Shown piece after piece: positions 1 to 64,000 of a DNA stretch of 64,000 bases. Source of the DNA: Tieghemostelium lacteum (Eukaryota > Evosea > Eumycetozoa > Dictyosteliales > Raperosteliaceae); the NCBI GenBank assembly GCA_001606155.1, contig LODT01000028.1, positions 1,278,735-1,342,734 on the forward strand. The letters are read 5' to 3'. Position 1 is the first letter of the stretch; each line of letters opens with the position of its first letter. Below the pieces are notes generated by a model. The model worked only from the letters and a program-made list of their open reading frames with translations, ran no database searches and was not told where the DNA came from. Position numbers and translations under genes: made by a program.

Positions 1-3000
1 TTGTTGGAATTCAACTGGAACGAATAGACTAATGATATTCTCCAAATCTTGAATTTTTCTAATGGATTGATTAGGTTTCATACCCATGAGTTTACTAGAC
101 ATTTGACCTGAAGATGACACTGTTCCACTGGTACTTCCTTGGTTTCCTAATAGAGATAACGGTGAATTGGTATTCGAGGACTGAGATGCATTAGGACCTA
201 GACTAGGACTATCAGAGATATTAGGTAACCCAGATAGAGAACCATTGTTACTACCAGCTGTAGAAATGGATGGTGATCCAATGAGATTACTACTGTTACT
301 CAAAGGACTTTGTCCATCCTTATTCTGACCAGACCCTGCGCTAGCTGTACTAGTTATAGACCCACTTGATGAGTTATTGTCCAGTATTGATGGTAGAATA
401 TCAATCTGACGTTTGTTAGTCAAATTAGACTCCAACACTCTAATAGGTAACAGTATATTAAGTTTTCTCTTTTTCTCAATCTTGATGAGAAAAGGTTTAA
501 GGAAAATGGAGATTTTTGATATTGGACAGTAGGTATCAATACCAATATCTCTAGCTCTTTGTTTATTCTCTTCTGAGATATCAGAGTGCTTAGAGACTGC
601 CAATATGGGTAACCTAATTCTTCTACGATGTTGTAATTGAATAGAATCAGCTTGTTGTGGTAGTATCTGAGTTTGATTAGATTGTAATCCACTAGAACTA
701 ACATTACCACTATTTCCACTATTACCACTATTACCACTACTATTGTTATTGTTATTGTTATTAAAAGAACCTAACGATAAACGTCTCTTTAGAATCTTAT
801 TTTCTTTAGTTGAGGCAGGATTTTGAAGGAATATAGCATTGTGTGCAAAATCCTCTTGAGATCTAATGAATTCAGATACCTCAAATCCATTAATGATAGG
901 TAGTTCCAAATCAACAATAACCAAATCATAATAGTTCTTTTTCAATAGAGATATCATTGACATTCCATCTGAGACAAATGTAGAAAAGTAACCAAAACTT
1001 TCTAGACTATTTTGAATTTCACTCTGTGCATTGGTATCCATTACACCAATGAGTACCCTCATTATAGGTTTACCAGTTTCATGAACCTTCAATGGAAACT
1101 CTGAATTAAATCTTATTATATTTGAATCTTTTTTAATGTTATTATTTTGATTATTACTATTACTAATATTATTGTTATTATTAGTATTACTACTACTGAT
1201 GTTGTTATTGTTTTGTACATTGTTATTAACATTTTTAATTTCTTCACTTGACAAACCTTCAGGTTGACCAATTAAACTTTTAGGTGGGTTAGATGACTGT
1301 TCAAGTTTAGTGATAGGATGTTGATTCAGTTTAAAGCATTCAATAATGCCATTAATCAAGTTGAGGTGAGTCAGTGGTTTGATGATGTAATTGATAGATG
1401 TGGTCTTTTCATTTTTAAGAATCTTATCTGATGGAGATAACATTAAAATGATTTTTATACCTGCAAATTGTGGATTATCCATAATCATCTGTACAGTTTC
1501 CAAACCATCACAACCTGGCATATGGTAGTCAATAAGTATCAGCTTGTACTGGTTCTTGAGAGTATTTGATAGTTTAAGTTCTCTAATACCCTCAACACTA
1601 CTAGAGACAGTACACACTTTGGATCCAAGTAGTGATAGTATATATTTTGCAGTGTAACGGTTATGTACATTATCATCAATTACCAGAATGGGAAGATCCT
1701 CAAACAATGCCTTTTGATCAGGATCAAATTGGTATGGTATAGTAGCCAACTGAGGATTCTTATCCACTTGTATAGTAACCCTTAACACAAAAGCAGTTCC
1801 ATTACTATCGTGGTTTCTTTCAGCGTATAACTCACCACCAATAGATTTTGCAATCTTATTGCAAATGACTAAACCCAGACCAGACCCCTTCTTCTTCTCA
1901 TTGGAAGACACTGGAGGGAATGGTAGAAACTGATTACAAATCTCCAGCTCTTCATCAGTCATACCAACACCTGTATCATATATCGCAATCTCCAAGACTA
2001 TCAATTCATTTTCATCAGACAAGTCACCAACTACCGAGTTATTGGTATTGTAAGTGTTACGGTACTGATTTGAATTTATATTCTCTAGTTTTCTAATGAT
2101 AATACCAATTTCACCACGTTCAGTGTACTTTATAGCATTGGATAACAACTGAAAACAAATTTGAATTAAAGCACCTGGATCAAATATCAAATTAAATGGT
2201 ACTGATTTGTCAACCCTATAAATCAATTCTACATCATTTGACTTTATATCCTTAGATGACTTTTCCAAAACCAAATTTATAAATTCAAATATATTAAATG
2301 AAATATCTTCTCTTGAAACAAATCCACTTTCAATCTAGAAAATTATTGGTAAAAAAGTGTGTGTATTAGTACATTTAATTTCTAATAAACTATTTTTAAA
2401 ATAATACTACATACAGCTAAAATGATTTTAATATCATTTAATAAGAAAAGATTTTGATTTGTTTGATTTTGAATTGATGTTAAATGTTGAAGTTGCCATG
2501 TATTAAGTTCATTAGATTCTAATTCTCTTGCCTTTTTTGCAATGTCTTCAGTTGAGGTTAATATCCTCTCAACAAACTTTTGCATAAAGTCAACCTTTTC
2601 AAGAATCTGAGCAGTCTTATCGGCATAGAATTGTTTTACAAAGTCATTTTGCTCATTGATCTGAGTTGAAAGTCTTCTGTGATAATGTTCATCTTTGGCT
2701 TTGATTTTATCGTATTTCTCTATGCTGGCAAGTACCACATCTATAGCAAGTCCACAAAAAAAGGATAGATAAGATATGGCATTGAGTATATAGAAAATAC
2801 CTCCTGCAAATGGTCTCTCTGGATCTGAGGTCTCTGCAGTAATGTTTTCTTCCAATAGGTAAAGACTCTGTGCAATCTGAGGTATAAAAGCACCCAAAGC
2901 CAACAGAGTATAAGGTTTCTTAATTTCACAATGGTACACTAAAATCAGTGAACAAATCAATGTGTTACTGGTAAACAGTATACTCTGTTTAGATATACTC

Positions 3001-4119
3001 ATCAGCATAAATGTCTGGCCTTCTGCAGGTTGGTTTTGAACCCCCTCGTAATGTAACCCCTTACCTGACAAAACCGACAAAAAGCTTTGTGCAATATCGC
3101 CAAAATCTCTATGAGGGTTTTTAATGTACATTGCAAAGAGAAATATCAATGCAAAGCCAACGAATATCACCATCATGAAGAATAACACATGAGAGAGTAA
3201 ATTGGCATAGTAGTTGCTGAACATTTGCGTTTTAAACAGCCTGAAAAAACTTGGTGGATTACGGAGTTTGTTTTGTTTGATTAGCAATATGACAAAACAA
3301 ATAATCAACAGCACCACAGATGCTGCGGGATTGGTATTATATGGTTCAAGAAAAGGTTCTTTGTACCTTAGAACATGATAGAATCCTCCAAATGCCAATG
3401 CTAGAGGAAAGGAATCCCTTCGGATACTATAATGAAACATTGCGGAAACTACAATCATAAATGATATTATCCATTCTAATTTTACAATACTGCACCAACC
3501 ACATCCTGTTACATTAGATATAGGTATCCAAAGTAAAGGTCCAACACTCAAACAACAAAAACCAAGTATAAATATAAATATAACATAACTTAACCTATAT
3601 ATAGATGTTATATATCCCCCACTATATATTAATACACAGTTCTCTTGTAGAATCCTATTTTGATATTCTTAAAGCTTACCAATTATGTATGGAATTGGAA
3701 AAAAAAAACAATAGAAATTTTGATTTAAAATAGGAATCGTTTTGAAGTTCCCAGAAAAAGACTTCTTCTTCAAATTCTGCTTCTTCCTCTTCGTCTTCTT
3801 GGTCGTCTTGATCGGATTTACGTGTTGTTCTGCTGGTGGTAGAATATCGATCGTCGTTATTGGATTGTAAAGAATCCTTTCTTCCACCTCCACTTCCTAG
3901 ACTTGCCAAATCATCTGCTAAAATATTTCCGCTATTTACACTACCAGGTGAACTGTAACCTGTACTTGTAGTAGGTGAGTTTGGTGACCCTGTACCATTA
4001 CTACCACCAGTATTAGTAGATCTACTGAATGGGTTCTTTATTCTTCTCTTTAACAATGGTGAGGATGGAGACAGAGGAGGAGAAGATATACCTCCTCTAC
4101 TCTTTTTCTTTATTCTCAT
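1..4119 (-). CDS. Hybrid histidine kinase lacking the phospho-acceptor His (5' part; continues past left edge)
   Basis: Membrane sensor kinase of two-component phosphorelay. Exons read as 4119-3680, about 3594-2415 and 2334-1; the 2335-2414 intron is clear. For the first intron (donor at 3679) acceptors at 3655, 3622 and 3595 all keep frame; 3595 (85 nt) or 3622 (58 nt) are the likelier. Order: Ser-rich N-terminus, several membrane segments, coiled region, DHp, HATPase with N box (LLSNAIKYT), G1 (DTGVGM) and G2 (GSGLGL), then two receiver domains (LILIDYHMPGCDG; LVIVDLELPIING). The second receiver has a long Asn/Ser insert before its fourth strand. In the DHp the H-box reads FVERILTS: Glu stands exactly where His is expected, and the later NDI and IE residues keep perfect register. 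So it probably cannot autophosphorylate normally. ATG at 4119 follows a T-rich leader. Confidence 0.85.
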
Positions 4120-4474
4120 TCTTGTCTGCTGTTGTTGTTACTATTGCTGTACTTTTTGATTTTATATTTTTCTTTTTGTTTTTTTTTTTTTTTTTTTAAT
4201 TTTATATTAATTGTATAACTGTTTATATTTTAAAATTTTTAGATGTAACATTAAAAAAGATTTAATTAAAGACAAAACAGAAAATCAAAAAAAATGAATT
4301 GAAATTTTTAAAAATTTTTGTTTTTTATGTATTTTTCTGAATGATAATTCATTTTTACTTTATTTGAAGTTATAAACAGTAAAGTGCAAAGATAGATAGA
4401 GGAAAGTCATTATAAATCACAATAAAGTGGATATTAATAGTGCGTTTTAAAAAAACCATTATTTTCTATATAGA
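4120..4474. promoter_or_regulatory. Divergent intergenic region between kinase and ALG3
   Basis: This 355-bp AT-rich stretch separates two gene starts that point away from each other, so it should hold both promoters. A long T run lies near 4170-4200. I see no gene, tRNA or repeat in it. Confidence 0.5.
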
Positions 4475-6249
4475 ATGAAAACCCAAAACCCTCAAATCAA
4501 CAACATTAAGAACAACAATAATAATAACAGCAACAACAACAACAAACAACAACCAAGAGGCGTATTTCCAAAGGTTTCACATTTTATAAATTCCTCAGAG
4601 AGCTTCAGTTTTTTTATAATTATTTGCATAGTCTTTGAAATCATTTTGAATTATCTTATCGTTAATTATGTATCATGTAATGTATTTAGTACTACACACC
4701 ATACATAATCTACTTTCAGAATCTTTTATGATATATATTCTATCTCCTCACCTCTCTCCAAAATCAATTCGTTGTTTTGTGTGTAAAGTACACTTCTTTT
4801 TTTGGTTAGGTTTAAAACCCAACCCCAAATTTATCAATCCAATCTGAATTTTCATATAATCTTAAAAATTCATTATGATAATAATCCAGTAAAAATAATG
4901 TATAACTAACTTTTAACGCACTTACACACACCACACTAACACACCCGACAAACATACAAATTCTAATTTTTACACTTTTTCCTACACCCACTCTACTATT
5001 TATTCACACCCACACCACACCCCACAATTTGTGTTCAGTTTAAACTAATTTTTTTGATATTTATGTAACGAACTACCAAATTTGCAAAAATTTAGATACA
5101 GAAATTGATTGGAGTACCTATCAACAACAAATTCGATTATTTCTAGCTGGAGAATGGGATTATATGAAAATTGAGGGTGATACAGGTCCTGTAGTGTATC
5201 CAGCTGGATACATCTATTTGTATAGTCTTCTGAACAAACTGACTATGGATGGTACCAACATAAGACTTGCACAATACCTCTTCTCTGCACTCTACATTCT
5301 CTGTAGTTTAGTTGTATTTTTAATCTATCGTCAAGCCAGCACTGAAGGTAGTTCCTTCGCCACCAAAATCCCTGGATACCTACTAGTCATCCTATGTCTA
5401 TCTAAAAGAATACACTCTATATTCGCATTGAGACTCTTTAACGATTGCTTTGCAATGACTATATTCTATATCTCTTTACTCTCATTCTGTAAGTATCGAT
5501 GGTCAATAGGCTGCTTTTTATTCAGTATTGCAGTTTCTATAAAAATGAATCTGCTCTTATTCGCACCAGCTTTATTACTCTTATTATTAATGACTTTTGG
5601 TGTGTGGAGGACTATTCCAAAGTTGGCTATATGTGGTGTTACTCAGGTGGTTCTTGCAATGCCATTCCTCTATCATAACTGGCAGAGTTACCTTATAAGA
5701 GCATTTGAGTTCTCTAGACAGTTTATGTACAAATGGACTGTAAATTGGAGATTTATACCCGAAGATATATTCCTATCTAAACCATGGGCATTGTCATTGT
5801 TAACATTACATCTAGGTGTACTCTTACTATTTATCTTCACAAAATGGATTAGTAAAAAAAGTGGTAGTGGGGGAATAGTGGAAAGTATAAAAAGAGGTAA
5901 TTCAAATAGAAATTCTCAAATTCTATCTGTAAACTTTATACTTTTGGTAATGTTCACTAGTAACCTTATTGGTATTACATTTTCAAGATCATTACACTAC
6001 CAGTTCTATGTTTGGTATTTCCATTCACTTCCTTATTTACTGTGGTGTGCTAATGTCTTACCTCTGCCAATGAAATTTATAGTATTGGCAGTAACTGAAA
6101 TTGCTTGGAATAAGTATCCATCAACAGTTCTAAGTTCACTGTTTTTGTTTATTGTCAATATTATATTAGTTTTGTCGCTGTATGTCTCCGAAATGCCTGC
6201 ATACATTTCACCAAAAATCAAAAAATTCAATTACAAGAAATCTGAATAA
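4475..6249 (+). CDS. alg3: ALG3, dolichyl-P-Man:Man5GlcNAc2-PP-dolichol alpha-1,3-mannosyltransferase
   Basis: ER enzyme that adds the sixth mannose, from dolichyl-P-mannose, to the lipid-linked N-glycan precursor on the lumenal side. Two exons: 4475-4676 and 5096-6249, giving 451 residues, close to the usual ALG3 length. The donor after 4676 and acceptor at 5095 rebuild the family motif YTEIDW, followed by the diagnostic GDTGPVVYPAG. The rest is multi-pass hydrophobic, ending in a Lys-rich tail (KKFNYKKSE), typical of an ER membrane protein. The N-terminus carries an Asn/Gln-rich cytosolic lead before the first membrane segment. The 419-nt intron is long for this window and has an unusually CA/CCC-rich middle (about 4918-5030). 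Confidence 0.93.
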
Positions 6250-6398
6250 AATAAAATTTACACACTGCCACTTCAACCCACACTTCACGCAAATAATGTC
6301 TGCAAAGATATTTTTCCAATTCAACACCCCACAAATCAACTCAATGTTTTAAGATTTTTTTTTTTTTTTTAAAGAGATTATTTTTATATTTATAGAGA

Positions 6399-9221
6399 AT
6401 GAACAATAATAGTAAAAAATCAAGGCCATACTATCCTATTGATATATCACCTTGTAATATACCTGTGATTATCGTAAAAGAAGATCAACAGAATTCAAAA
6501 CAAAAACAACAACCAATACAAGAATTAAAGAAAACAGATAATACAGTAAAATATTTAGACGAAATTGATATAGAGAGTTACCAATTTAATGATAGTATTG
6601 ATATTCATTCATTAGATGAAAATTTTATTGAAGAACAAAAGAAAATGGAGAGAGAGTTACAGTTAAAGATGGGTGATCGTCAAAAATCATTACACGAAAG
6701 ACAAATGGAAAGACAACAACAAACAAAGAGTACAACAACAACTACAATATCAACTAGAGGAGCTGGTATTACATGTAAATACTCTGATTGTGCTAAACCT
6801 ATACATTCAGGATATGATTTTTGTAGTTTAGCACATTTACAGGCATATAATGATACATCAAAAACCACACAAAATCAAACCACTTGTAAATATCCATATT
6901 GTAATGCACCAGTATATCCAGGTTATGATTTTTGTGGTAAAATTGGTCATGGTGAGGCTCAGGATTATACCAATATGAATATAAAACCAACAAAACCACA
7001 ACCATTAACATGTAAATATCCAGGTTGTAATTCTATGGTATTCACTGGAAATGAATTTTGTGGGGTAACTCATAAATTAGCCTATCAAGATACCCTAAAA
7101 TATTCAAATACCACATCATCTTCAAATAGAAATTTTGATTATCAATCATATTATAGTAATAATAATAGTAGTAGTAATAGTAATGATAATAGTTCAATTT
7201 ATCAGTATACTGGTGAATATGTACCTTCATCAACAACATTGGATTACAATTCAATGAATAGTGCATTTAAAGATATGTTCAGTTCATTTAGTAGTCCAAA
7301 ATCAAGTTCACCAATGTATGAGTATAATGATAGTAGTAGTAATGGTTTTAGTGATGATTTATCGAATAATAGTTCTTTAGATAGTAGTAGCGTAGATTCT
7401 GCAACATCTTTGGAATTTTTGCAATCTCTATTTCCAGAGATTGAAGTATCTTCTTTATCAATTCTATTGGATGAGGCTAAAGGTAACATTGAGGAGATTG
7501 TAGAATCACTTTTAATGACCTATACACCTGGTGGTGAAAATGATAATGATTTTATATCCACTGATGATACATTAGATGAATACGCAGATGAAGATGATTT
7601 TAATGAATATATTAAACAACAGAAAGAGTATACACCTACCTCTACAACAACAACTACAAAAACTCCAAATACCCCACCACAACAAAAAAATACAAAATCT
7701 ATACAAACACCACCATTGATTGATGTTTCTCCAAAATCATCACCAAAGTCATCAACTCCTAAATCTACAACACCAACCCAACCATTGACACCTACTATAA
7801 CACCACCTAAACAACAACTAGTATTACCTGTTAAAAACTCTCAATTAGATAGAGAAACTGAACAATTCTTTCAAACAGTTTCTGAATTGTGTCCAGGTGT
7901 ACCAAGAGTTATTGCCTATGCTTATTATGAAAATTCAGATTTCAACGTTGAAAATACTATAAATTCAATTTTGAATAATTTAGATGCTATTGAAGCTGAA
8001 GGTGTTAACCATATCGTACCATTAAAAGCAAAAGAACAACAACCTAAACCATTAGAGAAAGATATTCAAAAACCAAATAAAAAACATCATAAAAAGAATA
8101 AGAATAATAAGAAACCTCAACATTTACATACACCTCAGTTAGTACAACAACAGCAACCACAACAACATTCAGCTACTCAACAACAAAATGAATTTCATTA
8201 TACTCCCAAATCACAACGTAAACCAAAACAACAACCACAAGTACCTTTACAACCAACTAAAGATTCTAAATCAAGTATTATTGATTCTTTAGAAGAGTTG
8301 AGAGATAATGAGATTAGTAGTTCAAGTTGTAAAGTTGAAGACGATGAAAACAAACCTTATGATTACGATATAAAGATTCAAGGTCTACAAAATGAATATC
8401 CAACTGTGGAATTGGAAATTCTACAATTAATCTATCAACAAACTGGATATAATTACAAACAAACAATGAGATCGGTTATTGAGATTTATCCCGATGCCAA
8501 ACTGAAACCAAAGAAAACTCTTGCTGTAACAATTAAGGATATTCATCCAACTCCTCAGTATCAACCTCCTAAACCTGTTCAACAACAAAAGAAAATGTCG
8601 GCAAATGGTAGATTGAATATAGTAGGTACCCAATCTAAACCTGTTGAAGTCTACTCTGGACAAGGTATAACAGCTGATGATTCATTCCAACTAGTAAAAA
8701 AGAAGTCAACTAGAAATCCAAATAGACCTCGAATGGATAATACTGAGCTCAACCAAGCTGACTATGAAAAATATCGTGGTGAAGTGGAGAGATATGCAAC
8801 TCTTAGAAATCTATGTTTAACTAATGCCACAAAAGCTTATGTATCAGGTAACCGTGCTGAAGCAAATAGACTACGAAATGAAGGTGCTCACTATGAGAAA
8901 CTAATGAAAATGGCACAACAAAATACACTTAATCTCATCTTTTTGAATATCAATAGTCGTGTAGGTGACAGTTTGACATTTGATTTCCATGGTTTACATG
9001 TTAATGAGGCATTAGAGGTTGCAAATCAAGTAATACAAACCCATTCAAATCACGATGTAAACAAAGGAAATAGTGCTCCAAAATACATTAAATTCATTAC
9101 TGGTAAAGGTATACACAGTCAAGGAGGGCTAGCAAGAATTAAACCTGCTATTAAAAATCTTTTACAAAATGCTGGTCTTAGATATGAAGATCAAGGTGGT
9201 GTAATTGAAGTTACACTTTAA
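6399..9221 (+). CDS. Cys/His-finger, CUE-like, DUF1771 and SMR domain protein (Cue2/N4BP2 type)
   Basis: Single-exon gene, 940 residues. Three similar fingers start near residues 126, 163 and 205, each CKYxxC, then G(Y/N)(D/E)FC, then His; they look zinc binding. CUE-type ubiquitin-binding helices lie near 333-375, with two weaker CUE-like stretches near 482-530 and 655-690. DUF1771 (about 785-850) precedes a C-terminal SMR domain with FDFHGLHV and TGKGIHSQGG. SMR proteins of this class (yeast Cue2, animal N4BP2) act as endonucleases on mRNAs with stalled ribosomes, using ubiquitin binding for recruitment. That role here is inference from the domain set. Long Gln/Pro/Thr-rich linkers join the domains. 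The triple finger is not a part of Cue2 or N4BP2 that I know. Confidence 0.85.
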   Translation: MNNNSKKSRPYYPIDISPCNIPVIIVKEDQQNSKQKQQPIQELKKTDNTVKYLDEIDIESYQFNDSIDIHSLDENFIEEQKKMERELQLKMGDRQKSLHERQMERQQQTKSTTTTTISTRGAGITCKYSDCAKPIHSGYDFCSLAHLQAYNDTSKTTQNQTTCKYPYCNAPVYPGYDFCGKIGHGEAQDYTNMNIKPTKPQPLTCKYPGCNSMVFTGNEFCGVTHKLAYQDTLKYSNTTSSSNRNFDYQSYYSNNNSSSNSNDNSSIYQYTGEYVPSSTTLDYNSMNSAFKDMFSSFSSPKSSSPMYEYNDSSSNGFSDDLSNNSSLDSSSVDSATSLEFLQSLFPEIEVSSLSILLDEAKGNIEEIVESLLMTYTPGGENDNDFISTDDTLDEYADEDDFNEYIKQQKEYTPTSTTTTTKTPNTPPQQKNTKSIQTPPLIDVSPKSSPKSSTPKSTTPTQPLTPTITPPKQQLVLPVKNSQLDRETEQFFQTVSELCPGVPRVIAYAYYENSDFNVENTINSILNNLDAIEAEGVNHIVPLKAKEQQPKPLEKDIQKPNKKHHKKNKNNKKPQHLHTPQLVQQQQPQQHSATQQQNEFHYTPKSQRKPKQQPQVPLQPTKDSKSSIIDSLEELRDNEISSSSCKVEDDENKPYDYDIKIQGLQNEYPTVELEILQLIYQQTGYNYKQTMRSVIEIYPDAKLKPKKTLAVTIKDIHPTPQYQPPKPVQQQKKMSANGRLNIVGTQSKPVEVYSGQGITADDSFQLVKKKSTRNPNRPRMDNTELNQADYEKYRGEVERYATLRNLCLTNATKAYVSGNRAEANRLRNEGAHYEKLMKMAQQNTLNLIFLNINSRVGDSLTFDFHGLHVNEALEVANQVIQTHSNHDVNKGNSAPKYIKFITGKGIHSQGGLARIKPAIKNLLQNAGLRYEDQGGVIEVTL

Positions 9222-9702
9222 TAAATTATATTATTTATTTCTTGCTTTTGAAAATAATATATTTTTGTGCAGAAACAAGAATCAATTCAATTATTTAAAG
9301 ATGTGGATTTTTTTAGGCAAATAATCAGAGTAGGTTTAATTATAAATGAAATTTTAGTAACCGTATGGCATAATTCATATATTTGAATGATCTTTTAATC
9401 TTTTATAATGATATTATAAAAAATGAATAATGATTGAGATGTAATATTTTATAAATCCTTCTTTAGAAATAAGATATTATTATGCAATGAAGATAAAATG
9501 AAATTGGATAAAAACTGTGTTTCATAATTTTTTTATAATTTTAAAGATTATTTACATTTTCTAAAGATTGTTTGTAGAAATCGAAAACAATCAACTTTTT
9601 CGAAAAGTCGCAAAATTAGAAAAAAAAAAATTAAAAACAATTGTTCAGACTCCCTCTTGACTCCTGGTCATTAATCAGAATTTGAATAACTATAATACCA
9701 TC
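9222..9702. other. Intergenic, AT-rich
   Basis: About 480 bp between two plus-strand genes, presumably the 3' end of the SMR gene and the promoter of the desaturase. I found no gene, RNA or repeat. Confidence 0.5.
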
Positions 9703-10918
9703 ATGGTAGAATCAAATACCAATATAAAAAAAAATGAAGCTATAGAAAGAAAATTTGAAATTCCAAATTTTACAATTAAAGAATTAAGAGATGCAGTTCC
9801 AAAACACTGTTTTGAACGTGATACATTACGTTCCATGTACTTTGTGGCTCATGATTTTACTTTAATTTCAATTTTATTTTATTTGGCAACTTTTATAAAT
9901 ACATTTCAATGGTTACCAGTTAGAATGGTAATGTGGGTTGCATATTGGATTTGCCAAGGTGTTGTTTGCACTGGAGTTTGGGTTCTAGCACATGAATGTG
10001 GTCATGGTAGTTTCAGTTCAAATAAAGTTTGTATAAATAATATTCAACAAAAATCCATAATATATATTAATTTCATTAAAAATATTATTAAATTAGAATG
10101 TTAATAATATAATGGGATTGATTATGCACTCATTTTTGTTGGTACCATACCATTCATGGAGAATTTCACATTCCCAACATCATAAAAATACAGGATCTAT
10201 GGAGAAGGAGGTTGTTTTTATTCCATTGACTAGAAAACAATCTGGATTACCATCAAAGAGTGAAGATACAGAAGGTGATGGTCCACATAGTATATTTGAA
10301 GAATCACCAATTCTAATCATGTTGGATATTGTTAAAGTAATGCTTTTAGGATGGCCAGCTTATATTCTTGTCAATGCAACTGGTAGAGCATATCCAGAGA
10401 AGTGGACCAGTCATTTTAACCCATTCAGTTTACAATATACCAAAAATCAATTTTGGGATGTTGTTTTATCAGTTGTTGGAGTTAGTGTAACCATTTCATT
10501 TTTAGTATATTTTAGTAATTTATATGGTTCAGCAACTGTTATTAACTACTATGTAATTCCATATCTATTTGTTAATTTTTGGTTGGTTTTGATAACTTAT
10601 CTCCAACATACTGATCCTAAACTCCCACATTACAGAGAAGGACTATGGAATTTCCAGAGAGGTGCTTTATTGGCAGTTGACAGATCCTATGGTATTCTAA
10701 ATTATTTCCATCACAATATTGCAGATACACATGTCGTACATCATTTATTCTCAACAATGCCACATTACCATGCCAAAGAAGCAACTGAGCATATTAAAAA
10801 ACATCTTGGAAAACATTATATTTCTGATAACACTCCAATTGCAAGAGCACTCTGGAGATCATGGATAAAATGTAGATTTGTAGAGGATGAAGGTGATATA
10901 GTATTTTTTAAATATTAA
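9703..10918 (+). CDS. Delta-12-type fatty acid desaturase (FAD2 family)
   Basis: Membrane di-iron desaturase of the ER that introduces a double bond in an acyl chain; FAD2-type enzymes act at delta-12 on oleoyl lipids. Exons 9703-10026 and 10097-10918 give 381 residues, the normal family size. The three histidine boxes are present: HECGH (residue 97), HSQHH (about 133) and HVVHH (about 320). The donor is a weak GTTTGT, but only this choice (phase 0) restores the conserved K-x-V-N...G-L-I-M-H-S-F block. I place the start at the ATG at 9703; the frame is open a little further upstream but without ATG. No cytochrome b5 domain is fused, unlike the delta-5 desaturases known from Dictyostelium. Exact regiospecificity cannot be read from the sequence. 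Confidence 0.9.
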
Positions 10919-11265
10919 ATTTTATCAATTATTCCATAAATATTATTTTATTGAACATCACCACACCATCAATAAATGCCAATGTTGAGCAATTTAGACA
11001 CCAAATTTTATAAAAGCCCATATATTTGTAACACTAGTATTTGGAAAAAATGCTTTTATAGATGCAGACGCACCAACTCTATCTATGAGATATCTTAAAC
11101 TTTATAACAATTTCCATTTGTTCTTTTACAATCAAAGGTTTTACTAGTAATTTCATTGAATACCTCTAATAATTTGGTACAAGGTATTTTCATTTACTAT
11201 TTTAATCTTATTAGGTTTATTCTCTATATATTGTTGAACTCACTCATTAATTTCTAAAGCTCCGA

Positions 11266-11396
11266 TCCTATCCACGGATAAAAAGATAGGATATGGATAT
11301 CCTAAGTTTGGATCGGATTTTAAACTTAAATTTCCCTATCCGAAGTAAATTGGATAGGATACAAATACATATCAAGATATCCAGATATCCTTCTTT
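11266..11396. repeat. Cluster of GGATA/TATCC motifs
   Basis: Within about 130 bp, GGATA or its complement TATCC occurs roughly ten times in both orientations, including GGATATCC palindromes and paired GATCC/GGATC. It could be a degraded satellite, a transposon end or a cluster of protein-binding sites; the sequence alone does not decide. Confidence 0.4.
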
Positions 11397-11879
11397 GAAT
11401 TTCAAATTTTATTTTTTTTTTATTTTTTTTGAATTTTTTTTTTGTCCAAATTTTAATGGATACACGCATAAATATTTTATTTTTTTTAAAGTAAAAAAAT
11501 GTATAAATAATTTAATCATTAATCTTCAATTTATTATAGATTATGATTTATCTTTTAATTATCTACAATAAAATAACTCATTCACACGTTGAATTTCAAA
11601 TTTTATTTTTTTTGATTTTTTTTTTTGGTCAAATTTGCATAACTAGTTATAAGGGTTTTTTATACACAAAAATGAATGATGAGGGTCTATTTCATCTTTA
11701 GACTCATCAGCATCATCAAGAATAAAGAAATCTTCAAATTGTTGGGATTATTTTATAAAAATATTGAGAGTAAAATTTATGCTATATGCAAAATTTGTAA
11801 TAATGTAGAGGATATAATAGAACAAAATTACAATTTAATTGAATTGGAAACTATCTACAAAGGTAAATAGGTTACTTAG

Positions 11880-12100
11880 GTCGCTGTTGCCTTAATTGAT
11901 TTCTGAATGCATTGATCAGATTTCAATATTCTGGTTCGTAGCAGATTTAGTTGATTACCAAAACAAATTTTCTTATCTTGATAAAGAACTGCACCCATAC
12001 CTTTCATTGAAGCGTCCGTATGTAATTCAAATGGTTTACTAGGATCTGGTAATTTTAGAGAACAATGATTAATAATATCATCAATTATACTAAATCAGGT
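11880..12100 (-). mobile_element. Ty3/gypsy-type retrotransposon fossil (RT/RNase H junction)
   Basis: The minus strand encodes a segment typical of the start of the RNase H domain of Ty3/gypsy Pol, with PDPSKPFELHTDAS followed by GAVLYQ. It is a short isolated piece of about 220 bp, without LTRs or other Pol parts nearby, so it is an old broken remnant. Its conserved motif is still easy to read, suggesting moderate age. Confidence 0.65.
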
Positions 12101-12123
12101 CTATCGAAACTAGAATAACACAA

Positions 12124-12212
12124 ATAAAGTAAAGATAATTAAGTTGTAGTTAACAGTTTGTAATTAAAATTCATCATACCAACTAACTACAACTTAATTA
12201 TCTTTACTTTAT
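12124..12212. repeat. Perfect 29-bp inverted repeat (hairpin), 31-nt loop
   Basis: Arm 12124-12152 (starting ATAAAGTAAAGATAATTAAG) is exactly the reverse complement of arm 12184-12212. The 31-nt spacer is unpaired. It lies just beyond the Ty3-type fossil and upstream-side of no gene start. It could be a foldback transposon scar, a small-RNA precursor or a recent inverted duplication. Confidence 0.85.
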
Positions 12213-12491
12213 AAATGTAATTCTTATATATATATCAATCCCTTTCTTATCTCTTACAAATCAATTCATCTATTGCAGTTTTCAGATGACACAGGTCCTA
12301 AATAATATAGGCTTTACTATTTAAACTTCACACTTAAAATAACAATTATGTAAATAAACAGCCTTTACACATCCCTACTCCTACTTATATAATGGAAAAG
12401 GTATATTATTTATGTATATATTATATTATATTTATTTTAGAAGTTTAAATAGTTGTTTGTGTGGAAATATAAAAAGATATTGATGATGTTT

Positions 12492-15400
12492 TTACATATC
12501 AAAAAATGATTTCTTATTGTTATTTTGAGTTGCAGCAGAGAAGCTATTTGAATTATTATTATTTGATTCCTCATCAGAATCAGTGTCCATTAAAGAGTTA
12601 CTTGGTTGATTGGCAAAGCTAAATACATGAGCTTTGGTCTTTCCATTTTGTCCACCAGAGTTGATTGAGTATTTATGTGAGGCTTCATCAACATGGTTTT
12701 CTTCATCAGAGTCATCGTAGAGTCCTGGGAATTTTGATGAGTTTTTGTATTCAGATTCATCAATTTCAAAGGTTGGTAACATCTTGTAACGTGCAACACC
12801 AGCTCTGAATCTCTGTCTAATGTACCATGCACCAAAACCTACAACTGCACCAGCAGCTAAAAGAGCTGCAATGACCTCAAGTGCAATGATGGCTGAGCTA
12901 CCAATCTTCTTACAATCCTTTCCACTGTATCCTGATGCACATTGACCACAATTTGGACCTTGGAAATTATCAGGACATTGACAAGTACCTGAGGTCTTGT
13001 CACATGATCCTTTACCACAACCACCTTGACATGAGAAATTTGGTGTGCAGTATGGGTAGTTTGTGTATCCATTAGCACAACGGTTGCAAGTGGTACCATT
13101 GTATTGTTGACCACAGAGACATTCAGTGGTTTGAGAAATTGGGTTGGTGTGACATGTACCTAGTGGAACACATCCTGGTGTATCAGGTTTACAGTTACAT
13201 GTATCAACTTGACAGAGATTAGTTACACATTCAGCAGCACCGTTTGGATTGTTGTTAATGAAACCTTGTTGACATTGGTCACATACTTGACCTTGGTAAC
13301 CTACAGCACATTGACATCCATATCCAACATATTGACCGTTACTTGAACATGAGGTATCAATCATGGAGTACAAATGGCTTTGTGGGAGAACTGCTGGAGC
13401 ACCTGAATCGTCAAATAAACCAGTCATTAACAATTGATAGGTTGTAGCTGGTGATAAAGTACTTTGGGCAAAGTTAATGTTCCATGTGGTGGCATCTTCA
13501 GAGGCGCATACAACACTAGATGGGGCTACAAAGGCATTGTTGAATTTGTTAATCAAAGAGAATGAGTTCATTACAGTAGCTGTATTCAAACATGCAACTG
13601 AATTATTGGCACTGTCATAGAGTGGTTCTGAGAATTGAATTTGGATGAGAAGGTCCATGTTAGGTGGCATGTAACTACCAGCAGCTGGGGATACCTGTCC
13701 TGCATATACAGTCTTGCTATCCATGATATTAAGTGTGTAAATGAATGGGAAACATAGGTCACTATAGACACTAGCTGTGAAGTAGTTTGTAGTCAAAGGT
13801 GGGTGAGTAATGGTAAGTGTGTAATTACCAGCTTTCAATCTACTAGAGGTAAGAGTTTGAGAGAGTGTTGTGATACCACTGTTGAGTGCAGTTGACCAAT
13901 CTCCAGTACCTATTACAGATCTAGTAACTTGTCCATTTGAGGCAACGTTTCTAGAGGAAATGGTAAGAATAAAGTTACTGGCAAGAGAATAGTAACTAAA
14001 TGTTGCATCAATTCTTGAACTGACTTTAGTTGTAAAGTCAATGTTATAGACAAATCCATTTTTAGAATCACTATTCTTTTGAATGTAGTCACCGCTAATG
14101 ATGGAGCTTACAAATTCAGTGTAACTATTGTAGGCATCTGGAACTACCCAATGAGAAGGTAACTGAGAATTGACAACACTTGGACATGCCAACTCCTTGT
14201 TGAGATAGGACAATGGTTTCATGAGAATTTGCATGGTAAATGCTGGACATGCACCTTTAGCCATTTGAGTAAATGTCATATCAATATAGTATGAAAGTGG
14301 AGGTGGAATTGGATTATGTGGAGACTTTGGTATGAAAGGACCATCTAAAATAAACAAGTAAGTCTTTTCATTACCTTGGTGAAGTGAGCTGGAATAGGAT
14401 GTTGCTTGTTCAGTATTTCCAATTGACTGGTAGATATCATAGTCAAGATTAGTTGAGATGTACTCTGTTGTGAAAATATTAATAAGAGTAGGTTCACTGA
14501 CTGCAAGGGAAATGTTAGATGCTAAACTAGTTGGAACTAAGAAATCGTTACTATAGAGATTCAATGTACCACTACCATCAATTGGACCACCGACGGTTGA
14601 TGTTGCATTCAACATATTCAAATCCCATGGAATTAGAGTGAAAAGACTGCAATCAACATGGTCATCGTCTGAAGCATCTCTAAAGATCATTGCTAGACGG
14701 TATGGAGTGCAATGTGCAGTGTAACTCTGTGGGAATCCACCAATACTGGTAATGACAAGATTATAGCTACCAGGTTGCAAAATGGCGTTAATTTCATTAA
14801 GATTACGATTGTGTTTACCTTGAATTTCAAAGTTCTTTGATGAGATTTTAACATCGACATCCAAGAACAAGAATTGGTAACCTAATTGAATAAATACCAA
14901 TGTAGGGATTTCAATAGTGAATGGAATGGTTTGAATGATTCTATCAGTTGCCATATCTCCATTTGAAATGGTTTCAATGTTATTGTAGAAGAAGTAACCA
15001 TCTGGTGATATAGTTATACTAGTTTGAGTTGTGGAACAGTTGGCTGGATATACAGCATTGAGAGCTGCGATTTCTTTCTCAACTTGTTTACTGTCTTCTA
15101 TGATAAGTTCAATATCGACTGCAGTGTTGGTGAATGTAGTTAGACCAGATTGAACACCGAAATTGTAGGTATTGGGGTTAGTGAGAATACCCATAATGGA
15201 TCCAAAGGAATTCATTGAACCTGCAGTACCAGTCTTAGGGTTAAGTGTCAATAGTGGGCTGTAAACAGTTTGATAGACTTCAGTTTCATCAGCTGGTAGA
15301 ACATCAGCATGAACTCTGATAAAGGTAGGTTCAAATAGAGTGAAATTCAAAGTGTTGTGTACAGGATTTCCAGTGAACATCCAGTACTCACCTTGTAGAT

Positions 15401-18400
15401 GAGTCATACCATTATACTGTAAATAAGCATAGGTATCCAAAGTTCTTGGTAGATAGTGATAGAAATCCTCTTCTTGATCCATAGCTGAAAATGGTTGAAT
15501 ATACAATTCAAAATTAAAGAATGAACATCCCATAATCTGATCTAATGTTGAATATGGCTCATAGATGAACAAGTTATATTGACCTGCTGGTAAAGACTGA
15601 ATATCCAACATATTTCTATTTGGTCTGTTTTGTCCATAATATGTCTTCTTTTTATCTGCAGATTGAATCTTTACAGCCAATTCACCAGAAAGGAAATCGT
15701 AACCAACTTGAGCGTGGACACTTGAAGTTGTAGTTATAGTAAATGGCATGGTATGGCTCTTTAATCCACTTCCTGCATTCATTTGTTGGAAGTACAATAT
15801 AGCACCTAGATCTAAACTGTTGTATGTGTACATGTTGTTACTAAGTGTTTTGGGTAAGTCAGGAGGCCAGAAATCAGCACCATTTGGACATAGAGGTGTT
15901 TGACTGACTTGTACAGGACCGATAGCAATTTCCATATTGAAATTGGAACATGTTGGAATGTTCTTTGACCATTTCCAGAATTGTACTTGAAGAGTGTAGT
16001 TCTTTCCACCTTGAAGGAGGGTAATGAAGGCTTCTTCAGTACCGATACCATTGGAACCTGAGATTACAGTACTGTTATTGATAGGATCAATGAGTTTGAT
16101 ATCAATATCGACAACATGTGGACTAACATAAACACGAAGTACAGATTGATTAACAGCTTGTAATGGGATGTTGGCATGGGTAAAGGAACCTTGTGGTACG
16201 ACAAAGTTATCAGACTCATAATGCATAGTTCCTTCAGTTCCCAAGAATCTAATACCATTGAGTGATGTTGGAATAGGTTCACCTGAACATTGTGGGACTT
16301 TACTCAAACCCAATAGAGTGAATTCCAATTCAAATGGCATACAAGGTAGTTGGTTACCAGTGATGAATGCAGAGGCTCTTTCAATCTTTAGTTGGTAATT
16401 GGCAGGATCTAAATTGGATTCAATGTAGTTGTAGTTGTAATCGTGAGTTCCACTAATGAAAGGTACAGATGGGTAGGATCCATTCTGTTGTTTGTACAAA
16501 TTAACTCTTAGATCATTTCTAAGGAATTCACTGGCAATGGCAGAGTAGAAGTAAACAACTTGAGTAAGGGTAAAAGAGTACTGAGCTACCAATGGATTGT
16601 TATCTGGGAAATGGTAGTATACAGGTTTGGGTACAGTACCATTTTCAAAGGAGAATGGAACATGTGATCCTGAGAGATTAGGTAGAACGTCTTTACCATT
16701 GGAAGGGCATGAAATACCTGCTGGGAACACTGGAAGGTTGGTAATAGGTTCAATGGCGATCTCCAAGTTCATCATTGGACAGAAGTTCTTACTGCTGCTT
16801 ATATAGTTACTAGAGAGTGCAAGTAAGAACTTTCCAGGTGCAATCTTGGTGTATATAATACCATTACCATTCAGTGTTGCATTGGTTAGTGTATTGATAA
16901 ATGTTACTGTTACATTACCAAAATCCTGTTCGGCTACAACCCTAATGAGAGAGATAGTAGTCAATGAGAATGATATGGTATAGTGACTGGAATCAATAAG
17001 ATACTGATCTTGAATATGTAAATAACCATTATTGATAAACTCTGGATTATTTAGTGTCTTTGGTAGAATATCAGCATCACAGTTAAAGTAGTCTTCTTGG
17101 TCAAAGATAAATGTTAGATTAGCTTCAAATGTGTATAGAATACATGATAGATTGACTTGTAAGAATTCAGGGGCATAGATGAATAGAGTGTAGTTTCCAG
17201 GTTGTAAAGTGGCATGTAATGCATTTCTGTTCATTTCATTGTCACCATAGATACATCCACTGATTGCTGTGATATCTGATCCTTTGCATTTTGGTGATCC
17301 AAATCCTGATTGTAAGACTAAAGATACATCACCAATGAGGAACTGGTATCCAAGTACAGCATCCAACATAGCAACTTGTCCATCCATTGTAGTTGCAATG
17401 GTGAAAGATGTGTTCCAGATATATGCATTTTGGTTGGTATTAGCAACGGTTGCGGAGAATGGGCTAGCACCAGGAAGGAAGTAAGAAGTACTTTCATTAA
17501 AGACAGCTGGTGTACCATCTGGATTTGCAGGAGCGAATTGAGGTGCGCTATCTTGCATTCCACATTTCTTTAGCCATGTAGCAGCGTCATAGTCAATTTG
17601 GTCAACGGTATCAACTGCAAGTTCCATGTTAAAGGTCTCACAATCTACAGTGTAGGTCTTGTCCCAGAGATAGTATTTGAACATTAAAATGTATTGACCA
17701 GGTTGTAAGAGATCCAAAAGGATTTCTTCATGTCCAAAGGTTAGAGATTTATCAACTAGATCATTAATAGAACCATCAGGATTAGCAGTGTAAAGCCATA
17801 GATCGACATCAACATGGTGTGGTTCAGTGTAGACTCTTAGGACACTTGTGGTGTTGAGTGAAAACATCATGTTATGACTACCAGATACCAAGTCGAGGTA
17901 ATAGTCATCTTGTAAATGTACACGACCTGAAGTACCGAGGAATTCAATACTATTTAAATTAGTTGGAAGAATTGGAGCTATACATAGAGTACCTTCGTCA
18001 TCAGATTGAATCTGACAATTTGGATAACCAACATAACCATAATCACATTGTCCACACATGTTAGTTTGAGTTGCACTTGCGTAACCTTGGTTACATTGAC
18101 ATTCAGGATACCCATCATCGTCATTACATTTACCATTTCCATTACAACTATTTGCAGTACAATTAGTGTTTTGTACACATTTGGTACCGGCACCGTGATA
18201 TCCAACTTGACATTTACTACAATCTGAACCAGTCCAAGGATCATCACAAATACATTTCATGGGTGAAGTAGTACCTGATGAACTTACACACTGACCATTT
18301 CCAGAACAGTCACAATCATACATTCTATAGATATGTGGATAGGTGCTGTTTTCGTCTTGGAAGAGGATTCCAGATGAAGTCTGGAAATCACCAGCATCTA

Positions 18401-21400
18401 CAACGAGAATATAGTCCATACTGACATTAAACTGTCCACTGAATGTCAATTGAATAGTAGTTTTATCTGATTTCTTTATAGAGGCTTGTGTTGGTGGGAT
18501 TTGAAGTCCGATAGCTTGAGGTGATTTCATGTAAATTGAATTCTGGGCAATAATGTACTGTAACAAAGTCTGAGTTGTACTGTTAAATGATAACTGATCA
18601 CTAAATAATACCTTCAAATTGAGTGGTTGGTATGGATCAAGTTCATAACCAGAGGCTGGATTTACAGATACGACTCTAGGTGCAGCACCTGAGACTTGAG
18701 ATTGAGCAGTAGTTGTAAAACTGAAATAGTGACATGCGTTGCTGATATTAAAACTGTTTTCAGTCATATCTTCAGTGATATCCAAATAGTAGACACCTGG
18801 AAGTGATACATTATACTGAATGATATTTTGATAGTTTACATCCGAATCTATATTTGATGGAATAGAATCCTTACCCAATGCAACTTGACTGGTAGTACCA
18901 TCACTATTCTTTCTGGAGAGTACCAAATTAAAGTCATTAGTTACAAAATCAAAACCAATGGTTGAATAGAGAATAGTTGGTGCAGGGACTTCCAATGTCA
19001 TACGATATCTAAATACACCCTGTTGAAGGTTATTGTTGATTCTCGAGGCTGTAAATAGATAGTTATCAGAACCAAAGGTATAGTCTTGACCATAAGGTAA
19101 GACAACAGTCTCTGGAGGTACTTGTTGAACTTCATTAGGTAAAACAGCAGGACACAATAAAGCATTTCTGACATTATCAGAAGTCTCAATGGCAAAGTCC
19201 AAATGGAAGTAGTTGCAATTAACCTTCTTGTTGATGGTAAGGTACTTGATTTCAAGGATATATGGTGTGGCACCTTGTGGTTGTAATGGCCATACTGCAG
19301 ATTCAACATTACCTTGACCCCAAGCAGAAAGTATTGGGGTGGTAGAAGATGAGTTTTGGTAGATATTAAATGCAATATCATTACCAGGGTCAGCTTCAGA
19401 CAAGAATCTTAACATTACTGATCTGGAAGGTACTTTAAATGGAATTCTGTTGATTGTAGATGTCTTATCAATGAAAAAGTGTGGGAAGGTTAGACGAATT
19501 TCACCTTTACTGTTCTGAGGTCCACCATAGGCATCAGAGCCACCAGTGGATGAGTACAAATCAGTTGGAAGTGTAAATGCATCGTCACAAATTGGAATGT
19601 TATTGGGGGTTGTAGTGTTGAGGTAGTAGGTAAGAGTGTATTGTGCACATTCAAGATTAGTTAGAGGTGATGTACCTTGGTATGGGTCATAGACATTCAA
19701 TGTCCAGTTACCAGCTGGAAGAATCTCATTTAAGAAACCTTGACCACCTTGGTACAATGGCCAGTAGGTCTTGGTAATAGACTTTCCATTAATCATAATA
19801 GTACCATTCAATTTCATTGCCATTGAAGCTACCAAATCATTGTAAAATAGACCAATTTGAATGTGACCTGTTTGTGTGATTTGGAAGGCCATTTGTTGGG
19901 GAATTGGTTTGATATCTAGTTCTCTGGAGAAGGTTTGACTGAATTTAGTGTTACCTACAAGAGATGAAGGCAAAGTAGCTTGATCAGCACATTCAGTGGT
20001 TATAAAGGTATTGTTACCTAGAGTTGTGTAAGGAGAGATACTAATGAATGCAGGGAATGCAGTGCAGTCTTCAACCTTTGGTAAAGGACCTCCGAATGCA
20101 TAGTAATTGAATTTCAATACATAACTACCAGCATTCAAAGTGTGATAGATAATCTCTTCGGTTGTGGTACGTGATGATGCAATAGTCTTACCACCTTGTG
20201 ATGGTGCGAATGCCAAGTTTACATCGATATCTAGTGATGGATGAACTGGAATATATACACGAATGAGTGATGGTGCAACGAGAGTGAATGCAACAACATC
20301 AAATCCAGTTTGAACATCTGCCAAAACAGTCTCTTGGAAATAGACAGACTGAGCTGTAAATGGTGATAGATAGCTTACTGTGGATAGTGTATTTGGGAAT
20401 ACATCATTCTGACATACAATAGTATCTTGATTTACTTGAGTGTCATCTAATAACTGTAAGGCAACTTCTAATGTAAAATCAACACAATTCTTGAGAGCAA
20501 ATTGATTGGATTTGGTGGCAAAAGGTTCGTAGATGACTAGGTTGTAGTCTCCAGGTGCCAATTCAATAGCTTGAATTTCAGCATTATTATAACCAAGTTC
20601 ACCAAAAGATAGAGTCTTACCTTGTGAGGATTTAAGTTGAATCTCTAAATCATTCCAAACAAAGTCATAGGTAATGATAGCTCTGAACATTGCAGGAAGT
20701 GCACTGGCACCACTGTTTACAGTGAATGGTAGTGATAATGAGAATTTAGTGCTATTCTGGACGAATCGATATTGAGCGATACTGTAGAATGGTTGATCGG
20801 TAGTGGCATTGGCGATGAGATTGGTGGAAGGAAGTTGATTGGTGCAGGTGTCTTGTGGGTTCTGGTCTAGGGGTGAGATGGCCAGTTCAAAGTTATAGGT
20901 ATAACAGTTCTTGTAGGGTACACCTGTGAGTGGCCAATGGAAGAACTTGAGGTTCATTCTATAGGTGTTAGCGGCATTCAACATGTACTCTAAAGCCTCT
21001 TCACCTCCAAACTGATTGGACCATGCAACTAGCTTATTGTTTTCGTAGAGATGTACATCGACATCGATATCCGATGGTTGAACATAGGCACGGAAGAAAC
21101 TGTTGACTGCTACAGTGAATGGATGATCAGTGCTAGCAGAGATGACTTTAATAGGAGGAATAAGGAATTGACCAGCAATGTGAACTTGGTTACTTGTACC
21201 TAGATACCCTGGTGAATTCAAGTTCTGTGGGAACTGAACATTATCCCAACATGGTGCATCTGTAGTGTCATCTTGTAACATCATTTGTGCAGAGAATGTA
21301 AATAGGAAACATGGTGGGAGACTAGGTGGTTTTGAAGTTAAACCTGTAACGATGGATAGTGTATAGTTTCCAGGGAACAATACAGCATAGATATGTTGAG

Positions 21401-23264
21401 TATTTCTTGAATGTGTTCCACTGTAGACTATAGGATCTTGATCATCATCGTCATCGCTAGGTATATTGGTTAGAATAGCTCTTACATCTCCTAGAACAAA
21501 GTTACTGTCCAAGTCACTGGTAAAGAGGTAAGTCTGATTGATGCTAAATGACACTGAAGTTATAGTCTGTTGAGTTTGTGCATTCTGGAACATAAATTGG
21601 AATGTTTGATTAGAAGAAGCAAATTGATAGGCTTGATTGGCATTCAACTGATCAGTGATATCTTGTAGATTTGGAACTTGATTAGTTGTGATATTCTGGC
21701 AGTAATTGACCATAGTGTAGTTACTCTGTGGAATGATACCAATCTCCAGAGGGAAAGTGTCACAAAAGATATCGGCATTCTTTCCAAAATAGAATAGAGT
21801 AAAGTTGTATACACCAGATGGGATCAGTGCAGTAACCTCTTCTTCTCCACCCCACTTAAAAGATGCAACGATGGTGTGTTGTGAATTGGTAAGTTGCAAA
21901 TCAACATCCACACGAGTCTCTGGGATATATGCTCTAAAGTATGAAGTTTCGTTGATTGTAAATGTGACGGTATCAGTACCAGTTACAAGATCTAAAAAGA
22001 CATCTTCGGCATAGTACAGGTATCCTTGATCGTCTAGTAGTCCTGGAGCATTGAAAGTCAATGGCAACATATCTGCTTCACAATTCAAGAAGGTTTCAGT
22101 CTCATGAGCAGACTCCAAATTGACAAACAATGAAAATGGTGTGCAATTAGGTTGTACAGTGAAATCTTTTTCAGAGACTATATCATAGATCCATAAAATA
22201 TAGGTACCAGGTGTCAAAACAGTTCGGATGGTGGAATGACCCTTACGTTCATGTACACCAATAGTACAATTTCCAGAATAGATACAGGCAAATGAAGTCT
22301 GGTCTACAGGTGGTGCTACGGACTGATCTTGAATGAGTAGACCCAATGACCCTCCAGTGAGGAAATGTGTACCCAGGGTAATCTCAACACCCCATTTATC
22401 AGTTGTAATCAAACCAGATGGTAAAACGATCTGATAACTCTGTAGAAATAGTGTACCTGGTGCATTTGGTGCTGGTTTTTGGTCTTGAATATTCATAACT
22501 GTACCTGTCTCATTGATATCAGAATCATAATAAAAAGTTGCAGCTTGAAGTGTAGCTAATGCTCCTAAATTTGGATAAGTTGGTGTATTTGGGCATTGAA
22601 CATTTGCAATTCTATTTACAATGGATTGCTATGTTGTTTTTAAAAATAGAAATTTAGATATTTAAAAAAGAGTGTGTGGTTTGTGTGTTAGTGGGTGTGT
22701 TTGATAAAGTTTGGTTGTGGTTGGTTTTTTTTTTTTTAAAGTGTGAGTACATACAGTTGGTATGATGGAAGCTTCTAAAGTCAATGTTGGACAATCCAAT
22801 TGAGAGGCTTTATTTTGACCAAAAAATAGTAATCTAACTTTATAACTACCAGGACCTGGTAAGTCATAAAAGATGGTTTCATCCATTCCTTTGGTAGAGT
22901 CAGATGTGTGAACTAGAGCTTTAGATGATTGAACATCATATAGCCATACATCTACATCGACTACAGATGGTGCTACATAGAATCTGAATGCAGATGGCAC
23001 TGTGACATTGAAATATATATCTTTGGTAAACTGTTTAAATTCATAATAGAATGTATTGAGGAAATGAAATTCCTGATTGAATCCTAAATAATTGATTCCA
23101 TTAAAATCGCTAGGCAATGGTTGATAAGGACAATCGGCATCAGATGTTATCGAATTCTGTGCCTTACTAACTTGTGATCCAAATATTAACAACCACCATA
23201 AAAATATACCTAAATATAAATATGAAGGCAACAAACTATAATTGTTGTTGTTGTTGTTTATCAT
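12492..23264 (-). CDS. Giant type I membrane protein: repeated A/B modules, two Ig-like and EGF-like clusters
   Basis: Exons 23264-22755 and 22628-12492 give 3548 residues. A signal peptide (hydrophobic stretch near residues 13-35) starts the protein. The ectodomain alternates two module types of about 130-160 residues: A (RVY..PH.VDVDL.L, then GGEE, then a C..F..E(I/L)AI end) and B (GY.FL.GDL, then L.PGNY.L.IYEP). Five A/B pairs, an Ig-like segment (VSVNPASGYEL) and an EGF-like cluster end near residue 1713. Then the same order repeats to about 3412. One membrane span (about 3413-3440) precedes an acidic, Asn/Ser-rich tail of about 105 residues. The modules resemble PPC-type beta sandwiches, by eye only. 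A cell-surface adhesion or matrix role is inference. I do not recognise a named orthologue. The intron (22629-22754) is CA-rich on the sense strand. Confidence 0.88.
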
Positions 23265-24206
23265 ATGATTTTATGTTAATATTTAATAATTATGATAATG
23301 ATTTATGTTATTTTTTTTGGTAAATTATAATTTAATTTATAAAGTCGTGTGGTGTGTGTAAGTGTACATTTGTATGTGGTGTGTGTGCTGTATATATTTA
23401 TATAAAAATATTTATAATAATTTTTAAATTAAACTAACCTTTGCTTCATTTTTATAAATCTAGACAATATTTATTATTGTTTAAAGGTGTCTTTTCTATA
23501 TGTGTCTAAAAAATAGAAATCTAATTTAATAGCAGGTCTATTTTTTATCTACTCTTCTGTCTTTTTAGATAGAATTTGATATTAAATATATAAAAAAAAA
23601 AATAAAATATCTAAGTTAAAGAGCAAAGGTGAAAACGTATCGATTTTTATAATTTTAAAATGAAAAAAAAAAAAAAAATTTTAAAAATACACAGTTCAAT
23701 GAACTAGCGATCTGTTGTTTTTTTAACTTCTAATTTTTTTTGTTTTTTGGTAGTTGGAAACCAATGAACTTAAAAACAATTCCGGTGGGTTGTTTTATCT
23801 ATATGTGTGTAAATATATATATAATATCAAAACACTGTGTTTTCCGATTATTTTTAAAATGGACCAGTAACTTTATTGAAATTTGTGTAAAAACTCCAAT
23901 TTAATTTTTGAATTTTCATGACAATTTTCCAAATTAATGTTTCTTTGCTGGGAGGGAATTTTCATACTACGTGGTCTGAGGAATATCGAAAAATATCAAA
24001 TGATATTCTGTACAATTAAAGTATCATTATTATTTTGATAAGATGGTTGATTTTTTGTTATAAGATAATATGAAATTCAACTAATCAATAAATATTGAGA
24101 CTTTCACAGAAATTTCAAAATAAATTGAAAATTAAAAAAAAATTATTTCACGTTTTCACAAGAAGAGAAGGTTACATTTACTCTATTTTCTATATTTACA
24201 CATATA
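23265..24206. other. Long divergent intergenic region
   Basis: About 940 bp between the giant gene (minus) and the first six-exon paralogue (plus). Apart from a GT-rich tract at 23346-23392 it is A/T runs. No gene, tRNA or hairpin was found. Confidence 0.5.
23346..23392 (-). promoter_or_regulatory. CA-rich tract upstream of the giant gene
   Basis: On the minus strand this reads as two blocks of CACACACCACA type, about 80-130 bp upstream of the ATG at 23264. CA-rich/G-rich boxes of this kind are bound by G-box binding factor in D. discoideum post-aggregative promoters. That the site works here is inference. Confidence 0.3.
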
Positions 24207-27200
24207 ATGACAGAAAGAAGATCTAGGGAAATTCTCTATAGAGAATTTTATCGGAGAGCTTACGTCAGAGGTTTATGTTTACATTGTAACACAACATTCC
24301 CTGGTTGTCAATGTACAGAATCATTGACAAAGTCTTGGATTGCATCCTATGATGATGAAGAACTTCAAATGACTATTGAAATATTTAATGAATGGTGTTT
24401 ATTATCTATAGAGGATAGACTAAAATTAGCATCTCAATATAACATTAAATTTAAAGGTGTTGCAATGGACATTGAATCTAGAGTACAATCTACAGACCAA
24501 AATAATAATAAAGTTCATAGTAGTAGTGGTGGTAGTAGTAGCGATGATAGTGATGATGACGATTCAAAACCAAAGCGTAAAGTTGTAAATCAAAAGGAGC
24601 TTTTAAAATCCTATTTTCCAGATTTTATAATTATATTTATTAGATTGTATATTCTCACTAATCCTTTGTTGTTTAAAGGTAAATTTTATTTTGGAGTATG
24701 AAGTAGGGTTGGGAGAATAATTCTAATAGTTTTGATTTATGTGAATATTATATAGTTTATGAAGAATGGTATGATGCTAAAGATGCAGTTCAAAGGGGTG
24801 TATGTTATGTTGTATTATGTCATAGAAGAACATTGGATGCTTATGATAGAGTATTCATTAAATGTCTGAATGATTTGGAACTATTTGATTTTATTAAAAA
24901 GAAGTTTTTGATTTCTGATTTTACATTTCGACCACCATCTCCAGAGGCTTTTGTTAATGTACGTTTAAACACACACCCACCACCATTTTGTACAATATCT
25001 AATTGAATTATTATAATATCACACAGGTTTTAACACAGTTTGCAGATAGTGGAAAGAATTATCATCCCTTTTTAAACCAGTTACATAAACATTATCCAAC
25101 TAAAGAGTTTGTCATTGAATTAGACCTTATCAATAGGTTAATAGGTAATATTGAAATTGATGAGTTCTTTTTCAAGCTTATATTACATCATTGCAGTGAA
25201 TCAGTATTAGAATCACAAATATTATCATTCGAACAATATAAACCAATTGTATTTTTCTTATTTGGAACTGTATGTATACATTTTGGATGAAATAAGGTAA
25301 ATCATAAACTTATACATTTTAAATAATATTGTAGTATTTCACAACAAAATATGTAGAAACTATAAAACGAATTTATAAAAGATTTCCAAAAGAGTTTATG
25401 GATCTTATTGGTGTCTATATAAACTCTTTTGATTCTATAATGGATGGAGATACCATTATCTACATGATGAGTTTTCTCTATGACCATTTGAAACTTCATC
25501 CAAATTTATTAATTAAACCTAAAGAGTATGTATAAGACTATAGTTTTATATAAGTTCTTGAAATGTATATACTAACATTAATGTTGGTAAAGTTTAACTA
25601 GATTTATATTAAAAAGTATTGAAAAATCAACATCATGGGAAGCTTATTCATTGATTGAGTATTTGGACAATACTGAATCACATTTTCATACAATTGTCCA
25701 AAGTTTCCCTCACAATTCATTTTGGTATTTTGGACTATACAAAGTATTTCAAAATCTTTCAAAGGAGTTTGTTAAAAATAATGTAACTATTTTATTATAA
25801 ATTATAAATATCTAATTATAATAATTATTAATTTTTTAATAACTATCTATAGTGTCCATTAGAATTATTTGAAAAATATTTGATAACAAAGACTAATGTA
25901 TATACATGTACAGTATTTTTGAAACATTATGACGTTCATCATCCAGTGCTTTTAAATTGCTTACCTAATTTTAAATATACACGTGAAATTACACATGATC
26001 ACTTGGAATTGAATGCAAAGTTATTGGAGAGGATACTGATATTACCATTCCCAGATGTACATGCCAAACTATTTTATGATCTATTTGATGCATCTAGAGT
26101 AGGAAGAGATACATTTACAATACAATTCCTGAAAGATAATCTGTTGGCTGCATTTAAATTGATGGAAACACACAGTCAGGAAATTGAACGACCTTTACAA
26201 AAACTATTTGATAATGAAGATCTATGTAAAGAACTATTTAAAGAAAAGTCTGAAGCTACAGATTACTTTGTAAAGAATAGTTTGGGAGAGAAACTAAGAC
26301 TTAGGGGCACATGTTACTTGATATCGTTTGGGAAGTTCCAGAATTTGAATTTACAAAAAGTGAGGGCATTAGCAGAGCACAATAGGGTTAATAAAGTGGA
26401 TTTGTTAAAATCAATGGATGTGGGGTTCTATCAGTTTGGTGTGGATGCTCAGTTGGCTATATACAATTCCATGGGTACACAAGGGTTTTTAAAGGAGATT
26501 ATGGAGATGTATCCTGAGAACTTTGAAGGATTGGTACCTGTTGGACTTGTACCTAGAGGTGTATATGAAATGGCAGAACTTCTACTACATTTAATTGCAC
26601 TCAGACCAACATTGGTTAATATAAATACTGTTAATTTTATCAACAGGTTCTATAGACCAGATGGTAATCTTAAACTCAATTTATATGAAAATCGCTATAT
26701 TAAAGAGGTTAGTGAATTAAATGTGTTAAATTCATTCATATCTCTTCACCCTTATTGTGTGAAATCCAAGTTATTCTGTCAATGGTACTATGGTCTAAAC
26801 TCAAAAATCAAGAAAAGAATAGTACAGAATGATGCAACTTTTAAGTTAGGTAAAATGGAAGAAGATTATAAAACTATAGAATTAGGTATTGTTGATAGTA
26901 CATATATAGTACCACTTCATAACCCCACCATTCCAGTACTTCCAAATATAATCTATAGACAGATTATACATCTACTCTATGACGACAAATCACTTCACTA
27001 CCTACACAAAATCATTTTATCTCAAGTCTCTTGGCTATTCTTTGACCTGTGTTCTAAAATACTTTCAAGTAGTTGTATAGAGGCTATATGGTTCTCAACT
27101 TGCATTGAAGTTAAAAACTTTGAAAGAATAAATATTCACTCAAAATACTCACTTTGGAGAAACTATCCCGTTTCCTTGTCACTCTACGACCTTGTAAAGA

Positions 27201-28075
27201 TACCTGCTGATCACTTGGATGAAACTGTTAGAAATCTAGAAGGTTTGAATATTAAAGGTATTCAATTTCTAAGTAACCAATTTCGTCTTCCAATTCGTGG
27301 TGAGACTAAACTCAGAGGTCTATTTATCAATATAAACAATGGACTTTCACTCAACCAGGTCATTGACATTTTCAAAAATTCACCTCAGTTAGAGAAAGTT
27401 GGCTTCTACGCTCAAGATTACTGGGAAGATTATGAAAAGGTTCTAGAGACTTTAGTAGCACTAAAATTACCAAACCTAAAATTTCTAGGTATAATTCAAG
27501 TTGCAAACATTAAACATAACCTTGGGTACCATTTCACACCCATGATACAGAGACTGCAATCTGAACCATACAATATCAAAGAAATGCCCAAAATTGGTGC
27601 ATTTTTAGCAAATTATGTAACACCTCAGTTTAGTGGTATTGAAAATATCTATTTGTCATTTACAGCATCTCAATTTATATCTGAGCTACCATTGGTTTTG
27701 ACACATCAGTCATTGGACAGAGGACAAGTTTTGAGATTTAATGTAATGACAATTGCTGATATTATACCAATTCTCAAACATTTGAATACACTGAAACCAA
27801 CGTTACGTGTGTTGTCATTTCGTATTGTAAAGTTAATACCACCAAATCAAGTTATAAAATTATCAATAGTTCAAGAGATATTTGATCTTGTAGATCAACA
27901 ACACATTAAACTTGATAAATTTGTACTCTATCATGCACTAGACTCAGTTTATCGATTCCCAATTTACTATGATGAAAATCATGATTTATGGTCTCATATC
28001 AAAATTAAATCTTTTCCAACCAATGAAAATGATATAATATTTAAAAGAATACCTCCTCTTCAAACTAATAAATGA
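24207..28075 (+). CDS. Six-exon paralogue 1: Cys-cluster N-terminus, F-box-like and LRR-like C-terminus
   Basis: Exons 24207-24678, 24756-24958, 25027-25269, 25335-25525, 25593-25782 and 25853-28075 give 1173 residues. I do not recognise a named family. Visible parts are EILYREFYRRAY followed by Cys at 24, 27, 34 and 36 (a possible zinc site), a Ser/Asp-rich linker in exon 1, long helical middle exons, an F-box-like stretch near 794-836 (LPNIIYRQIIHLL, then LSQVSWLFFDL) and a leucine-rich C-terminus with repeated LPNLKFLGI-type strands. The gene at 32788 has the same exon count, the same intron phases (1,0,0,2,0) and matching motifs, so these are duplicates. A role as substrate receptor in a ubiquitin ligase would follow if the F-box is real; that is inference. 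Confidence 0.8.
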
Positions 28076-28202
28076 ACTTTCACATTGAATTTCAAATATA
28101 ACCCTATTGTGATCACCCCAATACCACACCCCTTTTTAAATTTTGAAATAATGTAAAACAATATGTTTTTTAACACAATTTAAAACCTTTTATTTAGTAA
28201 GA

Positions 28203-29070
28203 ATGTTATTTGTAAAGATAGTAGTACTATTATGTTTTATAATCATTGTAAATTCAAAACAACATAAATCAGATTTAACATGGATTTATAAAGATTCATT
28301 CAGGGACTCTTTTCAAATACAAACAATGAATGGAATTAGTAAAAAAGAGTTGGGATTTGATAGTAAAAATACTGATCCAACTTATGATAATTCTCAATAT
28401 TCTATAAAATATTGGGTATCACCTGAAAGAGGTATACCATTTAAAGTAAAAAGCATTTTTGATAAATCAAAGGTATGTAAAAAGTTGATACTCTATTTAT
28501 ATTATATTTGAAGAAATCTAATTGAGATGATTATAGGTACTGAGTTTTAAAATGTATATTGAAGAACCAAATCCAAAATTACTATTGACATTTATCAAAA
28601 AGAATGGTAAATTGTCATCACCTATAGAGTTAGTTAAGAGTTTTGAAGATTCACCACTGTTTCAGTGGATAACAGTGATGGTACATCAAATACCTGAAAT
28701 TGATATGGAATTCTTAGGGTTTTGGATACATGGTATTAAAGGTTATTCAGGTATAGTTTATATTGATAATGTACTATTAGTGAATACAAACAAAGAACAT
28801 TTTGATGGTTGTTCAAAACTTGAATGTAACCGTAATGAAACTTGTGTAAATAGATTTGATGTAGTTTATTATTGTGTTCCTAGAGATCTCCCAACACCTC
28901 CACAAACTTCAACTCCCACACCTACATCAACAATCAAAAATCAAAATACAACTTCAACACCAACACCTACTCCAACTCCTACACCCACAAAATCTCTTAC
29001 ACCAACACCAACTTCAACTCCCACTAAACCCACACCAAAACCAAAAAAGTCAATTAAAAAGCATAAATAA
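28203..29070 (+). CDS. Small secreted protein with Thr/Pro-rich tail
   Basis: Exons 28203-28472 and 28537-29070 give 267 residues. A clear signal peptide (about 1-18, ending NSK) leads a beta-rich body. The body ends in GIVYIDNVLLVN, like the last strand of many carbohydrate-binding or lectin-type jelly rolls. After a C-x4-C...C motif comes a tail of about 50 residues of TPTP repeats, a likely O-glycosylation stalk, and a basic end (KKSIKKHK). No membrane anchor is seen. I do not recognise the family, and lectin-like function is inference. It sits between paralogue 1 and the ABC transporter, with only 127 bp to the upstream gene. Confidence 0.7.
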
Positions 29071-30096
29071 ACGATTCAATGGAATTGTATTGAATTTAAT
29101 TTAAATTTTCTTTGAGGAATTCATGTGGAATTGAAGAGTGTTTAAATGGGAAATTATTAAAATTACTGTGATTTTTTATTCAAATAATAAAAAATCTTTA
29201 TAAAAGATGGGATTACAAGATATTTTGAAATATCTATGGTGGGATTCAAAAATTTTGATTAAATCAAAAAAAATAGAGTATCTGTTAATGATATACCCCT
29301 AAATTATCCTCATTATCAAACTTCTTCATTTTTGTTATTAGTTCCGATTATTATTTCATAATTTTTTTGTAACACCACATTCTGTATATATTTCTATTTG
29401 CAACATTACCACTACACTCACTGTACCATGAAAAGTTTTATTAATATGCCTGTATTTAATATCGGCCAAAGCCACAGAAGAAGATCAAAAAATAATCATC
29501 GTGATGATGATGATGATAAAAACCCTTGTAGTGATCTTAAATTCAAAATGTGAGAAAAGGGTATCTATCAATCTTATTATTGTGTATGCAAAATATACTT
29601 TGTTTGATGTTAATTAACATGATGAATAATCAAATACCTATAGAAACTAGTATATTCACTTCTCCATTAGCATTCAATTATCAACCATGTTGATTTACAT
29701 TCCCCCCACCACTCTCATTTGTTTTGGTTTATAGATATATAAATTAATAAAACAAATTATTTTTAATTGAAAATTTAATGATACTACGTGGTTGATGATC
29801 ATTGTTTAATGAATAAAATGTTATTGGATCAATGAGTTCCAAAATTGAACCATTCTAAAAATATAACCTGATGGGAAATCGATAATTACATTGATTTCGC
29901 AATATTTTACGTAATTTGCACAACATCACGTCTGAAATGAAAAAAAAAAAAAAAAAATTAATTTAAATTATATAAATTGCATTAATTACGTGGGATAGTA
30001 TAAATTGCATCTATATATTATTATAATTTATTTATTTTATTTGTTTTAGGTTAGGTTGTAGAGGTTATTTATCTTTACTTTTTTTTTTTTGTTTTT
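29071..30096. other. Intergenic, about 1 kb, AT-rich
   Basis: Separates the secreted-protein gene from the ABC transporter. It holds one short open frame (29428-29553) and an A run near 29941. No RNA gene or element was recognised. Confidence 0.5.
29428..29553 (+). CDS. Possible 41-residue small protein
   Basis: ATG to stop with mixed composition: a short hydrophobic start (MKSFINMPVF), a basic SHRRRSKNNHR stretch, an Asp run and a basic end. The codons look less A/T-biased than the flanks, which is the only reason to list it. There is no family match I know and it may be chance. Confidence 0.2.
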   Translation: MKSFINMPVFNIGQSHRRRSKNNHRDDDDDKNPCSDLKFKM

Positions 30097-32688
30097 ATGA
30101 ATAACAATAATAGTATAAATAGTGAATCCATACCTTATGGTGATGAAGAAAGAGATATTGATGATGATGATATTGAAAATCAAAAACTACTAAAGAAATC
30201 AAGTGGTGATGAATTATCATTGTTAGAAGGTAGTGATAAAGACCCTGTTAAAGGGGATAGAGAAGGGGATGGATATAGTGGGTCAGTTAAGATATTTAAT
30301 TATAAATTAAATGAAAAAGATAAGAATTCACTGAGACTACTCATTAAGATACTCACAGTCTCTGTGATGATTGGGTATTTACTCAGTATCAATATAATGT
30401 ATTTTGTCAGTAAGGGTAGAGGTATTATATTGTATCCTACACCAAGTAATTCTACGGATAGTGGTACTACTACACCAGTAACAGAGTCAAATGAAGTAAC
30501 ACAACAGACATCTTCATTCAATTTGCCATACTTTTTCTATTTCTCAACATTGGATACTTTATTGATTTCCTATGTAAATGTGTTATTTTGGATGTTATTG
30601 CTTTTTACCAATTCATTTCAATATCATACCATTACATATATAGTTTCAACTATTACTCTGGTGTATAGTATAATTAAATCTGTAATGTCTGCACATGTGA
30701 TTAGTCAACTATCTTTAGAGTCTCCATTAGATGTTACATTGTTACCTCTAGACTCTCCTCTATACAGCAGTAAAACAACTCGAGAACTGACCATAGCAAT
30801 TACCATAATCTCCAGTATGCTAATTGTCCTATGTCTAGTGATAAACTCTGTAACTTTGATTATAAGCTATCAAGCATACAGAGAACAACAAAGAAAAGAA
30901 ACATTACTCTACGAATCAAAAATGCAAAAATCTGGCAAAAACACAGTAGTAAAACACTCCAATATGAAAAGACTAGTAGCAATGGCAAAACCAGAGCTTC
31001 CTATTATTCTAGGTGCTTTCATTGCACTGATACTTAGTTCCATATCTTCATTGGCTTTACCATTATATTTTGGTGAGATTCTTACTGAAGTTGCAACTAC
31101 TCGTGATCTAGCAGCTTTAAACAAGTCAACTTTATCTCTAGTCATTATATTCACATTTGGATCTATAGCCACTACCATAAGATCTTCGTTATTCTATCTT
31201 GCAGGTCAGAAATTTGTAGCAAGAATCAGAAAGGACCTCTTTGCAGCCATGGTTAGACAAGAGGTTGCATTTTTTGATCAAAATCGTACTGGTGAACTTA
31301 TCAATCGTTTGGCTAGTGATTCGCAAGTAATTCAAAATTCAGTTACTGTAAATGTGTCTATGGCCTTTAGATACAGTTTACAGGTTATTGGGTGTCTAAT
31401 TCTACTATTTATAACCAACTGGAAATTGACATTACTGATGTTGGGTATAGTACCGGTTTTGGCTATTGGTACTGTTTTCTATGGTAAGAAAATCAAAGCT
31501 TTAGGTAAAGAGTTTCAAGATGAACTAGCAAAGAGCTCTACAACTGGTGAAGAGGTTATAAGTAATATTAGAACGGTAAAGGCTTTTAGTAAGGAAGGTA
31601 AATTCATTGAGGTCTATGGAAGAGACATTCATGGTAGTTATCTAATTGGTAAGACACTGGCATATCTTAATGGTATATTCAGTGGTGTTGTATCTCTAGT
31701 AGCACAACTTGCAATCACATTGATTATCTATGTTGGTGCTAAACAGGTATTAAGCGGTCAATTGGAGACTGGAAATCTAATGTCATTCCTATTGTATACT
31801 TTAACTGTTGCTATGTCTCTAGCATTCCTTTCCAGTCTTTTTACAGATTTTATGAAAGCCATTGGAAGTTCTGATAGAATATTTGAGATTTTTGATAGAA
31901 TTCCTGCAATTAATACAGAAGGTGGTATAAAGCTGGATGAGTCGAATGTAGAGGGTCAAATTGAGTTGGCAAATGTAGATTTTACATATCCAACTAGATC
32001 TCAAGCTGTATTGGAAGGTATCAATCTAACTCTTCATAAAGGTACTGTTACTGCTTTAGTTGGTAAAAGTGGTGGGGGTAAATCAACTATAGTTTCATTG
32101 ATTGAAAGATTCTACGATCCAAATACTGGTGTAATCACTTTGGATGGTGTGAATATAAAGACCTTAGATCCTATTTGGTATAGATCCATTTTAGGATTCG
32201 TATCTCAAGAACCTTTACTATTTGCAGGTACAATTAAAGAGAATATATGTTTTGGTAAAGAAAATGCTTCTATGGAGGAAATTAGAGATGCAGCTGAGAA
32301 GGCAAATGCTTTGAGTTTCATTGAGACATTTGATGCTAAATTTGATACAGTGGTTGGTGAGAGAGGTGTAAGACTCTCAGGTGGTCAAAAACAGAGAATA
32401 GCCATCGCCAGAGCTCTCCTATTAAATCCAAAAGTTTTATTATTAGATGAAGCTACCAGTGCTTTAGACTCGGAATCTGAACATTTAGTTAAAGAAGCTA
32501 TTGATAGATTAATGGTTGATCGTACTGTACTGGTAATTGCTCATCGTCTATCAACAGTAATCAATGCCAATGTAGTAGTAGTTATTGATAAAGGTAGAAT
32601 TGCTGAATCTGGTACTCACCAAGAACTCATTCAAAATGAACAAGGAATCTATAGAAATTTAGTTAAACGTCAATTGGCATCCAATTAA
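30097..32688 (+). CDS. ABCB-family half transporter (TAP/MDR-like)
   Basis: Single exon, 863 residues. An acidic, Asn-rich N-terminus and extra membrane segments (about 80-260) precede a six-helix ABC exporter domain (about 300-575) and one nucleotide-binding domain. Walker A is GKSGGGKST (about 656-664), the signature LSGGQ is at about 760, Walker B VLLLDEATSALD follows, and the switch His is in VLVIAHRLSTV. One membrane domain plus one NBD makes a half transporter that must dimerise. The extra N-terminal helices recall the TMD0-like region of TAP-type exporters. All catalytic motifs look intact, so it should hydrolyse ATP. Substrate and membrane cannot be told from sequence; an organellar or lysosomal exporter is likely for this subfamily. 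Confidence 0.92.
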   Translation: MNNNNSINSESIPYGDEERDIDDDDIENQKLLKKSSGDELSLLEGSDKDPVKGDREGDGYSGSVKIFNYKLNEKDKNSLRLLIKILTVSVMIGYLLSINIMYFVSKGRGIILYPTPSNSTDSGTTTPVTESNEVTQQTSSFNLPYFFYFSTLDTLLISYVNVLFWMLLLFTNSFQYHTITYIVSTITLVYSIIKSVMSAHVISQLSLESPLDVTLLPLDSPLYSSKTTRELTIAITIISSMLIVLCLVINSVTLIISYQAYREQQRKETLLYESKMQKSGKNTVVKHSNMKRLVAMAKPELPIILGAFIALILSSISSLALPLYFGEILTEVATTRDLAALNKSTLSLVIIFTFGSIATTIRSSLFYLAGQKFVARIRKDLFAAMVRQEVAFFDQNRTGELINRLASDSQVIQNSVTVNVSMAFRYSLQVIGCLILLFITNWKLTLLMLGIVPVLAIGTVFYGKKIKALGKEFQDELAKSSTTGEEVISNIRTVKAFSKEGKFIEVYGRDIHGSYLIGKTLAYLNGIFSGVVSLVAQLAITLIIYVGAKQVLSGQLETGNLMSFLLYTLTVAMSLAFLSSLFTDFMKAIGSSDRIFEIFDRIPAINTEGGIKLDESNVEGQIELANVDFTYPTRSQAVLEGINLTLHKGTVTALVGKSGGGKSTIVSLIERFYDPNTGVITLDGVNIKTLDPIWYRSILGFVSQEPLLFAGTIKENICFGKENASMEEIRDAAEKANALSFIETFDAKFDTVVGERGVRLSGGQKQRIAIARALLLNPKVLLLDEATSALDSESEHLVKEAIDRLMVDRTVLVIAHRLSTVINANVVVVIDKGRIAESGTHQELIQNEQGIYRNLVKRQLASN

Positions 32689-32787
32689 TTAAATAAACTT
32701 ATTTTTGTATTAATTCACAACTTAGTAAATCCAAAACACTTTTTTTAATTAATCTTGAAAATATTTTTGATTTTATTAATCAAAAAA

Positions 32788-35700
32788 ATGAAGAGCAAAG
32801 AGATTCTGTATATAGAGTTTTATAGAAGAGTTTATTTCTTTCATTTGACTTTAGAGAGCTGTATGTTTTGTGGAAGATATGATCAATATGAATGTTATTG
32901 CTCTAATCAAGAACGGTCAGTTACTCAGTGGTTAAATACATATAATATAAAAGAGTTATGGTTTATTTTTGATATCTTTAATGAATGGTGTCAATGTAAT
33001 AAACAACAGAGAAGAGAGTTAATTGATAGATACAATATAGACTATCCTGGTTTTAGAGAAGATATGATTAGATTTGTAGATGAAGAGAATTTTGATAATA
33101 TTGAAGAAAATGAAGTGCAGGATAAAGACTCTCAAATTGATATCATTTTAATACCAGATATCATTTTAACATTGTTTAGAAACTATATTCTTCAAAATCC
33201 TTTGAACTATCAATGTAAATATCTTCTACTTCATTTTATATAAATTTCAACTACTAAATTTAACCAAACTCCCTAGATTATTATGGTTGGTTTGATTCAG
33301 ATAATAATGTACAAAGATTATTCTCTTATTGGGTAATGTGTCAAACTAAAGATGGATCAGATAAAGTGTTTTCCAGGATTCCTAAAGATTGGGAATTATT
33401 TGAACAATTACAAATCTATGGCTGTAATGAGTTTTCAGTTCAAACAAATACTTTCTCAAAGGTATATATATAAAGTATTAATATTATAAATTTTGAAAAT
33501 TAGATATTAATCATGTAATATACTTTATCAACAGGTTTTGGAAGAACTAATAAATTCACATCAAGAGGAAGCTATTGACTTTGTATTGAAATATACACCT
33601 GCTGATGCCATATTCAGTATTCCACTTACACTAAAGATTAAATATAAGTTAAAAAATTCAATATTTCAAAACCTTTGTTCTGAAACAACTCTTCAAAATT
33701 CTTCTTTTGATGATTATAAAGAATTGACATTATATCTATTTAAAGTATGTTTCTTTATTTATATTCTAAAAATGAAAAACTATTAATAGTCCAATTCTAT
33801 TTTAGAGATTTGAATTTAATTTTTATAAAAATTTAGAATTGGTAGATAATATTTCAAATAGATTTAAAACAGAATTTATTAAATTCCTATCCGAATATAT
33901 AACATCAACTTTAACTTCCTTTGAATCTTTTGAGTTTAATAACACTATGGATGTTCATATCATTTTGTACCTAAACCAAAGATTTTCTATTAATCCAATG
34001 AGTTTAATTGATTCTAAACAGTAAGTGTATCTTTTCTACTATTTACCACAAATTTAAAATGTTCTAACATCTCTTTAGTTTAAATAGATTCATATTATCA
34101 GCAATCCAAACTAAACCTAATTTTTATTTCCTATTATTAGTGGAATTCTTAGATGGTAATACTATTACTTCTGAATTCTCAGAGATTATCAATTTGTTCA
34201 CAAAGAGTAATGATCCAACATGTTACTGTAGATATTTACTTTTCACTAAAATATCAAAAGAATTTGCATTCACTAAAGTATGTGTTATTTCTATTTTCTA
34301 TTTATTATTTAAATGTCATTCCTAATACCTAAAGTCTAGATTGAAACTGATATATTTATAGAAATTATGAAATGTAAATTCAATATATTCAGTGTTGCTA
34401 TATTCTTGCAGTATTTTGATGTCAATAATAATCAATTTCAAACTTTTTTCCCAAAGTTTGAAATGGTTGATTATATTCAATACATGAGAAAAGACATTTC
34501 ATTAATACAAAACTTGTTTACACAAATGTTGGGTCAAGATAGAACAATCTCTGTAATGTTATATTGTGAAATGTGTAAAATATGCGTACCCTCTAGAGAT
34601 ACTGAAGAATTACAGTTTCTAAAAGACAATGTTCAGATATTGAAAGAGGTTCTCAGATGTCAACCTGGAATCACTGATATGGTATCAACAATCTTTTGCA
34701 ATTCTCAACTCTGTAAAATTCTATTTTCAACTGAAACACAATCTGGAAATGAAATTGGAACATTTCTAGCTCAAAAAGTGTTCTATAACCACTCTAAAAC
34801 ATGGAACCCTGAATACCTATTATTTTTAGGTAAGTTTCATAATATGGATAAAACCAAAATGAGATTAATCCTTCTATGTGAAATTCCTCTGGCTTTGGAT
34901 TTGCTTTATAGTGTGGGAGATGATGGAATATCCTATATTATAAATAATAGCTTCCAAAAGGTTTATATAGAATTTTTGGATTCATTATTTTCAAAATATG
35001 CTGAAGATGGTAGTGGTCCACCACCTGATCTTCCAAAGACATATTATCAATACGCAGAGTTATTGTTACGTAGTTCGTTGGACTTCCTAAAGAGACCAGT
35101 TATATTTTCAAATGATCTCTATAGTGGTTTATTTTTAAATAATGCAGATTTGGCTTACAAATTTGAAAAGTTCATCAGTCTCTATCCATTTTGTTATAAG
35201 TCAAAATTATTTATGGAATGGTACAATTCAATTCCAATTCTCATAAAATCAAGTTTCAAACAAACATACATTACCTATAAACTTGATTCTATATTACAAA
35301 GAGATTTCTCAGATAAAATGGATTTAGATACCAAAAACTGGGTATTTTCAAATTATATCTACCAAAAGATATTAACATTTTCATTTTTGGATAAAACTCT
35401 CCATTCCATACACAAGTTTAATTTATCAAAAGTATCTAAATTGTTTTTGGTAATTTCCAAAAGAATTTTGTCCTATTATTCTAAAATTGGTCTAAACTTG
35501 AAAAATGAATTTGGTATAACTCAGAGTTTGCTATGGTCACTTGGAAAGAATTACTCACAGTCTCAATCCATTTATAATTTGGCTCAGTCTATTTATCCAA
35601 TTGAGAAATGGGAAGATTTCATTGAAAATCTGGATAAATTGGATCTTTCTAAAATGTCTACACAATATTGTGGACCACTTTTAAAGATACCATTGAATGT

Positions 35701-36451
35701 AAAGACTATAAAGATTTTATATACACCACTTCCGTATTTACTTTCATTGGCTGAGAATTGTCCAAATCTAGAAGTCATTAGCTTATACATCAGGTTTGAT
35801 GTAGATGGGATTTCAGACTATTTAAAGAATTTTTATAAATCATTATCATTACTTCATCATCCAAAATTGAAGAATATTGAAATCAAAATGAGCCTACAAA
35901 GTGATAAAAACCTTCAATTTGAAGATACAATTAGAGAATTGAAATCTCAGCCATTTAATGTACAGAGATTGCCATGTATTTCTGTATCTGTTGGAATAAG
36001 CAATTGGATATTCAGTGGTATTGATTGTATTGAAGTATCAATGACAGCGATATCCAGGTTATCATATGTAGAGAGTCATTTGGATAAATGTATAACTACA
36101 GCATCACTTGAAAATACCAGTGATTTAAGATTAAAAATTCCTGATGCCACTCAAGTTTTTCAAACTATTGATTATCTACAAAATCAAGTAACATTCACCA
36201 AACCTTTGGAGAGATTATCTCTGCACATTGAGAATATTATATCACCGAATGAAATATTCCCAGAGGAACAATTGCAACAGATTTTTGATAAATTAGATTC
36301 ATTAAAATTACCAATCAAAGAACTCTATCTTTTCTATGCTGTCAATATCAATTATAAAATTCCAATGAACTTTCACCAAATGGACACCTGGTCACAAATA
36401 TCATTACACAAATACAAAACAAACAATTACTATCATTTTATAAGAGAATAA
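32788..36451 (+). CDS. Six-exon paralogue 2: Cys-cluster N-terminus, F-box-like and LRR-like C-terminus
   Basis: Exons 32788-33214, 33277-33461, 33535-33744, 33806-34020, 34079-34277 and 34340-36451 give 1115 residues. Start at the ATG at 32788 matches the start of paralogue 1; the frame is open upstream but without ATG. Shared landmarks are EILYIEFYRRVY, Cys at 25, 28, 36 and 38, FNEWC, the NPLNY exon end, an NRFIL block opening exon 5, an F-box-like stretch near 745-790 (YIYQKILTF, then LSKVSKLFL) and a leucine-rich C-terminus. It lacks the Ser/Asp-rich linker of its partner. Protein identity between the two looks low while intron positions are the same, so the duplication is old. Function unknown. 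Confidence 0.8.
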
Positions 36452-36671
36452 ACCCACCATGACCAATTATATAAAATTATATTGTTAAAACAGCTACCTC
36501 CAGCCACAATTGGTTTTTTTACTCAGTAAAAGTTTGGAGGTTAACATTAATTAGAGATAATAAAGTAATTGATGCAAACAAATATTTATTTAGGAAAATT
36601 TTTATGTTTATTTAATTGTAATTTTTTACTATCTATAAACTCATCTAAGAGTTACTTTTATTAAAAAGAAA

Positions 36672-38036
36672 TTAGCGAACCATTAGTTTAGAACTTTTGG
36701 TTCTTATGGCACTACCAATGACTAGAAACTCTTTGAGCTTAGTTCCTTTCATTGGAGTATGAGCAATCTTTGTACTATCCCAACCACTCTTGAGAACTGG
36801 GACTAAAGAATTCTTACAACTACCAAAATTGACAATTTTAATAGTGGTTGGTAGCAATGGAGTGGTGTGAATCAGATTACCTTTAGTTGAAATCAGTTGG
36901 TTTACCTTCCAATATCTGACCAAAAACTTTTTTGATTTGGCTTCTGAAATTAGAAACATGATGTTTCATTCTAAATACCAAATCCATACGGTTATTGAAG
37001 ATGCAGTATATGAAATTGCATAGATAAATACCACAGCTATAATCATCTTCTTGGGCTAGGAAGTTGACATCGAGTTCCAGAGAATACTTCCCTGCAGATA
37101 GTACTCCAATCTTCTGGAGATAGACCATAAGCTTCTCTGCCAGACCAATATAAGTAAACTTTTGTAATGGGTCATAGACAGTCACATGTCTAGCAGATCT
37201 GTTAACTAGCATACCAAGCCAATGGACATTTGAATCGTTGACAGCAAAGAAGCAATAATTGTTAGCCAATATCTTATTCAGAGTTGCTTGACTAACTTGA
37301 GCAACTGGTTTATCAGCTTTTACATCCAGGAAGAATTCTTCATTTATATAGGCAAAATTCTTTCTTCCATTAATATTGCCAATGTTCCAGCAAAATTGTG
37401 AGATGAGTTGAGATGTACACCAATCTCTTCTACCAAGAATTGAAATGGAATCTCTTAAACATTCATCGCTCAAGAATAAAGCTTGGCAATCGGCATCTTC
37501 ATTAGCAGAACCAAAGCTATTTATATCAGATCTTCCAGAGATTGGTCTTTCAACACCAATATTTAATTTAATTGTTTGTTTTTGAAGTGTTGGTAGAGGA
37601 AGAGGTTGATTTAATGTTATTCTTTTTTTAAAATTATTAAAATCAAAGTAAATTTGATCTGGTAATTTACCTCCTCTTTTAATTGTATTTTGGGTATTTA
37701 AATTATTAATATTATTACTGTTATTATTATTTTTTAATCTTGGTGAATCAGCACCATTAATCTCTACAAAACTTTTTTTCTTCATCAAACTGATCTGATT
37801 TTGTTGAAGGAATAGGATCTAAAGAATCTACATCCAAGGCTTTAAAATCTAATTTTTCAGAGCCTACCTGATTATAATTTGATTCTATATTTTTAAGTAC
37901 TGATAGTTGAGATAGAGGTTGTTTAATATTTTTTTTTGTCTTTGAATTTTAAAATTTCATCTGATTTACGATTTAAATAATCATTTAAAAAATCAAAAAA
38001 GATAATTAATAGTAATAAAATTGCAAATAAGTTCAT
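36672..38036 (-). CDS. Ulp1/SENP-type (C48) cysteine protease with membrane-anchor N-terminus; frame broken at homopolymers
   Basis: The main open frame (37785-36883) carries a C48 protease core: His in NVHWLGML, Asp in VTVYDPL, and Gln-x5-Cys in QEDDYSCGIYLC. Such enzymes remove SUMO or NEDD8-like modifiers. Two further pieces appear to belong to it. Upstream, an ATG at 38036 opens a hydrophobic anchor (MNLFAILLLLIIFF) and a linker in another frame, joined through runs of 9 A and 7 A. Downstream, about 70 more codons to 36672 are open in yet another frame, joined near a run of 5 T. Each join needs one base fewer in the run, which points to sequence over-calls rather than decay. A 25-nt GT-AG gap could also explain the last one. 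Membrane anchoring would be unusual and depends on the joined model. The protease call is solid; the full length is tentative. Confidence 0.65.
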
Positions 38037-38592
38037 TGTATCTATGCTTTTGAATTTTAAATATAAAAGAAAATAATAAATTTAATATATAATTTATATT
38101 TTCTTTTATAATTTATTAATGATAAAAATTTTTAATGGATGGTTTTTTTATTTATTTTATCTTATATCAAATACAAATTTATTTTTTTAATATAATTCAA
38201 TAAATATATAAAAAATAAAAATAGATTGATAAAGGTATCTATTAAATTATATACTATTTCATAGGTTTTTAAAAAATAAATTATTTAAAAATAGTAAAAT
38301 AAAAGTTATAATTCTAGTAGTTCAAGGTTGAAGATAATTTTTAATTTACAAATTAAAAAAATAATAATTAAAAGATAAACTTTGTTGGAATGAAAATTAC
38401 TATTTGTGGTGATAATTTAGTTTTATAACAAATCATCATTGTAACTATTTATAAAAAAAATAAAACTGATCACCCTTGGATTAAATGTCATCGTGAAATA
38501 AAAATTTGGAGTGAACTTGATTGTGTTTGGTGTGAGAAGTGTTTTTTTTTGGTTTTATTTTTGTGAGTTTAGGTCTGAGATGGATTCACCTT
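38037..38592. other. Intergenic, very AT-rich
   Basis: About 555 bp between the 3' end of eIF3m and the start of the protease gene, both on the minus strand. It should contain the protease promoter. Nothing else was seen. Confidence 0.5.
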
Positions 38593-40023
38593 TTAACGTG
38601 ATTGGAAATAGAATGGTTTAACTTGAGTATTTTTAGCAGTTTCAATTACATTTAGTAAATTTTTAACGCTTTCGTGCCATGCACCAAAGTGTAGACCCAA
38701 TTGAGCCCATTGTGACTTATTGAAGACACGTTGAGTTGAAGAGTTTACATTAACGATACGGTTGAGTTGATCGAGTTTGGCATCAATCAATTCACCGGCA
38801 ATGGCATTGATTACCCAAGATTCAACCTTATCCTCTTCAATTTGTAACATTTTAGAGATGAGACTGTAAGGTACTTTAGATTGTTCAGCTGTCAAAGTTG
38901 CCAATGAAAGTAAACGAATCTTTTGTAGACATTGTTCGTTCTTTAGTCCAATGGATTGAATAAATTCTGGATGTTTGGTTTGGAATGCCAAGTAGTGTTC
39001 CAATTGTTCAGTGGCAAAAATCTTCATCAATGAATAGGTAAGACGATTCTTATCTACAGTTGAATTCTCTAGATATTGAATAGCAGCTAAATCCAATAAA
39101 TAATCAGACTGATACAATTCAGGTATTGAAATTGCTTCAATGCATGCTCTAACTGATTCCTCTTGAGCTTCTGAGGCATCATCTTTAGTGAATGTCTGTA
39201 AAAATTTAAATAAAAATTGATGTGATAACATGCTATAAATTTCATATAAAATTAGAACCTAAATCAAATTTCCTCTACACTATAATTGCAATTTACTATA
39301 ACTACATACTTATTCTTTTCTTTGAAAATATTTGAAACTAATTGATAGATTTTTCTCTTTTGTTTAGTGTTACTTGACCAATCTTCTAACCATAAATCCA
39401 AATCTTTAATTTGACTCTTTATGAATTCAAAATGGTTGGCTTCTGATGCTGATTTAATTAAAATATAAAATATTTCATATCTTTGTTGTGATTTAACTGG
39501 GAATGAATTGAAAAAGTTGGTTAAACTATAAATATATTAATGTATTAGCCTTTTAACTATTCCTTTTATCTAAAATCTATATCATCAAATTCTAATATAT
39601 TACATTTTAATCTTTAATTGAGAGTTTTCAGTTGGATTCACTGAAAGACAATCTCTAATTTTTTGTGATATAATATTAATTGCATCATTTTCCAATTTAT
39701 GTAATACAGTTAAAATAACATTAAAAAACCCTTCAATATCTATAGTTTATAAACTAATTGTTAGACAATCTAGTTGATTTGTAATTATCTAATCTATTCC
39801 TAAATGAAATATACCTTTATCAGATTCTTTAAAGAGGAATTCTGTCTCATTGGTTATGATTTTTGACAAGAATTCAGCTGGAAGTTGTTCGTCAATCAAT
39901 CTTTGATATTCAGTGATGGTTGATTGTTGCTCTTGACCTTTCTTTTTTCTCAAAACTGAAACATGATTGATTAAATCGCTGTATAATTCCTCTGGTGATG
40001 ATAAATCCAAAAAAAATTGTCAT
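38593..40023 (-). CDS. eif3m: eIF3 subunit M (PCI domain)
   Basis: Subunit of translation initiation factor 3, acting on the 40S ribosome in the cytosol. Exons read 40023-39815, 39739-39604, 39525-39310 and 39232-38593, giving about 399 residues (human 374). The last exon holds the PCI/winged-helix end with the eIF3m landmarks SIGLKNEQCLQKIRLLSL, VESWVINAIAGELIDAKLDQ, RVFNKSQWAQL and a tryptophan-containing C-terminal helix. The only ATG that fits the frame (40023) is separated from it by a run of 8 T on the coding strand; 7 would keep the frame and give MTIFLDLSSPEELY. I read this as a one-base over-call, since the gene is essential in most eukaryotes and otherwise intact. Confidence 0.87.
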
Positions 40024-40522
40024 TTCTATCTTTGTTCTTGAATTCTGAAAATAACCAATCTACTTCAAAAAAAAAAAAAAAAAAATTTTGTTTTGATTGT
40101 GTGAACCGAATAAAACAAACGAGACCCTTTGCGCTTCTCATTTTGTGTAAATTTTCATAATTATAATAATTAATATTGTAATTAGCACTATTTGTTTCTA
40201 ATAAGCTTTATTAATGAGTAATAAGTTTACATCAAGATATTTTCAAAATTATTTTGAAAAAAAGATAAATTTAGGATAAAACCTACGAACTTAATTCTTT
40301 CGATGTATTTGATAATTCAAAAAGTTTTTTTTTGTTTTAGAAAAATTGATTTATATATCTATTAAGAACTTGGTTTAGAAAAATCAGAGGTCGGTTTGTG
40401 ATTGGGCAAAAAGAATTTTTTTTTTTTTTTTTTTTCAAATTTATCTAAGAAACAAAGCTCCCTTCCTATTTGCCAATTGTATTTATTAATATCATTATTC
40501 TTATAATGTTATTAAAGAAAGA
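40024..40522. promoter_or_regulatory. Divergent intergenic region, eIF3m / PMP-repeat gene
   Basis: About 500 bp between two gene starts facing away from each other, with A and T runs (near 40063 and 40420). It should hold both promoters. No other feature was recognised. Confidence 0.5.
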
Positions 40523-42234
40523 ATGATTACGATGTGGCATATACTTTTAATATTTATATTTAGTTTTCAAATGACAATTGTACATTCAACCAATTATGCA
40601 TGCTTTGTCTATTCCAATCTCATACCTTTAGAAATAGATGGTAACTCTTGTTCATTTACTCCTCAAAAACCTTCACAGTATGTATAGGTAATTAGACAGA
40701 TAAATAGAGTCAACATTAACATTAAATGTATACGAATCAATATAGACAATGTTCATCAATGCAAAATTGTTTAAATGGATTTCAACTATTGAATTTAACA
40801 GTAAATGATGAATTGTCAATCTATTTAATGAATGAGAAATATGATGATGAAGGATGTTGTAATTTAGTTATAGATTTTCCAGCACAGTTGATGATTAGTA
40901 AATTGGAGACACTAAAGTATGGGTCACTGATTAACTGTCAACAAGAACCATCCTTTATAAGTTCATTGAGAAGTAATTTGGTGATTTTTGGATTGGGTGT
41001 AGAAGGTGTAACAGATACAGCTATAGTGGTACCACAGAGTAACACTGTGATTACATTGGCTATACAACAGAGTTATTTTCAGAATTGTCAAGGACAGAAA
41101 GGTGGTGCCATTTCATTGGACTATCCCAATTCATTGACTATTACCAATACTACATTTTATAATAACACAGCACAATATGGAGGTGCAATCTATGCACAGA
41201 ATGCAGGTATAACTGATTGTACATTTACATCAAATAAGGCAACAATGGGTGGAGGTGCAATCTTTAGTAACAGTGTTACATTGGGTTCTTGTATTTTCAG
41301 TTCCAATTCAGCTGATGAGGGTGGTGCTGTAAATTCCAATGAAGTTCATACACAGCATTCTATTTTCAAAAACAATTATGCCGCAACATCAGGAGGTGCT
41401 TTATTCGTATCTCTCCTAAACTCCAATCTTACCAACTATTTTGGAAATCAAGCTCAATATGGAGGTGCAATCACACTATATTCAGCAGATCAACTGAACC
41501 TTTTAAACTATGCTTCTATATCGAATAACTACGCCACTGAAGAGGGTGGTGCAATCTTTATTACACAAGGTGACGATGGTGGTTCATTGGATTTAACACA
41601 CACTAAAATCTTTGAAAATGCAGCCAATCAGAGTGGGGGTGCAATATTTTTTAACCAAACTCTTGTGAGTTTTGTCAGTGGTGGTTCAATTTATAATAAC
41701 TCGGTAGGCAGTGACAGTAGTAGTAGTGGTAGTGGTAGTGGATCAGATTCAACATCTGCATCCTCCATGGCATATTATGAACCAAGTTCAGAAATTGGGT
41801 GTCATAATAACGATACTATGGACTGTAACCTATGTCAGAATTACAACTGTACCCAGTGTAAGGCAATGGATGGTAATTGTATATACCAAAATAATGCAAC
41901 ATATTGTTTGCTACCAAAGACCTGCCTCTATGGGAGTTGTATTATATCTCTCGAGGGTGAATACAGTTGTAAATGTGATGAGGGTTATATAGATTCTCAG
42001 TGTACCCAAAATAAAAATGGTAATAATAATGATAGTAGTAATAGTAATAGTAACAGCAGTGGTGGTGATAAACATAATCATCAATCAACAGACTCAAAAA
42101 AGAATAACACACTTTTAAAATTAGAAATCGCTTTACCCATTGTATTTGGTTGTCTAATTGTAGTATTTATAGTAACAATTATCCTAATGATAAGGAGAAA
42201 AAAGCAAACTCATTCATATCAACAAATCAATTAA
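40523..42234 (+). CDS. Type I surface protein with PMP-type GGAI repeats and EGF-like domain
   Basis: Exons 40523-40677 and 40746-42234 give 547 residues. A signal peptide (about 1-25) is followed by a parallel beta-helix region with at least six GG(A/G)(I/V/L) repeats paired with FxxNxA motifs, as in polymorphic membrane proteins (PMP repeats) of Chlamydia and many dictyostelid surface proteins. A Ser/Gly linker leads to a Cys-rich stretch with one EGF-like module (GSCIISLEGEYSCKCDEGY). Then come an Asn/Ser stalk, one membrane span (IALPIVFGCLIVVFIVTIIL) and a short basic tail. It is probably an adhesion or recognition molecule on the cell surface; ligand unknown. Confidence 0.85.
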
Positions 42235-42441
42235 AATATTATTTTACACTACTCAATTTAATAGTATATAAAAACAACAACAAAAAAATATCAATATTTT
42301 AGACCCAAAATTCTCTCCCTCTCCCTATAATTATAATATAGAATCGTATTAAATACAACCCTAAAAAAAATAAAAGATTAATCCATCTAAATTCATTAAT
42401 TTTTTTTTGATATTCAAAAATATATATTTGTTTGGTTTCTT

Positions 42442-45054
42442 TTAATTAATTTCAAATGTTAAATTAAATATTCTGACAGAGTTATCAGTACTAGCGGTAG
42501 CAATTTGATAGTTAATTTCTTTGGTATTTTTTGGTGTTGTTGGGATATCTCTCCATCTAATTCTTCTGACATCTAATATATGTGAAATGTGTTTTGGAAC
42601 AGTGTGAATACATGTCCATTCCAATGTTGTTTTGTTATCTACTGTTTTAATAGTAGCTTTCCAAATGGTAATTTTACCATCTTCCTCACCGACTGCTAAT
42701 AGATAGTATTTTGTGTCCATATCAATACCTTGGATTATTGGTGAGAATTCAACACAGGTTACACCAGATCCAAAGGTTGGTAATGTGGATATGAGTCCAC
42801 CTTTATCACGAACGTTATCTACTGACCAAACTTTGACTACTTTATCACGAGAACCAGTTGCAAAATACTTGTCATCATGTGACCATGAACAAGACCATAT
42901 AATACGTCCATGTGATTTTGGAATGGATATAACCTTGGTAAAAGGATCTTGTGGATTTTGTGACTTTTCCCAAAGTGTCCACATTCTATCTCTAGAGACA
43001 CCAAGAAGATATCTGTCATTATGTGAAAATGCCAAATTTACAACAGATAATGTGTGTCCCTTCAAGTTTGCAACCTCTTTCCAATTTGAACAATTCCAAA
43101 TTCTAACAGTAGCCTGATCTGGTGAAGATGCTCTACAACTAGATGCAAGATACTGACCATCGAATGAAGATGCCACTGTAACCATTTCGTTACCGTGACC
43201 GTACAATTTAAAGATTTCAGGCCATAGAGAAGATTGTAATAAATGTTCTTCAAATGGTGGTTCTGTGAGTACTTCAGGGTTAAATGGAATTTGATCATCA
43301 TAGAAATCACCACCACCTTCACCATCCTCACCACCTCCACCAGAAGGTAAAGAAACTTCGTTATTCTGTGCTTGCTGTTCTTGTATATTGATACCCTCGA
43401 TATTCTCAACCAATTCACCTTCTTTGAAGTAAGGTTTATTGGAAAGACCTAATGAAGGTTGATTGGCAGCTAAAGGTCTTGGAGTTTGGTCACTCTTTGA
43501 TGGAACAACTTTAGAGATATTATATAATGTATCTACAAAATTCTGAGAACCTACAAATACTCTCATAATCTTCTCTTCGGCACCGGAAACTAATAAATGT
43601 GATTTCTTATGAACAAATGTAAAACACTCCAAATCATAACCATGAATTTGAGGACGTGCAATTTCATTCCATATCTTTCTATTCTCTTGTGTTTCCTTGT
43701 CTTTCCATTCTGAAAATAGTCTTAGAGTTCTATCAGAACTACATGAAATAAAGTAACTGTAGTCTGGTGACCACATGAGATCTTGTACTGGTCCAAAGTG
43801 ACCTGAAACAATAATTTGTGGTTCCCATTTCTTTTCGGAACTTGAAAATTTCCAAAAATGGAAAGCACCATTGTAACCGTGGGATAACATGTACTGAGAA
43901 GTTGGTGAGAAAACAGAGCCGTATAGACCGAGGATATTACCTCCCATGTCACCTACACGGTAATCGTCCATCCATATACCACTATTGACATCAGGTCTCC
44001 AAATGATGGATGTCTTATCCATAGATGCACTTATAAGTGACATTGGTTGATGACGTTGAGGTTCTTTACCTTCATGTAGAACTTTTAATTGTGCAGGTTG
44101 CCAGTGTATACTGTATACCCAGTCTTCGTGACCTGATAACACTGACTCTAATAGAATAGAGTATTTAGTTTGGTTATGGTTGAATAAGTAACCTTTAGTA
44201 GACAATGAAGTTACACCACTTGACCCTGTGGTAAGTGATGATAACAAATCAGAACTGGTTTGTGATGATGTGTTAGTTTGTTGGAATTTTGTGAGTTTCC
44301 ACAAACGAATTCTGAAATCTTGACTTGAAGAAGCTAACAAAACCTCACCTTCATCTGTCTTACAAAAAGACAGATTCTTTATCCAATCTTGATGACCTTG
44401 TAATGCAACTAATTTCTTAAACTGCTCTGAATTCTCTTGTTGAATGTAAATATGAATTTTTGGTTCAAGTCCACCCAATGCTAAAATGGGTGTCCATGTA
44501 CCTGGTATAAAGGTCATATCACAACATTCCATACATTTTGGTGTAAAATCTATAGATTGAATAAGTCTCCATTGTGGCCATTCCTTATTATTGTTATTGT
44601 CTGTATTAGTAGGAGCATCTCTCTTCCATAGTTTAATAGTACTGTCTACTGATGTTGTACACATGAGTAATGAGCCATCTTGTAGATCTAAAACTGATAC
44701 ATAAGTTACAGAGTCTTTATGTTCTTTTAGTTGTTGATGTACAGTGAATATATCACCATCTTTACGCCAGTTGATTATAGTGTGATCCGAACTGACTGAA
44801 ATCAATTCAGTCTCTGGTGACATGAATCTCTTTTCATAGTCTTTCTCTAAGATATTAGGTACCCAAACAACATGATTTACACGATCACTGTGTCCAATCA
44901 ATGTCTGTTGTATATAGTTTTTGTAAGGGTTTAAAATAGCTACATAATTTTGTGCACAATAAGCTACAAGTTCATTACGACCCCATCTAATAGCATCACC
45001 TAAACAGTTACAACCTATACTGATAAATTCAATATTTGATTTCATTGAATTCAT
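42442..45054 (-). CDS. elp2: Elongator complex protein 2 (Elp2), WD40 protein
   Basis: Single exon, 870 residues, the usual size of Elp2. The N-terminal pattern GCN...IRWGRNELVAYCAQNYVAILNP and GHSDRVNHVVWVP is typical of Elp2, as is the middle segment LGLSNKPYFKEGELVE. WD40 repeats run through the whole length, forming two propellers around a Gly/Glu-rich insert near residues 555-600. Elp2 is a scaffold of the Elongator complex (Elp1-6), which modifies wobble uridines in tRNAs. No break is seen. It converges with the PMP-repeat gene (207 bp apart) and diverges from the SLC35F gene. Confidence 0.93.
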   Translation of the reverse strand: MNSMKSNIEFISIGCNCLGDAIRWGRNELVAYCAQNYVAILNPYKNYIQQTLIGHSDRVNHVVWVPNILEKDYEKRFMSPETELISVSSDHTIINWRKDGDIFTVHQQLKEHKDSVTYVSVLDLQDGSLLMCTTSVDSTIKLWKRDAPTNTDNNNNKEWPQWRLIQSIDFTPKCMECCDMTFIPGTWTPILALGGLEPKIHIYIQQENSEQFKKLVALQGHQDWIKNLSFCKTDEGEVLLASSSQDFRIRLWKLTKFQQTNTSSQTSSDLLSSLTTGSSGVTSLSTKGYLFNHNQTKYSILLESVLSGHEDWVYSIHWQPAQLKVLHEGKEPQRHQPMSLISASMDKTSIIWRPDVNSGIWMDDYRVGDMGGNILGLYGSVFSPTSQYMLSHGYNGAFHFWKFSSSEKKWEPQIIVSGHFGPVQDLMWSPDYSYFISCSSDRTLRLFSEWKDKETQENRKIWNEIARPQIHGYDLECFTFVHKKSHLLVSGAEEKIMRVFVGSQNFVDTLYNISKVVPSKSDQTPRPLAANQPSLGLSNKPYFKEGELVENIEGINIQEQQAQNNEVSLPSGGGGEDGEGGGDFYDDQIPFNPEVLTEPPFEEHLLQSSLWPEIFKLYGHGNEMVTVASSFDGQYLASSCRASSPDQATVRIWNCSNWKEVANLKGHTLSVVNLAFSHNDRYLLGVSRDRMWTLWEKSQNPQDPFTKVISIPKSHGRIIWSCSWSHDDKYFATGSRDKVVKVWSVDNVRDKGGLISTLPTFGSGVTCVEFSPIIQGIDMDTKYYLLAVGEEDGKITIWKATIKTVDNKTTLEWTCIHTVPKHISHILDVRRIRWRDIPTTPKNTKEINYQIATASTDNSVRIFNLTFEIN

Positions 45055-45419
45055 TTTAATATTTGATCTGATTGAAGCCTCTGGACTCTACTACCAAAAT
45101 GAAAAACAATGAAAAAATTCAAAAAAAAGAAATGCGAAAATTAATAGATTACCTGAAAATAGAAATTATTAATTTTATTGAATTTATTAAGAATATAAAA
45201 ATACATAATATGTTTATATTAAAAATAAGGATTTTATACTAAAGGTTTTATTTTTCGTTTAATTGTTTTGACATTTATTGATTGTATAAAAAAAAAACGA
45301 AAATAGATTTTTATATTTCCTAATTCCCGATTAGATGGGTATAAAATTATAAAACGGAGATTATTTTCTAGTAACACAGGTTATTATAATACATAAAAAA
45401 AGAGATAAACTTATATAAA
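45055..45419. promoter_or_regulatory. Divergent intergenic region, Elp2 / SLC35F
   Basis: 365 bp of AT-rich sequence between two divergent starts. No gene or repeat; presumably both promoters. Confidence 0.5.
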
Positions 45420-46541
45420 ATGGGAGTCAATTTAAAATTTAATTTTAAAGATTTCATGAATGGATTTAGATTGGTAGATAAGAGATTGATAAAGAGGAGA
45501 TTATTTGGGTTAGGACTTGGACAGATTCTGTCACTTATGATTGCAGGTACCGGAATATTCAGTCAATTGTTAGTTGAATACGGTGTAAATATTCCAACAA
45601 GTCAAAGTACTTTAAATTATATATTACTATCCTTTTACAGTTTCGTCTTACTGCATAGGGGAGTATTGTGGGATACTATAAAGACAAAAACTATATATTT
45701 CCTACCATTGGCTATTGTAGATATGGAAGCAAACTATGTGGTAGTAAAAGCATACCAATATACAAGTATAACCAGTATCATGTTACTGGACTGTTTTACT
45801 ATACCGTGTGTAGTGGTATTGTCTAGAGTATTTTTAAAAACACGTTTTACTATTGTACATATATTAGCGGTGATATTGTCTATAGTTGGTATGGTAATTT
45901 TAGTAGTTTCTGATTTGGTACAAGGTGAGAATGCAGGTGGAGGTAGTAACCCTATTCTAGGTGATTTCCTTACTATACTCTCATCGGTGCTCTATGCAAT
46001 TTCCAATGTTGGACAAGAGGCAACTGTAAAGAAATACGATAGAATTACATATCTGGCAATGATTGGGTTATATGGAAGTATAGCAAGTGCAGTTCAATTG
46101 ACAATTTTAGAAAGAAATGAGTTAAGAACAATGACATGGAACGGACATGTCATAGGTTATATTATCGGATTTGCAGTATGTCTATTTATAATGTACTCTT
46201 TTGCACCTTGGATGATGGAAGTCGCAGGTGCAACAATGATGAATCTATCTCTACTAAGTTCAGATATATTTGGTATCATTGCTGCTAAATTCCTATTTGG
46301 TAGAAAACTATCTTGGTTGTATTTCCTCAGTTTTGTAATTATAATGACTGGTTTAATCATTTATAATATATCGCAACCGCATGCCAAATCATCAGAAATT
46401 AAAAATCTAATAGATCAAGATGAAGAAAAACTAAATAGTTCAACATCATCTATAACTCCAACAGGGTCCAGGGATGAAGAGGAACCATATAATGGAGCTT
46501 CACAACAAGACACCCAAAATGAAGAGATTATTATAAACTAA
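45420..46541 (+). CDS. SLC35F-family (DUF914) membrane transporter
   Basis: Single exon, 373 residues, about ten membrane helices. The block VDMEANYVVVKAYQYTSITS followed by LLDCFTIPCVVVLS is the hallmark of the SLC35F1/F2 branch of the drug/metabolite transporter superfamily. The C-terminal 55 residues are hydrophilic, Ser/Glu-rich, and probably cytosolic. Members are related to nucleotide-sugar transporters; human SLC35F2 handles queuosine/queuine-type molecules, but the substrate here is not readable. No signs of damage. Confidence 0.9.
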   Translation: MGVNLKFNFKDFMNGFRLVDKRLIKRRLFGLGLGQILSLMIAGTGIFSQLLVEYGVNIPTSQSTLNYILLSFYSFVLLHRGVLWDTIKTKTIYFLPLAIVDMEANYVVVKAYQYTSITSIMLLDCFTIPCVVVLSRVFLKTRFTIVHILAVILSIVGMVILVVSDLVQGENAGGGSNPILGDFLTILSSVLYAISNVGQEATVKKYDRITYLAMIGLYGSIASAVQLTILERNELRTMTWNGHVIGYIIGFAVCLFIMYSFAPWMMEVAGATMMNLSLLSSDIFGIIAAKFLFGRKLSWLYFLSFVIIMTGLIIYNISQPHAKSSEIKNLIDQDEEKLNSSTSSITPTGSRDEEEPYNGASQQDTQNEEIIIN

Positions 46542-46689
46542 TAAATATCCCCAATAAAATATATAAATTATATATTATCTATTTGTAAATTCTTATAACT
46601 ATATTTATAAAAAAAACAAATTATTTGATTATTAGTTCCCGCTTTTTTTAAAATCAATTGATTTTTTGCAAGTTGATAGATAATAACTA

Positions 46690-48104
46690 ATGGAAGAAAA
46701 TGAATATTCTATAGTATGGTCAAATACTATCAACAGTTTATTGAAAGATACTGAATGTAGGTTAAAATAAAGATTTCATAATTGGTTATACAAGAGATTA
46801 ATAAATCAATAAGATTACCAAACACAGAAAGCATGTAAAATGATAAGATCTCTATCAAGTATAAACTTTACACCACCTGAGTAGGTATTAATAACCTGAA
46901 TGAATTAGTTAAAAGTTTATTAGAATTCTTGATATTTATAAAATGATTTCAGAGATACAATTAAGATACTTTTACATACATTAAGTAAAGCTGATGATAG
47001 TGATGATCTCATTAAAATTATAATGAGTCTTATAGAGACTCTAAGAAATAGAGGTTATAATATACCTCATAGTGATTGGGACCTATTCTATTCCATCATT
47101 GCATCAATGGATAGATTTTATACAGGTGCTGATTTACCAAGTGGTGTAGGTGTTTAGGCTTCATTTAGTGTTTAATGTTAGTTAGTTACTAACTACAATA
47201 TACCTTTTTATACTAGTTAACATATATTCCAATTAACTCAGCATTACAATTATTTAATTATTTTGTTGATATTTATGATAGTTTACCAAAGGATATAAAT
47301 CATCCTATTAGAAAGATGTTGGATTTACAAAGAATTAGAAATAGAAAAGTATTCTTTTACAAAACATTAATGTCAATATTACATAAAACCAGTCATCAAG
47401 AATTTGTTACCATTTTAAGATTAATTGATATTGTAGGTATATTTTGAATATGTGGTGTGAGGGATGTGGTGTATTAATTATTATTATAGTCAAATTCTGT
47501 ATTTGATGATATCATTTTTAGAGAACAGATTTTACCAGAGATATGTGTTGAATTCAAAATGTTATCAGTTAGACTAAAAATACAATTTATAAGATCCTAT
47601 GTTAATGGTAAAACAAAAAACAAAATTATAAGATATATTCTCAATGATTTGTTGTCTATAAACAAACCCATTGTCGGAAAGATTGCCAATGAAATCAGTG
47701 AGTTGGTAAATGTGTACTATCAGGCAAACATTCCTTATTCAAAACTAAAACACACTAGTTACTTTAGTAAGAGTTCTGATCTAGGAACACAATCAGAGAT
47801 ATTCCAAGAAGAGATGGGTCCACTTGAATTCTTTGTTTTAATGTTGAGTCAGTTCCTTCAATCTACGTTATCAATTCTCGAATGTACCAATAATAACGAT
47901 AGCATTTCATCAAGTTATGATAATAACAACAGTCAAGGATCCTCATCCCAACTACAAACTATAGATTGGCATGATGTCGCTAAAAAAACCAATGATTTTA
48001 TAGATTCAATCAATGAATCTAAAAGTGGGAGTGCCTTTAATGTTCACTTTATAGATAATAATCTGTCTACAATGAAATATCTTGTGAATCTAAAAAATCA
48101 ATAA
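46690..48104 (+). CDS. Unrecognised helical protein, five exons
   Basis: Exons 46690-46756, 46814-46880, 46953-47145, 47217-47432 and 47490-48104, all with matching phases, give 385 residues. The protein is almost wholly alpha-helical, with Leu/Ile-rich heptad-like stretches (TIKILLHTLSKADDSDDL; DWDLFYSIIASMDRFY), an Asn/Ser/Gln-rich insert near residue 320 and no signal peptide or membrane segment. It may be a HEAT-like scaffold, but I do not recognise a family and give no function. The first intron (46757-46813, 57 nt) is the least certain; the acceptor was chosen to avoid stops. Confidence 0.7.
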
Positions 48105-48268
48105 AGTCATTCCTTTAATACATATAACACCTATAAATTAAACCTGTATCTCATTGAGAATATGTATGTGTATATAATAGTCATCGGTGAATTATCGTCC
48201 TACTAATACTGTTTACTTTGTTGTATATAATCAAGTACATCTATTTCTACTAATATTCTAAAAACTAT

Positions 48269-48569
48269 TTATTTTTCCAATGATTTACGAATTACAACTT
48301 TTTCTTTCTGTGGATATAATGGTATATATTAGTATTTACCAATTGTGGGGAGATAAAGTGATTAAAAATGAGATAGATCTTACATCTTGTTTATCAGTTA
48401 AATAAGCCCAACCACTTGGTATAAGTCCAACTAAAAGAAAGATAGAAGCAACATTTCTTGGTGTAAATTTGAAATAAACTTGAAGATTTTCTCTATAATA
48501 TGCTAATTTTTGAAGACTGTATGGTACTTTGAATCCATTGAATGGACTATTTTGTTTGAATCCTGCCAT
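48269..48569 (-). CDS. NDUFB4-like complex I accessory subunit
   Basis: Exons 48569-48384 and 48307-48269 give 74 residues. A short N-terminus, VYFKFTPRN, one membrane span (ASIFLLVGLIPSGWAYL) and, after splicing, TDKQDKEKVVIRKSLEK match the C-terminal half of NDUFB4 (human VYPNFRPTPKN, one span, then KTERDRKEKL). NDUFB4 is an accessory subunit of the membrane arm of mitochondrial complex I. This copy lacks the longer N-terminus of the animal protein. The second exon encodes only 12 residues. Identification rests on a short stretch. Confidence 0.6.
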
Positions 48570-48740
48570 TTGATTTTTTAAAAATTAAAAAAAAAAAAAA
48601 AATATTTCAATACATCACATTATAGGCTTATATAAGTGGAAGATGAACTCTGTAGAGGGGCTATTAATTATTCTAACAAAAATAATAATTTCTTTGTTGG
48701 ATAGGGTAATGGCCTCTTCTAAAGGTTTAAGTTTAAAATA

Positions 48741-50169
48741 TTATATAGTATTTATTTTATAGTTTCCAGGAGGTAGTTGATTGATAAAAGCATAGGTTGA
48801 TGGTATAGTTAGAATTTTAAGAGAATTTGGGAAACCTTCTAGTTTATGATTATAGGAATACTTTTCAAATGTTAAATATTCTAGATTGGTAGGCAGAGTA
48901 GATGGATCAATAGGTTTATTAAAGTATTTAAAATTCAGTTCTTTAATACTGTTTGGTAAAGATCCTTGTATAAATGTCCTATTGAATCCAACAAATCTCA
49001 AGTAACTTACAGAGTTTGGTATACTACCTGGAATAAGGAACCTATTGAACCCCGTACCAAATAAAAGTATTCTAATGGTACTAGGTAGCACATTCACACC
49101 TAAATTCTGATCAAAACGCCCTCCTAATTTTAACCTTGTTAAAGATGGTGGAAGGATATCATCTTTAATCATTCTATTAAATTCGTAACCAAATTCTAAC
49201 CATTTTAAAGATTTGGGAAATGTATTGGATTCTAATGGATAATTCCAGTGACCTGGCATCTCTAACCTATATATATTTTCAGGTAATACACTACAATTTA
49301 TAATTCCATGATAGTAGTATCCGAATATTAGAACTTTTACAGAAGGTGGGATAGATCCAGGTACAAGATCAGACTGAAAGATTTGTGATAACTCAAGAGT
49401 TTCTAAAGTCGGTGGAAGGACTCCAGGGTCCAAATGTTTGTTAAACCGGCTTGGTAACTTTAAGTAAGTTAAAGAAGCACACTGATGAAAATTCTTTAAT
49501 TGTTCAATTTCAATATCACCAATTGAGAGTCTTATAGTTGTGAGAGTGGTGCTGGGTATAATGGAATTTGGAATTTTTGTACCAAGTTCCTCAAAGTGTA
49601 GAGTATGTACACTTGAAGGTATAATAGTAGGCCATTGTTTTAGTATTCCAGTAACTGTAAGAATACTCTGACAATTACCTTTATTCTCTAGTTTTGAATA
49701 AAAGTTTTCAAAGGCTTTTAAAGGGAAATCTTTTATGGCGTATGCACTGATTGTAATGTGAGTAAACTGAAATTTCAAATGACTATATTCATCCATAATC
49801 CTTAATAATAATTCATATTTTGAAGATTCACTAATATCAATATTATAGTATTTTCTAGGTAGATTCTGGTTTGATGTTAGTTTATATAGAGGTAGACATT
49901 TAAAAGTTACTCCATCTCTAAACTTATATAACGATTGACAAGTGGTTAGAAAATTCAAAATTTCATAATTTTCTAAATAACTAGTTAGCTCATTGACAAT
50001 AAAATAGTTTAAAACTATAATTTATAATTAGTATTGATAATATTAAATTAACTTGTAAAAGTTCAATATTACAAATATTATTCATTGAGGCTATAGCAAT
50101 TTTACTGAGTAAACTTTGGTGTAAAATCAAAAAAAAATCTTCAAAATTATAAAACTTCATTTGACACAT
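48741..50169 (-). CDS. FNIP-repeat protein with F-box-like N-terminus
   Basis: Exons 50169-50073 and 50014-48741 give 456 residues. The donor GTAATA at 50072 and acceptor at 50015 (58 nt) join an N-terminal helix to an F-box-like stretch (FIVNELTSYLENYEILNFL, then TTCQSLYKFRD). The C-terminal two thirds are FNIP repeats, about ten copies of a 20-22 residue unit with FN..I..G.LP.S(L/I)..L.F. FNIP repeats are leucine-rich-repeat-like and greatly expanded in dictyostelids; F-box plus FNIP proteins are thought to be ubiquitin-ligase receptors. Targets unknown. A second in-frame ATG lies three codons downstream. Confidence 0.83.
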
Positions 50170-50289
50170 GTAGCTATTTATAACCAGTTTTAGGTTAATA
50201 GAGCAGTACCTACACCTACTGACAATCCATCTTGAATAGAAGGAGTGGTTTAGGAACACATGATATCAGGTAGAAGAGTTTTGTAAGTC

Positions 50290-50690
50290 TTCTAATGTAG
50301 TCTTCGGTCACTTTTTAATTTAAGTTCATAGAGACTCTTGAAATCCATACCAGTGCAATGAATAACTCCTGGTGTAGTTGTATGAATACTCATGGATTTC
50401 ATACATTCATTGGCAATCTGTACCTTTATAAACTTTTCAATCAAATGCACTGATATCCAATACATTTAAATTTTTCTTGTTGTTGAGCATACCTCTGAGA
50501 TGTACTCCTCCAAAAATAGAGGGTACTGCTACAAACGATGGTGAATTTTCACTTGATTCTTGGAAATGGTGTGCTTAATCCACTTGCATTCTTTGTCATT
50601 TCAATTGCTGACAGTGTTGGTATATTGATCCAAAAGAAGTGGTTTTAAAAAATGGAGAAAAGCAATAAATGCGCTATTGTGGTGCTACTA
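50290..50690 (-). pseudogene. Decayed coding segment of unknown family
   Basis: The minus strand holds successive protein-like stretches in different frames: INIPTLSAIEMTKNASG, then PSIFGGVHLRGMLNNKK, then ANECMKSMSIHTTTPGVIHC with CTGMDFKSLYELKLKS. Their composition is that of real protein, but the frame changes several times and stops intervene, with no splice signals that join them. So a broken gene copy is more likely than an active one. I do not recognise the family. Confidence 0.4.
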
Positions 50691-50764
50691 AGTTTAAATT
50701 TATTTAAATATATTGATTAGGATATTTAAATTATGATTATAGTGAAATTATATACATTGTTTTT

Positions 50765-51776
50765 TCAAAAGGTTTGAATATCATTGATTTTAGTTTGTAA
50801 ATTGAATAAATCTAATGGGATATTAGCAGGAACACCATTAGGGACACCACCCGCAACACCATTATATAATTCAGCACTTGGGATTTGTAAAATATATTGA
50901 GCCATTCCAGCTTGGTTACATGCTGGAGTGGGAACTCCATTTATGGTGACACCAAATCCTGTAATCTGGTTTACAGGTAAATTCCATCCATTTAATGTAT
51001 TTCTGGTTTCATGATGAAGTGGAGATGTACCAAATGAAATAATTTGTTCAGGGTTGGTACCTGCAAAACCTCTTCTATAAAACATCATCAATGCTCTGAA
51101 ATTTTGATTAGCAGGATTACGACTCCAAATTTTAACACATATGACCAATTGTATATTGGATAATGGGTTCAGATAATGAAGTGCTTTTGTATGCAGAGAT
51201 TGAGGACTTTGAGAATAACCAACTTCAACTACGAGTGTAGGAAATGGGGAATTATCGACCATTAATGGAGGACCTCTTCCATTTGGGGTTATTGACTGAT
51301 CAGGCTCATATGAGATTTTATTGGGGATTAGAGCAGTTCCTATATTGAGGTTGATTCTTAAAGACCCATCTACGGAACAAGTATCATGAACATTTTGATT
51401 ATGATATATCTCTCCGGATATCCAGTTTGAAGTTCGTTCATGTAATCTTTGTACAAACTCATATATTAATACATTTCCATTAATAAAGAAAACTCTAACC
51501 TTTGCGTCACCTAATAATTTATCTACACCTTTAATAAATTCATCATAACTAACATCTGTTTCAATAATATAACCAATATTTGTTTCATTTTCCTCTGTTC
51601 TTATTTCATTTTCATGTTTCTATTAATCAATATTAGTAGTTGTATAAGTTAAACAATGTTGTAATACTTACAATTCTCAGTTCATTTACCTTTAATCTCC
51701 ACGACCCATCTATTTTAAGTTTAAGTGGGAACTTAACTGCTACTGAAGGTGTAGATTGGATTTTCTTTACTATCAT
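50765..51776 (-). CDS. Uma2/PD-(D/E)XK-like protein
   Basis: Exons 51776-51672 and 51619-50765 give 319 residues. The central part reads YEPDQSITP, then about 15 residues later PTLVVEVGYSQS, then a Lys and Tyr at KALHYLNP and a hydrophobic strand IQLVICVKI. Asp after Pro, Glu-Val-x-x-Ser and the following K..Y follow the order of the Uma2-type (DUF820) putative nuclease fold known mainly from bacteria, with related proteins in some fungi. If right, the catalytic residues would be Asp, Glu and the nearby Lys; activity is not shown. The N-terminal 100 residues are not recognised. No targeting signal is seen. The downstream neighbour (50290-50690) is decayed. Confidence 0.55.
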
Positions 51777-51884
51777 ATGTATTTCTTTTTCCTAAAATTG
51801 AGCTCATAGAAAGTGTATATATTTTTAATTAGTTTTTAAAATAAAATTTCATTATAAATTTAATTACATGTAAAAGATGTTGGA

Positions 51885-52139
51885 GTGGAAAAAGATGTTG
51901 GAGTATTTATCTATCAGATTGATTATCTGCTAAAAACATTTGGAACTAGATCTATAATGTGTCATTGTTTCAGTATTGGTGGTGCTGTGTTTGCATATTT
52001 TATAAAGGAAATCTATAAACACAGTAGATTTCATTACATGATACCTTTGATAAAATCAGTCATTTTTGATAGTAGTCACCTAATACTAAAGAGGGTGGTG
52101 AAAATGCAATGCAATTAGGCCAATTCTCAGAATTTCCTA
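51885..52139 (+). pseudogene. TMEM53-like (DUF829) alpha/beta-hydrolase fragment
   Basis: The plus strand encodes CHCFSIGGAVFAYF followed by SVIFDSS, the nucleophile-elbow region and next strand of DUF829/TMEM53-type hydrolases (family pattern HxFSxGG and FDSxP). The continuation SPNTKEGGENAMQLGQF lies in a different frame, two bases off. No N-terminal half or downstream exons were found. I read it as a broken partial copy. Confidence 0.45.
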
Positions 52140-52860
52140 TTTAACCATGCCATTCCTATTAGTATAACTATATTCAAAAACCTAAAAAAGATCTGAGTAT
52201 ATTTCGGATTCACTCCTAACTGAACTAAACTGTGTTTCCATTTTAACTTCATTACCACCACCAGAAATCCATTAAATTCATCAAGTCTTCCCCAATGATA
52301 AATTCCTATATGGACCATATCTGAATTGGAAGAGGTAAATTCCAAAATCCACCCCCACATTTCTAAAAATCGATATCTACTATTCAAATAGGTGGTGGAT
52401 CTTGGGAGATTGAAGTTACTACATCCCAAATTCAGGGGCCGTGGATAAAACAAATATTGATATATGTTGGAAAGCAATAGGATCGACTGGATGTGAAATA
52501 GATTCATCTTCTCTAAAAATATACCTATATGTGGATTCAAAATATAGGAATTTTAGGTTCAAGATGAATAGCTGATCAGGTTTTTTTTCAAAATTTATGT
52601 ACCTCTTTTGAATCGTATGCTATTAAATCTTAAGCACAAAAGAAAACCATCTAAATTTTAAAAAAAGGATTATAATTCTGTTAGAGAGATTGAATATCCT
52701 TGTGGTATCAATTTATTTAATAGATATAATGATTGCAGTAAACTGGAAACATAATATTCCCCAATTGATCTGGGCTCCTGGTTGTTTCTTCTTTGAGGAT
52801 TTAAATACATTACCTCAGCAATTAACCCCTTCCTGATAAACATCATTAGTTTGGTTCTGG
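52127..52860 (-). other. Coding-like remnants on the minus strand, unidentified
   Basis: Two protein-like stretches follow each other on the minus strand. One, near 52840-52690, contains SIGEYYVSSLLQSLYLL and NKLIPQGYSISLTEL. The other is an open frame ending at 52127 with first ATG at 52507 (126 residues, with EMWGWILEF and HWGRLDEF). They are separated by stops and overlap the TMEM53-like fragment end. They may be pieces of one old gene; I cannot name it. Confidence 0.25.
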
Positions 52861-53043
52861 TGATGATATTGATATACTAGTGGTTTATTTGGAATCAATA
52901 AAAATCAATGCAATTAATTCCAATTTTTTCTGCACCTTTTTTTTTTTTTATATTTTTAATTGATTTAGACTTGTGAACAAACACATCAACAACATTTTAA
53001 ATTATATACAATCATGTATGAATTATATACAGAAGGTCTAGAT

Positions 53044-53604
53044 ATGACCATGATATTTTCAATTATATCATCAGGTGGTCTAATTGCATTGGCAGTTTAT
53101 CAAGTAATTATCAACCTAGATACATAGTGGAATTGGGAGAACAGCAAAATTGACTAACCTGTGTTTATATACATAAAATAGTTATTATTATTGACAGATT
53201 TGGAAGGAAATGATATCAATTCAATTGAATTCTCTAGAAGAATGAATAAAATTATTTTACCAGAATATATAATGCATGCAGTATTTACAGTTTGGTATAT
53301 GTTGACATTTAGATTTATCATATTTTTACTCAACTTACCAGTATTAGTTTATCACTATTTAAGGTATGACTCATCACACTGAGGAAAAAATAAGTAAAAA
53401 CATAAAAATATCTTTTAACACTAACCCACCCCCTTATTGTCAATATATAGATACCAAGAAAGACAACACAGAATAGATCCAACTAAAGTCTATCAAATGA
53501 CTAGTAAATTAGGTAATCATTTAATGTTAAAATTAGTATTCTATATGGTAATGTTTTTCATTTACCTCTTTATTTTATTATATTGTTTATTTGCAAATGA
53601 ATAA
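53044..53604 (+). CDS. Cornichon family cargo receptor (Erv14-like)
   Basis: Exons 53044-53103, 53182-53363 and 53451-53604 give 131 residues, the family's usual size. Splicing restores VYQLLLLTDLEGNDIN, followed by NKIILPEY...H, FLLNLPVLVYHYLRY and a C-terminal membrane segment, all typical of cornichon/Erv14. These proteins are COPII cargo receptors that export selected membrane proteins from the ER. An alternative in-frame ATG lies at 53014, ten codons upstream; the later start fits the family better. The second intron has a CCCACCCCC stretch. Confidence 0.88.
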
Positions 53605-53737
53605 ATTTGTAATTTAAAACACTACAATAAAATATAAAAATACAATAAATCATAGTAACAATATATAAAACAAAAATGAAGATGTATTAAGTGTTTGTGG
53701 GATAGGTATATTAATTGGGGTGATCTTTAATATTTAT

Positions 53738-55674
53738 TTACACATTGGAGTCACTTTTCCTTATATTGTGAAGGAATGCATTTGTAATATTTCCATTAGA
53801 TTTACTGCTGAGAATAGGTTTATGATCATCTCCACTGTTACTATCGTCTTCATCTGATGAATCATCATTATTATTATTGTTGTTGTTGATGGTTAATATA
53901 GAGGCTGAAGTTGTATTTAAATTAGGTGATTTTCCAATATTACTACTACTACTACTGGCACCATTACTGCTCATTGATCTTTGATGTGACTGAATACTAC
54001 TATTAGAACGGTGTGTCAATTCAGTCATTGGTGGGCTTTGACTTTTAATATTCTCTAAAATGGTATTATACTCTTCATTGGTGTTATTGATGGCATTCTC
54101 ATAAGCACGTTTAGTAATCTTGAGCAACTGAACATGGGAGCTGAATACACGAGCTGAGAAATCTGGTACAAAGCTATCAGATTTCAAAGCACCAATACCA
54201 AGTGTAGAAAATGGTCCACCTTCACTAAGGAAACCTTCAGAGCCAGACTTTATCTCTAGTTTACCTTGAATGACCATGGTAAAGGAATCATCTACCACAC
54301 CTCTTTGGTAGATATACACATCAGAAGTCTGAGGTTTTTCATAGTCCACAACAGAACTTCCTTTACTAGCCAGTAATTTAACAAAACTATCTTCACTAAT
54401 GAATTTGGAAGAGAATTCATTGACACTACCACTGAGGAACGAGTAGATTGCTTTAATCTGTTGATGTGACATTTTACTAGCTGCAGAACGTGGTGCGTGG
54501 AATTGACTAATTGCCTTGTAGTCAAAGAGTCCTGAGGCACTTTGTGGGTTCTTTCTGGCATTATGATAGATATCATTTTCATCAAGAATCTCATCTTGAA
54601 GAATCTCTTCAATGATATCTTCAAGACACACTATACCGACATTTTCATAGAATGGGTCACCTTCACCTTCATTATTGACTTTATGAACTACAGCCATATG
54701 AGATCTACCCTGTTTGAATTCAGTTAACATTTGTTCCAGTGTTGTATCATGCCATGTCTTTAACAATTGTCTCTTGTAGAGGTTCAATATAGTTCTCAAA
54801 GGTACCTTATCCGAGGGATTAAGTAATGCCAAATCCTTAACATATAGACACCCTATAATATTTGTAGTAGTCTTCTCATAAACTGGTATACGTGAATGAC
54901 CATTCTCTAAAATTATAGTTATAGTCTGATAGTCCAGTACCGAGTCCACATTAATCATTTTTACTTTTTCCAAGGGTGTCATAACCTGACAAACCTTCTT
55001 TTGACCAAAATCCAATACACCACTGAGCATTGTTACATCGTTTCTAGAGACACCAGACTCAAGTGAATGTGCACTGTGAATATCTAGCAGCTTCTTTAAC
55101 TGTTGTCTAGAGTAGATAGTACCCATTTCATTACCCAACATAAAATCCAGTGCCTTACTAATCGGATAGGCAAATGGGAAGAATATAAAAATAAATATAT
55201 ATACTATCCAGGTGGTATAGTAACCAACTGCCAAACCATATCTACTACATGCTGCCTGTGGTATAATCTCACCACATATTACAATAATTGTTGTGGACAA
55301 TAGAAAACCTACGAATCCTGATGTCATATCTGCCATCAAAATGGACAATAATGCATTAACTGAGACATTACCCAAAAGTAATGTACACAATAATAAATTT
55401 CCTCTTTGTCTTATTGGATAAATTCTTTTTGCAAATTTACTTTCTTGAGGCGATCCACTATGTATAATAATCTATAGAGAGTGTGTGGTATGGTGGGTAT
55501 ATAAAATATGTGTTAGTGTCCAAAATATAGAATATGACAATGTTAGACTCTTACCTCTAAACCAGTAATGTCAAGTGACATAATACCAAGTGTTAAACCT
55601 GCAAATAGACCAGAAATACATATTAAAACTACAATGGCAGACCACTGAAACAATAAAAATTCAGCTGATGCCAT
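53738..55674 (-). CDS. CNNM/CorC-family protein (DUF21, CBS pair, cNMP-binding-like domain)
   Basis: Exons 55674-55555 and 55471-53738 give 617 residues. The DUF21 membrane domain (FAGLTLGIMSLD in exon 1; CGEIIPQAACSRYGL) is followed by two CBS motifs (VMTPLEKVKMI...GHSRIPVYE and the VGIVCLEDIIEEILQDEI region). Then comes a cyclic-nucleotide-binding-like domain (DSFTMVIQGKLEIKSG) and a Ser/Asn/Asp-rich tail. CNNM proteins of animals are linked to magnesium transport. The layout is complete and undamaged. The C-terminal low-complexity part is typical of dictyostelid proteins. It converges with cornichon, 133 bp apart. Confidence 0.92.
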
Positions 55675-55872
55675 TTTGCAACCACCAGGTGTTTATTAAA
55701 AAATTAAAGACAAAAAAAAAATTTTCTATTTTTATTAAATTGGATTCGTGTGCAAAATTTAATGATACAATTTGATTAATGTTATATTTTACAGTAATTT
55801 TAATTTTCAATGCAATCAGATAAATTCTGTTTATTGTTTGTTTTTGTTTTATGAATGAGAAGGTAATTGTTT

Positions 55873-58800
55873 TTATTTTTTATTTAAAAATCCACCAAAT
55901 TTACTCTTGAAAGAGCTTGATGTTGAACCACTGCTACTAGTTGATGGGGAATTTGGAGTTGATGAACCACTGAAACTACCAGAACCAGTGTTATTGGTAT
56001 TATTACTTTTGTCTTTATCAGATTTATCTTTGGAACCACTAGTGTAGTTAGAGAGAGACTGAAGGAAACTTGGTTCTTTAGTTAGAGGTTTCATGGTACC
56101 ATCAGCGTTTTGGTCAGATTGTGGATCTGATTTGAACATATTGGCAATTTTAAGAAGACCTTCTTTGTACTCTGGTTTCTTAACGGTATCCTTATGCAAT
56201 TTCTTACAATTTTCATTGGTGTTTAGAATGTGATAAAAGTTTGCCAATTCAATAAATGCCAAACCTGGTTGTGTGCTAATGTATCTCTTGTAGATCATGT
56301 GAATCTTAATAAACCAAATCTTCTCAATAAACAATTGATTGAGTGATTTGATATCCTTTTCAATGATTTTGTTGTCATTCTTGTATTTTTGAATGAGTTT
56401 AGTGTCAGCACCTACTGGTGGTACTGTCATTGGGATACTAAACATCTTGCTGATGTAATGAAGACCATTGATAATGACAGTTGTATGTGTACCTATACCA
56501 ACCAACTCTAAGAATCCATGTAAAATCTTGTCTTTGATCAGTGTGTCCATAGTACCAATATGATTTCTAGTGATTTGGTATAATAAACACCAAGACTCTC
56601 TATTGAGTTCAGCAAAGGAACCATCTTTGCAGAATGATTGTAATTTGGAATAGAAATCCTCCTCTTTTTTAATGTTTTCAAAGACTGGTGGTTGCTTGAG
56701 AAGGTGTCTTACCATCTCTAGAAGATTCTTTTTGATCAAAGGAGTGTATGGGTTGTTGGATGGTGAAGGGTCTGAGATCTTACTAATCATAGATCTGACA
56801 TCGGATGCTGAGATGGAGAGTTTAGATTCACCCCATTTCTTAACAGATTTCAAATCGGTATTGGCTTGAATGTTATTCAAAGTACCATGGGTCTTGGCTA
56901 GTTTGTTAAGGAGATTGGTAATGACATACATCTGATGTGATGCCTCTTTACTGTGTTTTACAAAGTACTGATAGAGGTTATGGAATAAAAAGTTATCAAG
57001 AACAAATGAGAATTTGTTTTTGATACCAATAGTGATGGTAGGTTGATTGGGGTTAGATCCGGCTGAACCTGCACCAACACCTGCAGAGGCATTGTTATTT
57101 TGTTGTGGGGATCCAACGGGTGACAATGGTGGTGTAGTTGAAGTTGGTTGACCACTTTGTCCTGGGATATTGCTGGTATTGGTGATTGGAACACTGGCAA
57201 TTGCAGCTTCAAGTGCTCTGTCTAAAGAGGATACAAAGAACTCCAATGTCAATTCTAATAACAATGAAGATGGTTTCTTTTCATCTGAACCTACAAAATC
57301 TTTAATACTGCTATCTGGATCCTTATTGAATTCCTTGTAGACAAAGTCAACCCAAGGTGACTTGGAAATAACTGAAAACAATCTACGAGCTGCAAATTGA
57401 ACATGTTTGAGTTTAGATTCACAAACACATTTGATACGGTCAAGAAGGAATATTCCATCAGCTTTCAAACAGTTACTAATAGCCAAACCTTCTTGGTTGT
57501 GCATCAATTGTAATAGGATAAATAGACAGAAACTAGATACTGTAATGGAACGGTGACGAATACCAGTGAAGATCTTATCCAAAATGGATGGAGTATTGTT
57601 TTGTAAGAGTGTAGCTATACTGTGAGTAAGTGATACTTTACTTTGTGTAATTACAGGTTTGGAATAATACAAATGTACATGGGTATCCAATACTCTTCCA
57701 ATGACAGAAAGATAGTAGTTACAGAAAATCAATTTCCAAAGATTCTCATTGCTGTCACCTAGTACTAGTTTAACAAGACTGTAAGTCTCATCAGACCATG
57801 GCATCAAATCAGCAGGTACATCTGAGATATAGTCAAAAGATGATGTAAGAAGTGACAAGTTCTTTACATCTTTGTTTTGAATGAGTTTCTCCAAGATTAG
57901 AGATCCCTTATTTCCAGAGAAAAAGTGCATAATCAAATGTGACATTTTAGCTTGGAATAATGGTGATTGTGAGTACTCTAGTAATCCCAAAAGTTCGTGA
58001 ATATTATCAGGAGTAATACACTTAGTGATAACAGTTGCATAACTCTTTCCACCATCAAAATCCTCAGAGAATGATGCATCAAGGAGATCAGAGAACTTGT
58101 CAAGGTACATATCACCATACAAAATATCCGATATATTTTGAATGTTCAATTTATCCTTAGTGGATCTATGTTGTGTCATAATGATAAAGTCGATCTCTTC
58201 CTTGTGTTTTTGATGTTCTTCATTTACCAATGGATGATACCATGAATACAAATGGTCATGTCTGTCTGATGTGTGGAATGTCTTTAATTGATTCATCAGA
58301 ATACTTGGGTAACCTGGATCATTATAGAGTTTATGTAATTCAAAGTGAAGGTCATGATCAGGTACCTTAAACTGTACTGGAACACCACTTATCTTTACAG
58401 GACAATCATAATTGTCTGTAATTTGCTTTGGTGTCAAATCAGTTCTACGAAGATGATCATTCTTGAAAGACATTGCAGTTGACTTTTGATTAGACAATAG
58501 AGGAAGAGGCAGAGTACCATGTAGCTTACTGATCATAGTTGGCAAGTAACTCTTTGCCTGATGGAAATGAGCTTGTCTTCTCTGTTCTATAGTTGAGAAT
58601 ATAGCAGATATTACACGTCTAGTATTCTCAGGAACAACAGGTAACTGATCTTTACGAATGAGTTCAAAAACATGCTCCTCTTTTGGAAGTGGTTTAGGTT
58701 TGTATCTATCAGGTAGAGAGTTATTAAGGAACTGGTATTCAGCAATACCTGATTTAATGAGTATATTAGGAATACTCGATTGCATGCCATCTTTATCAGC

Positions 58801-59804
58801 ATGTTTCTTGTCATCGTGGTTCTGGTCTTGATTAGACAACTGAGATTCACTGACAGACTGAATAGGAATCAAATCTCTCAATTGAGTTGCATGTGGAGGG
58901 AATATAGGTAACTGACTGCAAATAGAGGCCCAACGACACAGTGCTTCATCATAGTCCTCAAAAGTATCATAGTCCATTGGTTGTGGTTCTTGTGGTACCA
59001 CTAAAGCATCCCAAGGTTCCTGACTATTCTCAATGAGGTTAATATCAATACCCATCTGGTCCTCTTCAATCTCTGATTGGTTAGGATCAGTCTTTTGCTC
59101 ATCTGAGTCACCTTCATTTGAGAAACTGCTTACAGAAGGTCTAGAAAAGTCTTCTTGAAAAGTAGAAGTCTCACGGATCTTATTCTGAAAATCCACATGT
59201 TTAGGACGATAATAAGCTCTACCTGTGGTATTAGGTAATCTAGTATCTTGAAATATAGTCTCTACTGCAAACTTCCATCCAAGAAATGCCTGTTCATAGT
59301 CAAAAAAGTTTTCATATTCGTCAATCTGTGGAATAGAGTTATAAAGATGTGCCAATTGTTGTTCAAAAGTCTCTTCAATCTCGTCATCCTCTTCCTCCTC
59401 CAATGTGTTATTACCATCCATTCTAGGTGAGTTTCCATTAGTGAGTGTAGACTGTTTCTCTGGTGTCTTATGTTTGAATACAGGTACATAATTGATATCA
59501 TAAAATGTACCATCCACACCTAAAAATACTGGTATACCAGTAGTATCTTTTGATTTTAATTTACTGTTCCATTCTTCTATGGATTTTGAAGGAACACCAT
59601 AAGGTTTTTGTTCTGTATATTTTTTTTTTTTAAATGAAAGGTTTTTTTTCATTGTAAATATACTGATTAGAATATTAATATCCTTATATACTTACGTGCT
59701 GTTTTTAAAGTTTTTTGTGAATTGAATTGTATTTGAAATAGGGATACTGTTGATTTTGATCTTCCAGCATTACCTATTCTTCTGTGGGTGTTATTTCCTG
59801 ACAT
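55873..59804 (-). CDS. Large cytosolic protein of unknown function, 1282 residues
   Basis: Exons 59804-59696 and 59612-55873. The donor GTAAGT at 59695 and the acceptor at 59613 join LKTA to QQKPYGVPSK; the in-frame ATG near 59652 lies inside the intron and is not the start. The N-terminal 330 residues are acidic and contain two similar motifs, EYENFFDYEQAFLGWKFA and YDTFEDYDEALCRWAS, spaced about 120 residues: an internal repeat. The middle (about 480-1160) is helical and looks armadillo/HEAT-like, with a Gly/Asn/Pro linker near 870-920. The end is Ser/Gly/Thr-rich. No membrane segment. I do not recognise the family; a scaffold role is inference only. Confidence 0.8.
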
Positions 59805-60378
59805 TTTAAAAAAAATGTTAATCTGTGTTTTAGTGTGGTTGTAGTAATAGTTGATAGTTTTCCGATTAAAAATAAATATTTAAAAAAAATTAAAAAAAAA
59901 TAAATTGATTAAAATTACAAGATGAGATAAATATATATACACAATGAATTTTTACTACGATCAAACACCACAAACAAAAATCAAAAAAAAAAAAAAAAAA
60001 AATATCTCATTTAATTTTTTTAATTTTTTATTTATAATAATAATAATAACAGTTATTCTTATCCATAAATTCAAACATAATAACCCTAGTTAAATAATTT
60101 TTACATTTATTTTTTCTTTGAATTCTGTACAATATCGATATTGTATTTGACTCATGGATCCCGCGCTTTTTCAAACATTGACTCTTTTTTTTTAAAGAAT
60201 AAATGAAAATTTTAAAATTAGAAGAAGAGCTCCATCTCTCTGTTGAGACCATTTTCACATTATTTTTTGAGAGCTGAGTTTAAATATATATATCACTCAA
60301 CTAGGGTAAATATCAATATCTATAGTAGAAAATTAGAGAAACATGAAAATTAATTAATTGAATGTATAAATGTTATAG
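59805..60378. other. Intergenic, AT-rich with A runs
   Basis: About 570 bp upstream of the 1282-residue gene. It contains a long A run (near 59981-60002) and an ATAATAATAATAA stretch near 60040. I looked for the missing 5' part of the VASt gene here and did not find it. Confidence 0.5.
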
Positions 60379-60770
60379 GGTGATACACAGATTGAAGTAA
60401 AGAAATGGACAGCATCTAATGATGGTAGTTATACAAGAGAAATAACATATTTGTCAAAAGTTAGAGAGGTTCAATATTATAAATTCACAGATGACAGAAT
60501 ACTGAGAGTTACTTCTACAATTTTTGTTGAAGGGTCACCTATTGGTAATAGTTTTACATCGGAATCAGAGTGGATAGTTACACCAACTACCTCAAAGATA
60601 CCAGGATGTAAAGTATCAATGAAAGTGGAGAATAACTTTGGTGGTTCAATGTTTAAAGCAACTCTAGAGAATTGGGTACATGATACCACTGAGCAATCAT
60701 TTAAACATTGGTTAGCATTAGTTAGATCACATTTTGCAGAATATGAAGAATTCAAAAATATACAACCTAT
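60379..60770 (+). pseudogene. 5'-truncated VASt-domain (GRAM/Aster-type) gene fragment
   Basis: From a preserved acceptor-like TTATAG the plus strand encodes most of a VASt domain: REITYLSKVR, Q-rich continuation, SEWIVTPTTSKIPGCKVSM, then a helix with HWLALVRSHFAEYEEF. VASt domains, in GRAMD1/Aster proteins and many amoebal GRAM proteins, carry sterols between membranes. The first third of the domain and any GRAM domain are missing, and no upstream exon was found. The fragment abuts a retrotransposon Gag-like segment. It therefore looks like a gene copy truncated or captured with the element. Confidence 0.6.
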
Positions 60771-60829
60771 CAAATTTAATCAATTCAATGACAGTGATCC
60801 GGATCCAAACACTTCATTAAATACCACTT

Positions 60830-61595
60830 TTAATAGAGAAGATGTAAATCTACAAATTCCTCTGGATGGGGATACAGTAAACAAAATTTTTCAATTACTT
60901 CAGGATTTACAAATAATATGGTATCTAAAAATGAAATATATAATATCATTGATGATAGATTAATAACCAAGAGGAAAAATAAATATGAAAAAGGTTATGT
61001 TTCTAGTCATAGTGATGACTTGTTTGGTAATAGTTCTGGAAGTGGTTCTGGTAATAATAATTCTGGAGATATTAAACCTGATTCAGAAAGAACTATTTTC
61101 AGAAGACTGGATTTCTTTCAAAAGCACTGTTTTCATGGAAATGAAAATGAAAAAGTAGACGAATGGTGGAATAAAATAAAATTAATGGTTAGTTATATTC
61201 CTCTGGATCAACAAAAGAAGTATTTGTCCTATTGTTTGTCTGGTGAAGCTTTAATAGCTTACCAAAATTCTACATCCAAGCCTGAAAACTTCAGTGAACT
61301 AAAGAAGTTTGTTATCAGTATTTCTAAAGAAGAAAGCACTCAGAGAAAGAAGTTCAATGATCTAAATCATGTACTGGGTAATATTAAACAGTTCAACATG
61401 GAGTTTCAAAAGCTGATGCCATTGTACAAATCAGTAAATGAAGAAGATCAAATGTGGTTTTATCAAGTAAAGTTATGTCCAGAAGTTAGATGTTACATTG
61501 TTGTCAAGAATCATGAAAGTTTGACTGATTTAATAAGTAGAGCCACTGCTCTAGATCAATTAGAATATGAAAAACTTTCTAAAGAAGATAGGTAA
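60830..61595 (+). mobile_element. Ty3/gypsy-type retrotransposon fossil (Gag region)
   Basis: The encoded segment has the Gag capsid pattern of Ty3/gypsy elements: FHGNENEKVDEWWNKI, YLSYCLSGEALIAYQ, then a helix with NMEFQKLMPLY. A Gly/Ser/Asn linker precedes it. No protease, Pol or LTR follows in the window, so it is an incomplete, old copy. It directly follows the VASt gene fragment. Confidence 0.7.
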
Positions 61596-61877
61596 TACTA
61601 CTGTTACTAATTCAAATTCTGGTACAAATTGTTGATATTGTTATTATTGTTTAGTTTAAGGGTGAATGATTAATAAATGAAATTTTTATTGCAATGTTAA
61701 CTAAGAGTCTATTATGATTTAATATGAATTTCATTAGTTTTTAAAAGTACTTGTATTTAAATTTCAGTTTAGTTGATCGATATAAATATTTTGAGATGGA
61801 TAAGGATGTGAATCTTCCATTATTTGATTGAGAAATAAATTCTTCCATTTTTACATATAATTCAAAAAATAATTTTA

Positions 61878-61941
61878 ATCTATGAATTATTGAAGTTATA
61901 AAGTTAAAAACCTTTAATAATAACTTCAATAATTCATAGAT
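61878..61941. repeat. Perfect 22-bp inverted repeat (hairpin), 20-nt loop
   Basis: Arm 61878-61899 (ATCTATGAATTATTGAAG...) is exactly the reverse complement of arm 61920-61941. The right arm coincides with the end of the hAT-like coding remnant, so the left arm looks like a short inverted copy of it. Confidence 0.85.
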
Positions 61942-62392
61942 AAATTTACATAAGTGTCAATAATTTCCTTTTGGATTGTTTCAATACTTGAAAAAGTATC
62001 TACAAACATTGGAATGGTGCTGGACAGTCAAATAGATCTTGAGAGATCATAGCAGTATTTTTGTGATATATTTCCCTTTGACCTTGAAAAAGGTATTAAT
62101 CTTTATTATTTTCACCAAACAAATCAGGATATTGAGTTTGATATTCTTCAGTTAGAGCAGTAAAATTAGAATGAATATATTTAAAGAGAGTATATTCAGA
62201 GCTAAATCTAGTACATACAACGCCAGGGATCATACTTTCCATTACAGATTTAAAATATAATTTCAAATTTGAACTGTTTCTAATTGTGTTAGAGAATGAA
62301 ATATATGGTTCAATATATTCTGATATTGAGTCTAGAACCTGATTAACTACCAAATCATTTATGTGAACAAGACAACCAATATTCACTAGGGA
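61935..62392 (-). mobile_element. hAT-superfamily DNA transposon remnant
   Basis: The minus strand encodes CLVHINDLVVNQVL, about 20 residues later IRNSSNLKLYF, then VVCTRFSSEYTLFKYI, the family pattern C.(A/V)H..N(L)V, IR.S and TR(W/F).S.Y of hAT transposases. The frame ends at 62096 (FGENNKD). A further hAT-like stretch (PMFVDTFSSIETIQKEI) lies just downstream in another frame, to about 61935. The N-terminal zinc finger, most of the catalytic part and the C-terminal dimerisation domain are absent, and there are stops, so it is dead. Confidence 0.6.
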
Positions 62393-62406
62393 CTATTTTT
62401 TTTTTA

Positions 62407-62429
62407 GATTCATGAATAATTCGTGAATC
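62407..62429. repeat. Short near-perfect palindrome
   Basis: GATTCATGAAT and ATTCGTGAATC flank a single A; the two 11-base arms pair with one G-T mismatch. It lies at the start of the hAT remnant and might be part of a transposon end or a protein-binding site. Confidence 0.5.
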
Positions 62430-62568
62430 GTTTCGAGTTTGGTCACCAAATCGAATAGACTTTTAAATTTTTTATTCGAATGGGAGCTTTATCTTTAAAT
62501 TTAATATGAATTTAAAAGTTTTTTTTTTTATTTTTCTATCAAATCAGGAAAATACATGTCATTAGAAA

Positions 62569-64000
62569 ATGAAATTTTATTTAGAAGATTTATTAGTTTA
62601 TTTTCCATATACTTATATATATCCGGAGCAGTATAATTATATGTTGGCACTAAAGAGATCACTAGATTCAGGTGGACCTTGTATATTAGAGATGCCCAGT
62701 GGTACAGGTAAGACAGTATCACTTTTATCACTAATTAGTAGTTATCAAGTAAAACATCCAACTGCCAAATTAATATATTGCTCTAGAACAGTACCAGAGA
62801 TTGAACAGGCAACAGAGGAAGCACGAAGAGTTATACAATATAGAAACTCAGAACTTGGTGATCAGGCACCAAAAACATTGGTAATGGCAATGTCTTCACG
62901 AAGAAACTTGTGTGTTCATCCAAGAGTCTCTGAGGAACGTGATGGTAAAGTTGTTGATAGTCTCTGTAGAGATCTAACCTCAACATGGGTTAGAGAAAAC
63001 AACAATGCTGAAAAATGTACATATTTTGAGAAATTTGAAGAACAGGGCAAAGATATACTTTTGGAAGGTGTATATTCATTAGATGATCTCAAAGAGTACG
63101 GAATCAAATCTGGACTCTGTCCCTATTTTCTCAGTAGACGTATATTGGATTTTGCCAATATAGTTATATTCAGTTACCAATACATGCTAGATCCAAAGAT
63201 TGCATCGTTAATCTCTGGAAGTTTTCCAACGAATAGTATAGTGGTATTTGATGAAGCACATAATATCGATAATGTGTGTATTAATTCATTATCTCTGAAT
63301 TTTGATAACAAACTATTGGATAACTCGTTAAAGAGTATAAATAAAATGAAGCAAAAGATTGATACAATGAAGAAAGAGGATGTAGATAGACTGACTAGAG
63401 AGTATACAAGTCTGGTAGAAGGACTAGCTAGAAGTGGAGTAAGGAGAGCTGATGAGATTTCAGGTGATCCTGTACTACCACAAGATGTAATCAAAGAAGC
63501 TGTACCTGGAAACATTCGTAAAGCCGAACATTTCCTAAACCTTCTTAAACGTCTAGTAGAATACCTCAGAAATAGACTAAAACCCAATTTAGTACTCTCT
63601 GAAACCCCATTAGTATTTCTACAAAGTCTCTATCACAGCACTCAAATAACCTCAAGAACACTTCGATTCTGTTCTCAGAGGTTAAGTTCACTGATTAGAA
63701 CTCTGAGACTCTCTGATCTCAATCAATTCAGTGCAGTTTCTTTGATTGCTGATTTTGCAACTTTAGTAGGTACCTATACAACAGGGTTCCTTATCATCAT
63801 TGAACCTTTTTATCAAGCTAGAGTTGGACATCAGATTGAACCAATCTTCCAATTCTCATGTTTAGATGCATCTATAGGTATGAAACCTATTTTTGATAGA
63901 TATAGATCGGTTATTATAACCAGTGGTACATTGTCACCTATAGATATATACACTAAAATACTTAAATTCAGACCAACTGTAATTGAAAGATTGAATATGA
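62569..64000 (+). CDS. ercc2: XPD/ERCC2 (Rad3) DNA helicase of TFIIH, 5' part
   Basis: Superfamily 2 5'-3' helicase of TFIIH, needed for nucleotide excision repair and transcription initiation in the nucleus. The start MKFYLEDLLVYFPYTYIYPE matches XPD (human [20 protein letters not shown]). Walker A MPSGTGKTVS is at residue 42, the DEAH box at about 228, and the Fe-S cluster cysteines are in RNLCVHP, SLCRDL, KCTYFE and GLCPYF. The frame is open and intron-free to the right edge (about 477 codons of some 760). The overlapping upstream ATG at 62556 is in another frame and is not the start. Confidence 0.96.
   Translation, partial: MKFYLEDLLVYFPYTYIYPEQYNYMLALKRSLDSGGPCILEMPSGTGKTVSLLSLISSYQVKHPTAKLIYCSRTVPEIEQATEEARRVIQYRNSELGDQAPKTLVMAMSSRRNLCVHPRVSEERDGKVVDSLCRDLTSTWVRENNNAEKCTYFEKFEEQGKDILLEGVYSLDDLKEYGIKSGLCPYFLSRRILDFANIVIFSYQYMLDPKIASLISGSFPTNSIVVFDEAHNIDNVCINSLSLNFDNKLLDNSLKSINKMKQKIDTMKKEDVDRLTREYTSLVEGLARSGVRRADEISGDPVLPQDVIKEAVPGNIRKAEHFLNLLKRLVEYLRNRLKPNLVLSETPLVFLQSLYHSTQITSRTLRFCSQRLSSLIRTLRLSDLNQFSAVSLIADFATLVGTYTTGFLIIIEPFYQARVGHQIEPIFQFSCLDASIGMKPIFDRYRSVIITSGTLSPIDIYTKILKFRPTVIERLNM

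Follow-up and report, generated by a model that had tools for sequence, protein, structure and literature searches.

A giant single-pass protein of Tieghemostelium lacteum with two equivalent halves of predicted PPC-like modules

Gene and protein layout

In the window (the whole stretch of 64,000 nucleotides analyzed here), a single gene occupies positions 12492-23264 on the minus strand and encodes a protein of 3,548 aa. A splice search places its exons at 23264-22755 and 22628-12492, where the exon-joined open frames measure 200 and 3,334 residues when counted from the first start codon of each. The sole other in-frame joining found, using an intron at 22562-22750, would delete the first cysteine of module B1. 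The protein runs from a signal peptide through five pairs of A and B modules (A1-B1 to A5-B5), an Ig-like segment (I1), and an EGF cluster (E1), followed by five more pairs (A6-B6 to A10-B10), I2, E2, a helix, and a tail, as listed below.

22755..23264, minus strand: exon 1, with the signal peptide and module A1 (residues 43-170), from the splice search
Residues ~1-36: signal peptide, judged by eye and from a hydrophobic stretch at residue 11
22629..22754, minus strand: intron of 126 nt, phase 0, GTATGT...TAG, within the A1-B1 linker
12492..22628, minus strand: exon 2, from B1 to the stop codon, 3,378 residues
18684..23138, minus strand: module block of half 1 (A1-B5), five A-B pairs, from leave-one-out HMMs; the span includes the intron
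18315..18683, minus strand: Ig-like segment I1, weakly Big_5-like (PF13205 match below the cut-off)
17991..18314, minus strand: EGF cluster E1, 16 cysteines (Pfam EGF matches, cysteine count)
13725..17990, minus strand: module block of half 2 (A6-B10), five A-B pairs, from leave-one-out HMMs
15471..16292, minus strand: the A8-B8 pair, modeled with AlphaFold2 (mean pLDDT 83.5, pTM 0.81)
13350..13724, minus strand: Ig-like segment I2
12903..13349, minus strand: EGF cluster E2, 24 cysteines, laminin type
12813..12899, minus strand: single transmembrane helix, containing the protein's top 19-residue hydropathy (residues 3417-3435)
12495..12812, minus strand: tail of 106 aa, probably cytoplasmic, from a pattern scan

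There are 47 N-glycosylation sequons in the protein. The pattern scan of the tail found a YKML motif near the membrane, about ten residues past the helix, and two acidic Ser-Asp-Glu clusters. Relative to the rest of the window, the gene has a high G+C content: the five 2-kb steps of 12001-22000 have values of 0.356-0.391, and the remaining 27 steps 0.256-0.358.

The segments that close each half were compared with Pfam. I1 matches Big_5 (PF13205) with an E-value of 0.0044 and 18.2 bits, short of the 23.6-bit cut-off, and I2 does not match that family. E1 exceeds the cut-offs of EGF_Teneurin (27.2 bits) and EGF_2 (22.5 bits) and stays below that of EGF_laminin (18.3 bits), whereas E2 reaches 54.9 bits against EGF_laminin (PF00053, cut-off 21) and can thus be classed as a laminin-type EGF segment. 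A structure prediction of I2 with E2, made from a two-row alignment, came out poor, at a pLDDT of 42.1, and a search of PDB sequences with a profile of the Ig-like and EGF segments returned nothing at E<=0.01.

The A and B modules and their fold

The preliminary description of this locus had claimed two equivalent halves, each with five A-B pairs, an Ig-like segment, and an EGF cluster in that order, and the modules bear this out. When each was left out of its profile HMM in turn, 20/20 were recovered above 200 shuffles each and assigned to their own class, A or B (A1, for example, at 82 bits). A profile comparison of A with B (hhalign, E 4e-8, probability 94.9) indicates that the two classes are homologous. 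Nearly all modules (19/20) carry a cysteine near their start and a second one some 100 to 150 residues on, once some borders are shifted by a single residue; in B1 and B6 a loop holds an additional cysteine pair, and A9 (15045-15470) is the sole module without cysteine. The scan for a DxD-type motif, present in most A modules, found none in A7, A9, and A10. Modules of half 2 may thus be decaying or specializing, the cysteine-free A9 and the DxD-less A7, A9, and A10 being cases in point.

As to their fold, the best matches of the modeled A8-B8 pair are bacterial PPC (pre-peptidase C-terminal)/collagen-binding domains, namely ColG s3a-s3b (5iku). Against this likeness, the Foldseek match of the whole pair to 5iku has an rmsd of 16.6 and a TM of 0.28, and the alignment of 5iku by VIA covers A only. 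Judged by the model, the predicted beta-sandwich fold of the A-B pair is PPC-like, whereas 0/20 modules reach the curated 25.9-bit cut-off of PF04151 (PPC); the best are A1 in exon 1 (15.3 bits) and A6 (15.0 bits). At E<=1 that family matches 2/10 A modules and 0/10 B modules, and a PF04151 profile search of the genome gave 0 matches, also at E<=1. Searches of PDB sequences found nothing either, with exon 2 at E<=0.01 or with the A profile at E<=1, and an NCBIfam search yielded 0 families. Fold matches among viral proteins (query TM 0.15-0.32 among the matches listed) were set aside, as were lone weak Pfam names on B modules (PB2, WD40, Orbivirus VP3, polysaccharide lyase, and others).

The likeness to PPC/collagen-binding domains consists of the predicted beta-sandwich, the best fold matches, and the sub-threshold Pfam scores of A1 and A6. 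The difference lies in the setting: here a eukaryotic membrane protein carries twenty copies, 19 of them with cysteines near both ends. The open-access papers searched contain no report of PPC domains in Dictyostelium, alone or with EGF. Giant surface proteins built of super-repeats are already known. What is less common is the module itself, which appears to be PPC-like, has twenty copies within one eukaryotic membrane protein, and falls below the thresholds of standard models.

Relatives were sought throughout the genome (23.3 Mb in 43 contigs) with half 1 (its exon 2 part), half 2, A6, and I1. Among the best candidates, which alone are scored in this search so that distant copies could be missed, there is no second copy or half-size relative. 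Besides the gene itself, these queries hit a TIG-EGF protein through its EGF (C33, E 1.5e-4; L012) and gave three weak matches (E 0.03, 0.05, and 0.8), whose regions yielded best E-values of 0.29 and 0.053 against the A and B profiles. The same profiles recovered the gene among 243 ORFs of the window; five additional A matches (E 0.071-0.87) and four additional B matches (E 0.36-0.97) were taken as chance. A tblastn search with A6-B10 against phages and plasmids gave no match, and B1-E1 gave no pattern match in viral contigs and nine in genome contigs, 0 of which were confirmed.

Origin of the two halves

The halves are about 24% identical, and BLASTP of one against the other aligns them in register. 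The top match (206 bits, E 4e-57) is in register, as is another spanning B4 to the EGFs (84 bits); out of register, the highest score is 129 bits. Among the 120 possible pair orders, the equal-position order ranks first in 4/4 scoring schemes, although B4/B9 scores against it in all four (interaction -2.3 to -3.7). With A and B permuted separately, 7, 22, and 7 of 14,400 orders (three matrices, observed order included) score as well. The spacing of tyrosine and cysteine anchors agrees strongly between equal positions, whereas two other anchor sets agree weakly (192 and 144 of 2,880); for LP/F anchors the fit is even slightly better when the register is moved by one pair (9.1 vs 9.4). A comparison of indels leaves 8 to 36 of the 120 pair orders equally good in four alignments. 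By their sequences, then, modules prefer their counterparts at equal positions.

The module trees speak less clearly. In LG trees, support stays below 70 everywhere except for A2+A4 and A7+A9 (86 each, A tree) and P7+P9 (79, pair tree), and the two best-supported groups both run contrary to equal positions. These four modules lie at 21699-22079 (A2), 19995-20417 (A4), 16713-17084 (A7), and 15045-15470 (A9). AU tests of equal-position against half-wise trees gave 0.08 vs 0.21 for A, 0.36 vs 0.28 for B, and 0.35 vs 0.59 for A+B; both constraints lie inside the 95% set in all three cases, and likewise on core columns under LG and WAG. Quartets are divided as well. The ten A+B quartets split into equal, half-wise, and cross groupings as 5/3/2 and 3/5/2 in two alignments, and their summed lnL favors equal positions over half-wise by 5.8 and 3.3. 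A alone favors half-wise groupings (-5.2 in both alignments) and B alone equal positions (11.4 and 5.5). The quartet of positions 2 and 4 is best resolved half-wise, by 6.9 and 5.9 lnL for A and by 4.8 and 1.9 for A+B. The pairing that had been predicted (A1 with A6, B1 with B6, and so on) is thus not recovered; neither do modules cluster within halves in preference to equal positions, the outcome named beforehand as contrary.

Of the earlier proposal of a single duplication after the modules had multiplied, the in-register alignment, the order ranking, and part of the spacing thus stand in favor, and the module tree does not. We consider it reasonably probable that one duplication of ~1,700 residues, postdating the five pairs, underlies a single-pass adhesive or recognition stalk of twenty PPC-like modules. 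Whereas gene model, architecture, module homology, and equal-position preference are shown directly, a single event with this timing is inferred, as the most likely course. The duplicated stretch would have reached from just past the signal peptide through the EGF cluster and been copied once; the five A-B pairs would predate it, and the halves would have diverged afterward.

A variant of this history, in which one duplication was followed by gene conversion between modules within a half, thereby blurring the tree, deserves real weight, even if we would not bet on it. It would reconcile the equal-position signal of register and spacing with the grouping of positions 2 and 4 within each half, for which exchange between modules inside a half is a possible cause; yet the only 14-mers common to both halves are two overlapping ones. 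Improbable, on the other hand, is a short common ancestor (one or two A-B pairs with Ig-EGF) from which the halves grew to five pairs independently, similar selection on a two-fold molecule producing the likeness of equal positions: the A2+A4 and A7+A9 groups and the likelier half-wise trees for A (lnL -3171.5 vs -3180.6) and A+B (-6814.5 vs -6818.9) agree with it, though that constraint is the looser one, but it has to face the first-ranked order, the rarity of equally good permutations, the tyrosine and cysteine spacing, the presence of five pairs in each half, and the likelier equal-position tree for B alone (-3623.1 vs -3625.0).

Reaching further back from the single block duplication, one may picture a putative transfer of a PPC-like polymer-binding domain into an amoebozoan ancestor, leading to an A-B pair, five pairs, the block duplication, and a giant receptor, but we regard this series as doubtful. 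In this series, a domain usually at home in secreted bacterial proteases would have become an adhesion or matrix receptor invisible to standard domain models. The nested duplications (domain, pair, and five-pair block) could form a datable series, given orthologues.

Possible role and comparison with known surface proteins

The protein is single-pass, carries 47 sequons, and has a very long ectodomain made up of EGF segments and modules of a binding type; from this we infer a long adhesin or recognition receptor with multivalent binding and give this a larger share than a sorting function. Most likely, the modules would attach to a polymer or matrix outside the cell or to a partner cell, with the EGF segments serving as spacers and the short tail linking to sorting or endocytosis. 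Knock-ins by CRISPR have been reported in five species other than D. discoideum (PMC13046832). YKML-type and acidic-cluster motifs occur in sorting receptors, so an endocytic or sorting receptor instead of an adhesin could explain the tail; we think this rather unlikely, as such short motifs may occur by chance.

Three kinds of surface protein invite comparison. TIG-EGF proteins of the TgrB/C kind likewise combine extracellular beta-sandwich modules with EGF, but their TIG domains were not found here (both exons lack an IPT/TIG match at E<=1). TgrB1/C1 are described as adhesion proteins in PMC4931340. The genome encodes a TIG-EGF protein elsewhere (L012, 49-1743), with TIG at 44.2 bits and EGF_2 at 29.5 bits, both over the cut-off. 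Sib (integrin-beta-like) adhesion proteins are also large, lie at the cell surface, and contain EGF-like as well as Ig-like parts, whereas the present protein has no vWA or SIB domain; one of this type lies at L025, 4127-7000 (vWA_SIBA-E 181.4 bits, SIBA-E_N 86.1 bits). Laminin-type EGF proteins share the EGF_laminin match of E2, but EGF makes up a small share of the present protein and no further laminin domain was matched. According to PMC4931340, those proteins that only Dictyostelia possess and that are essential for development are for the most part secreted and exposed outside the cell. A giant surface protein of modules below Pfam's cut-offs suggests that the catalogue of these proteins still has gaps.

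Elsewhere in the window, the ORFs at 25880-28075 (731 aa) and 34367-36451 (694 aa) are paralogous (BLASTP 179 bits, 26% identity). Pfam gives no match over the cut-off for either, and by sequence they represent a local family to which Pfam assigns no function. Together with the Sib protein, the 112 matches to the Dicty_CTDC repeat in the genome make a dictyostelid source sound; the repeat by itself would not suffice, since PMC4931340 also lists it for a fourth genome, PhyP.
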